DNA of 64,000 nt, from assembly GCA_017474285.1 (NCBI GenBank), contig JAFVHT010000001.1:1-64000 (forward strand), read 5' to 3'. The DNA comes from Acetobacter sp. (GTDB taxonomy: Bacteria > Pseudomonadota > Alphaproteobacteria > Acetobacterales > Acetobacteraceae). Shown piece after piece: positions 1 to 64,000 of this stretch. Numbering within the stretch: the stretch's first letter is position 1; each line of letters opens with the position of its first letter. Made by a program: the position numbers and the translations under genes. The notes beneath the pieces were generated by a model. The model ran no database searches and was not told where the DNA came from. It worked only from the letters and a program-made list of their open reading frames with translations.

Positions 1-342
1 AAAACATAAAAATCAAAAAATAAAACTCAATCACCAATAAAACTACTCCGCTATTAAACCTACACCCCCACACACACAACTCACGGCAACGGCGGAGATA
101 CTACCGCTAACGCTACAGGTGACTCACGATACGATGATAAAATATATACTTATGTGGCGTAAATGAATGATACTTAAGTTGTATTGCTTTACAGAATCGT
201 ATTTTGCATAGGGTTGAAAAATTACGTATTTAAGGCTATATGTAAAACAGTATTTATGGGTGTAGATATTTTATTTTGCTATTACTCAATTCTATTCTTT
301 AGAGATGTGTTAATGAGGCATGTCCGGGAGTAAATAAAGATT
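1..342. other. AT-rich leader region before flgI, with a possible gene end
   Basis: No gene with a start codon is visible here. One plus-strand frame is open from about 58 to a TAA at 160-162 (33 codons) and could be the last part of a degraded upstream gene, but it has no recognisable motif and a stop just before it. The rest is AT-rich and must carry the promoter for the flagellar genes. I could not pick a convincing promoter by eye. Confidence 0.3.
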
Positions 343-1488
343 ATGATGCGCATTGCGCGACAAATGAGACAAATGATAGGACGTGCTGTTTTAGTAGTGT
401 TCGTTTTTCTAAATAGTCTTTCTTTTGTATCTTCTGCACAAGCAGCTAATCAAGTGCGTATTAAAGATATTGTTTCTTATGAGGGTATACGAAGCAACCA
501 TCTTGTTGGATTTGGTTTAGTTGTGGGGTTGCATGGTACGGGTGACCGTCTAACGAACGTTATTTTTACACGTGAAGTGTTGGTTGGTATGTTAAACCGT
601 TTGGGTGTAAACGTTCGTGATAAAATGACCATACTTCAGACAATGGATGTGGCGTCTGTATTTGTAACAGCGGATTTACCACCATTCTCGCACGGGGGAG
701 ATCGTATTGATGTAACTGTTTCGGCTGTTGGTAATGCTCTTTCTTTAACAGGGGGAACATTGCTTGTAACGCCGCTCCAAGCGGCTGATGGTGCTGTTTA
801 CGCTGTCGCGCAAGGATCCGTGGTTACAGACGCGTTTTCAGCTGTCGGGACATCTTCGAGTATAACGAAAAACATTCCTACTAGTGGGCATGTCCCTAAT
901 GGTGGTATTGTAGAACGTGAGGTACCTGTTACATTAGGAGCAAATGGCGTTGAGCGTTTGTCGCTGATCAATGAGAATTTTACGACAGCCTCACGAATCG
1001 CTGAAGCGATCAATCGGAATATTAAACGGGGGATCGCTCATGTTGATGATCCACGAACAGTTTCTATTAACCTTATTGGACTTGATCCTATTAAAACGCT
1101 TTCTCGCATTGGAGACTTGACGATTGAACCTGATACAATGGCTAAAGTTGTTATTGATGGAGCGACAGGAACCATTGTGATGGGGGGTAATGTTCGCATT
1201 ACAACTGTGGCTGTTGCGGAAGGAAATCTGACTATCCAAATTACGAATATGCCACAAGTCGTTCAACCGGCGCCTTTTAGTAATGGTGTTACAGCTGTCG
1301 TTCCTCAAACGCGTATCAATGCGAGTGTTGATTCAAATCGTAGGCTTGGTATTTTGCGTGAAGGACCGACATTAGCGAGTTTGGTAGCTGGTATGAATGC
1401 TTTAGGGATGGGACCCCGTGATATGATTAGTATTCTGCAAGCCATTAGAGCTGATGGGGCTTTACAGGCTTCTCTGGTAGTGAGGTAA
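343..1488 (+). CDS. flgI: Flagellar P-ring protein FlgI
   Basis: FlgI forms the periplasmic P ring around the flagellar rod, the bushing in the peptidoglycan layer. The 381-residue product has the usual family length. It has a basic N-terminus, a hydrophobic signal segment ending near SAQA (about residue 34), then the family opening RIKDIVSYEGIRSN and the LVGFGLVVGLHGTGD stretch. The C-terminus keeps the conserved ATLASLVAGMNALG-like segment (here with PTLASL). The next gene begins five bases after the stop, so the two are probably co-transcribed. The order flgI, rod-binding protein, FlgN/FlbY-like is typical of alphaproteobacteria. Identification is secure. Confidence 0.96.
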   Translation: MMRIARQMRQMIGRAVLVVFVFLNSLSFVSSAQAANQVRIKDIVSYEGIRSNHLVGFGLVVGLHGTGDRLTNVIFTREVLVGMLNRLGVNVRDKMTILQTMDVASVFVTADLPPFSHGGDRIDVTVSAVGNALSLTGGTLLVTPLQAADGAVYAVAQGSVVTDAFSAVGTSSSITKNIPTSGHVPNGGIVEREVPVTLGANGVERLSLINENFTTASRIAEAINRNIKRGIAHVDDPRTVSINLIGLDPIKTLSRIGDLTIEPDTMAKVVIDGATGTIVMGGNVRITTVAVAEGNLTIQITNMPQVVQPAPFSNGVTAVVPQTRINASVDSNRRLGILREGPTLASLVAGMNALGMGPRDMISILQAIRADGALQASLVVR

Positions 1489-1493
1489 AGAAT

Positions 1494-1841
1494 ATGAGTG
1501 TGAATAGCATTGTTTCTCAGGTGGCTACTCTTAATGCGCATAACACAGAAACGCAAGATACGGTTACAGCAAAACAGCGAGAGAAAATTCGACAAGCTGC
1601 CATTGATTTTGAAGGAATGGTTATAGGTGAAATGTTTCAGCCTATGTTTGAGACATTAAACTCGACGGAAAATGTTTTTTGTAACAGCTCAGCAGAGAAG
1701 CAATTTCGTTCTCTTTACGTATTGGAGCTGGGAAAACAAATTGCTCGTCATGGGGGCATAGGTTTGTTTGATAGTGTCTATCAACAAATGCTTTCTATGC
1801 AGGAACAGGCTGATAATAAGGATCAGTCTCGTGAAAAATAA
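1494..1841 (+). CDS. flgJ: Rod-binding protein (FlgJ N-terminal domain / CheL type)
   Basis: This 115-residue protein matches the single-domain FlgJ seen in alphaproteobacteria, where the muramidase half is absent and the gene is often called cheL. Such proteins cap or escort rod assembly in the periplasm. The recognisable core is AAIDFEGMVIGEMFQPMFETL (split here for reading: residues about 36-56) followed by GSSAEKQF-like and LYVLELGKQIARHGGIGL. It starts five bases after flgI and its end overlaps the GTG start of the next gene, so translation is probably coupled. The name rests on the rod-binding core and on position. Confidence 0.85.
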   Translation: MSVNSIVSQVATLNAHNTETQDTVTAKQREKIRQAAIDFEGMVIGEMFQPMFETLNSTENVFCNSSAEKQFRSLYVLELGKQIARHGGIGLFDSVYQQMLSMQEQADNKDQSREK

Positions 1842-2265
1842 AAATATACAGAAAGTCCGGAATAGAATAAACGCACGGATTTTGCGAGGATTTCGCTCTG
1901 TTTGTGCTATTTTGGAAAAAGAAAATGCTTTTTTAATTGCGGGACAATTGCAGGAGTCGAGTAATTTACTATCTGCGAAACAAAAAGAAATAGCTTGTTT
2001 GGAAGAGGCTTTGACGGATGGTAAAGACGTATTCTCTTCTGATGAGGGATTCTCTTCTGAAGTTGAAGCTGAAGCAAAGCGTTTTGCTTCATTAGTGCAG
2101 ACAAATCATAAATTGTTAGAAGGAGCGATTGAAGTTCAAAACGCTATTATTCGTCTGATTGTTACTGAACTTCCGCAACAAACACATTCTTGTTATGTCG
2201 CTTCTGGTCAGTATGTAGAACACTCTGCTATTCAGGGGGCACTTGCAGTTCGTAGCGATGTTTGA
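1831..2265 (+). CDS. FlgN/FlbY-like flagellar chaperone, putative
   Basis: A predicted helical protein of about 144 residues starting at GTG 1831, with AAGGA nine bases upstream and an overlap with the end of the rod-binding gene. A longer frame back to 1768 exists but would lie deep inside the previous gene. The body is a helical hairpin with a central coiled coil (LLSAKQKEIACLEEAL and the region around AEAKRFASLVQ) and a hydrophobic segment near NAIIRLIV. Length, helix pattern and position after flgI-flgJ fit FlgN/FlbY, which holds hook-associated proteins before export. Similarity is weak, so the name is by context. Confidence 0.6.
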   Translation: MKNKNIQKVRNRINARILRGFRSVCAILEKENAFLIAGQLQESSNLLSAKQKEIACLEEALTDGKDVFSSDEGFSSEVEAEAKRFASLVQTNHKLLEGAIEVQNAIIRLIVTELPQQTHSCYVASGQYVEHSAIQGALAVRSDV

Positions 2266-2359
2266 AAGTTGACTTTAATATTATATAATTTCTATAGTAG
2301 TATTTACTAGGCGTGTTTATGATTATTGGTTTAATAAGGACTTTATGGATTAGGTTATC

Positions 2360-3295
2360 ATGTTAATACCCCGTTTATCATTCGGGAAACTTGTACACAT
2401 TTCGTCAAGTTTGATGACGCTTCTTTTGGCTATGAATGTGCATGCGCTTGCGGAGCATTTTCATGGTAATAGCCTATATGGTATGGCTTCTGTGACTGAG
2501 GGTGCTTCTGGATCTGAAGCTAGCACTCTTGCAAAGAGTGGTCCGACGCCTAAAGAAAAAGAAATAGATGTGTTAGAAGGGTGGCTTCCTCTTTCTTCGA
2601 AACATGAAACGGAAGGTGCTGAGGACGATACTCAGAATAACGCGCAGCCAAAGGCAGCGGGTAAAGAGAAAAAGAATGATTGTGAAAATGGGATTTCTTG
2701 TGTTGGAGTACAATCTGGCACTGCGGCTGTGGGGACAATGGATTTAGAAACGCAAAAGGCAGAAACATCATTAGTTAAAGATATTTTGGCACGGCAGGTT
2801 TCGTTATCGACCCAAGAAAAAGAACTAAAAGAGCAAAAACGCGTTTTGGACGCGGCTAAAGTGGCTCTTGATGAGAAGATGCGTAACTTAAATGCAATGT
2901 TAACGCTTTTGGCAGAAAAACAGGCAGCTCATCAGGAAACTATGTCTGCTGAAACAGATAGGTTAGTCAAAATTTATGAGGATATGCCTCCTAAAGAAGC
3001 GGCGGCAGTTTTTAATATTATGGATATTCACGTACTTGTGCCTGTCGTAAGTAAGATGATACCTCGTAAAGTTTCGGCTATTCTTGGTGTTATGTTGCCC
3101 GAACGTGTCAATCTTATTTCTCAATATCTTGCAGGTATTCGTACATTTCATTCACCTCATGGTTTTGACGGGATTGGACATACAGATCAGGCGACGACGG
3201 GCAATAGTAATGTTTCGTGGTGGTTGAAGCCACAAGTGATTCAACAACAATATGGCGCTCAGCAGACACAACCTCTTTTGTCATCATCACAATAG
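2360..3295 (+). CDS. motE: MotE-like flagellar protein with MgtE N-terminal domain
   Basis: The 311-residue product has an N-terminal hydrophobic export signal (about residues 8-31), a long low-complexity polar linker, a coiled coil (about residues 140-200, rich in KEQKRVLDAAK-type heptads), then a compact MgtE-N-like domain beginning IYEDMPPKEAAAVFNIMD and continuing through ISQYLAG. That arrangement matches MotE, the periplasmic chaperone of the stator protein MotC in alphaproteobacteria. The C-terminal tail is Gln/Ser rich and probably disordered. The gene lies about 95 bases after the FlgN-like gene and before flaF, inside the flagellar group. The fold call is firm; the exact MotE role is inferred. 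Confidence 0.75.
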   Translation: MLIPRLSFGKLVHISSSLMTLLLAMNVHALAEHFHGNSLYGMASVTEGASGSEASTLAKSGPTPKEKEIDVLEGWLPLSSKHETEGAEDDTQNNAQPKAAGKEKKNDCENGISCVGVQSGTAAVGTMDLETQKAETSLVKDILARQVSLSTQEKELKEQKRVLDAAKVALDEKMRNLNAMLTLLAEKQAAHQETMSAETDRLVKIYEDMPPKEAAAVFNIMDIHVLVPVVSKMIPRKVSAILGVMLPERVNLISQYLAGIRTFHSPHGFDGIGHTDQATTGNSNVSWWLKPQVIQQQYGAQQTQPLLSSSQ

Positions 3296-3367
3296 TTGGA
3301 AGGCGTATGTTTTGTAGTTATTAAAGTGCCGTAGACGTTCATTATAGTGTTGAGAGGAAATGTGCTT

Positions 3368-3775
3368 ATGATTAATTCGATGGTGAAAGCGTATAGTAAT
3401 GTAATGAATACTGCCTTATCGGGGAGAGAGGCTGATGCACAATGTTTTAAGTTGCTTATTGACGATTTGAAAAAGGCAGAAACTACTGACGATTTTGCTA
3501 TCCGTCAAGAGGTGTTAGGACGTCATCAGAATTTGTGGTCAGTGATTATGCAGGTCAATATACTTGATGTTGGTGTTACGCCAGAAGAAGATCGCCAACT
3601 TTTTGTTCGTTTAGCAGATCAAGTGCAACGTTATGGAATTCGTGCTATTCTTGACTCAAAATTATCTTTAGCACCGCTGATTGAAGTTGCAGAAAATGTT
3701 TATGCAGGTCTTACGAATACAGCAGAAACGTTGGGGGCCTATGATAATAAGAGTGGAGAGGATACCCTTTTTTAG
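3368..3775 (+). CDS. flaF: Flagellar biosynthesis regulator FlaF
   Basis: FlaF is an alphaproteobacterial protein needed for flagellin synthesis, usually acting opposite the repressor FlbT. The start at ATG 3368 is preferred because GAGAGGA sits nine bases upstream; a TTG at 3347 would place the ribosome site inside the gene. The 135-residue protein has the family pattern: AYSNVMNTALSGREADA at the start, a middle RHQNLWSVIM, and a C-terminal helix ending LIEVAENVYAGL. No flbT is visible nearby. A terminator follows about 45 bases later. Confidence 0.85.
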   Translation: MINSMVKAYSNVMNTALSGREADAQCFKLLIDDLKKAETTDDFAIRQEVLGRHQNLWSVIMQVNILDVGVTPEEDRQLFVRLADQVQRYGIRAILDSKLSLAPLIEVAENVYAGLTNTAETLGAYDNKSGEDTLF

Positions 3776-4086
3776 AAAGAAGTAAAAAGCGCTTAAAGAA
3801 TTTTTTAAAGATTGTATTTTGGAAAATACCACAGTTACGCTTGTGGTATTTTCTGTTTTTGGAAGTATAAGAGCTCATCTATAAAAGCTATTTATAAAGA
3901 GATGTGGTAGAGATTTATTTTTCATGAGAGGTTTAGAGAATTTCGAGTTTGAATGACTTTTCGTGTCATTAAGATTTTAGTGTGTTGATTTTGAAAAGTA
4001 GGCATTAAGCCTGTGATAAGGCATAAAAAGTGACTCATTAGCGTGTAGAAAGCGTCACATATATTGAGAAAACCTGTTTAAAGTAA
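3776..4086. other. Intergenic region between flaF and ftsK
   Basis: It holds the terminator at 3822-3860. The remaining roughly 225 bases have no open frame of note and probably carry the ftsK promoter. No other repeat or RNA gene was seen. Confidence 0.6.
3822..3860 (+). terminator. Rho-independent terminator after flaF
   Basis: A perfect 12-base stem (GAAAATACCACA at 3822-3833 with TGTGGTATTTTC at 3842-3853) closes an eight-base loop and is followed by TGTTTTT. It ends the flagellar group. Confidence 0.85.
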
Positions 4087-6756
4087 GTGCTAGGTCATTA
4101 CCTATTAGGAAATGAGGAACCCGTTTCATTGGTGCGTACACAGTCTTCAGATCACAATGATGAGATAACTTTCCATGAAAAAGGGAAGATACGTCTTTGG
4201 TTGGAAAGGGGGGGTGGACTTGCCTTTTTTGGATTAGCTCTTGCGTTTTTTCTCGCCTTAGTTACTTATAACCCTGCGGATCCTTCATTAGATGTCGCCA
4301 CGTCTCATCCGCCTACGAATTTATTAGGGAGAATTGGGGCTATTTTAGCAGATAGTCTTTTTCAAGGTGTAGGCGGTGGTGCATTAGTTCCCGTGTTTAT
4401 TTTGAGTGCATGGGGGTGGCTTTTACTCGGTCATCGCTTAATAGGGCGTGAGATAAAATTTATTTTGATGATGCGCGTTTTTGCAGCTTTGTGTCTTTTG
4501 CCTCTTTCAGGTGGGTTGCTTGCAGCTATTTCATTATTATTCCCAATTTTTCCTCCAATAAATTGGCCATCGACTGCAGGGATTGGTGGAGGTATAGGGT
4601 ATTCTATTGCACAGATTACGATAGCAGCTGGGGTGTCTGTATTCGGTTCTATAGGAGGGATGGTTGTATGGATTATAGGGGTTGTATTATTTGTTTTGTT
4701 GTTTGTGTTGGCGACGGGGTTAAGTCGGCGTGAATGGTTTTTCGTTGGTTCTGTGTGGTTCTGGCTTTTAAAGCTGCCATTTAGAATAATATGGGGTGTT
4801 GTGAAATGTTTTTATAAAAAGGATATACCCTCCTCTTCAACAAAGAAAAAAACATATATCCATCAAGCTGACCAATATGTTGACGAGAGTGTACCTTATG
4901 AGCGTGTACCATTAGTCGTTTCTAGTACTGTTTCTAACCGTAATCAAGATAAAAAAATTATATCTTCTCCTGATCATGGAATGTCTGTTGTGATGAAGAG
5001 TGTTCCAAATGAGGAGACACATCGTAGTATTGTTGTTTATGATCCGGATAAAAAACCTGTCGTGTATCAAGAGGTTTTGCTGCCTGCTCGTGGCACATCT
5101 GTGACAACCACGACAACATCTTTACCTTCGGTACTATCTAGGCAAGAAAAACCTGTCCGTAAAGGTTCGTTAAAGCAGTTTTTTTCTGTTCCGCGTTCAC
5201 GTCAAGAAAAAGTGGTTCACTCGCAAGTAGAGCATCAAACAGGGTGGCAATTGCCTTCTCTTTCTTTATTGCATCCTATGCCATCTCACAGACAGTCTGG
5301 TCCGTCACTAGAGTTGATTCAGGCAACAGCACGGTTATTAGAACAGGTTTTTGCTGATTATGGTGTGCATGGAAAAATTGTTGGTTATAGTGCAGGACCA
5401 GTTGTCACACTATACGAGCTTGAGCCAGCAGCAGGTATACGAGCCGCTCGCATTATTGGGTTGGCTGATGATGTTGCACGCTCTCTTTCTGTACTGAGTG
5501 TACGAATTGCTACGGTGCCCGGGCGGAATGTTATGGGTATTGAAGTGCCTAATCATATACGTGAAACGGTTTATTTATCCGAATTATTAAGCCAGCCAAG
5601 TTGGCAGGAAGATCCAAGTCAGTTGCTTTTGGCTTTAGGGAAGGATATCGCTGGCAATCCTGTTTTTAGTGATTTGGCGCGAATGCCACATCTTTTAGTG
5701 GCAGGAACAACAGGATCTGGTAAATCAGTAGGCGTTAATGCCATGATTCTTTCATTGTTGTACCGATTATCTCCTGATGAGTGTCGCCTTATCATGATTG
5801 ACCCTAAAGTGTTAGAGCTTTCTATTTATGATGGTATTCCGCATTTATTAACGCCTGTTGTAACAGAACCTTCAAAAGCTGTGAACGCGTTAAAATGGGT
5901 TGTTCGAGAAATGGATCGTCGTTATCGCACGATGGCTCATATGCAGGTGCGTAATATTACAGGCTATAATGCGCGGGCCGCTGAGATTCTTACCACGCAA
6001 GAAATGGTTGTGCGTCGTGTGCAAACAGGATTCGATCCCGAAACGGGGCATCCTATTTTTGAGGAACAATCTATTTCTGTTGAGCCGATGCCTTATATTG
6101 TCGTTGTTATTGATGAAATGGCTGATTTAATGATGACAGCTGGTAAGGAAATTGATGCTTGTGTACAACGCTTAGCACAAAAAGCACGTGCGGCGGGGAT
6201 TCATGTGATTATGGCAACACAACGCCCATCTGTAGATGTGATTACGGGTACAATTAAAGCGAATTTCCCAACACGTATTTCTTTTCAGGTCATTAGTAAA
6301 TTTGATAGTCGTACGATTTTAGGCGAACAGGGAGCAGAACAGCTTTTGGGGCAGGGAGATATGCTCTTTATGCAAGGGGGGGGGCGTATTATGCGCGTTC
6401 ATGGACCCTTTGTTGCCGATAGCGAAGTGGAACAGGTTGTTAATTTTTTGAAAGAACAGGGTGAACCCGTTTATGATGATGAAGTTCTTGCTGATTTTTC
6501 AGAAGGAAGTGGAGGATCTTCTGGCGGAAGTCGTGGTAATAATAAGGTAGAGGGAGGAGAAAATGACCTCTATCGTGAAGCGGTAGCTATTGTTGTACAA
6601 GAAGGTAAAGCGTCGACGTCGTTTATTCAACGTCATCTTTCTATTGGGTATAATCGGGCAGCAAAGATTATTGAACAAATGGAAAAAGAGGGCGTTATTA
6701 GCCCAGCTGATCATGTAGGGCGGCGTAAGGTTTTGTTAGGCACGAATAGGGAGTAA
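4087..6756 (+). CDS. ftsK: DNA translocase FtsK
   Basis: FtsK pumps chromosome ends across the division septum and activates dimer resolution. The 889-residue product has a short cytoplasmic start, four membrane segments (about residues 35-215), a linker of about 180 residues, and the motor. Walker A is GTTGSGKS near residue 540, followed by the Walker B stretch YIVVVIDEMADLMM and the conserved MATQRPSVDVITG. The C-terminal gamma domain (from LYREAVAIVV) is a winged helix that reads KOPS-type DNA. Start is GTG 4087. A run of nine G lies in the MQGGGRIMR codons (about 6375-6383). Intact and full length. Confidence 0.97.
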   Translation: MLGHYLLGNEEPVSLVRTQSSDHNDEITFHEKGKIRLWLERGGGLAFFGLALAFFLALVTYNPADPSLDVATSHPPTNLLGRIGAILADSLFQGVGGGALVPVFILSAWGWLLLGHRLIGREIKFILMMRVFAALCLLPLSGGLLAAISLLFPIFPPINWPSTAGIGGGIGYSIAQITIAAGVSVFGSIGGMVVWIIGVVLFVLLFVLATGLSRREWFFVGSVWFWLLKLPFRIIWGVVKCFYKKDIPSSSTKKKTYIHQADQYVDESVPYERVPLVVSSTVSNRNQDKKIISSPDHGMSVVMKSVPNEETHRSIVVYDPDKKPVVYQEVLLPARGTSVTTTTTSLPSVLSRQEKPVRKGSLKQFFSVPRSRQEKVVHSQVEHQTGWQLPSLSLLHPMPSHRQSGPSLELIQATARLLEQVFADYGVHGKIVGYSAGPVVTLYELEPAAGIRAARIIGLADDVARSLSVLSVRIATVPGRNVMGIEVPNHIRETVYLSELLSQPSWQEDPSQLLLALGKDIAGNPVFSDLARMPHLLVAGTTGSGKSVGVNAMILSLLYRLSPDECRLIMIDPKVLELSIYDGIPHLLTPVVTEPSKAVNALKWVVREMDRRYRTMAHMQVRNITGYNARAAEILTTQEMVVRRVQTGFDPETGHPIFEEQSISVEPMPYIVVVIDEMADLMMTAGKEIDACVQRLAQKARAAGIHVIMATQRPSVDVITGTIKANFPTRISFQVISKFDSRTILGEQGAEQLLGQGDMLFMQGGGRIMRVHGPFVADSEVEQVVNFLKEQGEPVYDDEVLADFSEGSGGSSGGSRGNNKVEGGENDLYREAVAIVVQEGKASTSFIQRHLSIGYNRAAKIIEQMEKEGVISPADHVGRRKVLLGTNRE

Positions 6757-6815
6757 TAATTATTTGAAGTTCTATTGATCTCTTAACATGATTGTGTGGA
6801 GGCAGAGAAAACCAA

Positions 6816-7012
6816 ATGATACTTAATAAAAGCCTTGCTTTAGCTTTAATCTTCTTTTTTTTGTCTTGCTATCTCTTTCGCTGTTTGCTGTTTATTTGAA
6901 AGCAATACAATCAAAGATGACGTATTGCCTTTAGATAAACATGGTTTTTTTTGGTTATTTGTTTATAACTTCTTTGGCTGTTTGTATTTTTAGCGAAGTA
7001 TAAGCATTGAGT
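6816..7012 (+). pseudogene. Remnant of an exported-protein gene after ftsK, possibly lolA
   Basis: An ATG at 6816 opens a signal-peptide-like sequence (MILNKSLALALIFFF), but a run of eight T (about 6854-6861) puts the frame out and it stops after 27 codons. With one T fewer the frame would continue through CLAISFAVCCLFESNTIKDD to a stop near 7012. In many alphaproteobacteria lolA, the periplasmic lipoprotein carrier, follows ftsK directly. Here the restriction-modification gene occupies that place on the other strand. I infer a truncated lolA; only the signal peptide and the position support it. Confidence 0.35.
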
Positions 7013-10000
7013 GCATGAACAACTTGTTTTGATAAGGCAGTCATCAGATCTTGCATAAAATCAAAGGCGATTTGGTTATTGATTGTAGGAAGGGTTATTT
7101 TACAATTAATCAGAGCATCTAATTTATAACCGCCTTGCTGCCCATTGTATTGTGAAACAAATTTTTGAATATGTGTTATTATGTAATAAATTACATGTTT
7201 ATTCCATTTGAAAAGAGGTTTTAGTTTATTGATATTTTGTGAAGTGTAATAAGGTTCACTTTGAAATTTTACATATTTATATTGCCCTATTACCGTAGCA
7301 GTAATAGTGTCTTTTTCATTTGGAGGAAAATTTTGCAAATCAATTTTTCCTTTTACTCCGTTGTTATCATTTACTCTACCAACAAAATTAATTCCTGTAT
7401 CTTTAAAAGACAATTTACCTTCGTCTAATGACTTTGTGCCACTTACCTCAAACAACTCCCCAATCTTATATTCTTTCCAACAAACAGTTAAGCGACTATT
7501 AGCCCCCCCCCCCCCGCTATTATAGTCTGTATCTAAAAATGTATTAAGGGCTATTTGTTCGTTTTGAGTTAATGTCGTATCTTTTAAACCACTAGCTTGT
7601 AAGTATGCCTCTAACTCTTGAATCCTTTCTTGCTCTAACTCTTGAATCCTTTCTTGCTCTAACTCTTGAATATATGCCTCCATGTAATCAAAAGCAATTT
7701 GATCGTTTATGGTAGGTAACTTAATAGATATTTCTTTCGCAATATTTCTATTAAATTTGTTCCCATAATTAAAATTCATATAATAAGCTGTTTTTTTAAA
7801 TAAGCTTAGAAAAAATAAATATGAATGTTTTCCCCATGAATCTTTATACTCGCCTTTAGGATACATTCCTTGAACATGAGAATAACCAACAAATGGTTTG
7901 TCTTGATAGAATATTGCATCATGGGAAGCTGTATCGCTAAAGGTTATTATATTTCCATCTTCTGTATTATCTAAATTTGTATATCCTGTAATACCATTAT
8001 TGCAACTCGAATTTGTAACAACGCTATTTTTTCCATTTTCCGTAAAAAGACCAGAATTAGTTAGTTTATACGCTTTTGTGGGGTGTATATCAAACAACTC
8101 CCCAATTCTATATTCTCTCCAATCTCCCCCGTTTGCCTTGAAAGTTTCTTCAAGGCAAACGAGGGCTTGAGGCTTTCCCAATATTTTTCCTCTATCTTTT
8201 AAAATATTAGAGACTTCCCATGATAAATAATCAGCAATTGTTTTTTTGAAATCACATAAGTTAGGTTTGGTATCTATCTTTTGATGAGTATCAAAGTTCC
8301 AATCAGATCCGCTGTCATTGATAAAATCTTCAATATAAACAGATTTTAAATCCCAAGAGGCTTTGAGTTTGGCTGAGAAACCATTTTTATAAATTTGCAC
8401 GACATCGCTATATCTCTCAGTTGGCGAGTCTATTTCTTTTAAGCCTCTGTCTGTTCTCTTGTACCCATCATTGCGAAAATCAATAAATTTTACTATTTTG
8501 TCATAATCATGTGGCACACCACTTTCAAAGACATAGATACTTGTTTGCACGCCTGCCATTGGTTCAAATAGATCAATGGGCATTTTGATACTTGCTTTAA
8601 GCGTGTGTCTTGATAAGATTTCTTTATTAGTTCTTATTGCCTTGCCACTTCCTGCGGAATCTTGAATGATAATAGCTCCTAATGAATGTTTTGGCATATT
8701 ATCAAGCCCTAATTTGATAAAAGGCATACCATTTTCAGAGTGGCTAAAGGGAGGATTAAGCAATAATCTATCTGCTTGAAAGTCTTTAATGATAGTATTT
8801 AGTGTGCCATCTAAACTATCACCCTTGTGGATCTTACAGCTCCCATCGCCTCGCAAAATCATATTTGTCGTCGCCAAAGCAAACATTGAAGCATTTAACT
8901 CTACGCCTAAGAGCTGATGTTGCTTGATATGATTGATTTTTTCTTGATAATCTTTGCTGTCCTCTATAAAAGTTTTTTTGACTTGATCACTCATTAATTG
9001 CATGGAAGCAATTAAAAATCCTGCAGAACCCATGGCCAAATCCATGACTTTGCTCTCGTGATTTATTTCTAAAATTTCTGCCATCATTTTTGTAATATAA
9101 GGAGGTGTGAGAACGATCCCAAGCTCCTTGCCATCTCCTAGGGCATATTTTAGAAATTCAGAATAGCATTCACCCATAATATCTACATAGCTACTGAAAT
9201 TAAAGCCCTCCATTTTGCTATAGATATTATTATAGATATAAGTAAAAATCTGTTTGTTAAGACTTGCGTCTTTTTCTATAGCCTTTGATACTAAAGGATC
9301 AAGAGATTTAGACTTATCCCTGTCTGGATCTTTGCAGATTTCTTGAAAGGTATGGCGGACTAAGTTCAATTTGTCTAAATCAGTAATTTTTGTTTTTAAA
9401 AATTCCTCAATGCGATTATAGATTAAAATACCATCTCGTTGGTTATTTAAGGAAGAGCCTTTAAGATCAGAAGGAATAAGTCCTCTTTCTGTATCTATAT
9501 TCTGCATACCAAGTAACATACCTGATACATAAATGACTCTTTCCGGTGCGAGAATGTTATGATTCTGCATGAGTTTATTTAGTTTTTTGGCATGTTCTTG
9601 TAAATCAAGCGAAGTCCTAATAAGGATTTGATGTTTTCTCTCTTCTGTTAGAGTGCAAGTATGATAAAACTTTTCAAAAGTTTCTTGATTTTTTAAGAAA
9701 TCCAAAGAGTGTAAAGGTGCAAATAAATAAGCCTCATTGGCACTTCCTTGCACTAAAACAACCTTGATTTTAACATTTTCTTTATTATCCCCTGCAATAC
9801 CGATAGCAAAGGCTTGTCTATATTTACCACTAGCAATGGCTCCTCTTGCATAGTGCAGGGCACCATTAATGGCATAATTTTTTATGCTTTTTTCATCTGT
9901 CTTTAAAACATCACCATTTAAAGCCTCAAGCTTTGTTAGGCTAAACTTACTTTCTATAAAAACAGGGCAGGGATAAGATTCGTGATGATCTGTATAAGTA

Positions 10001-10203
10001 TATTTTTCAAGGACAAAATCAGGAACGCCCACGCCGCTTTTTTTATCTGTCTTGCTATAACCCTTGAGTGCGTCTTTTAGATAATCTGAGCCATCTTTTT
10101 CAAAAAAATCTTTGCCTTTTATTAAGCCTAAATTTTTTAACTTATCTTTGACGTAATCATCAACGTCATTTTCCTTACTCCAGCTTGTTTCTATCTCAGC
10201 CAC
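6955..10203 (-). CDS. Fused type IIG / Type I-like restriction-modification enzyme (nuclease, N6-adenine methylase, two specificity domains)
   Basis: A single 1082-residue chain combines cleavage, methylation and recognition. Residues about 60-86 show a PD...ESK nuclease motif (PD at 61-62, ESK at 84-86). The gamma-class adenine methylase has TPPYITKMM (about 366), the SAM site DLAMGSAGF (about 388-396) and NPPF (483-486). Two specificity domains follow, beginning WREYRIGELF and WKEYKIGELF, each ending in LPTIN(D/N)QIAFD. Between them lie eight-residue repeats (IQELEQER, from 24-base repeats) and a GGGG encoded by a 13-G tract. The gene is AT-rich compared with neighbours, and the style is common in Helicobacter and Campylobacter, suggesting horizontal transfer. 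It reads ON at this tract length. Confidence 0.88.
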   Translation of the reverse strand: MAEIETSWSKENDVDDYVKDKLKNLGLIKGKDFFEKDGSDYLKDALKGYSKTDKKSGVGVPDFVLEKYTYTDHHESYPCPVFIESKFSLTKLEALNGDVLKTDEKSIKNYAINGALHYARGAIASGKYRQAFAIGIAGDNKENVKIKVVLVQGSANEAYLFAPLHSLDFLKNQETFEKFYHTCTLTEERKHQILIRTSLDLQEHAKKLNKLMQNHNILAPERVIYVSGMLLGMQNIDTERGLIPSDLKGSSLNNQRDGILIYNRIEEFLKTKITDLDKLNLVRHTFQEICKDPDRDKSKSLDPLVSKAIEKDASLNKQIFTYIYNNIYSKMEGFNFSSYVDIMGECYSEFLKYALGDGKELGIVLTPPYITKMMAEILEINHESKVMDLAMGSAGFLIASMQLMSDQVKKTFIEDSKDYQEKINHIKQHQLLGVELNASMFALATTNMILRGDGSCKIHKGDSLDGTLNTIIKDFQADRLLLNPPFSHSENGMPFIKLGLDNMPKHSLGAIIIQDSAGSGKAIRTNKEILSRHTLKASIKMPIDLFEPMAGVQTSIYVFESGVPHDYDKIVKFIDFRNDGYKRTDRGLKEIDSPTERYSDVVQIYKNGFSAKLKASWDLKSVYIEDFINDSGSDWNFDTHQKIDTKPNLCDFKKTIADYLSWEVSNILKDRGKILGKPQALVCLEETFKANGGDWREYRIGELFDIHPTKAYKLTNSGLFTENGKNSVVTNSSCNNGITGYTNLDNTEDGNIITFSDTASHDAIFYQDKPFVGYSHVQGMYPKGEYKDSWGKHSYLFFLSLFKKTAYYMNFNYGNKFNRNIAKEISIKLPTINDQIAFDYMEAYIQELEQERIQELEQERIQELEAYLQASGLKDTTLTQNEQIALNTFLDTDYNSGGGGANSRLTVCWKEYKIGELFEVSGTKSLDEGKLSFKDTGINFVGRVNDNNGVKGKIDLQNFPPNEKDTITATVIGQYKYVKFQSEPYYTSQNINKLKPLFKWNKHVIYYIITHIQKFVSQYNGQQGGYKLDALINCKITLPTINNQIAFDFMQDLMTALSKQVVHALNAYTSLKIQTAKEVINK
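7503..7515 (-). repeat. 13-base G tract inside the restriction-modification gene
   Basis: Thirteen C on the plus strand, G on the coding strand, at codons about 897-900, just before the second specificity domain. One extra G gives GGC-TAA at once; one fewer gives four codons then TAA. Tract slippage would therefore remove the second recognition domain. Confidence 0.9.
7611..7670 (-). repeat. Two and a half in-frame 24-base tandem repeats in the specificity linker
   Basis: Perfect 24-base units at 7611-7634 and 7635-7658, with a 12-base third part. Each encodes the eight residues IQELEQER. They sit in the helical spacer between the two recognition domains, where repeat number can change the spacing of the recognised half-sites. 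Confidence 0.9.
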
Positions 10204-10216
10204 ATCAAACTCCCTA

Positions 10217-10399
10217 TTAATTTTGTTTGTAAATTTTAAAGAAAGTTAGAGTTTCATATACAAATTTTAGTTCTATATCTTTTTGACTAAAAGGAGGATT
10301 CATTAAAACTCTATTATATACATGAGCAAAAGCCTTTAATCGGCTAAAGCAATTAGCGCAATAAATAAACAAAGAACCATTTGTTTTATTTGTTACCAT
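10217..10399 (-). pseudogene. Fragment of an adenine DNA methylase
   Basis: A 60-codon frame begins at ATG 10399 with AAGGA correctly placed upstream and ends 13 bases before the large restriction-modification gene. It contains KAFAHVYNRVLMNPPFSQKD, a catalytic NPPF motif with its usual flanks, followed by ELKFVYETL. Nothing else of a methylase is present: no SAM site and no C-terminal half. It is best read as a deletion remnant of a second methylase that now serves as the first frame of the restriction-modification transcript. Whether the peptide is made is unknown. Confidence 0.6.
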
Positions 10400-10432
10400 T
10401 TTTATTCCTTATTTGGTATTTTTGATTTACAA

Positions 10433-10462
10433 ATTATAACAAATTGAAGCTTAAAAAAACAA
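10433..10462 (-). promoter_or_regulatory. Promoter for the restriction-modification locus
   Basis: On the minus strand TTGTTT (10457-10462) and a perfect TATAAT (10433-10438) are 18 bases apart, placing the RNA start about 25-30 bases before the methylase-fragment ATG. A good sigma-70 match; not otherwise tested. Confidence 0.55.
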
Positions 10463-10589
10463 TACTTTCATTTGAACAGAGCCTTTTATTTTTGAGTTGT
10501 ATATCATTGAAGTTATAAATAATTACGAGCGATTTTTGATGAAGACTCTCTGAGTGGTGAGTCGGTAAAAACTATCCTATTTTTAGAGA

Positions 10590-11705
10590 TCAGAGTGTTG
10601 TGGCGGTGTTTTGAATAATTTCTTTGTGTAAGTGTTGGCGTTGGAGGCGCATAGTGTGGCTATCGAACAAACGAGCACGTTTAAGACCGGCTTGCGCGTA
10701 GTGTTTTAAGAGAGTGTGGTCGTTTATGAGGTGTTCAATGTGTGTAGCGAGTTCTGTAGGGTCATCAGGGTTATCGACATAAAGAGCAGCCTCACCAGCG
10801 ACAGAGGGTAAATTCCCACAGCGTGTTGTGATTAAGGCTGCGCCACAGGCCATAGCTTCAAGGGCGACCATACCAAAAGGTTCTTCCCAACGGCTTGGCA
10901 CAACGACAATAGCCGCTTTACTCATGCTTTGAAGAACACTGGCGTGAGGTTGAAAACCGCGTATTTGGATCCCTGCGGCTTGTGCTTTTGGGAGTAAGTT
11001 TTGTAAGAAAGGTGTTGATGTTTGGAGATGAACACCAAATCCATTGGTTCCAATCATGATGCCTTGCCATTGGGGATAATGGGGGAGGAGCCTGTTACAA
11101 GCGGCAACAAAAGTATCAACGCCTTTATCAGCGACAATACGTCCGACATAGAGGAGAATAGGGTCTCGTGTTTTGGCGGGTGAGGGTATTTCTGAGAAAT
11201 CGAGGCTATTAGGGATTACGGTGACATGAGCTTGGACATTTTGGCTGAGAAAACGTTCACGGAGCCATTCTGAAACAGTAACAATAGTCACTCTACGGGC
11301 TAATGTCTCTCGTTGAGAGGGCGTGCGAAGAGAGCGCATTGCGCAAGGGTCATTATGGAAGACGAGAATAATAGGCAGGTTAGGATACGTGCGACAAAGA
11401 TCAAAAGCGATAAAGGGGGCATTGTGTATTTCTACGAGTTGTGGGCGTGTTTGGTGGATAACACGGCGTATAGCACGACTATAACGAGAACGTTCTCCCA
11501 ATAATGAAAATGTTTTTGGTGTTGGGATAAAGGGTATATCCGGAAAAATGTTATGAGAGGGTTCATGTCCGACAACATATTCCCCGGGAAGTGCCATACG
11601 TTGCACTAAAAGCGAAATAGCACCTGCTTCTTGTGGTGAAAAACGTTCTTTATGCGGTAAAATGGTTAAGACACGTGGTAATGAACGTGTCGCATTATAT
11701 TTCAT
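10590..11705 (-). CDS. GT-B glycosyltransferase (family 4 type)
   Basis: The 371-residue protein has the two-domain layout of retaining glycosyltransferases. The N-terminal half carries HNDPCAMRSL and the C-terminal half starts PILLYVGRIVADKGVDTFV, then shows the nucleotide-sugar motif EEPFGMVALEAMACGAALI near residue 275, with the EX7E pattern of family 4. It probably adds a sugar to a surface glycan in the cytoplasm; the acceptor cannot be told. It is the last gene of a minus-strand run, starting about 20 bases after the GST gene, but has no metabolic link to it. Confidence 0.82.
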   Translation of the reverse strand: MKYNATRSLPRVLTILPHKERFSPQEAGAISLLVQRMALPGEYVVGHEPSHNIFPDIPFIPTPKTFSLLGERSRYSRAIRRVIHQTRPQLVEIHNAPFIAFDLCRTYPNLPIILVFHNDPCAMRSLRTPSQRETLARRVTIVTVSEWLRERFLSQNVQAHVTVIPNSLDFSEIPSPAKTRDPILLYVGRIVADKGVDTFVAACNRLLPHYPQWQGIMIGTNGFGVHLQTSTPFLQNLLPKAQAAGIQIRGFQPHASVLQSMSKAAIVVVPSRWEEPFGMVALEAMACGAALITTRCGNLPSVAGEAALYVDNPDDPTELATHIEHLINDHTLLKHYAQAGLKRARLFDSHTMRLQRQHLHKEIIQNTATTL

Positions 11706-11726
11706 CGTTGTTTTTCAAGAGGATAA

Positions 11727-12401
11727 TTAACAAGGGATATTTTCGTATTGAGGTAATTGCCATTCTTTAGGTTCTTGCTGTGCGTCATGTACCCATTCCT
11801 GCATGAGGGGATGGTGTCGAATAACCTGCATATAAGCCTGTGCCTCTTGTGAAAGACCTGAGACCGCGTAAGAAAGAAAACGGAGAACAACAGGCGCGAA
11901 CATGGCGTCAACATTGCCAAAAGTGGCACCGAATAAATAGGGTCCTTCTTGGGCATATTGGCAGCGTTGTTTTGTCCAAATAGCGTTAATTCGTGCAATG
12001 TCAGAACGAACATCATCTGAGAGTTCTGTTGGTAGTGGACACCCTTCACGTCCAAGAGTCATGGGAAGTGTTGACCGGAGAGCACGAAAACCAGAGTGCA
12101 TTTCTGCGGTAAAAGAGCGTGCTTGTGCGCGGGTACAGCGTTCTGTGGGCCATAAATCAGGCGCTAATTCTGCGCAATATTCTGCAATAGAGAGGGAATC
12201 CCACAGAATAGCCCCGTTATGTTCTAAATAGGGGACACAGCCATTCGGAGAAAGTGCTTTAATTTCAGCTGTGTTACCCGTGCCAGAAAGGCGTAAGGTT
12301 TCGACAGTGACAGATAATCCTGCACGGCGTACACAGAGCCATCCCCGTAATGACCATGAGGAATACCGACGTGTTCCTATGACAAGGCGTCCATCTGTCA
12401 T
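11727..12401 (-). CDS. Glutathione S-transferase family protein
   Basis: A cytoplasmic thioredoxin-fold plus helical-domain protein of 224 residues. The start is ATG 12401; a TTG one codon earlier gives the same frame. The N-terminal domain has the opening strand and active-site loop region YSSWSLRGWL (Ser likely catalytic, as in zeta and related classes) and the glutathione-binding NGCVPYLEHNGAILWDSLSIAEY, with the cis-proline and the Asp-Ser pair. The all-helical C-terminal domain follows. It lies four bases after mnmA in the same direction. Substrate unknown. Confidence 0.85.
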   Translation of the reverse strand: MTDGRLVIGTRRYSSWSLRGWLCVRRAGLSVTVETLRLSGTGNTAEIKALSPNGCVPYLEHNGAILWDSLSIAEYCAELAPDLWPTERCTRAQARSFTAEMHSGFRALRSTLPMTLGREGCPLPTELSDDVRSDIARINAIWTKQRCQYAQEGPYLFGATFGNVDAMFAPVVLRFLSYAVSGLSQEAQAYMQVIRHHPLMQEWVHDAQQEPKEWQLPQYENIPC

Positions 12402-12405
12402 CAAT

Positions 12406-13509
12406 TTATTCCTTTTTAGGTTCTGAATTTATCTTCTGACTTGGGCGGCATATAAAACCGCCTCCTAAAATACGGCTTTCTTGATAAAAAACACAAGCCT
12501 GTCCGGGGGCGGGCATGGCAGGTTCGGCAAGAGAGACAAGAGCCCCATTTTCAGAAAAGGGAATAACACGCGCTTGTCTCGGCACTTCGCGCGCACGCAT
12601 TTGTACCCAACACTCTAATCCTTGGAGAGGGGGCTCAATGAGCCAATTAACCTCACGCAAAGTCAACGTGCTGACACAGGCTTGTGCACGAGGACCGACG
12701 ATAATTCTTCGTAATTGAGGGTTTATTCCGACAACCATTTGGCGCTCTCCTTGGAGAGAAGCTGCGTTTCCTAAACGTTTGCTTTGCCCAACAGTAAATC
12801 GTAAAACACCTTCATGTTGTCCAACAACCTGTCCCTCTTGATTGACAATGTCACCAGGTCCCGCCATTTCAGGGTGTTTGCGTTCCACGATGGCACTATA
12901 AGAACCGTTATGTATAAAACAGAGGTCTTGACTATCGGGTTTATGAGCGACGGATAAACCAAAACGTTCAGCGTCTTGACGAACAGCTTTTTTATCGGGC
13001 ATATCCCCGAGTGGAAACCGTAAAAAATCAAGTTGCGCGCGCGTTGTGGCAAATAAAAACCAGCTTTGATCACGTGAGGCATCGCGTGGGCGGTGTAATT
13101 CAACGCCTTGAGAGGTTTCAACACGTCTGACGTAATGACCTGTTGCCATGGCGTCGGCACCAATTTCACGCGCAAGACCGAGAAGATCGGTAAATTTTAC
13201 CCCCTGATTACAAGCAATGCATGGCACAGGTGTTTCTCCTGCCACATAGGAATCAACAAAATGGTTAATGACACTTTCTTGAAAGCGTTGTTCAGCATCG
13301 ATCACATAATGGGGAAAACCCAATTGATCAGCAACACGTTTTGCATCACGAATATCTTGCCCGGCACAACACGTGCCTTTTTGTGCTTGCTGTTGCGGTG
13401 CTGTATAAAGGTGTAAAGTTGCGCCTATGACGTCATGCCCTTCTTCCATGAGGCGGGCAGCGACAACAGAACTATCAACCCCGCCTGACATGGCAACAAG
13501 AATACGCAT
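12406..13509 (-). CDS. mnmA: tRNA 2-thiouridylase MnmA
   Basis: MnmA places sulfur on U34 of tRNAs for Lys, Glu and Gln, using ATP and persulfide supplied by a cysteine desulfurase. The 367-residue protein shows the PP-loop MSGGVDSSV at residues 8-16, the family stretch TGHYVRR, a catalytic cysteine in TPVPCIACN and the partner cysteine in SQDLCFI. The C-terminal beta-barrel ends ILGGGFI. Full length. It belongs to the minus-strand run with two cysteine desulfurases and ferredoxin, which makes sense because it consumes their sulfur. Confidence 0.96.
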   Translation of the reverse strand: MRILVAMSGGVDSSVVAARLMEEGHDVIGATLHLYTAPQQQAQKGTCCAGQDIRDAKRVADQLGFPHYVIDAEQRFQESVINHFVDSYVAGETPVPCIACNQGVKFTDLLGLAREIGADAMATGHYVRRVETSQGVELHRPRDASRDQSWFLFATTRAQLDFLRFPLGDMPDKKAVRQDAERFGLSVAHKPDSQDLCFIHNGSYSAIVERKHPEMAGPGDIVNQEGQVVGQHEGVLRFTVGQSKRLGNAASLQGERQMVVGINPQLRRIIVGPRAQACVSTLTLREVNWLIEPPLQGLECWVQMRAREVPRQARVIPFSENGALVSLAEPAMPAPGQACVFYQESRILGGGFICRPSQKINSEPKKE

Positions 13510-13536
13510 AGACGCTCCTTTTAATTTTTGCGTGTA

Positions 13537-13851
13537 TTAGGATTTACGTGGTAAGCGTACGACCAACCCATCAAGCGCATCCGTCATAATAATTTGACAA
13601 CCGAGGCGTGACGTTTTTTCAACTCCAAAGGCGAGATCAAGCATATTTTCTTCATCTTCTTCGGGGGTTTTAAGGCGATCATACCAATCAGGATCGACAA
13701 TGACATGGCAGGTTGCACAGGCTAAAGAGCCTTCACAAGCTCCTTCAATATCAATGTCATGTTTATGGGCAATTTCTAATACAGAAAGACCAAGGGGTGC
13801 ATCGACGGTGTGGGTTGTGCCGTCTTGTCCAATAAATGTCATTTTTGGCAT
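13537..13851 (-). CDS. fdx: Adrenodoxin-type 2Fe-2S ferredoxin
   Basis: A 104-residue electron carrier. The cluster ligands are seen in [12 protein letters not shown] (Cys-x5-Cys-x2-Cys) and a fourth cysteine in SRLGCQI, the vertebrate-type spacing used by Isc ferredoxins and by alphaproteobacterial P450 donors. DPDWYDRL and [12 protein letters not shown] are also family signatures. Placed between iscS-type desulfurase and mnmA, it most likely gives electrons for iron-sulfur cluster assembly. Confidence 0.93.
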
Positions 13852-13943
13852 CCGTTTTTATCCTGTTAAAACGAGTATAACAAAAAGTGTTTTGATAACA
13901 TCTTTTACCTTAAGTCGTCTTGAAAGACTATATTTATCTATAA

Positions 13944-15104
13944 TCAGTTTGTCTCATGAATTTGTGAAACCGCGTCGGCGAGTTCATCAACCGCACGTTC
14001 TATGTCTATAACCGTGCTAAACCGTCCGGGAGAAAAGCGTAAACTTCTTTCGGCTTCTGAACGAGGAAGTCCCATAGCTTGGAGCACATAAGATGGTTCT
14101 AATACCGCAGAAGAACACGCCGAGCCTAATGAAACAGCCAGCGTGGGAAGATGCGAGATAACGTCAAGTGCTTTTATTCCTTTTGGTAAACGTAGACTAA
14201 TAATACCGGGGAAACGTGGTGCTGAATTAGCGTTGACACAACACCCGGGAATCTTCTGCTTTAACCTATTAAGAAAGAGCGATTGTAAATGAGTGAGATG
14301 TTGATAATCCTGTGTGTGTTCTTGGTCAGCAATGTGACACGCTTCTCCAAAACCTGCTAATAAAAAACCAGGCAAGGTACCAGACCGTAAACCTCGTTCT
14401 TGTCCTCCGCCTGAAAAAAGAGGGTGTAAGCGCACGCGGGGTGTGCGGCGTATAAAGAGAGCCCCTGTGCCTTTAGGTCCGTATAATTTATGACTAGAAA
14501 TAGAAGCGAGTGAAAGGCAGAGATCGCGAACATTAAGGGTGATTTTGCCAGCGGCTTGGGCTAAATCAGAATGAAATAACGCCCCGGCTTCGTGTATGAG
14601 ACGCCCAAAAAGAGTCAAATCTTGTAAAACACCAGTCTCATTATTAACAGCAGCGATTGAAACGAGTGCAGTGGGCGTTTCTAAAGCGTGGATCAGCGTT
14701 TCAGGGGCAAGGCGCCCCTCTGAGTCAACAGGGAGGATAACAGACTCAAATCCTTCTGTTTTAAGATCTGTAACGCTTTGAAGCACACATTTATGCTCTG
14801 TTGCGATGGTGATAACACGTCGGCGTGTTGACCCCATGTGTTTTAAATGGCGAACAGCCCCTTTAATGGCTAAATTATTGGACTCTGTTGCCCCAGAGGT
14901 GAAAATAATTTCGCGCGGGTCAGCGCCAATAAGAGTTGCAACATGGGCGCGTGCGTGTTCAACCATATGTGTTGCAGCACGTCCAGCTTCATACGTCGTA
15001 CTATGAGGGTTCGCATTTGTGTGTTCTAAAGCGTTCATGAGAACGTCGCGCACACGTGGATCGCATGGGGTACTTGCAGCGTGGTCAAAATAGAGTGTTG
15101 TCAT
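13944..15104 (-). CDS. iscS: Cysteine desulfurase, IscS type
   Basis: A PLP enzyme that turns cysteine into alanine and a protein-bound persulfide. The 386-residue protein starts at ATG 15104 (MTTLYFDHAAS). Landmarks are TSGATESNNLAIKG, the PLP lysine in SSHKLYGPKGTGALF, RSGTLPGFL and the catalytic cysteine loop SLGSACSSAVLEPSYVL. The second desulfurase lies immediately upstream and ferredoxin 92 bases downstream. No iscU, iscA, hscA or hscB is in this window, so assembly partners must be elsewhere. Confidence 0.92.
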   Translation of the reverse strand: MTTLYFDHAASTPCDPRVRDVLMNALEHTNANPHSTTYEAGRAATHMVEHARAHVATLIGADPREIIFTSGATESNNLAIKGAVRHLKHMGSTRRRVITIATEHKCVLQSVTDLKTEGFESVILPVDSEGRLAPETLIHALETPTALVSIAAVNNETGVLQDLTLFGRLIHEAGALFHSDLAQAAGKITLNVRDLCLSLASISSHKLYGPKGTGALFIRRTPRVRLHPLFSGGGQERGLRSGTLPGFLLAGFGEACHIADQEHTQDYQHLTHLQSLFLNRLKQKIPGCCVNANSAPRFPGIISLRLPKGIKALDVISHLPTLAVSLGSACSSAVLEPSYVLQAMGLPRSEAERSLRFSPGRFSTVIDIERAVDELADAVSQIHETN

Positions 15105-15115
15105 CAAAACAACTT

Positions 15116-16246
15116 TTAAGGTGTTTTTGTCGAAGTGGCAACAAGTCGCGTATATGTTTGTATAAAATGCTCAATATCAGCTTCTGTAACGTTCCAAGGC
15201 AGAGAAACACGGATCGCTTGCCCCGCTAAATCGCCGAACCCCGTAGCCTCTAAAACATGCGAAATCGTGACTTTACCAGAAGAGCAAGCAGAACCCGCAG
15301 AAACACAAATGCCTTCTAAATCTAACCGCATGAGTTGCGTTTGGGCTTTCTGTCCAGGGAGGGCTAAACAACTTGTATTGCCTAATCGCGGGGCTTTTTC
15401 TCCACAAATAACGGCACCAAGAGAACGGGCGGCTTGTTCTAAACGATGACGAAGCGGTTCATAAGCAACAGGGTGCTGTAGGGCGTCTTGAAGAGCAGCG
15501 GCAAACCCGACAATAGAAGGGAGAGCCGGCGTTCCGCCCCGTCGTCCTTGTTCTTGTCCACCACCAACAAAGAGAGGTGTAAAGGACATGTGTGTTGTGT
15601 TTTGGATTAAAAGAGCGCCTGCGCCTTTTGGTCCGCCAATTTTATGCCCTGAACAGGCTAAACTATCAAAATGTTGTTCTAAAAGGGAAAGTTCTACGCG
15701 TCCAAGGGCTTGTACAGCGTCAACATGCAGGTGAGCACCGTAATGGCGGCATAGTCGTACAATTTCTGCCATAGGGTGTAAAACACCGGTCTCATTATTG
15801 GCAAACATTAAGCACACAAACGCAGGTAAAGCATCAGGCTTGGCAAGGGCTTGTTCTAAGAGATCAAGGCGTATTTGCCCATTTTGGTCAACATCTAACC
15901 ATTCTAAAGGCGCTTGCGTAGGCACACTTTGCCGCACAGCGTCGTGTTCAGTGCGTCCAATAAGCAATTGCCGACCTGCGCTCAGACCATGGAGAGCAAG
16001 AGCATTCGCTTCTGTGCCCCCTGAGGTAAAAATACAGTGAAGAGGATCTGCTCCAAGAGCATGGGCAATGGTTTCACGCGCATTTTCTAATAAAGCCCGC
16101 GCTGCCCGCCCCGCTGTATGAATAGACGAAGGGTTACCAACAAAACGAGCGGCTTCCAGCATTGCGTCAGCTGCACAAGGACGGAGGGGTTCGGTGGCAT
16201 TGGCATCAAGGTAAGTCATTGGTCGTTGAGGGTGTGGTGTGGTCAT
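15116..16246 (-). CDS. Cysteine desulfurase, second paralogue
   Basis: Same fold and reaction as the downstream paralogue but clearly divergent. The 376-residue protein shows TSGGTEANALALHG, the PLP lysine in SGHKIGGPKGAGALL, RRGGTPALP and the cysteine loop SAGSACSSGKVTISHVLEATG. The loop and the ending resemble the NifS-like desulfurase found beside iscS in other Rhodospirillales. The stop lies about ten bases before the iscS-type start, indicating one transcript. It may serve a different acceptor, such as tRNA thiolation, but the sequence cannot decide this. Confidence 0.9.
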   Translation of the reverse strand: MTTPHPQRPMTYLDANATEPLRPCAADAMLEAARFVGNPSSIHTAGRAARALLENARETIAHALGADPLHCIFTSGGTEANALALHGLSAGRQLLIGRTEHDAVRQSVPTQAPLEWLDVDQNGQIRLDLLEQALAKPDALPAFVCLMFANNETGVLHPMAEIVRLCRHYGAHLHVDAVQALGRVELSLLEQHFDSLACSGHKIGGPKGAGALLIQNTTHMSFTPLFVGGGQEQGRRGGTPALPSIVGFAAALQDALQHPVAYEPLRHRLEQAARSLGAVICGEKAPRLGNTSCLALPGQKAQTQLMRLDLEGICVSAGSACSSGKVTISHVLEATGFGDLAGQAIRVSLPWNVTEADIEHFIQTYTRLVATSTKTP

Positions 16247-16379
16247 AGATTCTTATAATAGACGATGTTTTGAGGGGGTAGCATGTTTATAAAGTGAGAG
16301 GTGAAAGCACGTTGTTATTTGAGAGAATGAAATTTATGTATTGTAGGAAAGTGCTGGACAGAGTTAGGAGTAGAGAAAT

Positions 16380-19157
16380 TTGTTATCTGATTTGTATATA
16401 CATATTGTTCTTTATTATAAGGAATATAAGTCGTACGTTATTGGTGGGGGTATTGTGACTTTTTTAGTCTCTTTAGTAAAATTGTTTCCAGGTTTGTTTA
16501 CCTCGTTTTTTTCAATAAAAAATTTTTCAAAATCAGCGGCGGAAGACCTTCTCAAAAACGGAGATTCTGCTATGAATTGCAAAAAATGGGACAAGGCTCT
16601 TAAAGAATATGAAAAAATTATACGTAGATTTTCTGATGTTGGGGAAAGATCGCCTCTAGAAAAAATTGGTAAATTGTTGAATGAGCTAACCTCTAAAGAA
16701 AACATTGGTTTTCGTGGAATAGTTGCAAAAGCATATCTTGGTAAAGGTAATGCGCTTATCGAATTGATAAAGCTTGGTAATTTCAAGGAGCGTTTGGAAG
16801 AAGCTTTTACGGCATATAAAGAAGTTATTGATGAAAAGTCTGTTTCTTCTCTTGAGATGGTTGTAAAAGCATATCTTGGAATAGGTGAGGTTTATTTGTT
16901 GGAAGATAAATCGGAAAAGGCACGTGAAACATATCAAGAAATTAGGGATAACTATAGAGATAAGGAAGAGGTCAAGGAAGAAGTTATTAAAGCATGTCAA
17001 CAGATTATTCGTATAGATTATAATGGCGTGATGAAAGCAATCGAAGAAGGGGATTTTTCAAAAGCGGAGATAGTTTGTGAAGAGTGGGTTAAACTTATTA
17101 AGTCTTTTCAGCTTGAATCTTCATGTCATGAGGTAATGGCTTTAGCTTTTCTTGGTTTGGCAAAAATTGCAGAAAAAGAGCATGAGCTTGCGTTTTACGA
17201 AAAATGTTTCAATGAGATTGAAAAGATAACAAAACCTATTTCTTCTCTTCGTCTTGCTAAGGCTTGTGTTGAAGTGGGGGATTTCTTCATCAGAAAAAGC
17301 AATTGTTCTCAGGCAGTTAAGTGTTATGAGAAAGTAATCAGTATACCTTTAATCAGCATACCTCAAAATGACGAAAAAGATTCTTTTCGTAAAGTAATTG
17401 CTGAAGCATATCTTGGTAGAGGAAATGCTCTTATTAAGAGTATCGAACTTGATTGTTCAAAAAAAGTTAGCTGTTTGGAAGAAGGTTTTGAAGTATATAA
17501 AAGTGTTGTTAAGAAATTTTCTGATTTTCCAGAAATATTTGCAAAAGCATGTCTTAGTAAGAGGGATGTACTTGTTAAGCTTAATCGTTTTGGAGAAGCC
17601 TTTACTGTGTATGAAGAGATTATTAAAAGGTTTAAGAAAACTCAAGAGCTTTTGTTAAAAGAATATGTTGCAAAAGCTTTCATAGGTAAGGGATATGTTT
17701 GTTGTAAACAGAACAATAAAAAGGAAATGTTGCGAACTTATCTTGAGATGGTCAAGAAATTTGAGAAAGCAGAGGAGTCTAACTTGCGTGAGCAAGTTGG
17801 TAAGGCGCATACGAAAATTGTTAAAGCATTTAATGAAAAAGCAAAAGTCTCAAAAGACTTTGAATCTGCTTCTAGAATTTATAAGAAGCTTTTTAGCAGA
17901 TTTGAAAGTAAATTTTTATGTAATAATATTAACGATATAATGTTAACAGTGTTTAAAGAAAGTGTTAAAAAGTGTCTATTTGCTTATAATAAAGCGTATG
18001 ATTTTTATAAACGTGGTATGTGGGATGAAGCACTTGTTATTTATGAAAACATCATCTGTCTTTATGAAAAAATACCTTTATCACATAGAAAGTCTGACAG
18101 ACTTGATATATGGACTTCTTTGAACAAGGGAAGAGTTTTTAACAATCTTGGTCGTTATAAAGAAGTGGCTGAAATTTGTAATTTGGTTTGGAAGTTAATA
18201 GAAGAGAGGGAGATAAGAATCATTGATATTGATAAAATGTTATTTTTTTTACAAGAAAGTGCTCTGAGTGAACTTATCATTAGTGAATCTGGGTACTGGT
18301 TTGATGATATAATTACGATGTACGACAAAGTAATTGAGAGATATAAAGATAATCAAAATAACTATTTGTATGCTTGTTCCTTATATCAAAAGGCAAATGT
18401 TTTGTGTGAATTTGGAGATTGGGATGAAGCGTGTCGGGTTTATAAACAATGTGAAGATTTAAAAGGATTTTTGTTTTCTCTGTGGGCTGAGCAAGAAAGT
18501 AAAATAATTTGTGAGAGTAAAGAAGAAAATGGTCACGTCGTGAAAGAAAAAGTGATTAGAGAACGTGAGAAAATGGCTAGAGAACTTATTGACGACTTTC
18601 CTGAACTGTCACAGTGCGATAGTAATAAAGATTGTCGTATTCGTTTCATTCAGGTTTCTGATGATTTTATTGAAAGGTTTAAGAACGCACAAGCATTTTT
18701 ATTCCGTAAATGGGTTGTCGAAGTGCTTTGTAAAAAGTGGTATGTCTTGTTAGGAGATTGGAGATATAGAGAGGATCAGTTACCAGAGACTTTTATAGAA
18801 TTTGCACGTAGATTTAAGAATATAAAAGATCGTTTGGAGAAAGATTCTTCAGATTGTCGAATGATAGTCCAGTGTTTTGATATGAGTTTAAAGAAATTTA
18901 AAAAAAGTTTGTGTAATAATGTTCTGGAGAAATCTATAGTAAATGAATATTGCAACAGAATTATTGTTATATTCGACGGAGATCAATATTCTGAATTTCG
19001 TAAAGTCGTTGTTGAAGCTTTTCTTTTAAAAATAGATATTTATAGTAGACAACAAGATTCACAGGAAATTTGTCATCTTGTCGAAGCTTTAAAAGAAAAA
19101 GCTAATAAATGGCAAAATTCAGAATTGTCGAGCTACATTGAGGCTGAACTTTATTGA
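16380..19157 (+). CDS. Large membrane-anchored TPR-repeat protein
   Basis: A 925-residue AT-rich product. Residues about 20-42 form one membrane helix (VIGGGIVTFLVSLVKLFPGL); the rest is helical repeats of TPR type such as GNALIELIKLG...EEAFTAYKEVI and GKGYVCCKQNNKKEMLRTYLEMV. Units are irregular, about 40-55 residues. I chose TTG 16380 because AGGAG lies about nine bases upstream; no ATG occurs before 16573. The C-terminal codons lie in a 16-base tandem duplication. It sits between the desulfurases and an alpha/beta hydrolase and differs from both in base composition, suggesting a later insertion. Function unknown; probably a scaffold facing the cytoplasm. Confidence 0.75.
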   Translation: MLSDLYIHIVLYYKEYKSYVIGGGIVTFLVSLVKLFPGLFTSFFSIKNFSKSAAEDLLKNGDSAMNCKKWDKALKEYEKIIRRFSDVGERSPLEKIGKLLNELTSKENIGFRGIVAKAYLGKGNALIELIKLGNFKERLEEAFTAYKEVIDEKSVSSLEMVVKAYLGIGEVYLLEDKSEKARETYQEIRDNYRDKEEVKEEVIKACQQIIRIDYNGVMKAIEEGDFSKAEIVCEEWVKLIKSFQLESSCHEVMALAFLGLAKIAEKEHELAFYEKCFNEIEKITKPISSLRLAKACVEVGDFFIRKSNCSQAVKCYEKVISIPLISIPQNDEKDSFRKVIAEAYLGRGNALIKSIELDCSKKVSCLEEGFEVYKSVVKKFSDFPEIFAKACLSKRDVLVKLNRFGEAFTVYEEIIKRFKKTQELLLKEYVAKAFIGKGYVCCKQNNKKEMLRTYLEMVKKFEKAEESNLREQVGKAHTKIVKAFNEKAKVSKDFESASRIYKKLFSRFESKFLCNNINDIMLTVFKESVKKCLFAYNKAYDFYKRGMWDEALVIYENIICLYEKIPLSHRKSDRLDIWTSLNKGRVFNNLGRYKEVAEICNLVWKLIEEREIRIIDIDKMLFFLQESALSELIISESGYWFDDIITMYDKVIERYKDNQNNYLYACSLYQKANVLCEFGDWDEACRVYKQCEDLKGFLFSLWAEQESKIICESKEENGHVVKEKVIREREKMARELIDDFPELSQCDSNKDCRIRFIQVSDDFIERFKNAQAFLFRKWVVEVLCKKWYVLLGDWRYREDQLPETFIEFARRFKNIKDRLEKDSSDCRMIVQCFDMSLKKFKKSLCNNVLEKSIVNEYCNRIIVIFDGDQYSEFRKVVVEAFLLKIDIYSRQQDSQEICHLVEALKEKANKWQNSELSSYIEAELY

Positions 19158-19168
19158 GGCTGAACTTT
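19137..19168 (+). repeat. 16-base perfect tandem duplication at the end of the TPR gene
   Basis: ATTGAGGCTGAACTTT is present twice, at 19137-19152 and 19153-19168. As 16 is not a multiple of three, the second copy changes the frame and supplies the TGA. With one copy the protein would end EAELSRR. Confidence 0.9.
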
Positions 19169-19322
19169 CTCGGCGTTAAAGTAACTGCGCTTAACACAAC
19201 ACAGTAGATAAACGCTCAAAACTGTGCTAAACTATACAAGAATTTGCTCTTGTGTCTGCCTATGTTGCTTAACAACTCTTAAAAAGCCATAGTAGTGTTG
19301 TGCTGTTTGACGGTATGGATTG

Positions 19323-19967
19323 ATGCCTGAAATTATGTTTACTGGTCCTGACGGGCGTCTTGAGGGGCGTTATTGTCATTCACATGTTGTGAATCCCTCC
19401 CTTGCGCTGGTGTTGCATCCGCATCCTTTACAGGGCGGTACGATGAATAATCGTATTACGTATGAATTATATCGCGTGTTTGAAAAATTAGGCTTTTCGG
19501 TGATGCGTTATAATTCTCGCGGGGTGGGGCGTTCACAGGGGCGGTTTGATGGCGGGTGGGGGGAAATTTCTGATGCTGCGGCTGCCTTGGATTGGCTCCA
19601 AACAATGAACCCGCATACAAGCGGGTTATGGGTGGTCGGTTATTCTTTTGGCGCGTTTGTGGGGATGCAGCTTTTGATGCGCAGACCAGAAATTACAGGT
19701 TGGGTCAGTATAGCCCCGCCTACAACCCATTATGATTTTGGCTTTTTAGCTCCATGCCCTTGTAATGGGCTTATGATTGCGGGCGGTATGGATCATATTG
19801 CGCCTGAAACAACAATCCGTAAATTGGTGGATAAACTTAACGCCCAAAAAGGTGTTGACATTGATTATAGAGTTTTTCCTGAGGCGGATCATATTTTCTC
19901 TGATCATATCGACAAAATGATCATCGCTGTTAAAGAGCACGTGATGAACGCTGTCTCTACTAGCTAA
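19323..19967 (+). CDS. Alpha/beta hydrolase
   Basis: A cytoplasmic serine hydrolase-like protein of 214 residues, starting at ATG 19323. Landmarks are HPHPLQGGTMNNR near the start (oxyanion region), YNSRGVGRSQG, the nucleophile elbow GYSFGAF (Ser about residue 105), the acid-bearing GGMDHIAPE loop and the histidine in EADHIF. This subfamily is widespread in alphaproteobacteria next to iron-sulfur assembly genes; here the large TPR gene separates it from the desulfurases. Substrate unknown. Confidence 0.85.
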   Translation: MPEIMFTGPDGRLEGRYCHSHVVNPSLALVLHPHPLQGGTMNNRITYELYRVFEKLGFSVMRYNSRGVGRSQGRFDGGWGEISDAAAALDWLQTMNPHTSGLWVVGYSFGAFVGMQLLMRRPEITGWVSIAPPTTHYDFGFLAPCPCNGLMIAGGMDHIAPETTIRKLVDKLNAQKGVDIDYRVFPEADHIFSDHIDKMIIAVKEHVMNAVSTS

Positions 19968-19997
19968 ATAGTCCTCCTACCATCCTAGATAGTTCTC

Positions 19998-20288
19998 CTA
20001 CCCCCCACACATGATTTTTGTTATAGAAGCGTATTCCCATACGGCATTCTCACATTGTTTCTTAAAAACAGCGTTATATGCCTTAATACATAGGTTTGTA
20101 AAACGATGAATACAGACCAACTCAACAAACTCCAATAAGTCTAAACATAAGGTAAATGGTGTTAAGAGTATCGCCCCACAAAAAGCGAGAACAAGGAGAA
20201 CAGGGAGCAGAACGTAGACAACACACAGCGCGCATAAAGCCAGAAACGGAAGACAGAAAAGAAATGCAGCCAAATAAACAAAAATCAT
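19998..20288 (-). CDS. Small hydrophobic membrane protein
   Basis: A 96-residue protein. Residues about 2-50 are almost wholly hydrophobic, enough for two membrane helices (AAFLFCLPFLALCALCVVYV, then the LLPVLLVLAFCGAILL stretch). The C-terminal half is polar with three cysteines (two in CIHRFTNLC, one in KKQC) plus one near the end. No family recognised. It stands alone between the hydrolase and tRNA-Val. Unusually cysteine-rich for a bacterial membrane peptide. Confidence 0.5.
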   Translation of the reverse strand: MIFVYLAAFLFCLPFLALCALCVVYVLLPVLLVLAFCGAILLTPFTLCLDLLEFVELVCIHRFTNLCIKAYNAVFKKQCENAVWEYASITKIMCGG

Positions 20289-20427
20289 AATTTATTTCTC
20301 TTTTTTCTGGGTTATTAAGACCGCTTGCACGAACGAGTGTTCTAAAAGCGTCGCAAAGATTTTCTTTGTCTTTAAGGTTACTTTTTGTCTAGGTGTTTTC
20401 TTTTAAAAATATATTTTATAACAGAAA

Positions 20428-20502
20428 TGGTGGGCGCAACAGGGATCGAACCTGTGACCCCTACCATGTCAAGGTAGTGCTCTACCGCTGAGCTATGCGC
20501 CC
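20428..20502 (-). tRNA. tRNA-Val (GAC)
   Basis: On the minus strand the acceptor GGGCGCA pairs with TGCGCCC, the anticodon stem CTACC/GGTAG closes the loop TTGACAT with anticodon GAC, and the T arm GGTTCGATCC is intact. CCA is encoded (20428-20430). Confidence 0.97.
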
Positions 20503-20684
20503 ATTTCCGTTTTCTCTGATAAAGGGTTTATACCTTTATCGCTTACTCAAAAGCAAGCCTTTACTGTATTTAGAGGAAAAATAGACTTTTTGCAACAGAA
20601 AAATAACCTAAAGAAACAACATAAAAAAGAAAAGAGAAAAACGTTCAAAATCTCTTAGAGCAACGCTCTAAAAAGTCAATCAGG

Positions 20685-20713
20685 TTGAAAAAAGACAAAA
20701 GCAATTCTATAAT
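20685..20713 (+). promoter_or_regulatory. Sigma-70-like promoter of htpG
   Basis: TTGAAA (20685-20690) and a perfect TATAAT (20708-20713) are exactly 17 bases apart, giving an RNA start near 20720 and a leader of about 90 bases. This also argues against an htpG start upstream of 20811. No clear heat-shock sigma consensus was seen. Confidence 0.65.
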
Positions 20714-20810
20714 AATACTTATAGAACCCTTTAAGACCTGTTACGGGTGTTATTCTGTTAAAATTGGTGTTGATAAAACCTTAAAAATTGTAAGAAATAG
20801 GATTCGGAAC

Positions 20811-22685
20811 ATGACAGAAACTGCTTCTTCAGCCTCTCATAGTGAAACCCATGCCTTTAGTGCGGAAGTGGGGCGCTTGCTTGACCTCGTTGTTCACTCT
20901 CTCTATTCAGATCGGGAAATATTTTTAAGGGAGCTTGTCGCTAATGCTGCCGATGCAACGGATAGAAGACGTTTTGAATCACTGACCTACCCTGCTCATA
21001 GCTTACCTGAAAATGCCCGTATTTGTCTTATTCCGGATAAAGAAGCCCATTTACTGACCATTCGTGACGATGGGCTTGGTATGAGCCGTGAGGAATTGCT
21101 TCATAATTTAGGGACAATTGCCCGTTCGGGCACGCGTGCTTTTGGGCAACAGCTTGAAAATGCCAAACCAGAGGATCGCCCTAACCTTATCGGGCAATTT
21201 GGTGTGGGGTTCTATGCCGCTTTTATGGTGGCAGATAAAGTCGATGTGATTTCCCGTAAGGTAGGAGATGATGAGGCATGGCGTTGGTCTTCTGACGGAA
21301 AAGGCGCTTATACGATTGAACCTGCGACGCGTGAAACAGCGGGTACAGATATTATTCTGCACATGAAAAACGATGCTGAGGAATTTTTAGATCCTTGGCG
21401 TTTACAATCCATTATTCGGAAATGGTCTGATCACATTGCGTGGTCTGTCGTTATTGTGCATGACGGCAAAGAAGAACCCGCTAATACGGGTACAGCTTTG
21501 TGGTGTAAACCGCGCCAAGACATTACAAAAGAGCAGATGGAAGAGTTTTATCGTCATCTGACTCATCATTTTGATACGCCATGGGATACACTACACTGGC
21601 GTGCGGAGGGAACAACAGAGTTTACGGCGTTACTGTTTATTCCTTCGTCTAAGCCTTTTGAATTTGGGGAACAAACACGCAAAAGCAAAGTGCGCTTGCA
21701 TGTGCGGCGTATGTTTATTACCGATGAAGCCGATATTTTGCCCGCATGGTTGCGGTTTGTGCAAGGGGTCGTGGATACAGACGACCTCCCCCTCAATGTG
21801 TCGCGCGAAATGTTGCAGGCAACCCCCGTGCTTGCCCGTATTCGTAAAGCGGTAACGGGGAAAGTTTTAGCCGAACTGAAAAAACGCAGTAAAGAGGCAG
21901 AGACCTATACCCCATTTTGGGAGAATTTTGGGGCTATCCTTAAAGAGGGTATGTGGGAAGATGCTGTGCATCGTTCTGACGTAGCGGCGTTGAGTCGTTT
22001 CCGTTCGAGCGCCGTAGAGGGGTTTACAACGTTTGATGAGTACATAAGCCGTATGAAGCCCGGGCAAGAGGCTATTTATTATATGACAGGGGATAACATT
22101 GAGATATTAGAGGCTTCACCGCATATTGAAGGGTTTAAAGCACGGGGTGTCGAAGTGCTTTTATTGTCTGACCTTGTCGATACGTTCTGGCCCGATCGGT
22201 TAAGTAGTTATGAAGGGAAAACGCTGCGTAATGTGCTGCAAGAGTCTAAAGACCTTGAAAAATTGGGTCCTCTTGAAGAAACACCTACAGAAAAAGCCGA
22301 TATGGAATTAGTCTTACCCGCGCTTAAAACAGCTCTTGGAGACAAAGTGTCAGATGTGCGGACAACAGATCGGCTTGTGGCAAGTGCTATGGTGCTTGGG
22401 GGGGCCGGAGAAGCCATGAACCCGCAACTGCGTAAATTAATGCAACAAAGCGGTCAAAACGTTCCTAAAGATGTTCCTGTGTTAGAGGTCAACCCAACGC
22501 ACCCGTTAATGCATGCTTTAGCCGAGCGTGTGAGCGCGAAAGAGGATATAACGCCGTTAGCGCAAATTTTACTCGACGTTGCGACGTTGCAAAGTGGTGA
22601 ACCTTTGAAAGATGTCAACGCTTTTTCTCGCCGTATTATCGACCATTTGGTGAAAGATACAGTTTCTTCTGGTGAGACAAAGTAA
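20811..22685 (+). CDS. htpG: Chaperone HtpG (Hsp90)
   Basis: The bacterial Hsp90 homologue, an ATP-driven cytosolic chaperone. From ATG 20811 it encodes 624 residues, the usual length. The ATP-binding domain shows [20 protein letters not shown], the DDGLGMS loop and [19 protein letters not shown]. The middle domain has [18 protein letters not shown] with the catalytic arginine. The frame is open farther upstream to 20685, but that stretch contains the promoter and gives an untypical extension. Intact. Confidence 0.97.
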
Positions 22686-22845
22686 GTTTTGTGAACACGT
22701 TATTTTTGTTGCTTCTGCCGTAGCAGGTGTTGCTGGTGGTCTTGGTGTAGCATCAATTGTAGAAAGTGCTCTTGGAGAGGAGGACAAAAAATTCACGTGC
22801 CTATTTCGCAACAACTGGTTTCTGAACACCAAAAACCTCTTTTAA
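22672..22845 (+). CDS. Possible small hydrophobic protein overlapping the htpG end
   Basis: A 57-codon frame opens at GTG 22672, 14 bases inside htpG in another frame. It has a Gly/Ala/Val-rich hydrophobic stretch ([20 protein letters not shown]) that could be a membrane helix, followed by [10 protein letters not shown]. No clear ribosome site and no family. It is either a translationally coupled small protein or a gene remnant. Confidence 0.22.
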
Positions 22846-22875
22846 GGGTCTTATGGAAAACTATCGGTACTTTGT

Positions 22876-23088
22876 CTAATTTGTGTTATTAATTTGCGCG
22901 CAAGCAGCCCTAAAACTTCTCGCTTCTGGTGTAGCGTTTGTATAAACAAGTTTCTCGAGGTTAGGGTGGTGGTATAAATAATCAGAGGAACATGTTTCTT
23001 TAGTTGGCGTTGGGACTTCTACATTTTTCCCACATGCAGAAAGGGGAAAAGCTATAAGGCACAACGTAAAAAGGGGAAACTTTTTCAT
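22876..23088 (-). CDS. Small lipoprotein of the P-x-P-x-x-ETC family (copy A)
   Basis: A 70-residue lipoprotein: positive start MKKF, hydrophobic core, lipobox LSAC with Cys at residue 19, then only about 50 mature residues. Just after the lipid anchor comes PTPTKETCSSDYLYHHP, the module shared with the proteins at 46630, 54332 and 54844. A second cysteine near the end (AACAQ) could pair with that of ETC. The upstream TAGGAGATACT supplies a ribosome site. No known function. Confidence 0.75.
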   Translation of the reverse strand: MKKFPLFTLCLIAFPLSACGKNVEVPTPTKETCSSDYLYHHPNLEKLVYTNATPEARSFRAACAQINNTN

Positions 23089-23254
23089 AGTATCTCCTAA
23101 AAATAATTAAAGAATTTCTCATACTAAACCAATTGTTGCATATTTTATAACAATTGGTTCCTTAACACCAAGCATGTTTTAATGGTTTTGTGTAATACGT
23201 TCTCATTCTTAATCTTAGTATTTTCATATTTTTGTTAAAATTGCAATGAAGAGA

Positions 23255-23605
23255 TTAAGGAAAAAGCGAAAGAACCGTTTCAGCAGGACGGCAGACTTTA
23301 ACCCCTTTTGGTGAAACAACGACCGGGCGGTTTAATAAAATGGGGTTGTCAACAATCGCTTGTAAAAGGGTAGTCTCAGAGAGGTTTGGCTTGTCTAACC
23401 CGAGTTCGGTATAAAGTTTTTCTTTGGTACGTAATAAATCACGCGCTGTAATAGGTCCTTGTTGTACAAGGGCTTCAAGTTCCTCAAGCGTAGGCGGTGT
23501 TTTTAGATAGGTAATAATTTTAGGCTCAATCCCCGCATGGCGGATCATCTCTAAAACAGAACGCGCGGTTCCACAAGCAGGGTTGTAATAAATCGTAATA
23601 CACAT
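23255..23605 (-). CDS. arsC: ArsC-family reductase-like protein
   Basis: A 116-residue thioredoxin-fold protein of the ArsC/Spx family. The active-site cysteine lies in YYNPACGTARSVL (about residue 11), and the family signature PPTLEELEAL plus the RTKEKLYTELGL and NPILLNRPVVV segments match glutaredoxin-dependent arsenate reductases. The three arginines expected for arsenate binding appear at RTKE, NRPVV and possibly near the C-terminus. No arsenic operon is near, so the substrate may be something else. Confidence 0.85.
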   Translation of the reverse strand: MCITIYYNPACGTARSVLEMIRHAGIEPKIITYLKTPPTLEELEALVQQGPITARDLLRTKEKLYTELGLDKPNLSETTLLQAIVDNPILLNRPVVVSPKGVKVCRPAETVLSLFP

Positions 23606-23702
23606 AAAACACCTCTTAATTTCTTAACCATTATAAACCGGCAACGAGACAGTGTCAAAGAGGGAAGCTAATCACGTTGCCGATGAATACGCTTAAAAAG
23701 TT

Positions 23703-24709
23703 TTAAGCGATGAGAGAGGTTGTTGGTGTTTTAGGCGTGTTATTTCCCAAAGAAGAATTTTGCCCCATAGAAGAAGACGTATAAGGAGATACTTTGAGAG
23801 ACGTATTCTGTTGCGCGACAACTTTATGAGCTTGGTCAGCATTTTTATCGGTTTTGTCCATCTTTTTGGGAGGGGTGTTAAAAAGCTCCTTGACCATTTG
23901 TGCATTGAGGTCACTTTTGTTTTCAGCTAAGGAAAATGTCCGCGCATTGTTGTCAATTTTAGTGAGCGTGTAAGAAAAGGAGGCTTGAGCACTTTCACCT
24001 CTCAAATTACCGTTAGCATTTTGTCCTATTGATGATGAAGCCGTTGCGGTCGATTGTAAGCGATAGCCGTTAGCGTTATGACTCACCGAAGATGGGTCTA
24101 GCGCTATGCTGGGCATCGTAGATGCAGAGGCTTGAAAATTTGTTGATAGAGAGAAAGAGGCATATGTACTGCCATTTTGATTGACACCCTCAGCCATTGA
24201 AACAGAAATGTTCGTAAAATTGACAGGGTTCGCGCTTAATACCTCAATTGTATAAGAAAATTCACTTGCGTTGCTGCTTTGCGCCATAGACGCTGAAAAA
24301 TAAACGCCATACACGCCCGCACTACTGCCAAATAAAGATTGGCTTTGTGCCGCAGAAAGAGAAAGTTCAAAATTTGTTGAGAGGCTATTGTTTGTTTGGC
24401 TCGTTTCTTCCTGAAAACTTCATAGAAGAAGACGCTGTTTGCGCATTTGTTTGTTGGGAATTTTGCGTTGTTGAGGTTGTAACACTGTTTATGACGGCGC
24501 CTAGAGCGTTATAAACGTGTATTCCCCCCCCCCATTTTGATCACGTTGTGAGGCGTGGGAAAGTTGTATGGTATCCTGATTCTGGTTATCAGAGGGTTTA
24601 GCATGTTCTGACAGAGAATCCACACCATGATGTTTAGCATCGCTGTTCATGCCATTCATAAAAGAGGCCGTCATCGACCATGACAGGTTGTTCGGTGTAA
24701 CAGATGTCA
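23703..24709 (-). pseudogene. Broken gene for a Ser/Ala/Asn-rich protein, with a 10-G tract
   Basis: The start is probably ATG 24709 after AAGGAAA. The first segment (MTSVTPNNLSWSM...) runs into a 10-G tract and stops ten codons later. With 11 G it would continue through GIHVYNALGAVINSV to a stop near 24401. The long remainder, in a third frame open from about 24410 to 23703, is a low-complexity protein (ELSLSAAQSQSLFGSS, YGVYFSASMAQSS, STATASSSIGQNANG). A second shift near 24415 is therefore needed to join all parts. Composition suggests a secreted or surface protein; no family recognised. Confidence 0.5.
24524..24533 (-). repeat. 10-base G tract in the broken Ser-rich gene
   Basis: Ten C on the plus strand. 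Ten and nine G both end the frame early; eleven extends it by over 40 codons. Confidence 0.85.
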
Positions 24710-24913
24710 TAAAAGTTTCCTTATCCGTTAAAGAAAATTGTGCAACATAAAATAAGGGTTCTACCTTAACTGTTGCCACTGTATGAAAATATTAAACAAA
24801 AATTATTAAGAAGTTGTTAAGATCACACATGTTTTTACGATTTTTACGGGTTTTTGTTTTTTATGACAGTGTTGGAACGTATAATAACGTGTAATGATGT
24901 GTAGAAATCAAAA

Positions 24914-25483
24914 ATGACCGTATTTACTGTCCAAAACTCTTTAAGTCGTTGTCGGTGGGCAGAGGCTAATGCTGTTATACGCGATTATCACGATACAGAA
25001 TGGGGGCACCCTGTTTATGAGAGCCGCCAGCTTTGGGAAACATTGGTGCTAGAAAGTTTTCAATGTGGCTTATCGTGGAATGTCGTATTACAAAAGCGTG
25101 ACTTTTTGCGTCGTGCTTTTTATGGATTTGATCCGCATAAAGTAGCGACGATGACACCCGAAGATGAAGCGCGTCTTGTTATGGATAAAAATCTTATCCG
25201 TTCAAAACAAAAAATTGCTGCCGTGATCATCAATGCGCGTGCGTGGGTTACAATGCACCAGCAAGGCGAGGATTTTTCCGATTTTGTTTGGTCTATCGCT
25301 TCACAGAGTGAAACATATCAAACAGATACGTGTTTACAACAAACACCGCGATCGCGTTTTCTGACAACAGCTTTGAAAAAACGCGGTTTTGTTTTTATTG
25401 GTCCTGTTATGATTTATGCTTGGATGCAGGCTATCGGTATGGTTAATGGTCATGAATCCTGTTGTTTTTTACGGCTATCATAG
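24914..25483 (+). CDS. tag: DNA-3-methyladenine glycosylase I
   Basis: Tag removes 3-methyladenine from alkylated DNA as the first step of base excision repair. The 189-residue protein has the typical length and hallmarks: RCRWAEAN, YHDTEWGHPV with a zinc-binding His, LESFQCGLSWNVVLQKRDFLRRAF, and the C-terminal VNGHESCC supplying further zinc ligands. It stands alone between the broken locus and the methyltransferase. Intact. Confidence 0.94.
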   Translation: MTVFTVQNSLSRCRWAEANAVIRDYHDTEWGHPVYESRQLWETLVLESFQCGLSWNVVLQKRDFLRRAFYGFDPHKVATMTPEDEARLVMDKNLIRSKQKIAAVIINARAWVTMHQQGEDFSDFVWSIASQSETYQTDTCLQQTPRSRFLTTALKKRGFVFIGPVMIYAWMQAIGMVNGHESCCFLRLS

Positions 25484-25645
25484 ATGGTAGAGCTTGTAAA
25501 TGTGAAGGAGTTCTGTTATTATAAAACTGTTACATTTCTGTAATCTATATTACATATAGGTTTCTGGTGTTAAAGTTAGTGATAAATATTATTCCAATTA
25601 TCTATTGATTTAGTAATTTATGATTAAATAAATGGAGGAGGTGGT

Positions 25646-26290
25646 ATGAGTAGTCTTGAATATAATTTTACTAATGCATGGTTCAATGAAACAGAAAATA
25701 CAGGTGTATGGGATTCCCTTTTTGCGCAACTGAAGCCTACACGTGTTTTGGAGATTGGTTGTTTCGAGGGAAGAAGTACGAGTTACCTTATTGAGAAATT
25801 AGCTTCGTGTCGGGATATAGAGGTACATTGTGTTGATACCTGGGAGAGAGGCGAAGACGTTTATGCTCCAAATGGTTTGATAGAGCATGAATGGACTGCT
25901 GTTGAGGAACGCTTTCATTACAATATTAAAGTAGCACAAAGTAAGGTGAGCCATGTAGCTCAAGTTATTATTCATAAAAGTTTTAGTGATAGAGCGTTAC
26001 CGAAATTATTAGCAGAAGGGAAAGCTGGGTATTTTGACTTTATTTATATTGATGGATCGCATCAAGCGTCTGATGTGTTGTGTGATGCGGTATTAAGTTT
26101 CCGACTTTTGAGGGGGGGGGGAATTATAGGGTTTGATGACTATTTATGGCAAGAGCCATTACCATATGGTACGGATCCATTACGTTGTCCAAAACTCGCT
26201 ATAGACGCTTTTACAAATATCTATGCTCGTAAAACAAGGATTATGCTAGCACCATTATACCGGCTCTATGTGCAAAAATTAACAGATTAA
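25646..26290 (+). CDS. Class I SAM-dependent methyltransferase, probably phase-variable
   Basis: A 214-residue methyltransferase of the Methyltransf_24 type. The SAM site is VLEIGCFEGRSTSYL (about residues 34-48), an acidic end of strand 2 appears in VHCVDTW, and FDFIYIDGSHQASDVL followed by IIGFDDYLW are typical of O-methyltransferases acting on sugars or small molecules. A strong GGAGGAGG site precedes the ATG. The RGGG codons are made by a run of ten G; any one-base change ends the protein in two to five codons, removing the last fifth. It reads ON here. Acceptor unknown; a surface glycan is plausible. Confidence 0.82.
   Translation: MSSLEYNFTNAWFNETENTGVWDSLFAQLKPTRVLEIGCFEGRSTSYLIEKLASCRDIEVHCVDTWERGEDVYAPNGLIEHEWTAVEERFHYNIKVAQSKVSHVAQVIIHKSFSDRALPKLLAEGKAGYFDFIYIDGSHQASDVLCDAVLSFRLLRGGGIIGFDDYLWQEPLPYGTDPLRCPKLAIDAFTNIYARKTRIMLAPLYRLYVQKLTD
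26112..26121 (+). repeat. 10-base G tract in the methyltransferase gene
   Basis: Ten G in frame. Eleven gives N-Y-R-V-stop after the Gly codons, nine gives E-L-stop. Confidence 0.92.
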
Positions 26291-26373
26291 ATAATCTTTC
26301 TTGTTCTCTATTCATTACGTAAAAGCACGCGTGTTTCTTGTATTAACTTGATTGGGAGTAGGTTGATGTCATT

Positions 26374-27969
26374 TTATTCCCACTCAATTGTTCCGGGTGG
26401 TTTAGATGTAATATCGTAAGTCACTCTGTTAATGCCTTGTACTTCGTTGACAATACGGGTCGCAACATAGTTGAGGAAAATTATATCAAAGGGGTAAACA
26501 TCAGCGGTCATACCATCGGTACTGGTAACAGCCCGTAAAGTGCAAACATAATCATAAGTGCGGCTATCTCCCATGACCCCAACAGTGCGTATAGGGAGTA
26601 ACACGGCAAACGCTTGCCATATAGAATCGTATAAACCCGCCGATCGAATTTCTTCGAGGAAGATTTTATCGACATGCTGAAGTATCTTTAATCTCTCTTC
26701 TGTTATGGCGCCGAGAATACGAATGGCTAATCCTGGACCCGGGAACGGGTGCCGTCCAATAAAGTTTTGTGGAATGCCAAGAACTTGCCCAAGGGCACGA
26801 ACCTCGTCTTTGAAAAGTTCTCGCAAAGGTTCAACAAGTTTCATATTCATACGTTCTGGCAGTCCTCCCACATTGTGGTGGGATTTGATAGTCACTGAAG
26901 GACCGCCAGCAGGGTTGACGCTTTCAATTACATCAGGGTAAAGGGTGCCTTGTGCTAAGAACTGCGCACCGCCTAATTTGGCAGCTTCTTCTTCGAACAC
27001 TTCAATAAAAAGGCGACCAATCGTTTTACGCTTTATTTCCGGATCGGTAACACCATCAAGGGCGGTAAGGAAAAGGTCAGACGCATCGCGGTGTATGAGT
27101 GGAATATTGAATTGATCACGGAAAGTGTGAATAACGTCTTGGGCTTCGCCAGCTCGTAACATACCATGATCAACAAAAATACAGGTGAGTTGTTTGCCAA
27201 TAGCCTGATGAATGAGGACGGCAGCAACAGAAGAGTCAACACCGCCCGATAACCCACAAATCACATGTCCATGACCAACCTGTTCACGAATTTTTTGGAT
27301 TTCCATTTCTCGGAAACCCGCCATGGTCCACGTTCCTGTACAACCTGCAATATGGTGTGTAAATTGGCGGAGTAAAAGAGCACCGTGTGGAGTATGAACA
27401 ACTTCCGGATGGAACTGCACACCGTAAAAGTGGCGTGAGTCGTCAGCAATTACAGCAAAGGGTGCACCTTGACTGACGGCGACGGCACGAAAGCCAGAAG
27501 GAATTGCCGTGACTTTATCGCCATGGCTCATCCAGACTTGTTCTTTATCACCTGGGGTCCATACACCTTGGAATAAGGCACAATCAGCGGTGATTTCAAG
27601 AGAAGCACGTCCAAATTCACGATGTGTAGAACTGCTTTCAACATGTCCTCCAAGCTGTTTACACATGGCTTGTTGACCATAACAAATGCCAAGCAGAGGT
27701 ACACCACACGTAAAAACACTGTCAGGTATACGCGGTGCTTCTGCATCATTAACGCTCGCTGGACCGCCAGAAAGAATAATACCACGCGGGGCAAACTTTG
27801 AAATTCGCTCTTGAGAGACATTAAAAGGCCAAATTTCACAATAAACGCCACTTTCTCTGATACGGCGTGCAATGAGTTGTGTGACTTGACTCCCAAAATC
27901 GAGGATTAAAATACGATCATGGTGTAAGGCAGTTTCTGGCGTGTGAGAGAGAGAAGAAGTTTTTGTCAC
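26374..27969 (-). CDS. guaA: GMP synthase (glutamine-hydrolysing)
   Basis: GuaA converts XMP to GMP with glutamine and ATP. The 531-residue protein has an N-terminal amidotransferase domain ([18 protein letters not shown], catalytic cysteine in [11 protein letters not shown], His-Glu pair in VQFHPEV), the ATP pyrophosphatase loop [12 protein letters not shown] near residue 244, and the C-terminal dimerisation domain ending KPPGTIEWE. Complete. It stands alone; guaB is not in the window. Confidence 0.98.
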
Positions 27970-28106
27970 AGAGTTAGACTTTCACAGGGTTAAATTTACT
28001 TTTAGATGATTTTCAAAAAACAGGTTAAAAGGTGTGTAACGTAGTATAGATAACTTATACAGATTTTTGATGAACTTATAGCTTTGTTTAACTTGTTTAT
28101 AGCACG

Positions 28107-28538
28107 ATGAGCGCGACTCGTAACATGGATAAAAAAGAAAAACAAAATACATTAGCCTATTTTTTCACGTTGCGTAGGTGTGTTTTGTTATGGGTAGGTA
28201 TAAGTTTATGTGCTTGTTCTTCGAGAGCCGCTCGCGATCCGTACGGGGATTGGATTGGGACTTTGGAACGTGATCAGGGGACAGAGTGCCCTGTAGAGAA
28301 TCCGTCATTTATGCAAATAAGACCTAGACATATGATTTTTGTGCCAGGTACTGGAGCACTCGTTTTACGAGGTGTGCCCAACAAATCACGTCACGATTAC
28401 CGTGCGACGCTGACTTTGAAAGATGCGCGTGGACAGCCTTATCCTATGGTTTTTATGGCACAGCCAAAAGGAAAAGTTTTTTACGGTCTCTATGGCACAC
28501 CAGATTGCCGAGCCCATATTACCTTACATCGGCCGTGA
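28107..28538 (+). CDS. Putative lipoprotein of unknown function
   Basis: A 143-residue product, or 137 if ATG 28125 is used. A hydrophobic segment (VLLWVGISL) leads to a lipobox at CACSS, then DPYGDWIGTLERDQGTEC, a middle rich in beta-prone stretches, and a final CRAHITLHRP. Three or four mature cysteines could form disulfides. No family recognised. It stands just before tRNA-Arg. Confidence 0.6.
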   Translation: MSATRNMDKKEKQNTLAYFFTLRRCVLLWVGISLCACSSRAARDPYGDWIGTLERDQGTECPVENPSFMQIRPRHMIFVPGTGALVLRGVPNKSRHDYRATLTLKDARGQPYPMVFMAQPKGKVFYGLYGTPDCRAHITLHRP

Positions 28539-28689
28539 GATACTCGCTTAGGTGAGCGTATTTTTAACATTGGAGAGCTGTATCCTAAGTGTACTATTTT
28601 TTATAGTGTAAAAAGAGGTTAAAAAAACAGAATATGAATTTTTAGGGGTTGCAAGAAATAAACGTCTCGTTTAAAAAGAAGCCTATAAA

Positions 28690-28766
28690 GCACCCGTAGC
28701 TCAATTGGATAGAGCACCAGACTACGAATCTGGGGGTTAGAGGTTCGAGTCCTTTCGGGTGCGCCA
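28690..28766 (+). tRNA. tRNA-Arg (ACG)
   Basis: Acceptor GCACCCG pairs with CGGGTGC; the anticodon stem CCAGA/TCTGG closes CTACGAA with anticodon ACG, and the T arm is intact. CCA is encoded (28764-28766). Confidence 0.97.
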
Positions 28767-28885
28767 AAATAGGCTTTTATGTCTGTTTATTGCAAAAATA
28801 ATGTCATAAAAATTTTTGGCTGTTACAGAGTGCTAGAAAGCAGCATTCGTTAGCGTATTTTATTACTATATCCCGACAAGACATT

Positions 28886-29386
28886 ATGATAAGCCGAGGA
28901 TCTATGCGCTCCTTTTTATTTGCATTTGTTGCTTCTATTACCTTTATTTTTTCTTTTACCATTTTACCAGCATTAGCTGTTGAGTCTTCTTCTGAATCAT
29001 TAAGATCGTCGTTGATACCAGGGAATGGGACAGGTCAGGATAGCGCATACGAACATACTCTTGAGGGTATGGCGCATACGCCGCCTTTTTCAAAAGCGTA
29101 TCAGACAATGATGACGTTGCCACGTTGGGCTACATTGCCACGTGCAGTAACAACGCCAGCGCAATCTTTAGTGATTGCCGGTAAGCCTTATTTTATGGGT
29201 ACTTTATGTAAACCGCATAGTTGCGCGAGTGATCAGCTTGTGGTTATTTTTACAAAAGACGGGCGTAAAGCGTGGGGGCTTTTTGCGATAAGTAGGGGAG
29301 ATGCGCGCTATGAAATGCCTTTAGGGGAGCCAGATAGCGCAATTCTAAAAGTATTGACGGAGACTCTTCATAAAACGATGCCGTAA
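28886..29386 (+). CDS. Ivy-like inhibitor of vertebrate (C-type) lysozyme
   Basis: A periplasmic protein of 166 residues, or 160 from the ATG at 28904. The signal peptide (SFLFAFVASITFIFSF up to ALA) is clear. The mature C-terminal half matches Ivy: LPRWA, TPAQSLVIAGKPYFMGTLCKPHSCASDQLVVIF and KAWGLF. In E. coli Ivy the loop CKPHDC inserts its histidine into the lysozyme active site; here it reads CKPHSC, with Cys-Pro-His kept. It probably protects the cell wall against host lysozyme. A middle linker of about 40 residues is longer than usual. Confidence 0.78.
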   Translation: MISRGSMRSFLFAFVASITFIFSFTILPALAVESSSESLRSSLIPGNGTGQDSAYEHTLEGMAHTPPFSKAYQTMMTLPRWATLPRAVTTPAQSLVIAGKPYFMGTLCKPHSCASDQLVVIFTKDGRKAWGLFAISRGDARYEMPLGEPDSAILKVLTETLHKTMP

Positions 29387-29526
29387 TGGGTTTCTCAGGT
29401 TCAATATTACGTTTAAGTATATTATTTTCTTTTTCAGGTCTAAAAAGAGCATTTCTGTTATAATCTCTTTGTTTGCATTTTAAGAGAAATGTGAAAGACT
29501 ATGGGCGTTTTTTATATGTTACTTTT

Positions 29527-30518
29527 ATGATTATTATTACAGGAGGAGCCGGATTTATTGGCTCATGTCTTCAAGCAGCATTGGTTGCAAGAGGGTTGGA
29601 AACAGTTATTATTGACAAGTTAGGGACTCAAGGGAAATGGCGTAATATTGCAAGCCATCCTCCTGTACACTTTATTAATCCAAATCCTGAAAATTTAGAT
29701 GCTCTGCCAACTTTTTTAGAAAATCTTGATCGGGCTGATATGCTCTTTCATATGGGGGCTATTTGCGAAACAACAGCCTATGATGGTGACCAAGTTTGGC
29801 AAACCAATGTTGCTTTATCGCGGAAATTGTGGGAGTGGTGTACCCGTACAAAAACACGGTTTATTTATGCGTCCTCTGCAGCAACGTATGGGTTAGCCGA
29901 AAAACCTGAACAATTTTCTGATTCTCCTCATCTGATTCAAACATTAACACCAATGAATTTATATGGTTGGTCTAAACATGTATTTGATCAACAAGTTCTT
30001 ACTTTAGCAAAAGAAAATAAAACTCCTCCTCAGTGGGTAGGATTAAAATTTTTTAATGTTTATGGTCCTAACGAATATCATAAAGGTAATATGGTATCAG
30101 TTGTTAAAGTAAAGTACGATGAGATTTGTAGAGGTGAACCTGCAAGATTATTTCGTTCTCATCGAGCGGATTTAGACCACGGTATGCAAGCGCGTGATTT
30201 TATCTGGGTGCAAGATGTGGTTAATATCATGCTTTGGCTTTATGATACGCCGTCTGTATCGGGTGTGTTTAACTGTGGTACAGGGGTAGCGCGTACTTAT
30301 TTAGATTAGCACATGCTGTTTGTGATGCCGCTGGTTATAAAAGGTGTGTTGAGTTTGTGGATATGCCTCTTTCTCTTCGTGGTCAATATCAATCTTATAC
30401 ACAGGCAGATATGACACGTTTACGAGCTGCAGGTTATACCGGGCATTTTACGTCGCTTGAAGAAGGAATTAGGCGCTATGTGCAAGATTATTTAGCGACG
30501 GCAACCCCTTATTACTAA
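29527..30518 (+). pseudogene. hldD: ADP-L-glycero-D-manno-heptose 6-epimerase, frameshifted
   Basis: HldD makes the heptose precursor of the LPS inner core. From ATG 29527 the frame gives the NADP site ITGGAGFIGS, YASSAATYG, catalytic YGWSK, KGNMVSVVKVKYDEI and ARDFIWVQDVV, then stops at TAG near 30307 after VARTYLD. One added base restores LAHAVCDAAGYKRC through IRRYVQDYLA to the TAA at 30516, for a total of about 330 residues as expected. There is no long homopolymer at the break, so this is a real deletion or a read error. If real, the last quarter is lost. Confidence 0.85.
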
Positions 30519-30550
30519 TTTTGTTTTTTTTTAAAAAAAAAGATATTCTC

Positions 30551-31411
30551 ATGCTTCCTGTTTTGATGTTTCCACAATTTAATCCAGTAGTCGTGCATAT
30601 TGGTCCCTTATCTATACGATGGTATGCTCTGTCTTATATTGCGGGTATCGTATTAGGTATTTTGCTTTTACGGAAACTTGTTGTTTCTACACCACAAGTG
30701 GCAACACCAGAACAAGCAGATGATTTTCTCACATGGGTGACATTAGGGATTATATTGGGTGGGCGGTTAGGATATGTATTGTTTTACCAGCCTGACTATT
30801 ATTTTAGCCACCCTATGGCGATGTTAGAAGTATGGCATGGGGGGATGTCTTTTCACGGAGGGGCGCTCGGTGTCATCGTCGCGATAGCTCTTTTTACATG
30901 GCGATGGAAATTAAATTTTCTTGCTTTTGCAGATCGTGTTACGGTTACGGTACCTATAGGGCTTGGGTTAGGGAGGCTTGCTAATTTTATCAATGGTGAA
31001 CTTTGGGGGCGTGAGGCGCCCGCAAGTTTACCTTGGGCTATGATTTTTCCAGAGGGGGGTATGATTCCACGTCATCCGTCTCAGATCTATGAAGCCTTAA
31101 CAGAAGGGTTACTTTTATTTACAGTATTATATATCGCTTCACGTAACGTTCGTTTTCGCCAACATTCAGGGTTTTTAGCGGGGATGTTCCTTGTTGGTTA
31201 TGCTTGTGCGCGTTCGTTTTGTGAACTTTTCCGCCAACCAGATGCTTTTTTAGGCTTTTTGATTGGAGGAGCAACGATGGGGCAGTTGTTGTGTATCCCG
31301 ATGTTTTTGGCGGGTGTCGCTTTAATGATTTATGCTTGGTACAAACCGCCTTATGCGGGGATTTCTCTTCCTCAAGAATCTTTGACAACAGAAACAGACC
31401 ATAAAGAATGA
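30551..31411 (+). CDS. lgt: Prolipoprotein diacylglyceryl transferase
   Basis: Lgt attaches diacylglycerol to the lipobox cysteine of preprolipoproteins in the inner membrane. The 286-residue protein starts at ATG 30551; the frame is open to 30521 through a T/A-rich stretch that is not coding-like. It has about seven membrane helices, the conserved WYALSYI start, HGGMSFHGGALG with the essential His, and GRLANFINGELWGR with the phosphatidylglycerol-binding arginine. Its end overlaps the next gene's ATG. The window has many lipoproteins for it to act on. Confidence 0.97.
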   Translation: MLPVLMFPQFNPVVVHIGPLSIRWYALSYIAGIVLGILLLRKLVVSTPQVATPEQADDFLTWVTLGIILGGRLGYVLFYQPDYYFSHPMAMLEVWHGGMSFHGGALGVIVAIALFTWRWKLNFLAFADRVTVTVPIGLGLGRLANFINGELWGREAPASLPWAMIFPEGGMIPRHPSQIYEALTEGLLLFTVLYIASRNVRFRQHSGFLAGMFLVGYACARSFCELFRQPDAFLGFLIGGATMGQLLCIPMFLAGVALMIYAWYKPPYAGISLPQESLTTETDHKE

Positions 31412-32442
31412 GTTGTGTTGTTGTGTCCTCTTGTGCACAAAGACTTGATCATTTTATGGCGCAAGCTAATGCCCATTATTACGCAACAACACATTTTTGG
31501 AACGATTTTGTAACAGCACCAGAAATGAGTCAGGTGTTTGGAGAGCTTCTCGGTGCATGGGTAGCACTTGTTTGGCAGGGAATGAAATGTCCATCGTCGT
31601 TTCTTTTTGCTGAAGCGGGACCCGGGAGAGGAACACTCATGGCTGATGCCTTACGCCTTATAACCCGTTGTGTACCCACGATGGCAAAAGCACAAAAAGT
31701 GCATCTTATTGAAACGTCGTCTCTTTTACGGGAAAGACAGCGTCAAGCTCTTTGTTCTTATGTCACGCCTATTTGGCATGAGTGCCTGACAGATCTTCCC
31801 GAAGGACCGCTTATTTTAATCGGGAATGAGTTTCTTGATGCTTTGCCTATTCGACAATTTATCCAAAAAAACGCGGTATGGTATGAGCGTTATGTGTATA
31901 AGGGTATGTTTCAGCTTGTTCCTTCTGTAGCGCCTGTATTACCAGATGGTCGCGCGTTAAAGTCAGAAACGGTGGTTGAGTTATGCGAACCCGCTATCGC
32001 TATCGCGCAATGGTTAGGTCAACGTTTTACACAAATGCCCGGGGTCGCTTTGTTTATTGATTATGGCCATGAAACCCTTCTTACGGGGGATTCTCTTCAG
32101 GCTTTACGTCAAGCGCAACGAGTAGCACCGCTAGAAAAGGCAGGAGAAGCTGATTTAACGGCACACGTTGATTTTACTGCTTTTGCTGCTGCTGCGCGTC
32201 AGGCTGGCGCAGCTGTTTATGGCACAGAAACGCAGGGGATTTTTTTACAGCGTCTTGGTATTGTGGAACGTACCGAGCAACTTGCGCAAAGGGCTTCTTT
32301 TTCTTTAGAGGAAGCACAAATCTTACGAAAGAGTACTCATAGAATGATTGCTTCAGAAGAAATGGGGCATTTATTTAAAGTAATAGCACTTGTTTCACCC
32401 TTTTTGCCTGCACCTCCCGGGTTTACAGAAAATACAACATGA
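31408..32442 (+). CDS. MidA/NDUFAF7-family SAM-dependent methyltransferase
   Basis: A 344-residue protein of the COG1565 group; eukaryotic members methylate an arginine of complex I subunit NDUFS2. The conserved start FTTAPEMSQVFGE appears here as FVTAPEMSQVFGELLGAWVA, the SAM site as FAEAGPGRGTLMADALR, then IGNEFLDALPIRQF and ALFIDYGHE. The N-terminus before it is a little short. It overlaps lgt by four bases and pgeF by four, so translation is coupled, as in other alphaproteobacteria. The bacterial substrate is unproven. Confidence 0.9.
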   Translation: MSCVVVSSCAQRLDHFMAQANAHYYATTHFWNDFVTAPEMSQVFGELLGAWVALVWQGMKCPSSFLFAEAGPGRGTLMADALRLITRCVPTMAKAQKVHLIETSSLLRERQRQALCSYVTPIWHECLTDLPEGPLILIGNEFLDALPIRQFIQKNAVWYERYVYKGMFQLVPSVAPVLPDGRALKSETVVELCEPAIAIAQWLGQRFTQMPGVALFIDYGHETLLTGDSLQALRQAQRVAPLEKAGEADLTAHVDFTAFAAAARQAGAAVYGTETQGIFLQRLGIVERTEQLAQRASFSLEEAQILRKSTHRMIASEEMGHLFKVIALVSPFLPAPPGFTENTT

Positions 32443-33266
32443 TGACGGGTACTCCATTATCGCCACTAACAAGTCCACTTTTAGCGCACATACGACATGG
32501 ATTTTTTACACGCGAAGGCGGTGTTTCTTCTGGGGTTTATGAGAGTTTAAATTGTTCTTTGCCTTTGAAACAACGAGGCGAACAAGGGGAGGCGGACAAA
32601 CAGGATGACAAGTTAGAAAACCTTATAGAAAATCGTCGCCGTGTTGCAGCGTATTTAGGGATTGAAGCAACACATTTACTCGGCGTGATACAAGTGCATG
32701 GGAATAGGGTTGTGACAGCAACACAATCATGGGCTTTAGAAAAAGCTCAACAAGCAGATGCGATTGTGACGTGTGAATCCAATTTAGCGCTTTCTATTAT
32801 TACGGCTGATTGTGCACCTGTTTTATTGAGTACAACAGATGGAAAAATTGTTGGTGCGGCTCATGCTGGGTGGCGAGGGACGTTAGCAGGTGTCCTTGAA
32901 GCAACATGTGAGGCTATGGTGGTTTTAGGGGCGGTGCGTCAAAATATCTATGCTGTTATAGGTCCTTGTATTGCGCAAAAGAGCTATGAAATAGCAGAAG
33001 ATATGCGCGAAACCGTGCTATCCGGAGACAAACACGCAGCGTCTTTTTTTATACCTAGTTCACGTCTAGGGCATTATTGGTTTGATTTAACAGGATGGTG
33101 TGTTTTTCGTTTGCGTCAGGTTGGCCTTGGCACAGTACATGCTTTAAATGTAGATACATTATCTGACGAAAAACGTTTTTTTAGCTATAGACGAGGTATG
33201 TTTGCACGTCAAACGCAATTAGGGCGTCAAATTTCAGTAATTGCACCAAGAATTGAAAAGTCGTGA
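32439..33266 (+). CDS. pgeF: Peptidoglycan editing factor PgeF (YfiH family)
   Basis: The family was first called multicopper polyphenol oxidase; in E. coli the protein keeps L-Ser from replacing L-Ala in peptidoglycan. The 275-residue product has HGFFTREGGVSSGVYESLN, QVHGNRVV, the zinc-binding ITADCAPVLL and AAHAGWRGTLAG, and a late YRRG. The ligands His, Cys and His are all present. Overlaps both neighbours by four bases. Confidence 0.92.
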   Translation: MMTGTPLSPLTSPLLAHIRHGFFTREGGVSSGVYESLNCSLPLKQRGEQGEADKQDDKLENLIENRRRVAAYLGIEATHLLGVIQVHGNRVVTATQSWALEKAQQADAIVTCESNLALSIITADCAPVLLSTTDGKIVGAAHAGWRGTLAGVLEATCEAMVVLGAVRQNIYAVIGPCIAQKSYEIAEDMRETVLSGDKHAASFFIPSSRLGHYWFDLTGWCVFRLRQVGLGTVHALNVDTLSDEKRFFSYRRGMFARQTQLGRQISVIAPRIEKS

Positions 33267-34216
33267 GTTTCTTTATGAGATTTTTAAGGGATTTTCGTTC
33301 TAAAATATGTCTTTTTGGATCTTTGGGTTGTACAATACTATTCTTTTTAACAGGATGTGTTGATACGTCTTACTCTCGAAAACAAAACTCTGGTCTTGTT
33401 CGTCCGGTACAGTTGGTAGTACCTCCACCTGATCATGTGTTTTTATCGCAGACTAACATACATGTGTGGGAACAATCTATGGCTACGGCTTTACAAGCAC
33501 AAACAGTGCCAGCTATTGTTCGTCCTCTCCAAAAAGGGGATTGGTGGCTTAAGATGTACGTTCATCAACATGATATGTCTATAACGCCTTTTTACTGTAT
33601 TATGGATCCTTATAACAGAGTTAGTGCGGTTGAAGAAGGAACATCTATTCCGCTAGCTCGATGGATGTCAGTAGATGCTGCTCTACTTAACACTATGGCT
33701 GAAAAAATTGCGCCTAAAATCACGGCAGATCTTATAGGGATTCAAGCAGAAAATATGCAGAAAGATCCGACAAGCCTTAAAAATCGTCCTGCGCGTATTT
33801 ATTTTACAGGAGTATATTTTTCAGGTGTACAGAAGAAGCTTTGTGGTGACCATGAAGCACTTTCTCAGCAGTTTATTTTATATTTTCAGGATAAAAGAGA
33901 TATTATTCAACAAAGTAATAATCATGCTGATTTTATTGTTTCTGGAGTGGTTCAAGCAGTAAAGGTGCCTATCAGGAGCTCTACTGATAAACAAGATACG
34001 CAATCTTTAGAAATAATTTGGCGGGTCAAAGATAAAGATGGGAAAGAAGCAGGTGCTGTAACACAACTTCATACAATACAATTATCTTCTTGTGGTAAAC
34101 AATGGGATGAGTTTGTCACAATGACGGCTAAAGAAGCTGCCTCTGGCGTAAAGCAAATTATAGATCGTTATTCGGGTCGAAATAATAATCCTTTGGTGAG
34201 TATTCAATCTTTTTAA
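33263..34216 (+). CDS. Putative lipoprotein of unknown function
   Basis: The start is GTG 33263, overlapping the pgeF stop. The 317-residue product has a lipoprotein signal (LFGSLGCTILFFLTGC, anchor Cys at about residue 30), then a proline-rich PVQLVVPPPDHVF and a mixed alpha/beta body without recognisable motif. Two internal cysteines (in TPFYC and KKLC) and one late (SSCGK) may form disulfides. Being last in the lgt-midA-pgeF group suggests an envelope role. It could be matured by the lgt product encoded three genes upstream. Confidence 0.7.
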   Translation: MSFFMRFLRDFRSKICLFGSLGCTILFFLTGCVDTSYSRKQNSGLVRPVQLVVPPPDHVFLSQTNIHVWEQSMATALQAQTVPAIVRPLQKGDWWLKMYVHQHDMSITPFYCIMDPYNRVSAVEEGTSIPLARWMSVDAALLNTMAEKIAPKITADLIGIQAENMQKDPTSLKNRPARIYFTGVYFSGVQKKLCGDHEALSQQFILYFQDKRDIIQQSNNHADFIVSGVVQAVKVPIRSSTDKQDTQSLEIIWRVKDKDGKEAGAVTQLHTIQLSSCGKQWDEFVTMTAKEAASGVKQIIDRYSGRNNNPLVSIQSF

Positions 34217-34369
34217 ACTTAATATGGCTTAAAGGGGTATAGTTATTGTTGTTTTAGAGAAAGAACTGCAATTTGTAGTGATGTATTTTCGGCTAATTTC
34301 TGATTATGTATGATGTGTTTAGTCCAATACATTTTAGACGAAGTGGTTGCTGTTATCTGAGTGGATGAT

Positions 34370-35044
34370 TTAGGGTGATTTAGTATGACGATGTTGAGGG
34401 TGTATGTTGTAGCTTGAAATTGTAATATCTGCTAAAGAACGGTTGACAGGAGAGACACTGGTAACACGTAGTCCGATAGCAGTGATATAGTGACGTGTTT
34501 CACGTGGTAAGGCGCGATTATGCGTTATAAAATCTTCTAAACGTTTTGGACCTGCATTATAAGCGGCTAAAAATCCTGGGGAACCATAAAGATCATAAAG
34601 TTGGCGAATATAAGCAGTTCCTGCTATGATATTATCGTGAGGGTTATAGGCATCATTTCCAAGATTATAAGCAATACGCATTTTATCATAAGTTGTTGGC
34701 ATTATCTGCATAAGTCCCATGGCATTGTTATGGGACATAATAAGTTTGCCATTCTGAAAAAGTTGCCCTTCAGATTCTTGTTGTATAACGGCACGTATCC
34801 ATTGTTCTGGCACATCAAACATACGTGATGCTTCTTGTATGTAAGGACCCCATGGGTCTTCTGGTGGACCTGGGGGTTGGTAGGGATTAATGAGAGTAGA
34901 AGAGTTGTCAGATTTTTTTGTAGTTAAAGATATTGTTTTGTTATAGGCGGTATGGTTACACGTTGTAAATATACTTAAGAGACTAACAAGAATGTAAGGT
35001 TGTACCTTTTGTATTATATGGTATAGAAATTTAATCTGTTGCAT
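34370..35044 (-). CDS. Lytic transglycosylase, SLT domain
   Basis: A 224-residue envelope enzyme that cuts peptidoglycan between MurNAc and GlcNAc. A hydrophobic signal with a possible lipobox (FTTC, about residue 29) leads to the SLT domain: IRAVIQQESEGQ with catalytic Glu, AMGLMQIMPTT, GTAYIRQLYDLYG and AAYNAGPKRLE. Domain order and length fit a small exported family 23 enzyme. It is the end of a minus-strand group but separated from the transporter gene by about 260 bases. Confidence 0.92.
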   Translation of the reverse strand: MQQIKFLYHIIQKVQPYILVSLLSIFTTCNHTAYNKTISLTTKKSDNSSTLINPYQPPGPPEDPWGPYIQEASRMFDVPEQWIRAVIQQESEGQLFQNGKLIMSHNNAMGLMQIMPTTYDKMRIAYNLGNDAYNPHDNIIAGTAYIRQLYDLYGSPGFLAAYNAGPKRLEDFITHNRALPRETRHYITAIGLRVTSVSPVNRSLADITISSYNIHPQHRHTKSP

Positions 35045-35301
35045 AGGACATGGATTATCTTTCTGTAGGATTTGTAGGCAATTCGAGGTATTGATAGAGT
35101 GAGAAATGATGTTGGTTGGTGTGTCTCTTCCTTACAGAATGGTAGTGAATCTTTAGACGAGAAAATAAACGCAGGAAGTATTATAACGATATTATGCGGT
35201 AAATAAAATAGGCTATTAGAGTCTTTTTTACCGAAAGCAAAGATTTTTGTGTTTGCATTGTGAAAATTTGTGAATCATCATTTTAACAGTGATAAAATAA
35301 A

Positions 35302-36372
35302 TCACAATAATTTGGTGAACTTTAAGATAAGCCATGTTCCAATCATGAAAAGGAAACAGACACCTCCTGCCTCTATGGTGCCCCATGGACCTTCTGTGAG
35401 AAACATGCCACTTGTATTCATACCAAAAAAACCCGTTACAAATGTGGCTGGTAACATTAAAGTTGTGCCGATGGAGACAAGATACAACCGCTGGTTCGTT
35501 TCTTCTGTTTGGATGGAAGTAAGTTCGTCTTGAAGAGACCGGGCACGGTCTTGTAGCGCTAAAAGATCGTCCATCGCGGCATAGACTTGCCGTTGAGAAT
35601 GGTCACGCAAATCATCTTTTGCCCAATCGGGTAAGTCAAATTCTTCATCATTAAAAATACGGTTAACGGGTGCTAAAATTCTGCGTAATTCCGTTGAACG
35701 TCTCCGCACAATCCCTAATAAGCCGTTGACTTGGCCAAGATCTTTGCGCTGATCGGGTGTAAGAAGCATGTCTTCTATATGGTCCAGCTGTTCGTCAAGA
35801 TAGGCAGAATCCTTGCGTAAAATACTGGCAAATTCTAATAAAGTTTTGTCTACTAAAGTAGCGGGAGACCGTGGAACGGATCCGCGAAGCACTTCATGGT
35901 AAGTCGTATCAAGGGTAGCAACAGTATTAGAACAGGTTGTTAAAAGTAAATCGGGTTCTAGCGCAAAGTTCCAAAGATTAACATTTTGCTCACTATCAGG
36001 GGTAGTTTTATTTAAAGAAGGAAAGGTGCCAAAAATTGTTCTTCCTTCATTTTCAAGGCAAATATTGTGTTCAAAATTAGTGAGCTCTTGTCGTACACCT
36101 TCAGGGAATGGGAGAAGCGTACTTATTTGTTTACGAAAGGAGGATTCCGTAATATCGAAATGAAACCAACCCCACCCGTCGAGGTCCGTGAGATCTTGAG
36201 GAAATGCGCCTGTTGTAAGGCGGTGGAGTACTATATCATGTGTGAGCTGAATAGGGCGTTGATTAAACTGGCAAAAAATACCCCATACTAAACTTTTACA
36301 AGAGGGATCTTTGTTTTCTGTAGCAAGTGAAAAGGGGAGGGGTGGTGTTTTAACCATAATGGTAATCCCCAA
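35302..36372 (-). CDS. CorA/ZntB-family divalent cation transporter
   Basis: A 356-residue inner-membrane protein. The long N-terminal cytoplasmic domain is followed by a coiled-coil helix and two membrane segments near the end; the first finishes with the pore signature FFGMNT (GMN motif), the second is GGVCFLFMIGTWLIL. The body, for example YHEVLRGSVPRSPATLVD and ILAPVNRIF, is closer to ZntB than to CorA. It could carry zinc or magnesium. Confidence 0.87.
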   Translation of the reverse strand: MGITIMVKTPPLPFSLATENKDPSCKSLVWGIFCQFNQRPIQLTHDIVLHRLTTGAFPQDLTDLDGWGWFHFDITESSFRKQISTLLPFPEGVRQELTNFEHNICLENEGRTIFGTFPSLNKTTPDSEQNVNLWNFALEPDLLLTTCSNTVATLDTTYHEVLRGSVPRSPATLVDKTLLEFASILRKDSAYLDEQLDHIEDMLLTPDQRKDLGQVNGLLGIVRRRSTELRRILAPVNRIFNDEEFDLPDWAKDDLRDHSQRQVYAAMDDLLALQDRARSLQDELTSIQTEETNQRLYLVSIGTTLMLPATFVTGFFGMNTSGMFLTEGPWGTIEAGGVCFLFMIGTWLILKFTKLL

Positions 36373-36522
36373 ATCTAAAGAGTTATGAAGTGATAGTGTG
36401 TGTTTTAATCAGAAAAACTGCCCTCTGTATTTGTTGTAGGGGCATTGAGAACAACTCACTAAAAACTATATAAAGAGATTTGTCAAGAAAGGGGATAAAA
36501 AGATTTTAGAAAAAAGGTTTAC

Positions 36523-37599
36523 TTAAGAGTATAAAATCTCTCGTAAGGTTGATAGTAGTAATAAACATTGTTTTTCTGTGCCAATGGTAATGCGTAACCA
36601 TGGGGAAGTACGAGGACCTATAAGATGTCTTACAATAATAGATCGTGTGCGTAAAAGAACAGCGAGCTTTGTAGCATCGTGAACGGGATGTTTGACGTAA
36701 ATAAAATTAGCTTCTGAGGGAAGTATAACAAAACCTAATTCTTTTAACCCAGAAATGAGGGTCATACGGTCTCTTACAATAAAAGAAATAGTGTTCGTAA
36801 ACCATTCTTTATCTTGAAGCGAAGCCAAGGCTCCTACTTGGGCGAGTCTATCTAAAGGATAAGAATTGAAACTATTTTTAACCCTTGTTAAGCCCTCAAT
36901 TAAATCAGGTTGACCAAAAGCAAATCCTACACGTAACCCTGCTAAAGCACGGGATTTAGAAAAGGTTTGTACAACCAATAAATTAGGGTATTCTTTTACA
37001 AGAGGAACAGCACTTTGCGCACCAAAATCAACATAGGCTTCGTCTACGATCACAACTCTGTTTTGATGGAGGGTTAATAAACGGCGGATATTATCTATAC
37101 TAAGCACTTTACCTGTAGGGGCGTTGGGGTTGGCAATAACAATACCGCCACAGGAGTTTGAACGCGGATCTATGGAGTAGTCATCAACAACAATCGTCAT
37201 ATCAGCGTCGAGAGGGACTAACCGATAAGGGATGGCGTAAAGAGTACAATAAACCTTATAAAAACTATAGGTAATATCTGGGAATAAGACATCTTCCCCA
37301 TGGGCTAACAGGGCTTGAAAAGCAAGAGCAAGAACTTCATCGGATCCATTGCCGACAAAAACAGAGTGTGCTGGTAAACCAACATGTTGACCAAGGGCTT
37401 CTCGTAAAGCGAAAGATTCTGGATCAGGGTACAAACGAAGTGTTTCGCCTGTTGCTTTACGGATAGCTTCTAGTGCTTTAGGAGATGGTCCATAAGGTGA
37501 TTCGTTTGTATTGAGCTTGATAAGATCTTTACACTTTGGCTGCTCGCCAGGGATATAAGGGGTGAGATTGTGAACAAGAGGACTCCAGAAACGGCTCAT
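36523..37599 (-). CDS. hisC: Histidinol-phosphate aminotransferase
   Basis: A PLP enzyme of fold type I, 358 residues. Landmarks: LNTNESPYGPSP, NGSDEVLALAFQA, ANPNAPTGKVLS, DEAYVDFG and the PLP lysine in FSKSRALAGLRVGFAFG, then the late arginine in PWLRITIGT. It catalyses the seventh step of histidine biosynthesis, and many family members also act on aromatic amino acids. It starts five bases after the ankyrin gene. Other his genes are not in the window. Confidence 0.94.
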   Translation of the reverse strand: MSRFWSPLVHNLTPYIPGEQPKCKDLIKLNTNESPYGPSPKALEAIRKATGETLRLYPDPESFALREALGQHVGLPAHSVFVGNGSDEVLALAFQALLAHGEDVLFPDITYSFYKVYCTLYAIPYRLVPLDADMTIVVDDYSIDPRSNSCGGIVIANPNAPTGKVLSIDNIRRLLTLHQNRVVIVDEAYVDFGAQSAVPLVKEYPNLLVVQTFSKSRALAGLRVGFAFGQPDLIEGLTRVKNSFNSYPLDRLAQVGALASLQDKEWFTNTISFIVRDRMTLISGLKELGFVILPSEANFIYVKHPVHDATKLAVLLRTRSIIVRHLIGPRTSPWLRITIGTEKQCLLLLSTLREILYS

Positions 37600-37603
37600 A
37601 ATA

Positions 37604-38109
37604 TTATTCTCTTTGGTTAGCTTGCATAATCTGTGCTAATGCGGTGTTACCACGTCTTAAGGCAAAATCTATAGCACTGAGTCCTTCATTATCTTGAAGT
37701 GTTGGGTTGGCTCCTGCATGAAGGAGTAAATGGACCATAGCTTCGCGTCCAAAGATAACGGCAAGCATGAGTGGAGTACGACCAGCATTATTAAAACTAT
37801 CAACACATGCACCCGCTTCAATCAGTATTTGTCCTAAAATGGGGAAATTCTTAAAAGCAACCCCAGCTAGAGCCGTCGCACCTTTCTCGTCTTTCAAATC
37901 AGGTTGTGCGCCATGAGCGAGTAAAATTTTTGTTGCGTCTTCATGTCCGTTGTATGTTGCTAAGATAAGGGGCGTGTATCCTTGTTTTGTGCGATGGTTA
38001 GGATCCATGCCTGCAGTAAGAAAACGACTTAATAAAGAAGTATTTCCTTTTCTGGCGGCATTAAAAAATAAATTTTCTACCTGTGTTTGGGTGAAATTTT
38101 GTGTTGTCA
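37604..38109 (-). CDS. Ankyrin-repeat protein
   Basis: Starting from the ATG at 38109 the product has about 168 residues; the frame is open from GTG 38191, giving 195. Four ankyrin units are visible: ENLFFNAARKGNTSLLSRFL, GYTPLILATYNGHEDATKILLAHGA (positions split for length), GATALAGVAFKNFPILGQILIEAGA, and GRTPLMLAVIFGREAMVHLLLHAGA followed by a half repeat. A cytoplasmic binding protein with no signal peptide. It lies directly before hisC on the same transcript. Partner unknown. Confidence 0.85.
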
Positions 38110-38191
38110 TGTTGTAGGCAATTGCTTGGATAATTCTATTTAGGTCTGTGTAAGAGAAGTTTTGCAAAAATCTGTATGATGATGACCTCAC

Positions 38192-38530
38192 AAAAATTTC
38201 TTTATTCCGCGTATATTGATACTTGTTAAAATACGCGAAATTTTACTATTTTACGTATATATCACAAACGTCTATTTTTCTATATAAATATATCACAAAC
38301 GTCTATTTTTCTATATAAAAACCATAAAACTTATAGATATTAGGGAGTGAAACTGGCTTAAGAGTCTTATAGTCTTACGAGGAAATAAAGCCTGTTATAT
38401 TTGTTTTTGTGAGAAAATGTAGAATATCAGAATATACGGTAATATTTTTTGAATTTTTATCATATATCTGTTTGTAAGATGAAAACTGAATCGACTATTG
38501 AATCGAACACCAAGGAGAGGGTAAGCCATA
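38192..38530. other. Intergenic region between ankyrin gene and transketolase
   Basis: AT-rich and divergently flanked, so it must hold two promoters. The only clear structure is the 31-base tandem repeat. No RNA gene was recognised. Confidence 0.6.
38257..38318. repeat. 31-base perfect tandem repeat
   Basis: Two copies of ATATATCACAAACGTC... (38257-38287 and 38288-38318), containing CACAAACGTC and TTTTTCTATATA. Located upstream of both flanking genes. Confidence 0.92.
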
Positions 38531-38584
38531 ATGCACGTTTCTAATGATTGCCATATTTCAGCCATGAATGGGGAGGATACGAAA

Positions 38585-40639
38585 ATGGATAGTCTTTGTA
38601 TCAATACCATTCGTACCTTGGTAATGGATGCCGTGCAAAAAGCAGGTTCTGGACATCCGGGGGCAGCTATGTCTATGGCGCCTGTTGCTTATACTCTTTG
38701 GCAAAAGGCTATGGTTTATGACCCAACCGATCCATTGTGGCCTAATCGTGATCGTTTTGTACTCTCCATAGGGCACGCCTCTATGTTACTATATGCTCTT
38801 ATTCATATTGCTGGGATAAAGGCTGTTTCTCATAAAACTGTAACAGACCAACCCGCTCTTACATTAGAGGATTTACGTCAATTTCGCCAGTTAGGCTCTC
38901 GCACGCCTGGTCATCCCGAATATGGGCATACAACAGGGGTTGAGACCACAACAGGACCGCTCGGGGCAGGGTGTGCAACCTCTATTGGTATGGCTGTGGC
39001 GCGAGATTGGCTTGCGACGCGTTATAATCGTCCTGATTATCCTCTCTTTGATCATACGGTCTATGTTTTATGCGGCGATGGCGACATGATGGAAGGGGTG
39101 ACAAGCGAAGCTGCATCCTTTGCCGGGCATCATCGTCTTGGTGGGTTGGTTTGGATTTACGATTCTAATAAAATTTCTATTGAAGGATCGACTGATCTTA
39201 CATTTACTGAGTCAGTGGCAGAACGATTTTATGCCTATGGCTGGCAAGTGTTGACCCTTGAAGACGCGAACGATACAGAAACATTTTCTACCTTGTTAAA
39301 GCAAGCAAAGGCAGAAAAAACGCGTCCAACTTTGATTATTGTTTCTTCGGTGATTGCATGGGGTTCTCCTCGTAAAGCGGGGAAAGCTTCTGCCCATGGT
39401 GAACCATTAGGTGAGGAAGAAATTCGTGCAACGAAACAAGAGCTTGGTTGGCCTGTAGAAAGCCATTTTCTTGTGCCTGATGGTGTATTGCCGCATATGC
39501 AAGCAGGTATGGGCGCGCGAGGTCATGCAGCTTGTAAGGTATGGAAAGCTCTTCTAGAGCGTTATAAGGCACAGTATCCTCATGAAGCAGAAGAGCTTTC
39601 AGCTATTTTTAACGGTACTCTTCCAAAAGGGTGGGATGCTGATATCCCAGTCTTTTCTCCACATAAAACGGGCGAAGCATCGCGGTCTAGTTCAGGTACT
39701 GTGCTTAATGCTATAGCCAATCATTTACCATGGTTGTTAGGTGGGTCTGCTGACCTTGCTCCTTCGACAAAAACATGGCTTAAAGGGCAAGACTCTTTTA
39801 AAGCAACGCACTCTCAAGAAGCCTATGTTAAAGAGGCGCATGTTTCATGGCGTAATATTCACTTTGGTGTACGTGAACACGCTATGGGGGCTATTGCCAA
39901 CGGTATGGCGCTGTATGGGTTGCGTCCCTATGTGGGCGGGTTTCTGATTTTTTCAGACTACATGAAAGCTTCTATTCGTTTATCAGCCCTGATGACTCTC
40001 CCTGTGGTCTATATTTTTACGCATGATTCTATTGGTGTGGGGGAAGATGGACCAACGCACCAGCCTATAGAACAGCTTGTACAACTTCGTGCAATACCAA
40101 GACTTATAACGTTGCGTCCTGCTGACGCTAACGAAGTGGTAGAGGCTTGGCGTATGCTTATAACGCATAAAAACGGCCCCGTAGCCTTGGTGTTAAGCCG
40201 CCAAAATTTACCTGTGCTTGATCGAACTCACTATGCTTCAGCATCAGGGTTAGCGCAAGGGGGGTATGTGTTAGCGAGTAGTACGGAATGTCCTCGTGTT
40301 ATTCTCATTGCGTCGGGGAGTGAGGTTCACTTAGCTGTGAGTGTTTATGAATCTCTTATAGCAGAAGGTATACCCGCTCGTGTTGTGTCTATGCCAAGTT
40401 GGGAATTGTTTGAAGCACAATCTGTAGAGTATCGTAACGCGGTGTTGCCGCCTTCTGTTTCTGGGCGTGTTGTTGTGGAAGCTGCCTCGGCACTTGGTTG
40501 GGAGCGTTATGCGGGTTTACAAGGGGAAATTATCGCCCTTCGAGAGTTTGGCGCTTCTGCACCGGGTGACCAACTTTTTCAACACTTTGGATTAACGCAT
40601 GAAGTGGTTCTTGCTGCTGCACGTCGGCAAGTGGGGTAA
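38585..40639 (+). CDS. tkt: Transketolase
   Basis: A TPP enzyme moving two-carbon units in the pentose phosphate pathway. From ATG 38585 it gives 684 residues beginning MDSLCINTIRTLVMDAVQKAG, the normal family start, with GGGGAGG eight bases upstream. A second ATG at 38531 with AAGGAG 13 bases upstream adds 18 residues. TPP binding is seen in GDGDMMEG with downstream asparagine; GHPGAAMSMAP and the IFTHDSIGVGEDGPTHQP loop are typical. It heads the tkt, tal-pgi, rpiA group on the plus strand. Confidence 0.96.
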   Translation: MDSLCINTIRTLVMDAVQKAGSGHPGAAMSMAPVAYTLWQKAMVYDPTDPLWPNRDRFVLSIGHASMLLYALIHIAGIKAVSHKTVTDQPALTLEDLRQFRQLGSRTPGHPEYGHTTGVETTTGPLGAGCATSIGMAVARDWLATRYNRPDYPLFDHTVYVLCGDGDMMEGVTSEAASFAGHHRLGGLVWIYDSNKISIEGSTDLTFTESVAERFYAYGWQVLTLEDANDTETFSTLLKQAKAEKTRPTLIIVSSVIAWGSPRKAGKASAHGEPLGEEEIRATKQELGWPVESHFLVPDGVLPHMQAGMGARGHAACKVWKALLERYKAQYPHEAEELSAIFNGTLPKGWDADIPVFSPHKTGEASRSSSGTVLNAIANHLPWLLGGSADLAPSTKTWLKGQDSFKATHSQEAYVKEAHVSWRNIHFGVREHAMGAIANGMALYGLRPYVGGFLIFSDYMKASIRLSALMTLPVVYIFTHDSIGVGEDGPTHQPIEQLVQLRAIPRLITLRPADANEVVEAWRMLITHKNGPVALVLSRQNLPVLDRTHYASASGLAQGGYVLASSTECPRVILIASGSEVHLAVSVYESLIAEGIPARVVSMPSWELFEAQSVEYRNAVLPPSVSGRVVVEAASALGWERYAGLQGEIIALREFGASAPGDQLFQHFGLTHEVVLAAARRQVG

Positions 40640-40698
40640 TGGCTTGTAGGTTTTAATAGTTTGATTGCATGGCCTGTAATTTTTAGGATTGAAGACGT

Positions 40699-43542
40699 AT
40701 GACAAATTCCTTTTCTCCTCTCCAGAAGCTGACACAAATACACCAATCACCGTGGTTAGATTTTATTAGTCGTTCTTTTATGGAAGAGGGCTCTCTTACT
40801 GCGCTTGTGCAAGCGGGAGATATCTGTGGTGTTACGTCTAACCCTGCTATTTTCCAAAAAGCGATGGGGGAAGGTACAGCCTATGATGCGCAAATACGCG
40901 ATATTTTGGCGCATAAGACACTCTCTCCCGGGATGTTATATGAGCGTTTAGCGATTACCGACATTCAAACAGCGGCTAAAACATTAGTCCCTGTATATGA
41001 GCAGACAAGGGGGAAAGATGGTTTTGTGAGTTTGGAAGTCTCTCCCTATCTTGCTCATGATACAGAGGGCACTGTGCAAGAAGCTGCGCGTTTATGGGCA
41101 GATGTTGATGCTCCAAATTTAATGGTAAAAATTCCTGCAACGCCAGAGGGTATTTCTGCTATTCGACAGAGTATTGCGGCCGGTATCAATGTTAATGTAA
41201 CGCTTATTTTTTCATGTGCTGTTTATCGTGATGTTGTAGAGGCGTGGCTTGCTGGATTGGAAGAACTGCATGCGAAGGGGAAAGACCTTTCCCGTGTGGC
41301 TTCTGTAGCTTCTTTTTTTATTAGTCGTATTGATGCACGTATGGATAGCCTCATTGACCAACGTGTCAAAGCAGGGGATAGACAAGCAGAAGCTCTAGCT
41401 GCTTTGCGTGGGAAAATTGCTATTGCAAACGCGAAACAAGCCTACGCTTATTGGCAGGAAATGATGCAAAGCCCGCGTTGGAAACGTTTAGAAGCTGCGG
41501 GTGCCCAAACCCAACGCTTATTGTGGGCTTCTACAGGGACCAAAGACAAGGCTTATAGTGATGTGCTCTATGTTGATAGCCTAATTGGTCCTCAAACAGT
41601 CAACACTTTACCTCCTGCAACGATGGAGGCTTTTCGTGACCATGGTTGTGTGCGTGAAACCTTAACAGAAGGATTAGAAAACGCGCGCCATATTTTGAAT
41701 GAAACTGAACGGCTTGGGTTAGATCTTGATGGCGTTACTGATGCTTTATTAGATGAGGGTGTGCGATTATTTGAAGAAGCTTTTGATATGTTGCTGGCTT
41801 CTGTTGCGACTAAACAAATTGCCTTAATGGGAAAACACTTAACACATTTAGAAACAAGTCTTCCGTCAGAATTTTCTTCGGCTGTTGTGCAAGAACAAGA
41901 AAAATGGCGTTGTGAGGGAACGATACGCCGTTTATGGAGAAAAGATACCTCACTTTGGACAGGAAGCGAAGAGGCTGACTGGCTTAATTGGTTAACGATA
42001 ATTGATGATCGTTTAGCGCATTTATCAGAATTAGAAGATTTTCAGGGAGAAGTGCGTGCGCGGCATTTTTCAGATATTCTATTGATGGGAATGGGGGGGA
42101 GTAGTCTCGGTCCTGAAGTCTTGGCGATGACTTTTGGGAAACACGAGGGGTTTGGACATTTTCATGTTCTTGATAGTACAGATCCTCAACAAGTGGCATC
42201 TATAGAAAAGAAGCTTGATATTGCGCATACTTTGTTTATTGTTTCCTCTAAATCTGGTACAACGCTTGAAGTCAAAAACATGTTTGCCTATTTTTACGAT
42301 ACCGCAAAGCGTATATTAGGAACACAGACAAGCCAGCATTTTATAGCAATTACAGATCCTGACACGCCTTTAGAAACATTAGCCCGTAAAGAAAATTTCT
42401 GGAAAATCTTCTACGGGGATAAGAAAATTGGGGGGCGGTATTCTGTCCTTTCTCGTTTCGGTCTTGTGCCGGCAGCAGCTATGGGAATTTCGTTACTTCC
42501 TTTTGTTACTGAGGCTTCGCGCGCTGTATGTTTGTGTGATGCGAGTGTACCTCCTGTTACCAATCGTGGTGTGTACCTTGGTTTATTGTTAGGGCTTGCG
42601 GGACGGCTTGGACGAGATAAATTAACAATTGTTGCAACACCAAGAATAAAAAGTTTTGGTGCATGGCTAGAACAGCTTATTGCAGAATCAACAGGTAAAA
42701 ACGGTAAGGGAATTATTCCCATCGATGACGAATCTCTTGGTGGTATAGAGCATTATGGTCAGGATCGTTTATTTTTATATTTACGTTTAGGGAGTGACTA
42801 TTGTCATAAGCAAGAGCACACAATCTCTCTTTTGCGTGAGGCAGGGTATCCTGTTATAACAGTAACGCTTCATAGCAGCGAACAATTAGCGCAAGAATTC
42901 TTTTATTGGGAGATGGCAACAGCGGTTTCTGGCATTTTGTTAGGGATTAACCCATTTGATCAACCCGATGTAGAACTCAATAAAATAGAAACTCGTAATT
43001 TAATTGAAACCTATGAAAAGACAGGTACTCTTCCAACGGAAACTCCTTTTGCTCGTTTAGGTGAACTTTCTTTTTTTGTTGATTCAAAAAGGGCAGGTTA
43101 CCATCAGGGGGAAGAGGCTATAGATCTTCTTAAAGCACATTTTTGTTGTATAAAACCCTCTGGCTATGTGGCATTACTGATGTATTTGCCTTATGATCAT
43201 GGAACGCGTCTTTGGGCAGATCAACTGCGTTCATATTTACGTGATACTCTTAATGTGGCTGTTGCGGTTGAATTTGGACCTCGTTTTTTGCATTCTACAG
43301 GTCAGCTATATAAAGCAGGCCCTAATACGGGTGTTTTCTTACAAATCACAGCAGATGCTGCGCATGATTTGTCTGTTCCTGGTACAAAATTAACCTTTGG
43401 TGTTATTGAGAATACCCAAGCCCGTGGAGATTTTAATGTTATGACAATGCGAGGAAGACGTATTATGCGCGTGCATGTGCACGGAGACCTCAAAGAGGGT
43501 CTGACAAAACTAGCAAAAGCCTTAAAATCGGCTTTATTATAA
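40699..43542 (+). CDS. tal-pgi: Bifunctional transaldolase / glucose-6-phosphate isomerase
   Basis: One 947-residue chain joins two sugar-phosphate enzymes. Residues about 1-370 are transaldolase: GVTSNPAIFQKAM, LMVKIPATPEG with the Schiff-base lysine, and GTKDKAYSDVLYVD. Residues about 385-947 are phosphoglucose isomerase: LMGMGGSSLGPEVLA, SSKSGTTLEVKN, and AESTGKNGKG, with a late KAGPNTGVFLQ. Such fusions are known in Acetobacteraceae and some other bacteria. It follows tkt by 60 bases and precedes rpiA by about ten. Both active sites look complete. Confidence 0.95.
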   Translation: MTNSFSPLQKLTQIHQSPWLDFISRSFMEEGSLTALVQAGDICGVTSNPAIFQKAMGEGTAYDAQIRDILAHKTLSPGMLYERLAITDIQTAAKTLVPVYEQTRGKDGFVSLEVSPYLAHDTEGTVQEAARLWADVDAPNLMVKIPATPEGISAIRQSIAAGINVNVTLIFSCAVYRDVVEAWLAGLEELHAKGKDLSRVASVASFFISRIDARMDSLIDQRVKAGDRQAEALAALRGKIAIANAKQAYAYWQEMMQSPRWKRLEAAGAQTQRLLWASTGTKDKAYSDVLYVDSLIGPQTVNTLPPATMEAFRDHGCVRETLTEGLENARHILNETERLGLDLDGVTDALLDEGVRLFEEAFDMLLASVATKQIALMGKHLTHLETSLPSEFSSAVVQEQEKWRCEGTIRRLWRKDTSLWTGSEEADWLNWLTIIDDRLAHLSELEDFQGEVRARHFSDILLMGMGGSSLGPEVLAMTFGKHEGFGHFHVLDSTDPQQVASIEKKLDIAHTLFIVSSKSGTTLEVKNMFAYFYDTAKRILGTQTSQHFIAITDPDTPLETLARKENFWKIFYGDKKIGGRYSVLSRFGLVPAAAMGISLLPFVTEASRAVCLCDASVPPVTNRGVYLGLLLGLAGRLGRDKLTIVATPRIKSFGAWLEQLIAESTGKNGKGIIPIDDESLGGIEHYGQDRLFLYLRLGSDYCHKQEHTISLLREAGYPVITVTLHSSEQLAQEFFYWEMATAVSGILLGINPFDQPDVELNKIETRNLIETYEKTGTLPTETPFARLGELSFFVDSKRAGYHQGEEAIDLLKAHFCCIKPSGYVALLMYLPYDHGTRLWADQLRSYLRDTLNVAVAVEFGPRFLHSTGQLYKAGPNTGVFLQITADAAHDLSVPGTKLTFGVIENTQARGDFNVMTMRGRRIMRVHVHGDLKEGLTKLAKALKSALL

Positions 43543-43554
43543 GGGGATAGATTG

Positions 43555-44262
43555 ATGAGTGGTGATTTATCTTCTGCTGATGTTTATAAGAAACAGGCTG
43601 CTATTCAAGCTGTCTCCTATGTACATGATGGTATGGTGGTAGGTTTGGGTACAGGGTCTACAGCACGTTTTGTTGTTGCAGAATTAGGGCGCCGTGTGCG
43701 CGAGGAAGGCTTAAATATTCAGGCAATTCCTACATCTATGTCGACCAAAAAACAAGCCTGTGAAGAAGGGATTCCTCTTATAACTTTTGCTGATCAATCG
43801 GTGTTAGATATCGTTATTGATGGAGCTGATGAAATAGAACTAAAAACGTTAAACCTCATTAAAGGTATGGGGGGCGCGCTTTTGTTGGAAAAAATTGTAG
43901 CGTCCACGGCGCGGCAATTTGTTATAGTCGCTGATACAAGTAAATACGTTGAACATTTAGGTATGCGCTGCCCATTACCTGTTGAAGTTGTTACTTTTGG
44001 ATGGGAGAGTACTGCTCGTAAATTATCGGCATTAGGGGCGCAGGTGACGCCGCGTCGCTCTCATGATGGCAGTTTTTTTCTGACAGACGAAAATCATTTT
44101 ATTATGGATTGTATTTTTTCACCTATGACAGCGCCTTATACATTAGCAGATGATATTTTAAGCATTGTAGGCGTTGTTGAACACGGTTTATTTCTACATA
44201 TGGCAACGACTGCTATTGTGGGTGGAGAAGATGGTGTACATGTTCTTAAACCATCATTATAA
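43555..44262 (+). CDS. rpiA: Ribose-5-phosphate isomerase A
   Basis: RpiA interconverts ribose 5-phosphate and ribulose 5-phosphate. Start ATG 43555 follows AAGGGGAT. The 235-residue protein has the phosphate loop VVGLGTGSTARFVV, the acidic active site VIDGADEIE, KGMGGALLLEKIVA and LPVEVVTFGW. Complete. It closes the pentose phosphate group. Confidence 0.95.
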   Translation: MSGDLSSADVYKKQAAIQAVSYVHDGMVVGLGTGSTARFVVAELGRRVREEGLNIQAIPTSMSTKKQACEEGIPLITFADQSVLDIVIDGADEIELKTLNLIKGMGGALLLEKIVASTARQFVIVADTSKYVEHLGMRCPLPVEVVTFGWESTARKLSALGAQVTPRRSHDGSFFLTDENHFIMDCIFSPMTAPYTLADDILSIVGVVEHGLFLHMATTAIVGGEDGVHVLKPSL

Positions 44263-44619
44263 AATTGCAATATGTTAGTACTGCTTGGTTAGTTAAATAT
44301 AGGGTAGAGTCTGAAATTCTAAGTGTTTTAATTTCTAACTTTGATATTTAAATTTTGCAGTTTTTGTAATTTTAAGTACCTATAGTAAAACGCAATACTT
44401 AGATTAGTGATTTTTTCTAAACTTCTAACATATATAGAAGATTCTAAGAATTTGGTTTTAATAGAGAGCAACGAAAAAGTAAATAACCCCTACAAGATAC
44501 CTAAAGAGTCATTGCTTTTAAACGGCTTTATAACTCTTTAGATAGTGTCGTACTACAAAACACAGAAAAATAGGCGGTAAGATACCATTTCAACCCTGCA
44601 AGTAGCAAATCACCTAAAA
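44263..44619. other. Intergenic region between rpiA and a TPR gene
   Basis: AT-rich, between two convergent genes. I saw no gene or RNA. A loose inverted repeat TAAAGAGT...ACTCTTTA near 44500-44540 could be a weak terminator but has a long loop. Confidence 0.45.
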
Positions 44620-45741
44620 CTATTTTACAAACAAAGAGCGTCTTCTTGTCATAGAAAAACCACCAACGAGTAAACGCCTTTTGCAAGTCTGTGCTTTAGT
44701 TACTTGTTCTTGTAGTAAAGCATTGTCTTTTTGCCCAAATCTTTTAATGATCTTTTCGTAAACGTCAGAAGCCTCGTCTTTACAGTTCTTTAAGGAAAGA
44801 ATTTCTCCTTTTTCGAGGAGAGCTTGCGCCACTCGTAATTGAAGTGAGGGGTTTTCTGTATTGCCAAATTTAGAAAATATCTCTTCATAGATAGAAATAG
44901 CCCTCTCATAACGAAAAAGTTTGGCAAAGTAAGTGCCTTTTTCGAGGAGAGCTTGCGCTACTTGTTCTTGTAATAGAGGATCTTCTGTTGTACCGAACCT
45001 ATGAATAACATCTTCATAGATAGCGAGGGCTTTTTCTTTATACCCGCGTTTAGTAAGAGAGGTTGCTTTTTCAATCAGAGTTATAGCAATACGTGTTTGT
45101 GTTATAGCTATCTGTTCTTGTAGTGGAAGATCTTTCACTGTGCTGAATTTGTTAATAACGTTTTCGTAAACAGTAAGAGCCTCTTCTTGATGACCTTTAC
45201 TTCTGAGAATATCTCCTTTTGCAATGAGTGCCCTAGCGACTTGTTCGCAAAGGAATAGATTTTCTGTATCTTCGCACTCGTGAATAACGTCTTCATAAAC
45301 GGAAAGGGCTTCTTCTTCATGCCCATTTTCAACGAGGTTAGATCCCTTTTGTATAAGGATTGTAGCAATTTGTATACGTGCTTGAGTTACTTTCTCACGG
45401 ACAGACGGCGTCTCTATTGTATCAAATTGAGAAACAATTTTCCTATAAACAGCAAGAGCTTCTTCCTGGTGACCATTGTCTCTTAAAATGTTCCCTTCTT
45501 CAGTGAGTGCTGTTACAACACGTTCACGAAGAGTGAAAGCCTCTGATTTATCAAACTTATGGACAACCTGATTATATGTTTCAAGAGCTTCTTTCTTGTG
45601 ACCTAGATCGGTAAGAGTTCTTGCTTTATCTATAAGTGTTGTAGCAAGTTGATCACGAAGAAGCGAATCTCCAGGTTTTGCTTTTTCTGTTTGGTATTCG
45701 TCAGACACAGAATTGGCCACGATTTTTAAGAGAATGCTCAT
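44620..45741 (-). CDS. TPR-repeat protein
   Basis: A 373-residue cytoplasmic-looking protein made almost wholly of TPR-type helix pairs. Units share the pattern KGxxLxxxGHxEEALxVYExVI, for example ILRSKGHQEEALTVYENVI and LRDNGHQEEALAVYRKIV; seven or eight are visible, 42-50 residues each, with QLATTLIDKA, EQVARALIAKG and EQVAQALLEKG as linkers. The last 20 residues are basic (KRRLLVGGFSMTRRRS). No signal peptide. Related in style to the proteins at 45962 and 16380. Partner unknown. Confidence 0.8.
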   Translation of the reverse strand: MSILLKIVANSVSDEYQTEKAKPGDSLLRDQLATTLIDKARTLTDLGHKKEALETYNQVVHKFDKSEAFTLRERVVTALTEEGNILRDNGHQEEALAVYRKIVSQFDTIETPSVREKVTQARIQIATILIQKGSNLVENGHEEEALSVYEDVIHECEDTENLFLCEQVARALIAKGDILRSKGHQEEALTVYENVINKFSTVKDLPLQEQIAITQTRIAITLIEKATSLTKRGYKEKALAIYEDVIHRFGTTEDPLLQEQVAQALLEKGTYFAKLFRYERAISIYEEIFSKFGNTENPSLQLRVAQALLEKGEILSLKNCKDEASDVYEKIIKRFGQKDNALLQEQVTKAQTCKRRLLVGGFSMTRRRSLFVK

Positions 45742-45961
45742 GTTACGTCCAATCGTAGAAAGAAAACCTTTAGTAAGGAGAGTAGCCCGATTCGATTTGT
45801 AAAGTATAGATAAAAATGAAAGGGCTTGTATTATTTTTGAAAAATAAATAATTTTAATGAGTTTTTATGACTAAAAATTATCACTCACTTTATATCTTTA
45901 TAATTTTTTATGAATAAAGTGGAACACAAAATGTGAGAACGATCCGCTATTGTTGATATAG

Positions 45962-46468
45962 CTACGGCCAAGGTGAGTGGAAAGCACTTCTTTGCTGAAG
46001 TAAGTGAGAAAGGCAAATATCTCTGTTAGCTCTAGCTCTAGAAACCCATTTACGGAGCGATGGGTTACCGCTAAACCTGAGGATAACATCGTCATAAGCA
46101 GAAATGGCTTGTTCAATATGGCCAAGATTTACAAGGGTTACGCCTTTATTGTAAAGGATTTTGGCAGTCCCTTGACGGGCTGACTCAACGATTCCACTAT
46201 AAAAAGGATCACTGCCAAAAGTATTGATGATTTTGTCATACGCTGCGAGAGCTTCTTTATCGCGGCCAAGTTTAGCAAGAAAGTTTCCTTTTTTAAGAAG
46301 ATTTTGAGCCGTAGGATTTTTATCTTCAAATTTGGTAACCATCGTGTTGTACGTCGTAGACAACGTAGACAATGTATCAGCAAAGGCGTTGTGGTTTTCA
46401 TAATTTAGGGAGAAACCGAGAGCCCACACCATACCTAATAAAAATCTCTTTTTTGTTTGATTTCTCAT
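45962..46468 (-). CDS. Small exported TPR-repeat protein
   Basis: A 168-residue product with a signal peptide (RFLLGMVWALGFSLNY up to NAFA), then two TPR units: AQNLLKKGNFLAKLGRDKEALAAYDKII and LYNKGVTLVNLGHIEQAISAYDDVI (split for length). The helix pairs resemble those of the gene at 44620, which lies about 220 bases downstream on the same strand. It would act in the periplasm. Probably a divergent, shortened paralogue of that neighbour. Confidence 0.72.
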   Translation of the reverse strand: MRNQTKKRFLLGMVWALGFSLNYENHNAFADTLSTLSTTYNTMVTKFEDKNPTAQNLLKKGNFLAKLGRDKEALAAYDKIINTFGSDPFYSGIVESARQGTAKILYNKGVTLVNLGHIEQAISAYDDVILRFSGNPSLRKWVSRARANRDICLSHLLQQRSAFHSPWP

Positions 46469-46629
46469 AACGCTTTCTTTCTATGATGACTGAGGTTCTA
46501 TTCTATCAGTTTAACAGAATTTGCCTAACTAAAAACATAGCGTGATTTGTCATGCTAACGTGTATTGTTTAGGTATTAAACCAGCGTGGCTTTTTATAGG
46601 TATACAAAATAGAATTATAAAAAACAAAA

Positions 46630-46893
46630 TTAGAAACCACCTGAAAGGCCTTTTAAACAACCTTGTGCATATTCTATAACATCGTCTGGTGCGTCAGCTT
46701 TAAGATCACCGATACCAGGAAGATTGTTAGCAGTAGGCTTTGTATATTTTAGAAGTCTTCTATAAATATCTCTATGCTTATCTAAATAGTTCCCATCACA
46801 TGTTTCTTGAGTTGGTTTGGGCATTTTTTCTGCTTTTCCGCAACTAGAAAGGAAAATAGCGAAACATAGAACTAAAAGCGAAATGGATTTCAT
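46630..46893 (-). CDS. Small lipoprotein of the P-x-P-x-x-ETC family (copy B)
   Basis: Starting at ATG 46893, 87 residues. The signal MKSISLLVLCFAIFLSSC ends in a clean lipobox. The mature part begins GKAEKMPKPTQETCDGNYLDKHRD, the shared module, and extends farther than copy A with a second cysteine (AQGCLKG) near the end, at about the same relative place. The frame is open to 46986 upstream, but that extension would bury the signal peptide. Function unknown. Confidence 0.78.
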   Translation of the reverse strand: MKSISLLVLCFAIFLSSCGKAEKMPKPTQETCDGNYLDKHRDIYRRLLKYTKPTANNLPGIGDLKADAPDDVIEYAQGCLKGLSGGF

Positions 46894-47182
46894 TACTAAG
46901 ACTGATTCTTTGTAAGGTGTGTCGGTATCTGTTGAAAAAACTTGATGAACGGATGAGCAAAAGCTTGTGTTTCGGTCCCTGACCAATAGAATTTTTATAA
47001 AACAAATTTTTGTTATAAAAGTTCAAATTATGGAAGCTGTCAAGGTAATCTTAATAACCTCTATCGAGGCATAGTTGCGAGATATTTTTAATAGTCGTAT
47101 CGTGTTCCGGGTATTTTTCCTTTTCTCTTACGCAAGATAGAAGCATAATTCTAATATCGTTTTCTTTTGTTTGGTTTGTATC

Positions 47183-48208
47183 ATGACATCTCATCAACCT
47201 ATACCAACTTCTATGTATGCCATTGTTGCTGAAAAGCCTGGAGAACCAGATGTTTTATGTAGAGAATGTATTTCTGTACCGCAACCAAACAAAGGTGAAG
47301 TATTGGTGCGCGTTATGGCGGCAGGTGTTAATCGTCCGGATATTATGCAACGTAAAGGGTTATATCCACCGCCAGCTAATGCGTGCCCACGGTTAGGGTT
47401 AGAAATAGCGGGGGAGGTTGTTGCTTGTGGTGCGCCGCAAGAGGGGGAAGAAATGCCGTCTCTTGGCAGTCGTGTTTGCGCGCTTACTAACGGTGGTGGT
47501 TATGCTGAGTATTGTGTGGTGCCAGCGGGGCAATGCCTACCTTGGCCTCAAGGGATGAGTGCAGTACAAGCGGCTGCTTTGCCTGAAACGTGTTTTACAG
47601 TATGGTCTAACTTATTTATGCCTGTGATACTTCCTGCGGGTACGCGTGTTTTAGTTCATGGTGGTACGAGTGGTATTGGCACAATGGCTATTCAGCTTGT
47701 TCGTGCGTTTGGAGGAGAAGTCTACGCGACTGCGGGGACAGAAGAAAAATGTAATTTATGTAAAACTTTGGGCGCAACAGCAACGATCAACTATAAAAAT
47801 GAGGATTTTCTTACGCGTGTTCGTGAATTGACCCATAATGAAGGGGTAAATGTTATCCTTGATATTGTGGGAGGTGCGTATTTTAATCAGAATGTGAAAT
47901 GTTTAGCGGTAGATGGGCGGTTGGTGATTATTGCGTTGCAAGGAGGCGCAAAAGCCGAACAGGCCGATCTTTCGCGTATTATGACTCGACGATTAACGGT
48001 AACAGGCAGCACTTTACGCGCACGGAGTGCGGAAAACAAAATTCGTATTGCCCAAGAGTTGTATAAATATGTTTGGCCTTTGTTCGATGCGGGTACTATC
48101 GCTCCTTTAATTCACGCTGTTTTTCCCTTGGAGCATGCTGCGCAAGCTCACCAAGCTATGGAAAACGGGCAACATAGCGGTAAGATTATGTTAACATGCT
48201 CGCATTAA
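47183..48208 (+). CDS. NAD(P)H-dependent quinone oxidoreductase (zinc-less MDR family)
   Basis: A 341-residue medium-chain dehydrogenase/reductase starting at ATG 47183. It has VMAAGVNRPDIMQRKGLYPPP, the NADP site VHGGTSGIGTMAIQLVRA and LVIIALQGG. Zinc ligands are absent, as in the quinone reductase branch close to PIG3. Its stop overlaps that of the convergent small membrane protein gene by three or four bases. Confidence 0.88.
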   Translation: MTSHQPIPTSMYAIVAEKPGEPDVLCRECISVPQPNKGEVLVRVMAAGVNRPDIMQRKGLYPPPANACPRLGLEIAGEVVACGAPQEGEEMPSLGSRVCALTNGGGYAEYCVVPAGQCLPWPQGMSAVQAAALPETCFTVWSNLFMPVILPAGTRVLVHGGTSGIGTMAIQLVRAFGGEVYATAGTEEKCNLCKTLGATATINYKNEDFLTRVRELTHNEGVNVILDIVGGAYFNQNVKCLAVDGRLVIIALQGGAKAEQADLSRIMTRRLTVTGSTLRARSAENKIRIAQELYKYVWPLFDAGTIAPLIHAVFPLEHAAQAHQAMENGQHSGKIMLTCSH

Positions 48209-48468
48209 CGGCGACGCCATCGGTGCCATATGACTTCGATAATGCCATAAATGCTTGCTAACGACCAAAACACTTCTATAAGGAACGCTGCCCGATTAAA
48301 GTCATGCCAAAGGGAAGCTATCATGAGACAACAACCTAATAAATTTGTTGTAGGGTAAAGAAAACCTCGCGTGTCAACGGTTCCTTTAATATTAAGAAAA
48401 TACATGATAACAAAAAGTGTTGATCCAAAATAACCACATAGATCGTACCATTGTAAACCAGAAAGCAT
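48205..48468 (-). CDS. Small membrane protein, CBU_0592-like
   Basis: An 87-residue protein with three predicted membrane helices: YFGSTLFVIMYFLNI, YPTTNLLGCCLMIASLW and the last EVFWSLASIYGIIEVIW, ending in RWRRR. The opening WYDLCGYFGS and the FLYPTTNLLG segment match the CBU_0592 type of uncharacterised membrane protein. Convergent with the oxidoreductase. Function unknown. Confidence 0.7.
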   Translation of the reverse strand: MLSGLQWYDLCGYFGSTLFVIMYFLNIKGTVDTRGFLYPTTNLLGCCLMIASLWHDFNRAAFLIEVFWSLASIYGIIEVIWHRWRRR

Positions 48469-48615
48469 GTTATTCTCCTCTATCTTTTTTCTTTACCTGT
48501 TTTGAATGAGGAAATAAAGAGTGAGACTTGTAGTGAGATATGATCAACGTCAACGGGAATTATCTCGTTTTGTTGAGGTCGTTTATCCTTAAGCGATTAA
48601 CTCTAGAGAGAGTAT

Positions 48616-49326
48616 ATGTATTTTATGAATACGGTTCATAGTGCTTCAGATATAGAGAAAAATCTTGTGGCTGTTTATGCGCGTATGGCAGAAGCGGCTA
48701 AGCGTGCGGGACGTGATCCGTCTTCTATAACATTGGTCGCTGTTTCTAAATTTCACCCACGTGAAAGTGTTTTAGAGGCTATACAGGCGGGGCAATATAT
48801 TTTTGGAGAAAATCGTGTGCAAGAAGCTGCCGCTAAATTTCCTCCCATACAAGTCGTTACACCAGAAGTTAGTGTCCACTTAATTGGTGGATTACAAACG
48901 AATAAAGCACGTGATGCTGTACGTATCGCAACGATGATTGAGAGTTTGGACCGTCCTGCTTTAGCAGATGCGTTAGACCGAGCGGCGCAAGCAGAGGGGC
49001 GGCTTCCCGATCTTCTTATAGAAGTCAATACAGGGAGTGAGCCACAGAAATATGGTGTACCTGTTGGGGAGGCTGATGGTTTTATTCGTACATGTCGTCA
49101 ACGTTTTGGCGATAAACTTCGTGGGCTTATGTGTATTCCTCCTGTAGGGATAGACCCAACACCTCATTTTGTGATGTTGCGCACGCTGGCTCAAACGCAT
49201 GGCTTAGGTATTTTATCTATGGGGATGTCAGCTGATTTTGAACAAGCTATTATGCAAGGGGCAACGCATGTCCGTGTTGGAAGTGCTATATTTGGCGCAC
49301 GGTCTGTAGTAGGTACCTGTGTATAA
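48616..49326 (+). CDS. PLP homeostasis protein YggS/PLPBP
   Basis: A cytosolic PLP-binding protein that keeps free PLP and amino-acid pools balanced. The 236-residue product has LVAVSKFHPRE with the PLP lysine, FGENRVQEAAAKF, HLIGGLQTNKA and GILSMGMSADFEQAI followed by VRVGSAIFG. The family usually reads HFIG(R/S)LQ; here the position is HLIGGLQ. Start ATG 48616 has GAGAGAG upstream; a second ATG is at 48625. Intact. Confidence 0.93.
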   Translation: MYFMNTVHSASDIEKNLVAVYARMAEAAKRAGRDPSSITLVAVSKFHPRESVLEAIQAGQYIFGENRVQEAAAKFPPIQVVTPEVSVHLIGGLQTNKARDAVRIATMIESLDRPALADALDRAAQAEGRLPDLLIEVNTGSEPQKYGVPVGEADGFIRTCRQRFGDKLRGLMCIPPVGIDPTPHFVMLRTLAQTHGLGILSMGMSADFEQAIMQGATHVRVGSAIFGARSVVGTCV

Positions 49327-49401
49327 AGAGTGTGTTCAATAGAAAGTGTATCGTTTTGGTTCGCGCGATTTTTACCTCAAGATGTGGAGATTAATACTGC
49401 T

Positions 49402-51375
49402 ATGACAGTTCCTCCTTCTTCTCCTAATGATTCCTCTACGACGCAAGAGTCAGAAGCTCTTTTACCTGAACCACGGCGTATTGCGGAATTTGGTGCTGAT
49501 CAACATCAAGTAACAGCGCCTGTTGGGTTTGCTTCGTTATTGGGCGTGCTTGGGGTCGTCTATGGTGATATAGGCACAAGCCCTCTTTATGCTTTTCGTT
49601 CGACAGTTGAGATACTGCATAGTGATAAACAAGTAGCACCGTGGGAGATCATGGGAATTGCTAGTCTTATTTTCTGGACTATCATTCTTATTGTTACAAT
49701 TAAATACGTATTGTTGATTATGCGAGCAGACTATAATGGCGAGGGTGGTATTCTCGCCATTATGTCTTTAGCGCAACGTATGACGTCTGGAGTGCAGAGG
49801 AAAATCGTTCTTGGATTGATTGGGATTGCAGGAACGTGTCTCTTTTTTGGTGATGGCATTATTACACCAGCGATTTCTGTTTTATCGGCTATTGAGGGGA
49901 TAGAAGTCAGCGTACCAGCTGCACGTGATATTGTTATTCCGACAGCTGTTCTTGTCATTATTAGTTTGTTTAGTGTGCAATGGATTGGCACTGGAAAAGT
50001 TGGTTCTATTTTTGGTCCTATTATGCTGCTCTGGTTTGGTACAATCGGAGGGGTAGGGATTGTTGAGATTTCTCATCATCCGATGATTTTGATGGCATTA
50101 TCCCCGACATATGCCATAGAATTTATGTTTTATCATGGTACCTTGTCATTTATAACTCTGGGAGCTGTTGTTTTGTGTGTGACAAGGGCAGAAGCTTTAT
50201 ACGCGGATATGGGGCATTTTGGTCGTAATCCTATTCGCTTTGCGTGGTTATTTTTTGTATTGCCAATGTTGGTACTCAATTATTTTGGACAAGCAGCACT
50301 TGTCATCGCACATCCAAATGCTTTGTCTAATCCGTTTTTTATGCTGTGCCCGCCCTGGATGCAGGGTCCTATGGTGTTACTCTCTACACTTGCAACAGTG
50401 ATTGCTAGTCAAGCTGGTATTTCTGGAGGGTTTTCTTTGTGTCGACAACTTATGCAGCTTGGTTATGTACCACGTATGCGTATTCTGCATACTAATGCAG
50501 ATGAGGAAGGGCAAGTTTACTTACCAGATTTTAACCGTTTTTTAGCGGTTGGGTCTATTTTGTTGGTGCTAACATTCCGGAGTTCTGATGCTTTAGCTTC
50601 GGCGTATGGTATTGCTGTCACTGGAACGTTTATGTGTACATCAACGCTGGCAACGGTTGTTTTTAAGCGTTATTTTCAATGGCCAACATGGCGTGTTGCT
50701 ACGGTGTTTGGTTGCTTTTTCTTGTTGGATGGCACGTTTTTTACGGCAAATGCCCTTAAAATACCAGATGGTGGATGGGTGCCTGTTTTACTTGGACTTG
50801 TGCTTATCTTAATGATGATTACATGGAAAAAAGGTCGTAGTCTTGTTATTGCACGTCAACGTCAAAACAGTTTGCCTTTAAGAAGTTTTATAGCACGCTT
50901 GCCTCAATCACGTACTATTCGTGTGCCGGGTATGGCTGTATTTATGACCAGTACTCCTGATTTTGTTCCTCCATGTTTATTGTATAATTTACGCCATAAT
51001 CATATTTTGCATGATCATATTTTACTTGTAACCGTCCAAACACTTGACCAGCCAGAGGCTGACCATGGACATCGAGTAATAGTAGAAGAGTTAGCGACGA
51101 ATATTTATCGTGTCACGTTGCATTATGGTTTTATGGAAATGCCGAATATTCCGCGTGCGTTAGAAGAGATAAAAGCAAATGGCGTGAATTTTGATGCAAT
51201 CCAGGCTTCTTATTTCACTTCGCGTGAATTGATTATGCGTTCTCCTGTGCCGGGTTTAGCACGTTGGCAACAGTCCTTATTTGTTTTTATGTTCCGCAAT
51301 GCTGTTTCTAGTACAGAGTTCTTCCGTATTCCTCCCGATCGTGTGGTAGAACTTGGGGTAAAAATTGCCATCTGA
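49402..51375 (+). CDS. kup: Potassium uptake protein Kup
   Basis: Kup is a low-affinity proton-coupled potassium importer of the inner membrane. From ATG 49402 it has 657 residues with about twelve membrane segments and a cytoplasmic C-terminal part. Landmarks are LGVVYGDIGTSPLYAFR, MRADYNGEGGILAI, GDGIITPAISVLSA and VTRAEALYADMGHFG. The C-terminus ends HLFRNAVSS-like (MFRNAVSSTEFFRIP) as expected. The frame is open to 49330, but that extension is not family-like. hemW begins inside its last codons. Confidence 0.96.
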   Translation: MTVPPSSPNDSSTTQESEALLPEPRRIAEFGADQHQVTAPVGFASLLGVLGVVYGDIGTSPLYAFRSTVEILHSDKQVAPWEIMGIASLIFWTIILIVTIKYVLLIMRADYNGEGGILAIMSLAQRMTSGVQRKIVLGLIGIAGTCLFFGDGIITPAISVLSAIEGIEVSVPAARDIVIPTAVLVIISLFSVQWIGTGKVGSIFGPIMLLWFGTIGGVGIVEISHHPMILMALSPTYAIEFMFYHGTLSFITLGAVVLCVTRAEALYADMGHFGRNPIRFAWLFFVLPMLVLNYFGQAALVIAHPNALSNPFFMLCPPWMQGPMVLLSTLATVIASQAGISGGFSLCRQLMQLGYVPRMRILHTNADEEGQVYLPDFNRFLAVGSILLVLTFRSSDALASAYGIAVTGTFMCTSTLATVVFKRYFQWPTWRVATVFGCFFLLDGTFFTANALKIPDGGWVPVLLGLVLILMMITWKKGRSLVIARQRQNSLPLRSFIARLPQSRTIRVPGMAVFMTSTPDFVPPCLLYNLRHNHILHDHILLVTVQTLDQPEADHGHRVIVEELATNIYRVTLHYGFMEMPNIPRALEEIKANGVNFDAIQASYFTSRELIMRSPVPGLARWQQSLFVFMFRNAVSSTEFFRIPPDRVVELGVKIAI

Positions 51376-52537
51376 TTTTGCTACGCAAGAGGAGCCTCTT
51401 GCTTTGTATATTCATTGGCCGTTTTGTCTTTCTCGATGCCCATATTGTGATTTTAATACGTATGTACGGAAAGCGATTCCGCAAAAGCGTTTTAGGGATT
51501 TGTTATGTTCTGAGCTTGCATATGAGGCTAATCGGTTAGGGCGGCGGCGTTTAGCCTCTATCTTTTTTGGTGGGGGTACACCCTCTTTAATGTTTCCAGA
51601 AACGGTTTCACAAATCATTACAGAAGCAACAACCTATTTTGATCCTGTTTCTAATCTTGAGATTACATTAGAGGCAAATCCTACGAGCGTAGAAGTAGAA
51701 AAATTGACGCATTTTCGTCAAGCGGGTGTGAATCGTATTTCATTAGGTGTTCAAGCATTTGATGAGCAAGCATTACAATTTTTAGGGCGTCAACATTCCG
51801 TAGCGCAAGCCTATACCGCGATTGAAGCGGCAAAGGCGTTATTTCCGCGTGTTAGCTTTGACCTTATTTATGCACGTCCTGAACAAACATTTGAATCTTG
51901 GCAGCGCGAATTACGTTCTGCCTTAAATTTGATGACGGAACATATTGCGCTTTATCAGCTAACAATAGAACAGGGAACACGCTTTGACTCTCTTTATCAA
52001 GCAGGGCGATTAACTCTACCTCACGAAGAAGAGGCTGCTGCTTTATATACAATAACAAATGACATCGTGTCTTCTTATGGGTTGCGGGCTTACGAAGTGT
52101 CTAATTATGCTCGTTTAGGCTGTGAAAGCCGTCATAATTTGGTTTATTGGCGTTATGGTGATTATCTTGGGATTGGTCCTGGCGCTCATAGTCGTTTTGC
52201 TTTGCAAAAAGGTTTGTATGCAGTACAACGACAGCGCGTGCCAGAGTTGTGGGCAGATTTCGTAGAACAAAGGGGTACAGGGCAAAGCATACAAGAAAAT
52301 TTAGAGCCTCGTGCTCGTGCTCGTGAAATGCTTTTAATGGGGTTAAGAGTTGAAGAAGGGATCAATCTGCATCGTTTTGCACAACGTACAGGAATGACTC
52401 TTGAGCAAAGTGTAGATCATGATATTTTGAATAAGGCATTAGAAGAAAATTATCTTGTTCAGACAGAAACTATTTTACGAACCACACAAGAAGGACGACT
52501 ACGCTTAGAAGCTTTGTTGAGTGCGTTAGTGCTCTAA
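51365..52537 (+). CDS. hemW: Radical SAM heme chaperone HemW
   Basis: A 390-residue radical SAM protein related to coproporphyrinogen dehydrogenase HemN; HemW-type members bind and pass on heme. The cluster motif is CLSRCPYCDFNTY (Cys-x3-Cys-x2-Cys). FFGGGTPSLM, ITLEANPTSVE, RISLGVQAFD and YEVSNYA follow, and the last domain begins EMLLMGLRVEEGI. Start TTG 51365 overlaps the kup end by eleven bases. The name rests on length and the single CxxxCxxC; coproporphyrinogen oxidase activity is less likely. Confidence 0.88.
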   Translation: MPSDFATQEEPLALYIHWPFCLSRCPYCDFNTYVRKAIPQKRFRDLLCSELAYEANRLGRRRLASIFFGGGTPSLMFPETVSQIITEATTYFDPVSNLEITLEANPTSVEVEKLTHFRQAGVNRISLGVQAFDEQALQFLGRQHSVAQAYTAIEAAKALFPRVSFDLIYARPEQTFESWQRELRSALNLMTEHIALYQLTIEQGTRFDSLYQAGRLTLPHEEEAAALYTITNDIVSSYGLRAYEVSNYARLGCESRHNLVYWRYGDYLGIGPGAHSRFALQKGLYAVQRQRVPELWADFVEQRGTGQSIQENLEPRARAREMLLMGLRVEEGINLHRFAQRTGMTLEQSVDHDILNKALEENYLVQTETILRTTQEGRLRLEALLSALVL

Positions 52538-52596
52538 AAACTTGTGAAGGTTTATTGTTAAAAACAGGGAGCAGGGGCTTATACCTGTTTTGGGTA

Positions 52597-53022
52597 ATGA
52601 TTCATCTTGTTAAACTCGTTGTTGGTCTTTCTTCAATAGAGGAGCTCATAGCACGGCAAGCACAGCCACAGAATACACGTCAATATACAGGATTTGATAT
52701 GCCTTTGCCCGTTGTGCACACACGGAGTTGCCCTCGCCAAAAAGAGGCTTTGTTAAAAGGAGGCTCTCTTTATCGTGTGATAAGCGGCATGATTGTTTGT
52801 CGGCAAGAGCTGAAAGCGATTGAAAAAGAAATCCGTTCTGACGGGAGTGAGGGAACAGTGTTATTTCTTTCACCTGTTCTTATTCGTGTAGAAGCGAGAC
52901 CGATGCGTCCCTTTCAAGGGTGGCGTTATCTATCCGCTGCAGATGCGCCAGCGGATGAAGAGCCTGTTGCTTCTGATTTCTCTCAATCTTTATTATGTGA
53001 TTTATCGCGCTTGGGGTTGTAA
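52597..53022 (+). CDS. DUF1489 family protein
   Basis: A 141-residue alphaproteobacterial protein of unknown role. From ATG 52597 (MIHLVKLVVGLSSIEEL) it shows the family pattern HTRSCPRQKEALLKGGSLYRVI, a middle ICRQEL-like helix, VLIRVEARPMRPFQGWRYL and DAPAD. It lies about 60 bases after hemW and before tRNA-Glu, on the same strand. The frame extends to 52555 but has no supporting ribosome site there. Confidence 0.88.
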   Translation: MIHLVKLVVGLSSIEELIARQAQPQNTRQYTGFDMPLPVVHTRSCPRQKEALLKGGSLYRVISGMIVCRQELKAIEKEIRSDGSEGTVLFLSPVLIRVEARPMRPFQGWRYLSAADAPADEEPVASDFSQSLLCDLSRLGL

Positions 53023-53071
53023 GAAATTTGTTGTGTTAAAGATAAAAAGTGAAAAAAGAGTTTTTCTATAC

Positions 53072-53098
53072 TTGACGTTTTCAGAAATTTGTTATAAC
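53072..53098 (+). promoter_or_regulatory. Possible promoter of tRNA-Glu
   Basis: TTGACG (53072-53077) and TATAAC (53093-53098) are 15 bases apart, with the tRNA starting 22 bases later. Sequence match good; spacing short. Confidence 0.42.
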
Positions 53099-53120
53099 TA
53101 ATCATGTCAGAGACGTTTTT

Positions 53121-53196
53121 GTCCCGTTCGTCTAGAGGCCTAGGACATCGCCCTTTCACGGCGGCAACACGGGTTCGAATCCTGTACGGGACGCCA
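53121..53196 (+). tRNA. tRNA-Glu (TTC)
   Basis: Acceptor GTCCCGT pairs with ACGGGAC; the anticodon loop CTTTCAC carries TTC and the T arm GGGTTCGAATCC is intact. CCA is encoded (53194-53196). Confidence 0.96.
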
Positions 53197-53571
53197 TTAA
53201 AGATTGTGAAATAGTTGTGTATTTGTATACATAGCTTCGGCTTGAAATACCCTATCTAAGTCTCGAGTCTTTCTGTTATTTTTGTTTTTTTATTTGCACT
53301 TTGAAGTAAAAGCTCTTTGTAAAGAGCTTTTAAGACTCTATGACTGAGACTTTATATTGTTATTTGTAGACGATATTTCCTAAAAAGTAATTTTATAACA
53401 CTATCGCACTCAATGATATGTTTTGAGGTCAAGAGATTGAGAATAGAATGATAATTTAAGAGAGAAATCGAAAAAAAAATATTAAAAAGAAAAATCCTGT
53501 TTTCTTTATTTCTCTTTTATCAATTAAGTATACACTGATAAAAAGGAAAAATAAAATTTCAAGAGGTAAAG
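53197..53571. other. Intergenic region between tRNA-Glu and mucR-like gene
   Basis: AT-rich. It holds the palindrome at 53307-53332 and a run of nine A near 53471. No coding frame was found. The last 60 bases carry the ribosome site AAGAGGT of the mucR-like gene. Confidence 0.55.
53307..53332 (+). terminator. Perfect 12-base palindrome, probable terminator
   Basis: TAAAAGCTCTTT and AAAGAGCTTTTA pair fully around a two-base gap. A short T run follows inside the stem. It could end the tRNA-Glu transcript or bind a protein. Confidence 0.5.
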
Positions 53572-54096
53572 ATGTCTAAAGAGGATATAACAGGTGCTTC
53601 TGAAAGAGTTCTTTCTGACAACTAAGAACAACTAACAGAAGCCGAGTTATCACGCTTAACAAGCCAAATTATTAGTAACTACGTATCGACAAATGCGATT
53701 AGTCCGCGTGATCTTGTTGTCCTTCTGGAAGATATTAGAACCGCTTTACGTGGGAATAATATCTCTACTTCTTCAGCGTCTATTCCATCTCCTCCAGTGG
53801 TTGTTGAAAATACTCAAACTCAACCCCCGGTTACTTCTGTTGTTGTTTCTCAGCCTAAACATTTAACGTCAGTTGTTCCTATTAACCAATCTATTCAGCA
53901 TGATTATTTGGCGTTTTTGGAAGATGGAAAAAAAATGGTTATGTTGAAACGGTATTTGAAAAGAAAATATAATTTAACACTTGAGGCTTACCGAAAAAAA
54001 TGGGGTTTGCCACAAGATTATCCTATGTCAGCCCCTGGATATATAGAAGAGCGTTCTAGACTTGCAAAAGATTTTGGTCTTGGTCGACATAAATAA
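53572..54096 (+). pseudogene. MucR/Ros-family regulator with an in-frame stop and without zinc ligands
   Basis: From ATG 53572 (MSKEDITGASERVLSDN) a TAA ends the frame at codon 18 (53623-53625). The same frame then continues to 54096 with the family N-terminal LSRLTSQIISNYVSTNAIS and the C-terminal DYLAFLEDGKKMVMLKRYLK, KWGLPQDYPMSAPGY and SRLAKDFGLGRHK. A GTG at 53797 could still give 99 residues with the DNA-binding part. The usual zinc ligands (CLED, KRHL, next His) are replaced by F, Y and K. MucR controls envelope and cell-cycle genes in other species. Confidence 0.8.
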
Positions 54097-54211
54097 ACAG
54101 TAGAAATCGTTATTGATTGTCATCATGCGCTAAAAAAGGACTTTTTTCTAGTTTCAAAAAACGGGGAAAATTGTACACTCTTTATGCAGTAAAGCCATAA
54201 ATAGGAAAAAG

Positions 54212-54235
54212 GTGCGTTGTTAGACGCACTTTTTT
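54212..54235 (+). terminator. Rho-independent terminator after the mucR-like gene
   Basis: GTGCGT (54212-54217) pairs with ACGCAC (54224-54229) across TGTTAG, followed by six T. Confidence 0.82.
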
Positions 54236-54331
54236 GTTGATGGTGTAATTGTGTAAAAGCTTTATTTGATCTGTGCACAGCCTATAAGAAGAGTTCGAAG
54301 ACTAGGCGGTACTGGTTTATTGTTTTGCAGT

Positions 54332-54706
54332 TTACGTTTTAGAAAAAAGTGCCGCAGAACTTGCAATCTCTGGGTGAGCGATGGCATATGAATTACTCAT
54401 TTCACCGTCAGAGCATGTTTCTTGAGACGGTGCAGGAAAGTATCCCTACAAGAGGAAAAAAGTTTTTACAACCAACCCAAAAATCCATTTGTTCCATCGT
54501 TTTTTATCTCTATCAAGATCTGCTTTACTAGGGTCTTTTACAAGATCCAGATGTGCTTTGATATAGTCAGCAGAGCATGTTTCAGGCGTTGGATTGGGGG
54601 CTGGTGTTTCGTCAAGATATTGTGACCAAGTCGACATATCCCTGCTCAATTGTAATATTTCTTTTTTTTGTTTGCCATCCTGTTCTTTCTTGAAGCATAA
54701 TTTCAT
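54332..54706 (-). pseudogene. Decayed ETC-family reading frame holding two modules (copies C and E)
   Basis: A frame from ATG 54706 contains the module PAPNPTPETCSADYIKAHLD, then reaches a TAG at 54446-54448. The same frame goes on for 37 codons with a second module, PAPSQETCSD...SYAIAHPE, and ends at TAA 54332. Two family modules thus lie in tandem, separated by one stop. The start region overlaps a better coding-like frame (54612-54887), so the first 30 codons may not be genuine. No signal peptide is visible. It is a degraded member of the small lipoprotein family. Confidence 0.5.
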
Positions 54707-54887
54707 TACAACCTATCAGAAAATTACTGAGTGCTTTTGGTTCTATCTGTACGTAAATGGCATTAAGAGGTTGGGGATTCCCTGAATAAAGCTCTTGTGT
54801 GGCAGCTTTTATCTCAGCCGCAAACTTTTGAGTGGCAGTAACTCTATCCTTTGTTATTTGGATTTGTGCTAGGATTCTTGTTCTTGC
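54612..54887 (-). pseudogene. Start-less coding-like frame downstream of the ETC lipoprotein D
   Basis: A 92-codon open stretch without a start codon, reading TRILAQIQITKDRVTATQK, FAAEIKAATQELYSGNPQPL, NAIYVQIEPKALSNFLIGC and NITIEQGYVDLVTIS. Composition and helix pattern look like genuine protein. It follows the end of copy D in another frame, as if D once continued here and lost the frame near the A run at about 54920. No family recognised. Confidence 0.4.
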
Positions 54888-55122
54888 TTATGCGCTGTCG
54901 TCGTAATCCTGCTGTTTTTTCACGTTGCAACGTATAGTTTGCAGAACAGGTTTCAGCCATTGGTTTCGGATAGGGTCCGTACTCTTCAGTTGGTGTACTA
55001 CTTATATTTGGGATTGTACTTTGGAACGAGTTTGTATTTGAGCTATTGAGAGGGCCACAACTAGAAAGAGAAAAAGCTAAACTAAAACTTAACAAAAATT
55101 TTATGGATGGGAGGGGGTACAA
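54844..55122 (-). CDS. Small lipoprotein of the P-x-P-x-x-ETC family (copy D)
   Basis: A 92-residue frame. The signal (IKFLLSFSLAFSLSSC) has a clear lipobox with Cys at about residue 22. A Ser/Thr/Asn-rich linker of about 30 residues is followed by GPYPKPMAETCSANYTLQRE, the family module with the late His missing. The tail is basic (LRRQRISKNKN) and lacks the second cysteine of copies A and B, probably because a frameshift replaced the true end. It is likely an anchored but shortened product. Confidence 0.6.
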   Translation of the reverse strand: MYPLPSIKFLLSFSLAFSLSSCGPLNSSNTNSFQSTIPNISSTPTEEYGPYPKPMAETCSANYTLQREKTAGLRRQRISKNKNPSTNPNNKG

Positions 55123-55241
55123 AGCATTCTTTTCCTCACTGAATGAGTTGTTGTCAGAAAATTAAAAACTGCAAACGCTAGCTTTTACACAGCATTTTGT
55201 CGTTATAAAGAGTTGATTTGATATTCTCTCCTTAAAAAACA

Positions 55242-55264
55242 TCCTTCCCTCTTTTTGGGAAGGA
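55242..55264 (-). terminator. Terminator of the ferritin-like gene
   Basis: TCCTTCCC (55242-55249) pairs with GGGAAGGA (55257-55264). Read on the minus strand the hairpin is followed by TGTTTTTTAA, 36 bases after the gene's stop. Confidence 0.75.
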
Positions 55265-55299
55265 AGGATACAGAAAGGTATAGTAGCGAAAATAGTTTT

Positions 55300-56295
55300 C
55301 TACTTCTTTACAAGAGAATTTGCAAATTCCCAACACCGACCAGCAGTACGGATAACACGCGCAATAAAGGGCGGTGTTGTCGGGCGTAACAAACGTGAAT
55401 CATAGCCCGCGAATCGACGAGCATCTTCGTGGAGACACAAATCCATAAAATCAGGAAGGCTGATTTGAGTGTTCGTCATAGATTTTGTGCCCGTGACGGT
55501 AAAATTGTTATCTTGTGTATGTTCCTGCCCTTTATCGTCTACGGTGCGAACAAGGCTCATACGTTCGTAAGCTAAAAATGCCCATACAGCCCAAACTTTT
55601 AGCTCAAAATAGGGGCGACGCCACCAAGGCATAACAGCGCGGTACCACGCAAGCCAATTGGCAAAAAGCAAAATATGGCGTGTTTCTTCCTGCATAATAG
55701 GCTCAAATGTATCAATAAGCTCTTGCGGAAAAAAGCCAGAACGTCTTGCGAGTTCAAACATACCAAAAGCAAAGAAACTATCAACACATTCTGAAAAACC
55801 AGTGACCATATATGCCCATTCAACATCTTTAGGCTCAATATAGGGAGGTTCTGGTGCCATAGGAATATTATAGGCGGCAACCATTTTCGCTAAGACTTCT
55901 TTATGTCGATTTTCTTCCCAAGCATTGCGGGCAATCGCATCTTTCATGTCTGGGTCTTCAACCAATTTGGCATAAGCAGCCATACGTAGGCGTGCTTTAC
56001 CTTCAGTTTGAACAGCAATATCCCAGATTGGGAGGGAAACAATTTTGTGGAGAGTCTCTGGATCAAGTTTTGGCCAGTCAATAACAGATGGCTTATAAGG
56101 GTTAAATGTTTCTCGGAACATAGCGGCAACAGCGCGTTTATGTTCATCTGACCCGGGGCGCAGAGGCCCCCGTTCTTCGCTTGTCCAGTGTCTTGCACGA
56201 TAATCAGCGTCAATGACGGCTTGCTCGTTGGGAGGCGTGGGCAAATCGTCCACACTGTCAGGAAGATGAGAATAAATATCGTTTAGAGAGCCCAT
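55300..56295 (-). CDS. Ferritin-like di-iron domain protein
   Basis: A 331-residue protein starting at ATG 56295 (MGSLNDIYSHLPD). Two iron-ligand pairs are visible in a helical bundle: WEENRHKEVLAKMV and MQEETRHILLFANWL, both of the Glu-x-x-His type, with additional acidic residues in TEGKARLRMAAY and FSECVDSFFAFG. No signal peptide. The layout resembles di-iron oxidases of the ferritin-like superfamily, common in Acetobacteraceae but without assigned reaction. A single gene with its own terminator, downstream of clpP but with about 110 bases between. Confidence 0.75.
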   Translation of the reverse strand: MGSLNDIYSHLPDSVDDLPTPPNEQAVIDADYRARHWTSEERGPLRPGSDEHKRAVAAMFRETFNPYKPSVIDWPKLDPETLHKIVSLPIWDIAVQTEGKARLRMAAYAKLVEDPDMKDAIARNAWEENRHKEVLAKMVAAYNIPMAPEPPYIEPKDVEWAYMVTGFSECVDSFFAFGMFELARRSGFFPQELIDTFEPIMQEETRHILLFANWLAWYRAVMPWWRRPYFELKVWAVWAFLAYERMSLVRTVDDKGQEHTQDNNFTVTGTKSMTNTQISLPDFMDLCLHEDARRFAGYDSRLLRPTTPPFIARVIRTAGRCWEFANSLVKK

Positions 56296-56406
56296 GTGTA
56301 ACACCTAAATCCTTAACCTAAAGAGGCAATAACGTTTAGTCAGTCTGAATATTGAGTGTAAATCTTAATCCCACATTGTGAAGAGAAAGATGATCAGAAC
56401 TAAATG

Positions 56407-57102
56407 CTACGATAAATCAGAAACGCGAGAAATGATCTTTGTCACTAAACCGTAATCAATGGCTTCTTGTGCTGACATCCAATAGTTACGATCCGTATCT
56501 TTAGCTATTTTTTCATAGCTATGACCTGTTTCTTTAGAAAAAATGCGATTAAGTCGTTCACGCATTTTGATAATTTCGCGTGCTTCAATGTCAATATCAG
56601 TTGCTGGTCCTCGTACGCCTCCCATGGGTTGGTGCAGAAGAAATCGAGTATTAGGCAAGCAGAATCGTCGATTTTTGTGTCCAGCCGCAAAAATAAGTGC
56701 ACCAGCCGAAGCAACCCAACCTGTGCCAATAATATTGATAGGCGCGACAGAATCAACAAAGCGAATCATATCGTGAATAGTATCACCACTTTCGACATGT
56801 CCACCGGGCGAGTTAATATAGACATCTATGGGTTTATCAGACTCACCGAGTAAAGCGAGGAGACGTGCTGTAACCTCACGAGCAATTTTATCGTCAATGC
56901 CGCCAAAGATTAAAACCTTACGTTGTTTGAAAAGTTTGTTATCAATGGCTTCAGGTAAGGTATTGGATTTTTTTGATTTTTCTGTGTCATCAGCCTCATC
57001 AGGTTCTTCTGGAGGCTCTGGGTTTTCATGTGCACTATGTTCTAGTTTGCTGCGTGTAAGAGAAAAATGATCTAACAGAATTGACTTTGTTTTATTTTCC
57101 AT
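56407..57102 (-). CDS. clpP: ATP-dependent Clp protease proteolytic subunit
   Basis: A 231-residue ClpP-family serine peptidase. Residues about 20-55 are an acidic, proline-rich extension ([13 protein letters not shown]) not found in canonical ClpP. The protease part shows [20 protein letters not shown], the nucleophile in [11 protein letters not shown], the histidine in FLLHQPMGG and the aspartate expected in [18 protein letters not shown]. The set Ser-His-Asp is complete. No clpX or tig nearby, so this is probably a second ClpP-like paralogue rather than the housekeeping copy. Confidence 0.85.
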
Positions 57103-57275
57103 GTTTGTGTTCCATGTTTGTTGTTGCGATGTTACCTAGTATGACGGGTTGGCGTGTTTATTTATCCATATATCTACGAGGCGTTTGCCTGTATAGTAAA
57201 CTTGTATAGTAGACCTTATTCGTAGAGTATGATTTCTAATTTTTACGTGCATATGTAGAGAATGTCCACGAGACG

Positions 57276-58316
57276 ATGTCACAATCTTATATCAAAAGCC
57301 TATACCATTATTTATATCCTCGTAGTATAGGGCAAAGAAATTTTTCTGTTTATCATTTTATAATGTACTGTGTGCGTTATGCTGGGATAGCAGGGTGTAC
57401 GTGTATGCTAGGGGGGTGCTATCATCAAGACGTTATAGATAATACAGTAGAATGGATTCACAAAATGCAGGGGGGTGCTATTGCTATACAACGTCCTCCA
57501 CCGCCGGGCCAGTACGAGTCTTATCCCGTTATGGGACCTTTTCCGACGCAGCCGCGTGGTCTATTATCGCCTCAAGCACGCACTTTATTAACACAAAAAT
57601 TATTGCGTGATCATGCGTTAACGGATCGTACTATTGCTGTCAGTAGTAGTCTTACGCCAAATATTCCTCCTCTACCAGGAACACCGACTTCGCAGACACC
57701 TGTATTTACAGGGGCAGAAAAAGGGGGGAAAGACTCTGCTAAAACAATGCCCATAAAGTCGTCTATAAAGACACCTGTAAAAACGCTTCCGCGAGTGAAT
57801 AATTCTTCTGTGTCGACAGCGCAAGAAAAAAGTAACGATGGGAGTAAAATACATCTTCCTGTTGTGAGAGATGCAAAAGAGGGACCATTATTTGCTCAAC
57901 ATCCCCCAAAAATTCCTCAAGCGCCACCTCCTCTCCCACAAATTGCAGGTGTGGCTTTGCCGTTAGAAACAGAGACGGAGCATTTTCAATCCACTAATTA
58001 CGATTTATCTGCCATACCAGGAACATTTTTTCATTTTTTGCCTGATTCGGATCAACTTTCTCAGGGACAAGAGGGTCTTCTTAATAGGCTTGTACACAAA
58101 ACGCCTCATGGTCCTTTTTATATTCGTGGCTTTGGTCATGCTCTCTCACTTGATGCAAGGCAACAGGCAGGGGCTGTTAAGCTCGGGGTGTTACGTGCCA
58201 TTCGTTTGGCGCGTGCCCTTATAGCACGAGGTGTTCCCGCTTCTGAAATTCATGTTCGAGGCGATGCTTTTGGTACAGGAGCACGCGTTGCCATAAAACC
58301 TAATGGGACAAGTTAA
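57276..58316 (+). CDS. Lipoprotein with OmpA-like C-terminal domain
   Basis: The frame is open from 57276, but the likely start is ATG 57363, giving a signal with lipobox MLGGC. The mature protein has a long proline-rich stretch (RPPPPGQYESYPV, PPLPGTPTSQTP, PQAPPPLPQ) and ends in a domain of OmpA type: FHFLPDSDQLSQGQEGLLNRL, FYIRGFGHALS, RAIRLARALIARGVPASEI and a late arginine region. It probably anchors the outer membrane to peptidoglycan. Expected key aspartate and arginine are only partly conserved, so the call is moderate. Confidence 0.65.
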   Translation: MSQSYIKSLYHYLYPRSIGQRNFSVYHFIMYCVRYAGIAGCTCMLGGCYHQDVIDNTVEWIHKMQGGAIAIQRPPPPGQYESYPVMGPFPTQPRGLLSPQARTLLTQKLLRDHALTDRTIAVSSSLTPNIPPLPGTPTSQTPVFTGAEKGGKDSAKTMPIKSSIKTPVKTLPRVNNSSVSTAQEKSNDGSKIHLPVVRDAKEGPLFAQHPPKIPQAPPPLPQIAGVALPLETETEHFQSTNYDLSAIPGTFFHFLPDSDQLSQGQEGLLNRLVHKTPHGPFYIRGFGHALSLDARQQAGAVKLGVLRAIRLARALIARGVPASEIHVRGDAFGTGARVAIKPNGTS

Positions 58317-58521
58317 ATAAGTTTGAGAAATCAATCGCATCATAGATGAAGTGACTCTCAAAAGTTTTTAGTGTGTAAGGTAAAAGATGGGTTCAGAATA
58401 AGAACAGGTGTTATGAGGGTTTGTTGTGTTCTTTGGAGTCTTATGCTATTTTCAGAAATTTACAATAATAGAGAATACAGAGATTCCTTAATTATTTTTA
58501 TCAGAGAAAGACGAACAGCCT

Positions 58522-59739
58522 ATGACTGAAGAATTTCATCGCATCCGTCGTTTACCACCTTATGTCTTTGCCTCTGTGAACCAAGCAAAAGCGGCTGCTC
58601 GTGCCCGAGGAGAAGATATTATTGATCTGGGTATGGGGAATCCTGATAGTCCAACACCTCCTCATATTGTTGAAAAACTTGTTGAAACGGTCGCCAATCC
58701 ACGTACGCATCGTTATTCTATGAGTAAAGGGATTCCCGGGCTACGTAAGGCTGTCTCTGCGTATTATGAACGTCGTTTTCATGTAGGGCTTGATCCTGAA
58801 AAAGAAATTGTCGTGACATTAGGATCAAAAGAGGGACTCGCCAATTTAGCATCGGCAATTACAACTCCAGGTGATACGATTTTAGTACCTAACCCCTCTT
58901 ACCCGATACATCAATTTGGTTTTATTATTGCAGGGGGAAGTGTGCGATCTGTACCTGCAACGCCTGATGATGACATGTTGCGGGCTCTTTATCGGGCCGT
59001 CAAACATTCTGTTCCAAAACCAACGGTTCTGATTGTTAATTTTCCCTCTAATCCTACGGCTTATTTGGCAGATTCTGCTTTTTATAAAGAACTCGTGACT
59101 TTTGCTCGACGTGAAAATATTTGGATTCTCTCAGATTTAGCTTATGCAGAAATTTATTTTGGTGAAAAAATCCCTTCTTCTATTTTAGAAATACCTGGGG
59201 CGCGTGACATTGCCGTAGAATTTACTTCTATGTCGAAAACATATTCTATGGCAGGGTGGCGTGTAGGTTTTGCGGCAGGGAATGAACGGTTGATTGCCGC
59301 GCTGACGCGTATTAAATCTTATTTGGATTATGGAGCGTTTACGCCTATTCAAGTGGCGGCTACAGCGGCGTTGAATGGTCCTCAGGATTGTGTGGCAGAG
59401 TTACGTGCTCTTTATAAAGAGCGGCGAGATGTCCTTATTCGTGGTTTGCATGCAGCAGGGTGGGAAGTGCCTTCGCCTGAGGGGTCTATGTTTGCTTGGG
59501 CGCCTATTCCAGAACCTTTTCGTGAGATGGGAAGTGTGGCTTTTGCACGCCTATTGTTGGAAGAAGCGGGTGTCGCCGTGGCACCAGGTCTGGGATTTGG
59601 TGAATATGGGGATAGTCATGTTCGTATTGGACTTGTGGAAAACACGCATCGCCTAAGGCAAGCGCTTCGGTCTATTAGAAGCTTTTTAAGCGCACATGGT
59701 GTGTCTTCACCATCTCTTTCCTCTGATAAACCTGTTTAG
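58522..59739 (+). CDS. Class I/II aminotransferase (AlaC-like)
   Basis: A 405-residue PLP enzyme of fold type I. Landmarks are IIDLGMGNPDSPTPPHIVE, YPIHQFGF, NFPSNPTAYLAD (the usual NPTG is NPTA), SDLAYAEIYFG and the PLP lysine in FTSMSKTYSMAGWRVGFA. Family members make alanine or act as broad transaminases. It lies directly before hom with about 20 bases between, an order seen in many alphaproteobacteria, which suggests a role in amino acids of the aspartate family. Confidence 0.9.
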   Translation: MTEEFHRIRRLPPYVFASVNQAKAAARARGEDIIDLGMGNPDSPTPPHIVEKLVETVANPRTHRYSMSKGIPGLRKAVSAYYERRFHVGLDPEKEIVVTLGSKEGLANLASAITTPGDTILVPNPSYPIHQFGFIIAGGSVRSVPATPDDDMLRALYRAVKHSVPKPTVLIVNFPSNPTAYLADSAFYKELVTFARRENIWILSDLAYAEIYFGEKIPSSILEIPGARDIAVEFTSMSKTYSMAGWRVGFAAGNERLIAALTRIKSYLDYGAFTPIQVAATAALNGPQDCVAELRALYKERRDVLIRGLHAAGWEVPSPEGSMFAWAPIPEPFREMGSVAFARLLLEEAGVAVAPGLGFGEYGDSHVRIGLVENTHRLRQALRSIRSFLSAHGVSSPSLSSDKPV

Positions 59740-59759
59740 AAAAGTTGGAGCTTGAAATC

Positions 59760-61061
59760 GTGATATCTTCTCCTCTTCGTTTGGGTATTGCCGGTCTTGG
59801 TACTGTTGGCGCAGGTGTTGTTCGTCTTTTGCATGATCATGCCGATTTGTTAAAAACGCGTACAGGTCGTCTTTTACAAGTTGTTGCTGTTAGTGCACGT
59901 GATCGTACGCGTGATCGTGGTATTGATGTTACGGGGTTGACGTGGTACGACAACGCTCTTGATCTTGTAAAAGACCCTAATGTAGATGTTGTTGTAGAGC
60001 TTATTGGGGGATCTGAAGGCGTTGCACGTGCTTTAGTGGAAACAGCATTGAAGGCAGGTAAGCCTGTTGTAACAGCCAATAAGGCGTTGATTGCTCTTCA
60101 TGGTTATGAACTTGCTGCTTTAAGTGCTGATAATCGAGCACCTTTATTATTTGAAGCCGCTGTCGCAGGTGGTATTCCTGCAATTAAAACAGTACGTGAG
60201 GGGCTTGCGGCGGATCGGTTGTTGCGTATTGGCGGTATTCTTAACGGCACTTGTAACCATATCTTAACCGTCATGCGTAAGACAGGGCAGGAATTTGCGG
60301 CAGTCTTAAAAGAGGTACAAGATTTAGGGTATGCCGAAGCGGATCCATCAACTGATATTGATGGTTTAGATGCCGCACACAAATTAACTATTTTAGCGGG
60401 ACTTGCGTTTGGTTGTCCTGTTGTCTTTGATTCTGTGTACGTTGAAGGGATTCGCCATATTGCGGCACAAGATCATATTTTTGCGCAACGTCTTGGGTAT
60501 CGTATTAAATTATTGGGGATAGCTAGTAAAATCCATGTGGGGATTCAAGCCCGTGTAACGCCTTGCCTTGTGCCACAATACGCACCAATTGCACAAGTTG
60601 ATGGCGTTTTTAATGCTGTTGTTGCAGAAGGTGAATTTGTTGGTCGTATGATGATAGAAGGGCGTGGCGCAGGGGCAGGACCTACGGCGAGTGCTATTGC
60701 GGCTGATCTTGTGGATATTGCGCGCGGTCATGCTATGACATTATGGGGGGTACACTCTGAAGTACCAAAACCTGTGCGTGCCTGTTCTATTTCAACAGGG
60801 GAGTCCGCATTCTATTTGCGTTTACAAGTAGAAGATCGTCCCGGTGTTATAGCTGATATTACGGCTATTTTGCGTGATTGTGGTATCTCGTTGCAGAGTA
60901 TGTTGCAATATCCAGCAGAAAAAGAAGTTGTTTCATGTGTGCCGCTTGTTTTAGTGACCCATCGCACATCAGAAGCGGCGATGCAGACCGCTATTAACCA
61001 AATTGGAGCTTTGAGCGTTGTTGCCGATACTCCTGTTATGATTCGTATTGAAACGACCTAA
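59760..61061 (+). CDS. hom: Homoserine dehydrogenase
   Basis: Makes homoserine from aspartate semialdehyde for threonine and methionine. I start at GTG 59760, with GGAG nine bases upstream; a TTG at 59745 is also open. The 433-residue protein has the NAD site GIAGLGTVGAGVVRLL, VVTANKALIA, the catalytic GGILNGTCNHIL and GYAEADPSTDIDGLDAAHK. The C-terminal ACT domain begins LQVEDRPGVIADITAIL. Complete with its feedback domain. Confidence 0.96.
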   Translation: MISSPLRLGIAGLGTVGAGVVRLLHDHADLLKTRTGRLLQVVAVSARDRTRDRGIDVTGLTWYDNALDLVKDPNVDVVVELIGGSEGVARALVETALKAGKPVVTANKALIALHGYELAALSADNRAPLLFEAAVAGGIPAIKTVREGLAADRLLRIGGILNGTCNHILTVMRKTGQEFAAVLKEVQDLGYAEADPSTDIDGLDAAHKLTILAGLAFGCPVVFDSVYVEGIRHIAAQDHIFAQRLGYRIKLLGIASKIHVGIQARVTPCLVPQYAPIAQVDGVFNAVVAEGEFVGRMMIEGRGAGAGPTASAIAADLVDIARGHAMTLWGVHSEVPKPVRACSISTGESAFYLRLQVEDRPGVIADITAILRDCGISLQSMLQYPAEKEVVSCVPLVLVTHRTSEAAMQTAINQIGALSVVADTPVMIRIETT

Positions 61062-61096
61062 ACATTTTTTAAGAACCCATCAGGAAAGCTGTTCTC

Positions 61097-62083
61097 ATGT
61101 CTGTTTCTTCTCACTCTACTTCTTTTGTAGAAAACACTATTGCCTTTGATCTTGTTCGTGTTACAGAAGCGGCGGCTTTAGCCTCAGCCCAATGGGTTGG
61201 TCGTGGCTGTAAAAACGATGCCGATGGGGCAGCAGTAGAGGCAATGCGTAAGGCTTTTGATAATCTCGCTATTGACGGGGTGGTTGTCATTGGTGAGGGT
61301 GAAATGGATGAAGCCCCTATGCTTTATGTGGGGGAAAAAGTGGGGTGCGGCGGGGTACCCATGGATATTGCTGTTGATCCATTAGAGGGGACGACGCTTT
61401 GCGCTAAGGCCATGCCTAATGCAATTACAGTGCTAGCCCTAGCCGAGCGTGGCAAACTTTTACATGCTCCCGATATTTATATGGATAAAATTGTTGTGGG
61501 GACGGGTTTGCCAGAAGGGGTTGTTGATCTTGATGCCTCAATTGAAAACAATCTTAAAAATTTAGCACAGGCTAAAAGAAAACCCGTGCAAGATTTGGTG
61601 TTATGCACGCTTGAACGTGAACGGCATCAAGATCTTATAGCGCGGGCGCGGGCTGTTGGTGCACGCGTGCAATTACTGACGGACGGTGATGTGGCAGGTG
61701 GCATGGCAGCTAGTCTCACAACAAGTGACGTTGATATTTATGTTGGATCAGGGGGCGCGCCAGAAGGTGTTTTGACCGCTGCGGCTATACGCTGTCTTGG
61801 GGGACAAATGCAAGGACGTTTGTTGTTTGAAAATGAGATGCAACGCCAACGCGCTCAGGCGATGAATCCGGGGCAAGATCCTAGTCGTAAATTAGGGTTA
61901 CATGATATGGCGGCAGGTTCTGTGTTGTTTTCAGCAACGGGTGTAACAACGGGGGCTCTTTTACGGGGTGTGTCTTATCATAAAGGGCATTCTCAGGCTA
62001 TAACCCATTCATTAGTTATGTGTGCCTCTTCAGGGTCTCACTCAGGTATTATACGTTTTATTGAGACCTATCACCAGTGCTAA
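61097..62083 (+). CDS. glpX: Fructose-1,6-bisphosphatase class II
   Basis: Hydrolyses fructose 1,6-bisphosphate in gluconeogenesis; some relatives also act on sedoheptulose bisphosphate. The 328-residue protein has VTEAAALASAQWVGRG, IGEGEMDEAPMLYVGE, the metal site VDPLEGTTLCAKAMPNA, LTDGDVAGGMA and GSGGAPEGVLTAAA. It lies 35 bases after hom and 30 before recJ, part of a conserved plus-strand group. Confidence 0.96.
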   Translation: MSVSSHSTSFVENTIAFDLVRVTEAAALASAQWVGRGCKNDADGAAVEAMRKAFDNLAIDGVVVIGEGEMDEAPMLYVGEKVGCGGVPMDIAVDPLEGTTLCAKAMPNAITVLALAERGKLLHAPDIYMDKIVVGTGLPEGVVDLDASIENNLKNLAQAKRKPVQDLVLCTLERERHQDLIARARAVGARVQLLTDGDVAGGMAASLTTSDVDIYVGSGGAPEGVLTAAAIRCLGGQMQGRLLFENEMQRQRAQAMNPGQDPSRKLGLHDMAAGSVLFSATGVTTGALLRGVSYHKGHSQAITHSLVMCASSGSHSGIIRFIETYHQC

Positions 62084-62112
62084 GAGTAATGTTCTCAATA
62101 GAGCCTTATTAA

Positions 62113-63924
62113 GTGGACGCGACCCTTTCTCAGAATAGAGAGACCTCTGTTGTGTTGGGGGTGACCTCAAGTGTAAGTAACAGGCGTTGGGTGGTACGGG
62201 GGGCTGTGGACTATCCGCAAGCCGATCGTACAGCCGAGATATTCGCCCAACACTATGGTTTATCGCGTATGGTTGCCCGTATGATGGTGTTGCGTGGTGT
62301 TGCACCTGATCGGGCGCAAGATTACTTAGAACCTAAGTTACAAAATCTTCTGCCAGATCCCTCATGTCTTATGGATATGGACAAAGCGGCTTTGCGTATA
62401 GCACGCGCTGTGCAAAATGGGGAAATTGTTGGGGTTTTTGGTGATTATGATGTTGATGGAACGTGTGCTAGCGTAATTCTTGCCGATGTTTTGGAAAGTT
62501 TAGGCTGTACTGTTCTGACCTATATTCCCGATCGTATTGCGGAGGGGTATGGCCCTAATCGGGCAGCCCTTGAAAAGCTTATAGCACAAAGTGCCTCTTT
62601 GCTGATTTGTGTCGATTGCGGTACGGCTGCGGCAGATGTGCTAAATCCTGTGGCCAATCATGCTGATATTATTGTTATTGATCACCATAAATCGGAAGAT
62701 GGACTGCCCGCGATTACCGCGGTTGTCAACCCGAATAGACCTGAGTGCACTTCTGGCTTGTCTTCTCTTTGTGCGGCGGCTCTTACTTTTGTTACGATGG
62801 TTGCATTACGTCGTGTGCTTCGTCAGGCAGGGTGGTTTTCAACGCATTCCGAACCCGATTTAATGCGTCAATTGGATTTAGTGGCTTTGGCAACGATATG
62901 CGACGTTATGCCTTTACAAGGGCTTAATCGAGCTTTTGTGACGCAAGGTCTTAAAATCATGGCGTTACGTCATCGTTTGGGGCTTTCTGTTCTTATGGAA
63001 ACAGCGGGCATCACAAAAGCGCCTGATGCGTTTTCTTGTGGGTTTGTATTAGGACCGCGTATTAACGCCGGCGGGCGGATTGCTGAGGCAACGTTAGGGC
63101 TTGATTTGTTACGCTGTCAAGATGAGCCTTTAGCCCAACAAATCGCGTTAAAACTTGATGCTGTCAATCGACGTCGACAAAGCGTAGAAACTGCTATTTT
63201 AGAGCAGGCTATGTCCTATGCGGCAGAACAAAAGAAGGCTGGGCGAGGGGTTCTTGTACTCAGTGGTAAAGAATGGTCTATAGGGGTTGTCGGCATTGTT
63301 GCGGGGCGGATTAAAGAACATTTTAACCGTCCGACTCTTGTAGGTGCCGAACAAGATGATGGCCTCATTAAAGGATCTGGACGTTCTGTTGTAGGAGTGG
63401 ATCTCGGTAGTGCTATTATTGCCGCACGGCAAGCCGGTTTATTGAAAACAGGGGGCGGGCATGCTATGGCAGCGGGGTTTTCTTTTGAAAAAGAAAAATT
63501 AGCCGCGTTACAAGATTTTCTTGATGCTTATTGCCCTCAAGCGGCACAGCTTCCTGATACGGCGGATCTTTGTATTGATGCTGTATTGTGTGTTGCGGGG
63601 GCAACAATTGAATTTGCCCAACAAATGACAATTATGGCACCTTTTGGCGCAAGTAATCCAGAACCTCTCGTTGCTCTTTCATCGGTAACCGTTTTACGAT
63701 CTGAGAGAATAGGGCGAGAAAGTCGCACGTTACGCGTTTTTTTACAAGATGAAAATGGCGGGCGGCTAAAAACCCTTCTTTTTCGGGCTGACGAGACCCC
63801 TTTGGCTCAAATACTCGAAGACACAACACGTCCCCTTCTTCATGTAGCCGGCTATTTGCGTGCTGAAAATTGGAATGATCGTACAGATGTGACTTTTTTT
63901 ATCCAAGATGTTGCTTATGCCTAA
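62113..63924 (+). CDS. recJ: Single-stranded-DNA exonuclease RecJ
   Basis: RecJ degrades single strands 5' to 3' in recombination and mismatch repair. The 603-residue protein starts at GTG 62113. DHH-superfamily motifs are GDYDVDGTCASVI, LICVDCGTAA, VIDHHKSED, and LVALATICDVMPLQG; the DHHA1 part has GRGVLVLSGKEWSIGVVGIVAGRI and KTGGGHAMAAGFSF. The C-terminal OB-fold region follows. Complete. Confidence 0.96.
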   Translation: MDATLSQNRETSVVLGVTSSVSNRRWVVRGAVDYPQADRTAEIFAQHYGLSRMVARMMVLRGVAPDRAQDYLEPKLQNLLPDPSCLMDMDKAALRIARAVQNGEIVGVFGDYDVDGTCASVILADVLESLGCTVLTYIPDRIAEGYGPNRAALEKLIAQSASLLICVDCGTAAADVLNPVANHADIIVIDHHKSEDGLPAITAVVNPNRPECTSGLSSLCAAALTFVTMVALRRVLRQAGWFSTHSEPDLMRQLDLVALATICDVMPLQGLNRAFVTQGLKIMALRHRLGLSVLMETAGITKAPDAFSCGFVLGPRINAGGRIAEATLGLDLLRCQDEPLAQQIALKLDAVNRRRQSVETAILEQAMSYAAEQKKAGRGVLVLSGKEWSIGVVGIVAGRIKEHFNRPTLVGAEQDDGLIKGSGRSVVGVDLGSAIIAARQAGLLKTGGGHAMAAGFSFEKEKLAALQDFLDAYCPQAAQLPDTADLCIDAVLCVAGATIEFAQQMTIMAPFGASNPEPLVALSSVTVLRSERIGRESRTLRVFLQDENGGRLKTLLFRADETPLAQILEDTTRPLLHVAGYLRAENWNDRTDVTFFIQDVAYA

Positions 63925-63937
63925 AATAGGTGTAAGC

Positions 63938-64000
63938 CTATAACGACTCTTTAGTTTCTTGTGCTATCGTTTCTTGTACTTTTTCAAAGGCACGGGCTTC
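63938..64000 (-). CDS. C-terminal end of a gene running off the window
   Basis: On the minus strand the last 20 codons EARAFEKVQETIAQETKESL end at TAG 63938-63940. The frame is open to the window edge and helix-like. Convergent with recJ. Too short to name. Confidence 0.35.
   Translation of the reverse strand, partial: EARAFEKVQETIAQETKESL

What the first reader, a model, noticed from the sequence alone, without database searches (positions are those of the whole stretch)
7503..7515. A 13-G tract places the second specificity domain of a fused restriction enzyme under frame-slip control
The tract lies between the two recognition domains. One G more or fewer gives a stop within five codons, leaving nuclease, methylase and only the first recognition domain. 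In related half-specificity enzymes loss of one domain changes the DNA target rather than abolishing activity, so this could be a specificity switch instead of a plain on/off switch. Long G tracts in restriction-modification genes are well known in Helicobacter and Campylobacter, not in Acetobacteraceae-like bacteria.
Basis: partly seen in the sequence, partly recalled or inferred. Interest (0 to 1): 0.8.

Follow-up and report, generated by a model that had tools for sequence, protein, structure and literature searches.

The report
Slippery G-tract toggling restriction-enzyme target domain
A run of 13 G's sits exactly between the two DNA-reading domains of a one-piece restriction enzyme in an Acetobacter-like gut bacterium, so slippage of one G cuts the enzyme down to one reading domain and probably changes which DNA sequence it marks; the same arrangement is known, and partly proven, in Helicobacter, and it appears to have moved into this lineage from that group.

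Summary
Confirmed and largely right. The gene at 10203..6955 (minus strand, 1082 aa) is a single-chain nuclease, N6-adenine methylase and double specificity protein. The G13 tract encodes four glycines in a disordered linker, after TRD1 plus its conserved helix (CR1) and before TRD2. G12 gives 904 aa and G14 gives 901 aa. Both keep nuclease, methylase, TRD1 and CR1.

Comparison supports selection for slippage. The sister genome (goat abomasum MAG) has G12, out of frame. Two Helicobacteraceae-type relatives with near-identical RM parts have G11 (out of frame) and G10 (in frame). In 27 family loci from Campylobacterota, 23 long simple repeats (G8-16 or (GA)8-16) lie in 34 kb of specificity region, all placed at TRD-TRD junctions, and none in 54 kb of RM region. 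TRDs also swap positions: this TRD1 is 99% identical to the sister's TRD2.

The switch-of-target idea has a direct precedent: HpyUM032XIII in H. pylori (G12 = CYAN7TRG, G11 = CYAN7TTC). So this is a new member of a known kind, in an unexpected host (Alphaproteobacteria) and in one-chain form. Within-population length variation and activity of the short form here remain untested. An extension in relatives: three-TRD arrays with a slippery repeat at both junctions.

The parts
6955..10203 (-). Single-chain R-M-S gene, 1082 aa, GTG start, in frame at G13
9946..10023 (-). Nuclease motif PD(61-62)...ESK(84-86), PD-(D/E)XK type
   Evidence: read from translation; motif assignment is from general knowledge
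8737..9183 (-). N6_Mtase domain, residues 341-489 (includes NPPF motif)
   Evidence: Pfam PF02384, E 1.7e-27; profile match to RM.BsaXI 8w0p, E 9e-9
7708..8133 (-). TRD1, residues about 691-832
   Evidence: Pfam Methylase_S; AF2 model
7531..7692 (-). CR1 helices 838-870 and 880-891, kept in the truncated form
   Evidence: AF2 model
7609..7680 (-). 24-bp tandem repeat (QELEQERI) inside the CR1 helix; two perfect copies plus a partial here, one copy fewer in the sister genome
7503..7515 (-). G13 tract, residues 897-901, in the disordered linker 894-905
7499..7501 (-). Stop codon reached with 14 G (901 aa)
   Evidence: position read from sequence
7488..7490 (-). Stop codon reached with 12 G (904 aa)
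   Evidence: position read from sequence
7081..7482 (-). TRD2, residues about 908-1041; lost when out of frame; 83% identical to TRD1 of a Helicobacteraceae relative
6961..7065 (-). CR2 helix 1047-1081
8075..8122 (-). Direct repeat copy at the start of TRD1 (79% identical to 7433-7480), likely recombination site for TRD exchange
7433..7480 (-). Direct repeat copy at the start of TRD2

Best explanation
The gene is a single-chain BcgI/Type IIB-like restriction-modification enzyme whose second target recognition domain is a hypermutable on/off module. Replication slippage in the G13 tract moves TRD2-CR2 in or out of frame. In frame (G13, as here), one chain carries both TRDs and recognises an asymmetric two-part site. 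Out of frame (G12 or G14), the chain ends just after CR1; two such chains would pair through their CR1 helices into an (RM-half S)2 assembly that reads a palindrome made of the TRD1 half-site twice. A one-base slip would therefore change the methylated and cut sequence instead of silencing the enzyme. A 24-bp repeat in CR1 could also alter the gap between half-sites, and TRDs are exchanged between positions by recombination at flanking repeats. Shown: anatomy, truncation outcome, conserved placement of slippery repeats, tract-length and frame differences between genomes, TRD movement. Inferred: slippage in living populations, activity and palindromic site of the short form, spacer effect.
For: Truncation outcomes. 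Model: G4 in a disordered linker after a complete TRD1-CR1. Sister genome G015: G12, out of frame. L009 has G11 (out of frame) and L085 has G10 (in frame), with identical tract flanks; their RM parts sit on branch lengths of 0 and 0.0014 in the tree. 27 family loci: 23 long simple repeats in 34 kb of S region, none in 54 kb of RM region; some use (GA)8-16 instead of poly-G at the same junction. TRD1 of the window = TRD2 of G015 at 99% protein identity; TRD2 of the window = TRD1 of L009 at 83%. Homologous experiment: HpyUM032XIII G12 vs G11 (PMC4450513). BsaXI TRD1-CR1 active with a new site (PMC9159934). NgoAV (PMC9577141). A relative on an L. gasseri plasmid has RM followed by a natural 168-aa single-TRD S gene.
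Against: No reads, so slippage within a population is not seen, and the assembled length itself may be off by one. JHP1364/1365 of H. pylori was reported active only when the frameshift was corrected, and a lone TRD1 of the Type I JHP1422 was inactive. The direct precedents have a separate S subunit; here each short chain carries its own RM, so the geometry is not identical. The G015 copy also carries a 1-base deletion in the RM part and is split over two contigs, so it may be a decaying gene. Several family members lack any repeat at the junction.
Confidence: 0.66

Rival explanations
1. Plain phase-variable on/off switch: the tract slips, but the chain without TRD2 is inactive or unstable, so both cutting and methylation are lost together.
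For: JHP1364/1365 of H. pylori was active only with both TRDs; lone TRD1 of the Type I JHP1422 was inactive. Losing nuclease and methylase together would be harmless to the cell.
Against: HpyUM032XIII and BsaXI half-subunits are active. A tract meant only for shut-off could lie anywhere, yet all long repeats lie at TRD junctions and none in RM. The truncation leaves a complete TRD1-CR1.
Confidence: 0.24
2. The tract is real but now neutral: an inherited remnant from a Campylobacterota donor that no longer slips usefully in this host.
For: The gene looks foreign: 33.5% G+C against 41.3% for the window, absent from 47 of 49 same-genus genomes, relatives mainly in Campylobacterota.
Against: The tract differs in length and frame between the two host genomes. 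The host genome has 29 runs of 10 or more G against about 0.8 expected, and both hosts have a Type III mod gene with an out-of-frame G tract.
Confidence: 0.07
3. Assembly or sequencing artefact in a homopolymer; the true length is fixed or different.
For: Fragmented assembly (66 contigs); homopolymers are error-prone.
Against: The assembled length is exactly in frame across a 1082-aa ORF; a long tract stands at the same place in G015 and in many independent genomes.
Confidence: 0.03

Closest known systems
HpyUM032XIII (BcgI-like RM + S1/S2, Helicobacter pylori; HP1471/HP1472 locus type)
   Same: Poly-G tract between TRD1 and TRD2 sets whether one or two TRDs are made; experimentally a change of target, CYAN7TRG to CYAN7TTC (PMC4450513). 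Campylobacterota loci with RM about 56-57% identical to the window's carry G8-G13 at the same junction.
   Different: S is a separate gene there; here R, M and S are one chain. Host is an alphaproteobacterium. Sequence identity to the UM032 proteins themselves was not measured.
cj1051c/CjeI group, Campylobacter
   Same: Restriction-modification gene group with phase-variable members in several Campylobacter species (PMC6321876); recalled as a single-chain RMS enzyme of the AloI/CjeI kind.
   Different: Position of its tract relative to TRDs was not read here; different genus and TRDs.
NgoAV (Type I, Neisseria gonorrhoeae)
   Same: PolyG change fuses hsdS1 and hsdS2 and shifts the target from GCAN8TGC to GCAN7STCA (PMC9577141).
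   Different: Type I with separate R, M and S genes; not the same enzyme type.
JHP1272 / HP1353-1354 (Type IIG, H. pylori)
   Same: One-chain enzyme; a homopolymer near the C-terminal recognition region switches the target (PMC3936762).
   Different: MmeI-like recognition region with an added small domain, not a two-TRD S-like region.
BsaXI (Type IIB)
   Same: RM.BsaXI matched by profile (E 9e-9) and by fold (E 2e-11); TRD1-CR1 alone gives a symmetric new target.
   Different: Separate S subunit; no slippery tract reported in the paper read.

Membership tests
Type IIB / BcgI-like restriction-modification (including single-chain RMS) | Nuclease and N6-adenine methylase fused in one polypeptide | tested here: met
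   PD...ESK motif in translation, N6_Mtase, RM.BsaXI matched by profile and fold
Type IIB / BcgI-like restriction-modification (including single-chain RMS) | HsdS-like specificity region, TRD1-CR1-TRD2-CR2 | tested here: met
   Two Methylase_S stretches; TRD-helix-TRD-helix order in the model; Type I S structures 1ydx and 1yf2 matched by fold
Type IIB / BcgI-like restriction-modification (including single-chain RMS) | Cuts on both sides of a bipartite site and methylates both strands | not testable with these tools
   Needs biochemistry
Simple-repeat contingency (phase-variable) locus | Long mononucleotide tract inside the ORF, far above chance, where +/-1 truncates | tested here: met
Simple-repeat contingency (phase-variable) locus | Tract length varies between related genomes with a frame change | tested here: met
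   Window G13 in frame, G015 G12 out; L085 G10 in frame, L009 G11 out
Simple-repeat contingency (phase-variable) locus | Length variation within one population | not testable with these tools
   No reads available
HpyUM032XIII-type poly-G specificity switch | Poly-G between TRD1-CR1 and TRD2-CR2 | tested here: met
HpyUM032XIII-type poly-G specificity switch | Separate RM and S genes | tested here: not met
   R, M and S are one 1082-aa chain; it works like this system but is the fused form
HpyUM032XIII-type poly-G specificity switch | Short form active on a palindrome of the TRD1 half-site | not testable with these tools
   Needs a methylome
Type I R-M (NgoAV-like) | Separate HsdM, HsdS and ATP-driven HsdR translocase | tested here: not met
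   One chain; Pfam finds no helicase or HsdR domain in it

The most novel reading that the evidence does not exclude
The family as a whole is a frame-programmable array of target recognition domains: each TRD-TRD junction carries its own slippery repeat, poly-G or (GA)n. Members with three TRDs and two such junctions could make one-, two- or three-TRD enzymes, so a few independent slips plus TRD shuffling give a combinatorial set of methylomes. Relatives L110 ((GA)12 + G13), L111 (G9 + G8), L112 (G10 + G9, one 1381-codon frame) and L113 ((GA)8 + G13) show this layout; the window gene is the two-TRD version in an alphaproteobacterium.
Probability: 0.45. Interest if true: 0.66.

Novelty: new member of a known kind. 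Interest (0 to 1): 0.5.

Why it matters
It places a Helicobacter-style methylation switch in a gut Acetobacter lineage. Phase-variable methylomes would then extend to Alphaproteobacteria, probably by transfer between gut bacteria. The family-wide placement of two unrelated repeat types at TRD junctions is strong comparative evidence that the switch is selected for changing the target. Phase-variable 'on/off' calls for BcgI-like and RMS genes would need to be reread as 'target A/target B'.

Tried and rejected
Kinship tree of the RM part: the window branches within or at the base of a Campylobacterota clade, but the fork is weakly supported (82/73), so direction of transfer is inferred from distribution and base composition, not shown. 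A MADS2 defence-system hit (NCBIfam, 49 bits against a cut-off of 720) rejected as generic methylase similarity. RNA families near the gene: none. Promoter scan upstream: none above chance. Independent translation of TRD2 in the out-of-frame state: no obvious start codon near the tract (read), considered unlikely. Literature on phase variation in Acetobacter: nothing relevant found.

Full report
Observation. Positions 7503-7515 are 13 C on the + strand, hence G13 in the gene 10203..6955 on the minus strand, a 1082-aa open frame. The tract begins exactly at codon 897 and reads GGG four times. Changing its length in silico gives: G10, G13, G16 full length; G11 900 aa, G12 904 aa, G14 901 aa, G15 905 aa. 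From the gene's own dinucleotides the expected number of such runs is about 2e-5. The finding is real and in the stated place.

What the protein is. Pfam finds N6_Mtase (341-489) and two Methylase_S stretches. The N-terminus has a PD...ESK motif (residues 61-86, read). A profile of the family matches RM.BsaXI, a Type IIB enzyme (E 9e-9), and Type I M subunits. The AlphaFold2 model (mean pLDDT 79, pTM 0.54) matches Type I M and S structures and BsaXI by fold. It gives the order TRD1 (about 691-832), CR1 helices (838-870, 880-891), a disordered segment 894-905, TRD2 (908-1041) and CR2 (1047-1081). The four glycines of the tract lie in that disordered segment. Length changes in steps of three should therefore be tolerated, and a frameshift leaves nuclease, methylase, TRD1 and CR1 complete.

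Host and origin. The window lies in a 1.73-Mb, 66-contig assembly. Its nearest relative carrying the gene is G015, matched by the RGIG1504 record 'Acetobacter sp.', a goat abomasum MAG. Of 49 same-genus genomes only these two have the gene. It sits beside an ftsK-like gene in both. The gene has 33.5% G+C against 41.3% for the window. Good relatives (RM part 53-59% identical) are in Campylobacterota: 84 of 397 genomes match at 1e-60 or better. A plasmid of Lactobacillus gasseri also carries a relative (47%). Transfer into this lineage is likely; the direction is not settled by the tree.

Evidence for slippage and selection. (a) G015 has the same junction with G12, out of frame, ending ...YNSGGGGTIVA. 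(b) L009 and L085, two genomes with almost identical RM parts and identical tract flanks, have G11 (out of frame) and G10 (in frame). (c) In 27 family loci, long simple repeats (G/C of 8 or more, A/T of 10 or more, GA/TC of 7 or more units) number 23 in 34 kb of specificity region and none in 54 kb of RM region; all are placed where one TRD module ends and the next begins. (d) The repeat is usually poly-G but is (GA)8-16 in five loci (L082, L088, L097, L098, L104), so different repeat types occupy the same place. (e) The host genome has 29 runs of 10 or more G where about 0.8 is expected, some at or near contig ends, which is compatible with, but does not prove, length variation.

TRD movement. 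The window's TRD1 is 99% identical to TRD2 of G015. The window's TRD2 is 83% identical to TRD1 of L009. The remaining cross-comparisons are mostly 28-50%. Direct repeats of 48 nt (79% identical) flank the starts of TRD1 and TRD2 in the window. This is the DOMO pattern described for H. pylori S genes, including a Type IIG system (PMC3077401). A 24-bp repeat in CR1 (QELEQERI) has one copy fewer in G015; by analogy with the EcoR124 TAEL repeats (PMC3874165) it may set the gap between half-sites (inference).

How it most likely works. The strongest precedent is HpyUM032XIII, a BcgI-like system of H. pylori. With G12 the S gene is split; RM plus the first half alone methylates the palindrome CYAN7TRG. 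With G11 the halves are fused and the target becomes CYAN7TTC (PMC4450513). A study of HP1471 proposed the same model for a G13 tract between TRDs (PMC4209511). BsaXI TRD1-CR1 alone yields ACN5GT (PMC9159934). NgoAV shows the Type I version (PMC9577141). In the window's single-chain form each short chain brings its own RM, so a dimer would have two RM and two half-S modules, the composition expected of an active enzyme. Against this, one H. pylori allele was active only when fused, and a lone TRD1 of the Type I JHP1422 was inactive. I put the target-switch reading at about two in three and a plain on/off switch at about one in four.

Beyond the window. Four relatives have three TRDs with slippery repeats at both junctions: L110 ((GA)12 and G13, all in frame), L113 ((GA)8 and G13, first junction out of frame), L111 (G9 and G8, second out of frame) and L112 (G10 and G9, one 1381-codon frame). 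S subunits with three TRDs are known in H. pylori Type I (PMC3936762). I found no report of slippery repeats at every junction in the papers read, but the search was limited to an open-access library.

Verdict. Observation confirmed and interpretation supported with direct precedent. New member of a known kind; the novelty lies in the host, the one-chain form and the family-wide pattern.

Noticed in passing
G000:C41:20730-20742 (L046 3031-3043) and G015 C42 (L070 3023-3033): Type III Mod genes (N6_N4_Mtase, with a T3RM_EcoP15I_C domain in L046) in both genomes, about 36% identical to each other, have G13 and G11 at the same point and are both out of frame: a second candidate phase-variable methylase in this lineage.
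   Followed up: partly
L110, L111, L112, L113: Campylobacterota relatives with three TRDs and a slippery repeat (poly-G or GA) at both TRD junctions.
   Followed up: partly
L082, L088, L097, L098, L104: The TRD1/TRD2 junction carries (GA)8-16 instead of poly-G.
   Followed up: yes
L116 5012-5518 (Lactobacillus gasseri plasmid pHL20_1): RM gene related to the window's (47%) followed by a natural one-TRD S gene of 168 aa, a standing half-specificity system.
   Followed up: partly
G000 whole genome, e.g. L037 1382-1392, L045 1975-1985, L036 3045-3055, L033 3088-3105: Long G/C tracts at the start of a GPR1/FUN34/YaaH-family gene, 7 bp before an aldehyde dehydrogenase ORF, inside a GNAT-family gene, and an 18-base tract between genes: a possible broad set of phase-variable genes.
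   Followed up: partly
G000:C48:1-15, C49:28 and 14856, C9:262, C38:59 and 194: Several G tracts lie at or near contig ends, possibly because mixed tract lengths broke the assembly.
   Followed up: no
L059 (G015 C24): The sister genome's copy has a 1-base deletion in the methylase part, not in a repeat, so that copy may be inactive or misassembled.
   Followed up: partly
window 24524-24533 and 26112-26121: Two further G10 tracts in the window: one near the end of a short ORF (24501-24779 -) with a frame change behind it, the other in frame inside a 214-aa ORF resembling a methyltransferase.
   Followed up: no
L113, reverse-complement position 6690: Directly downstream of the three-TRD system a frame with a TSPPY-type methylase motif also carries a G13 tract.
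   Followed up: no
L114 9915-15141 (G000:C55 about 73915-79141): A Type I restriction system (R, S, M) lies on the same contig as the window.
   Followed up: no
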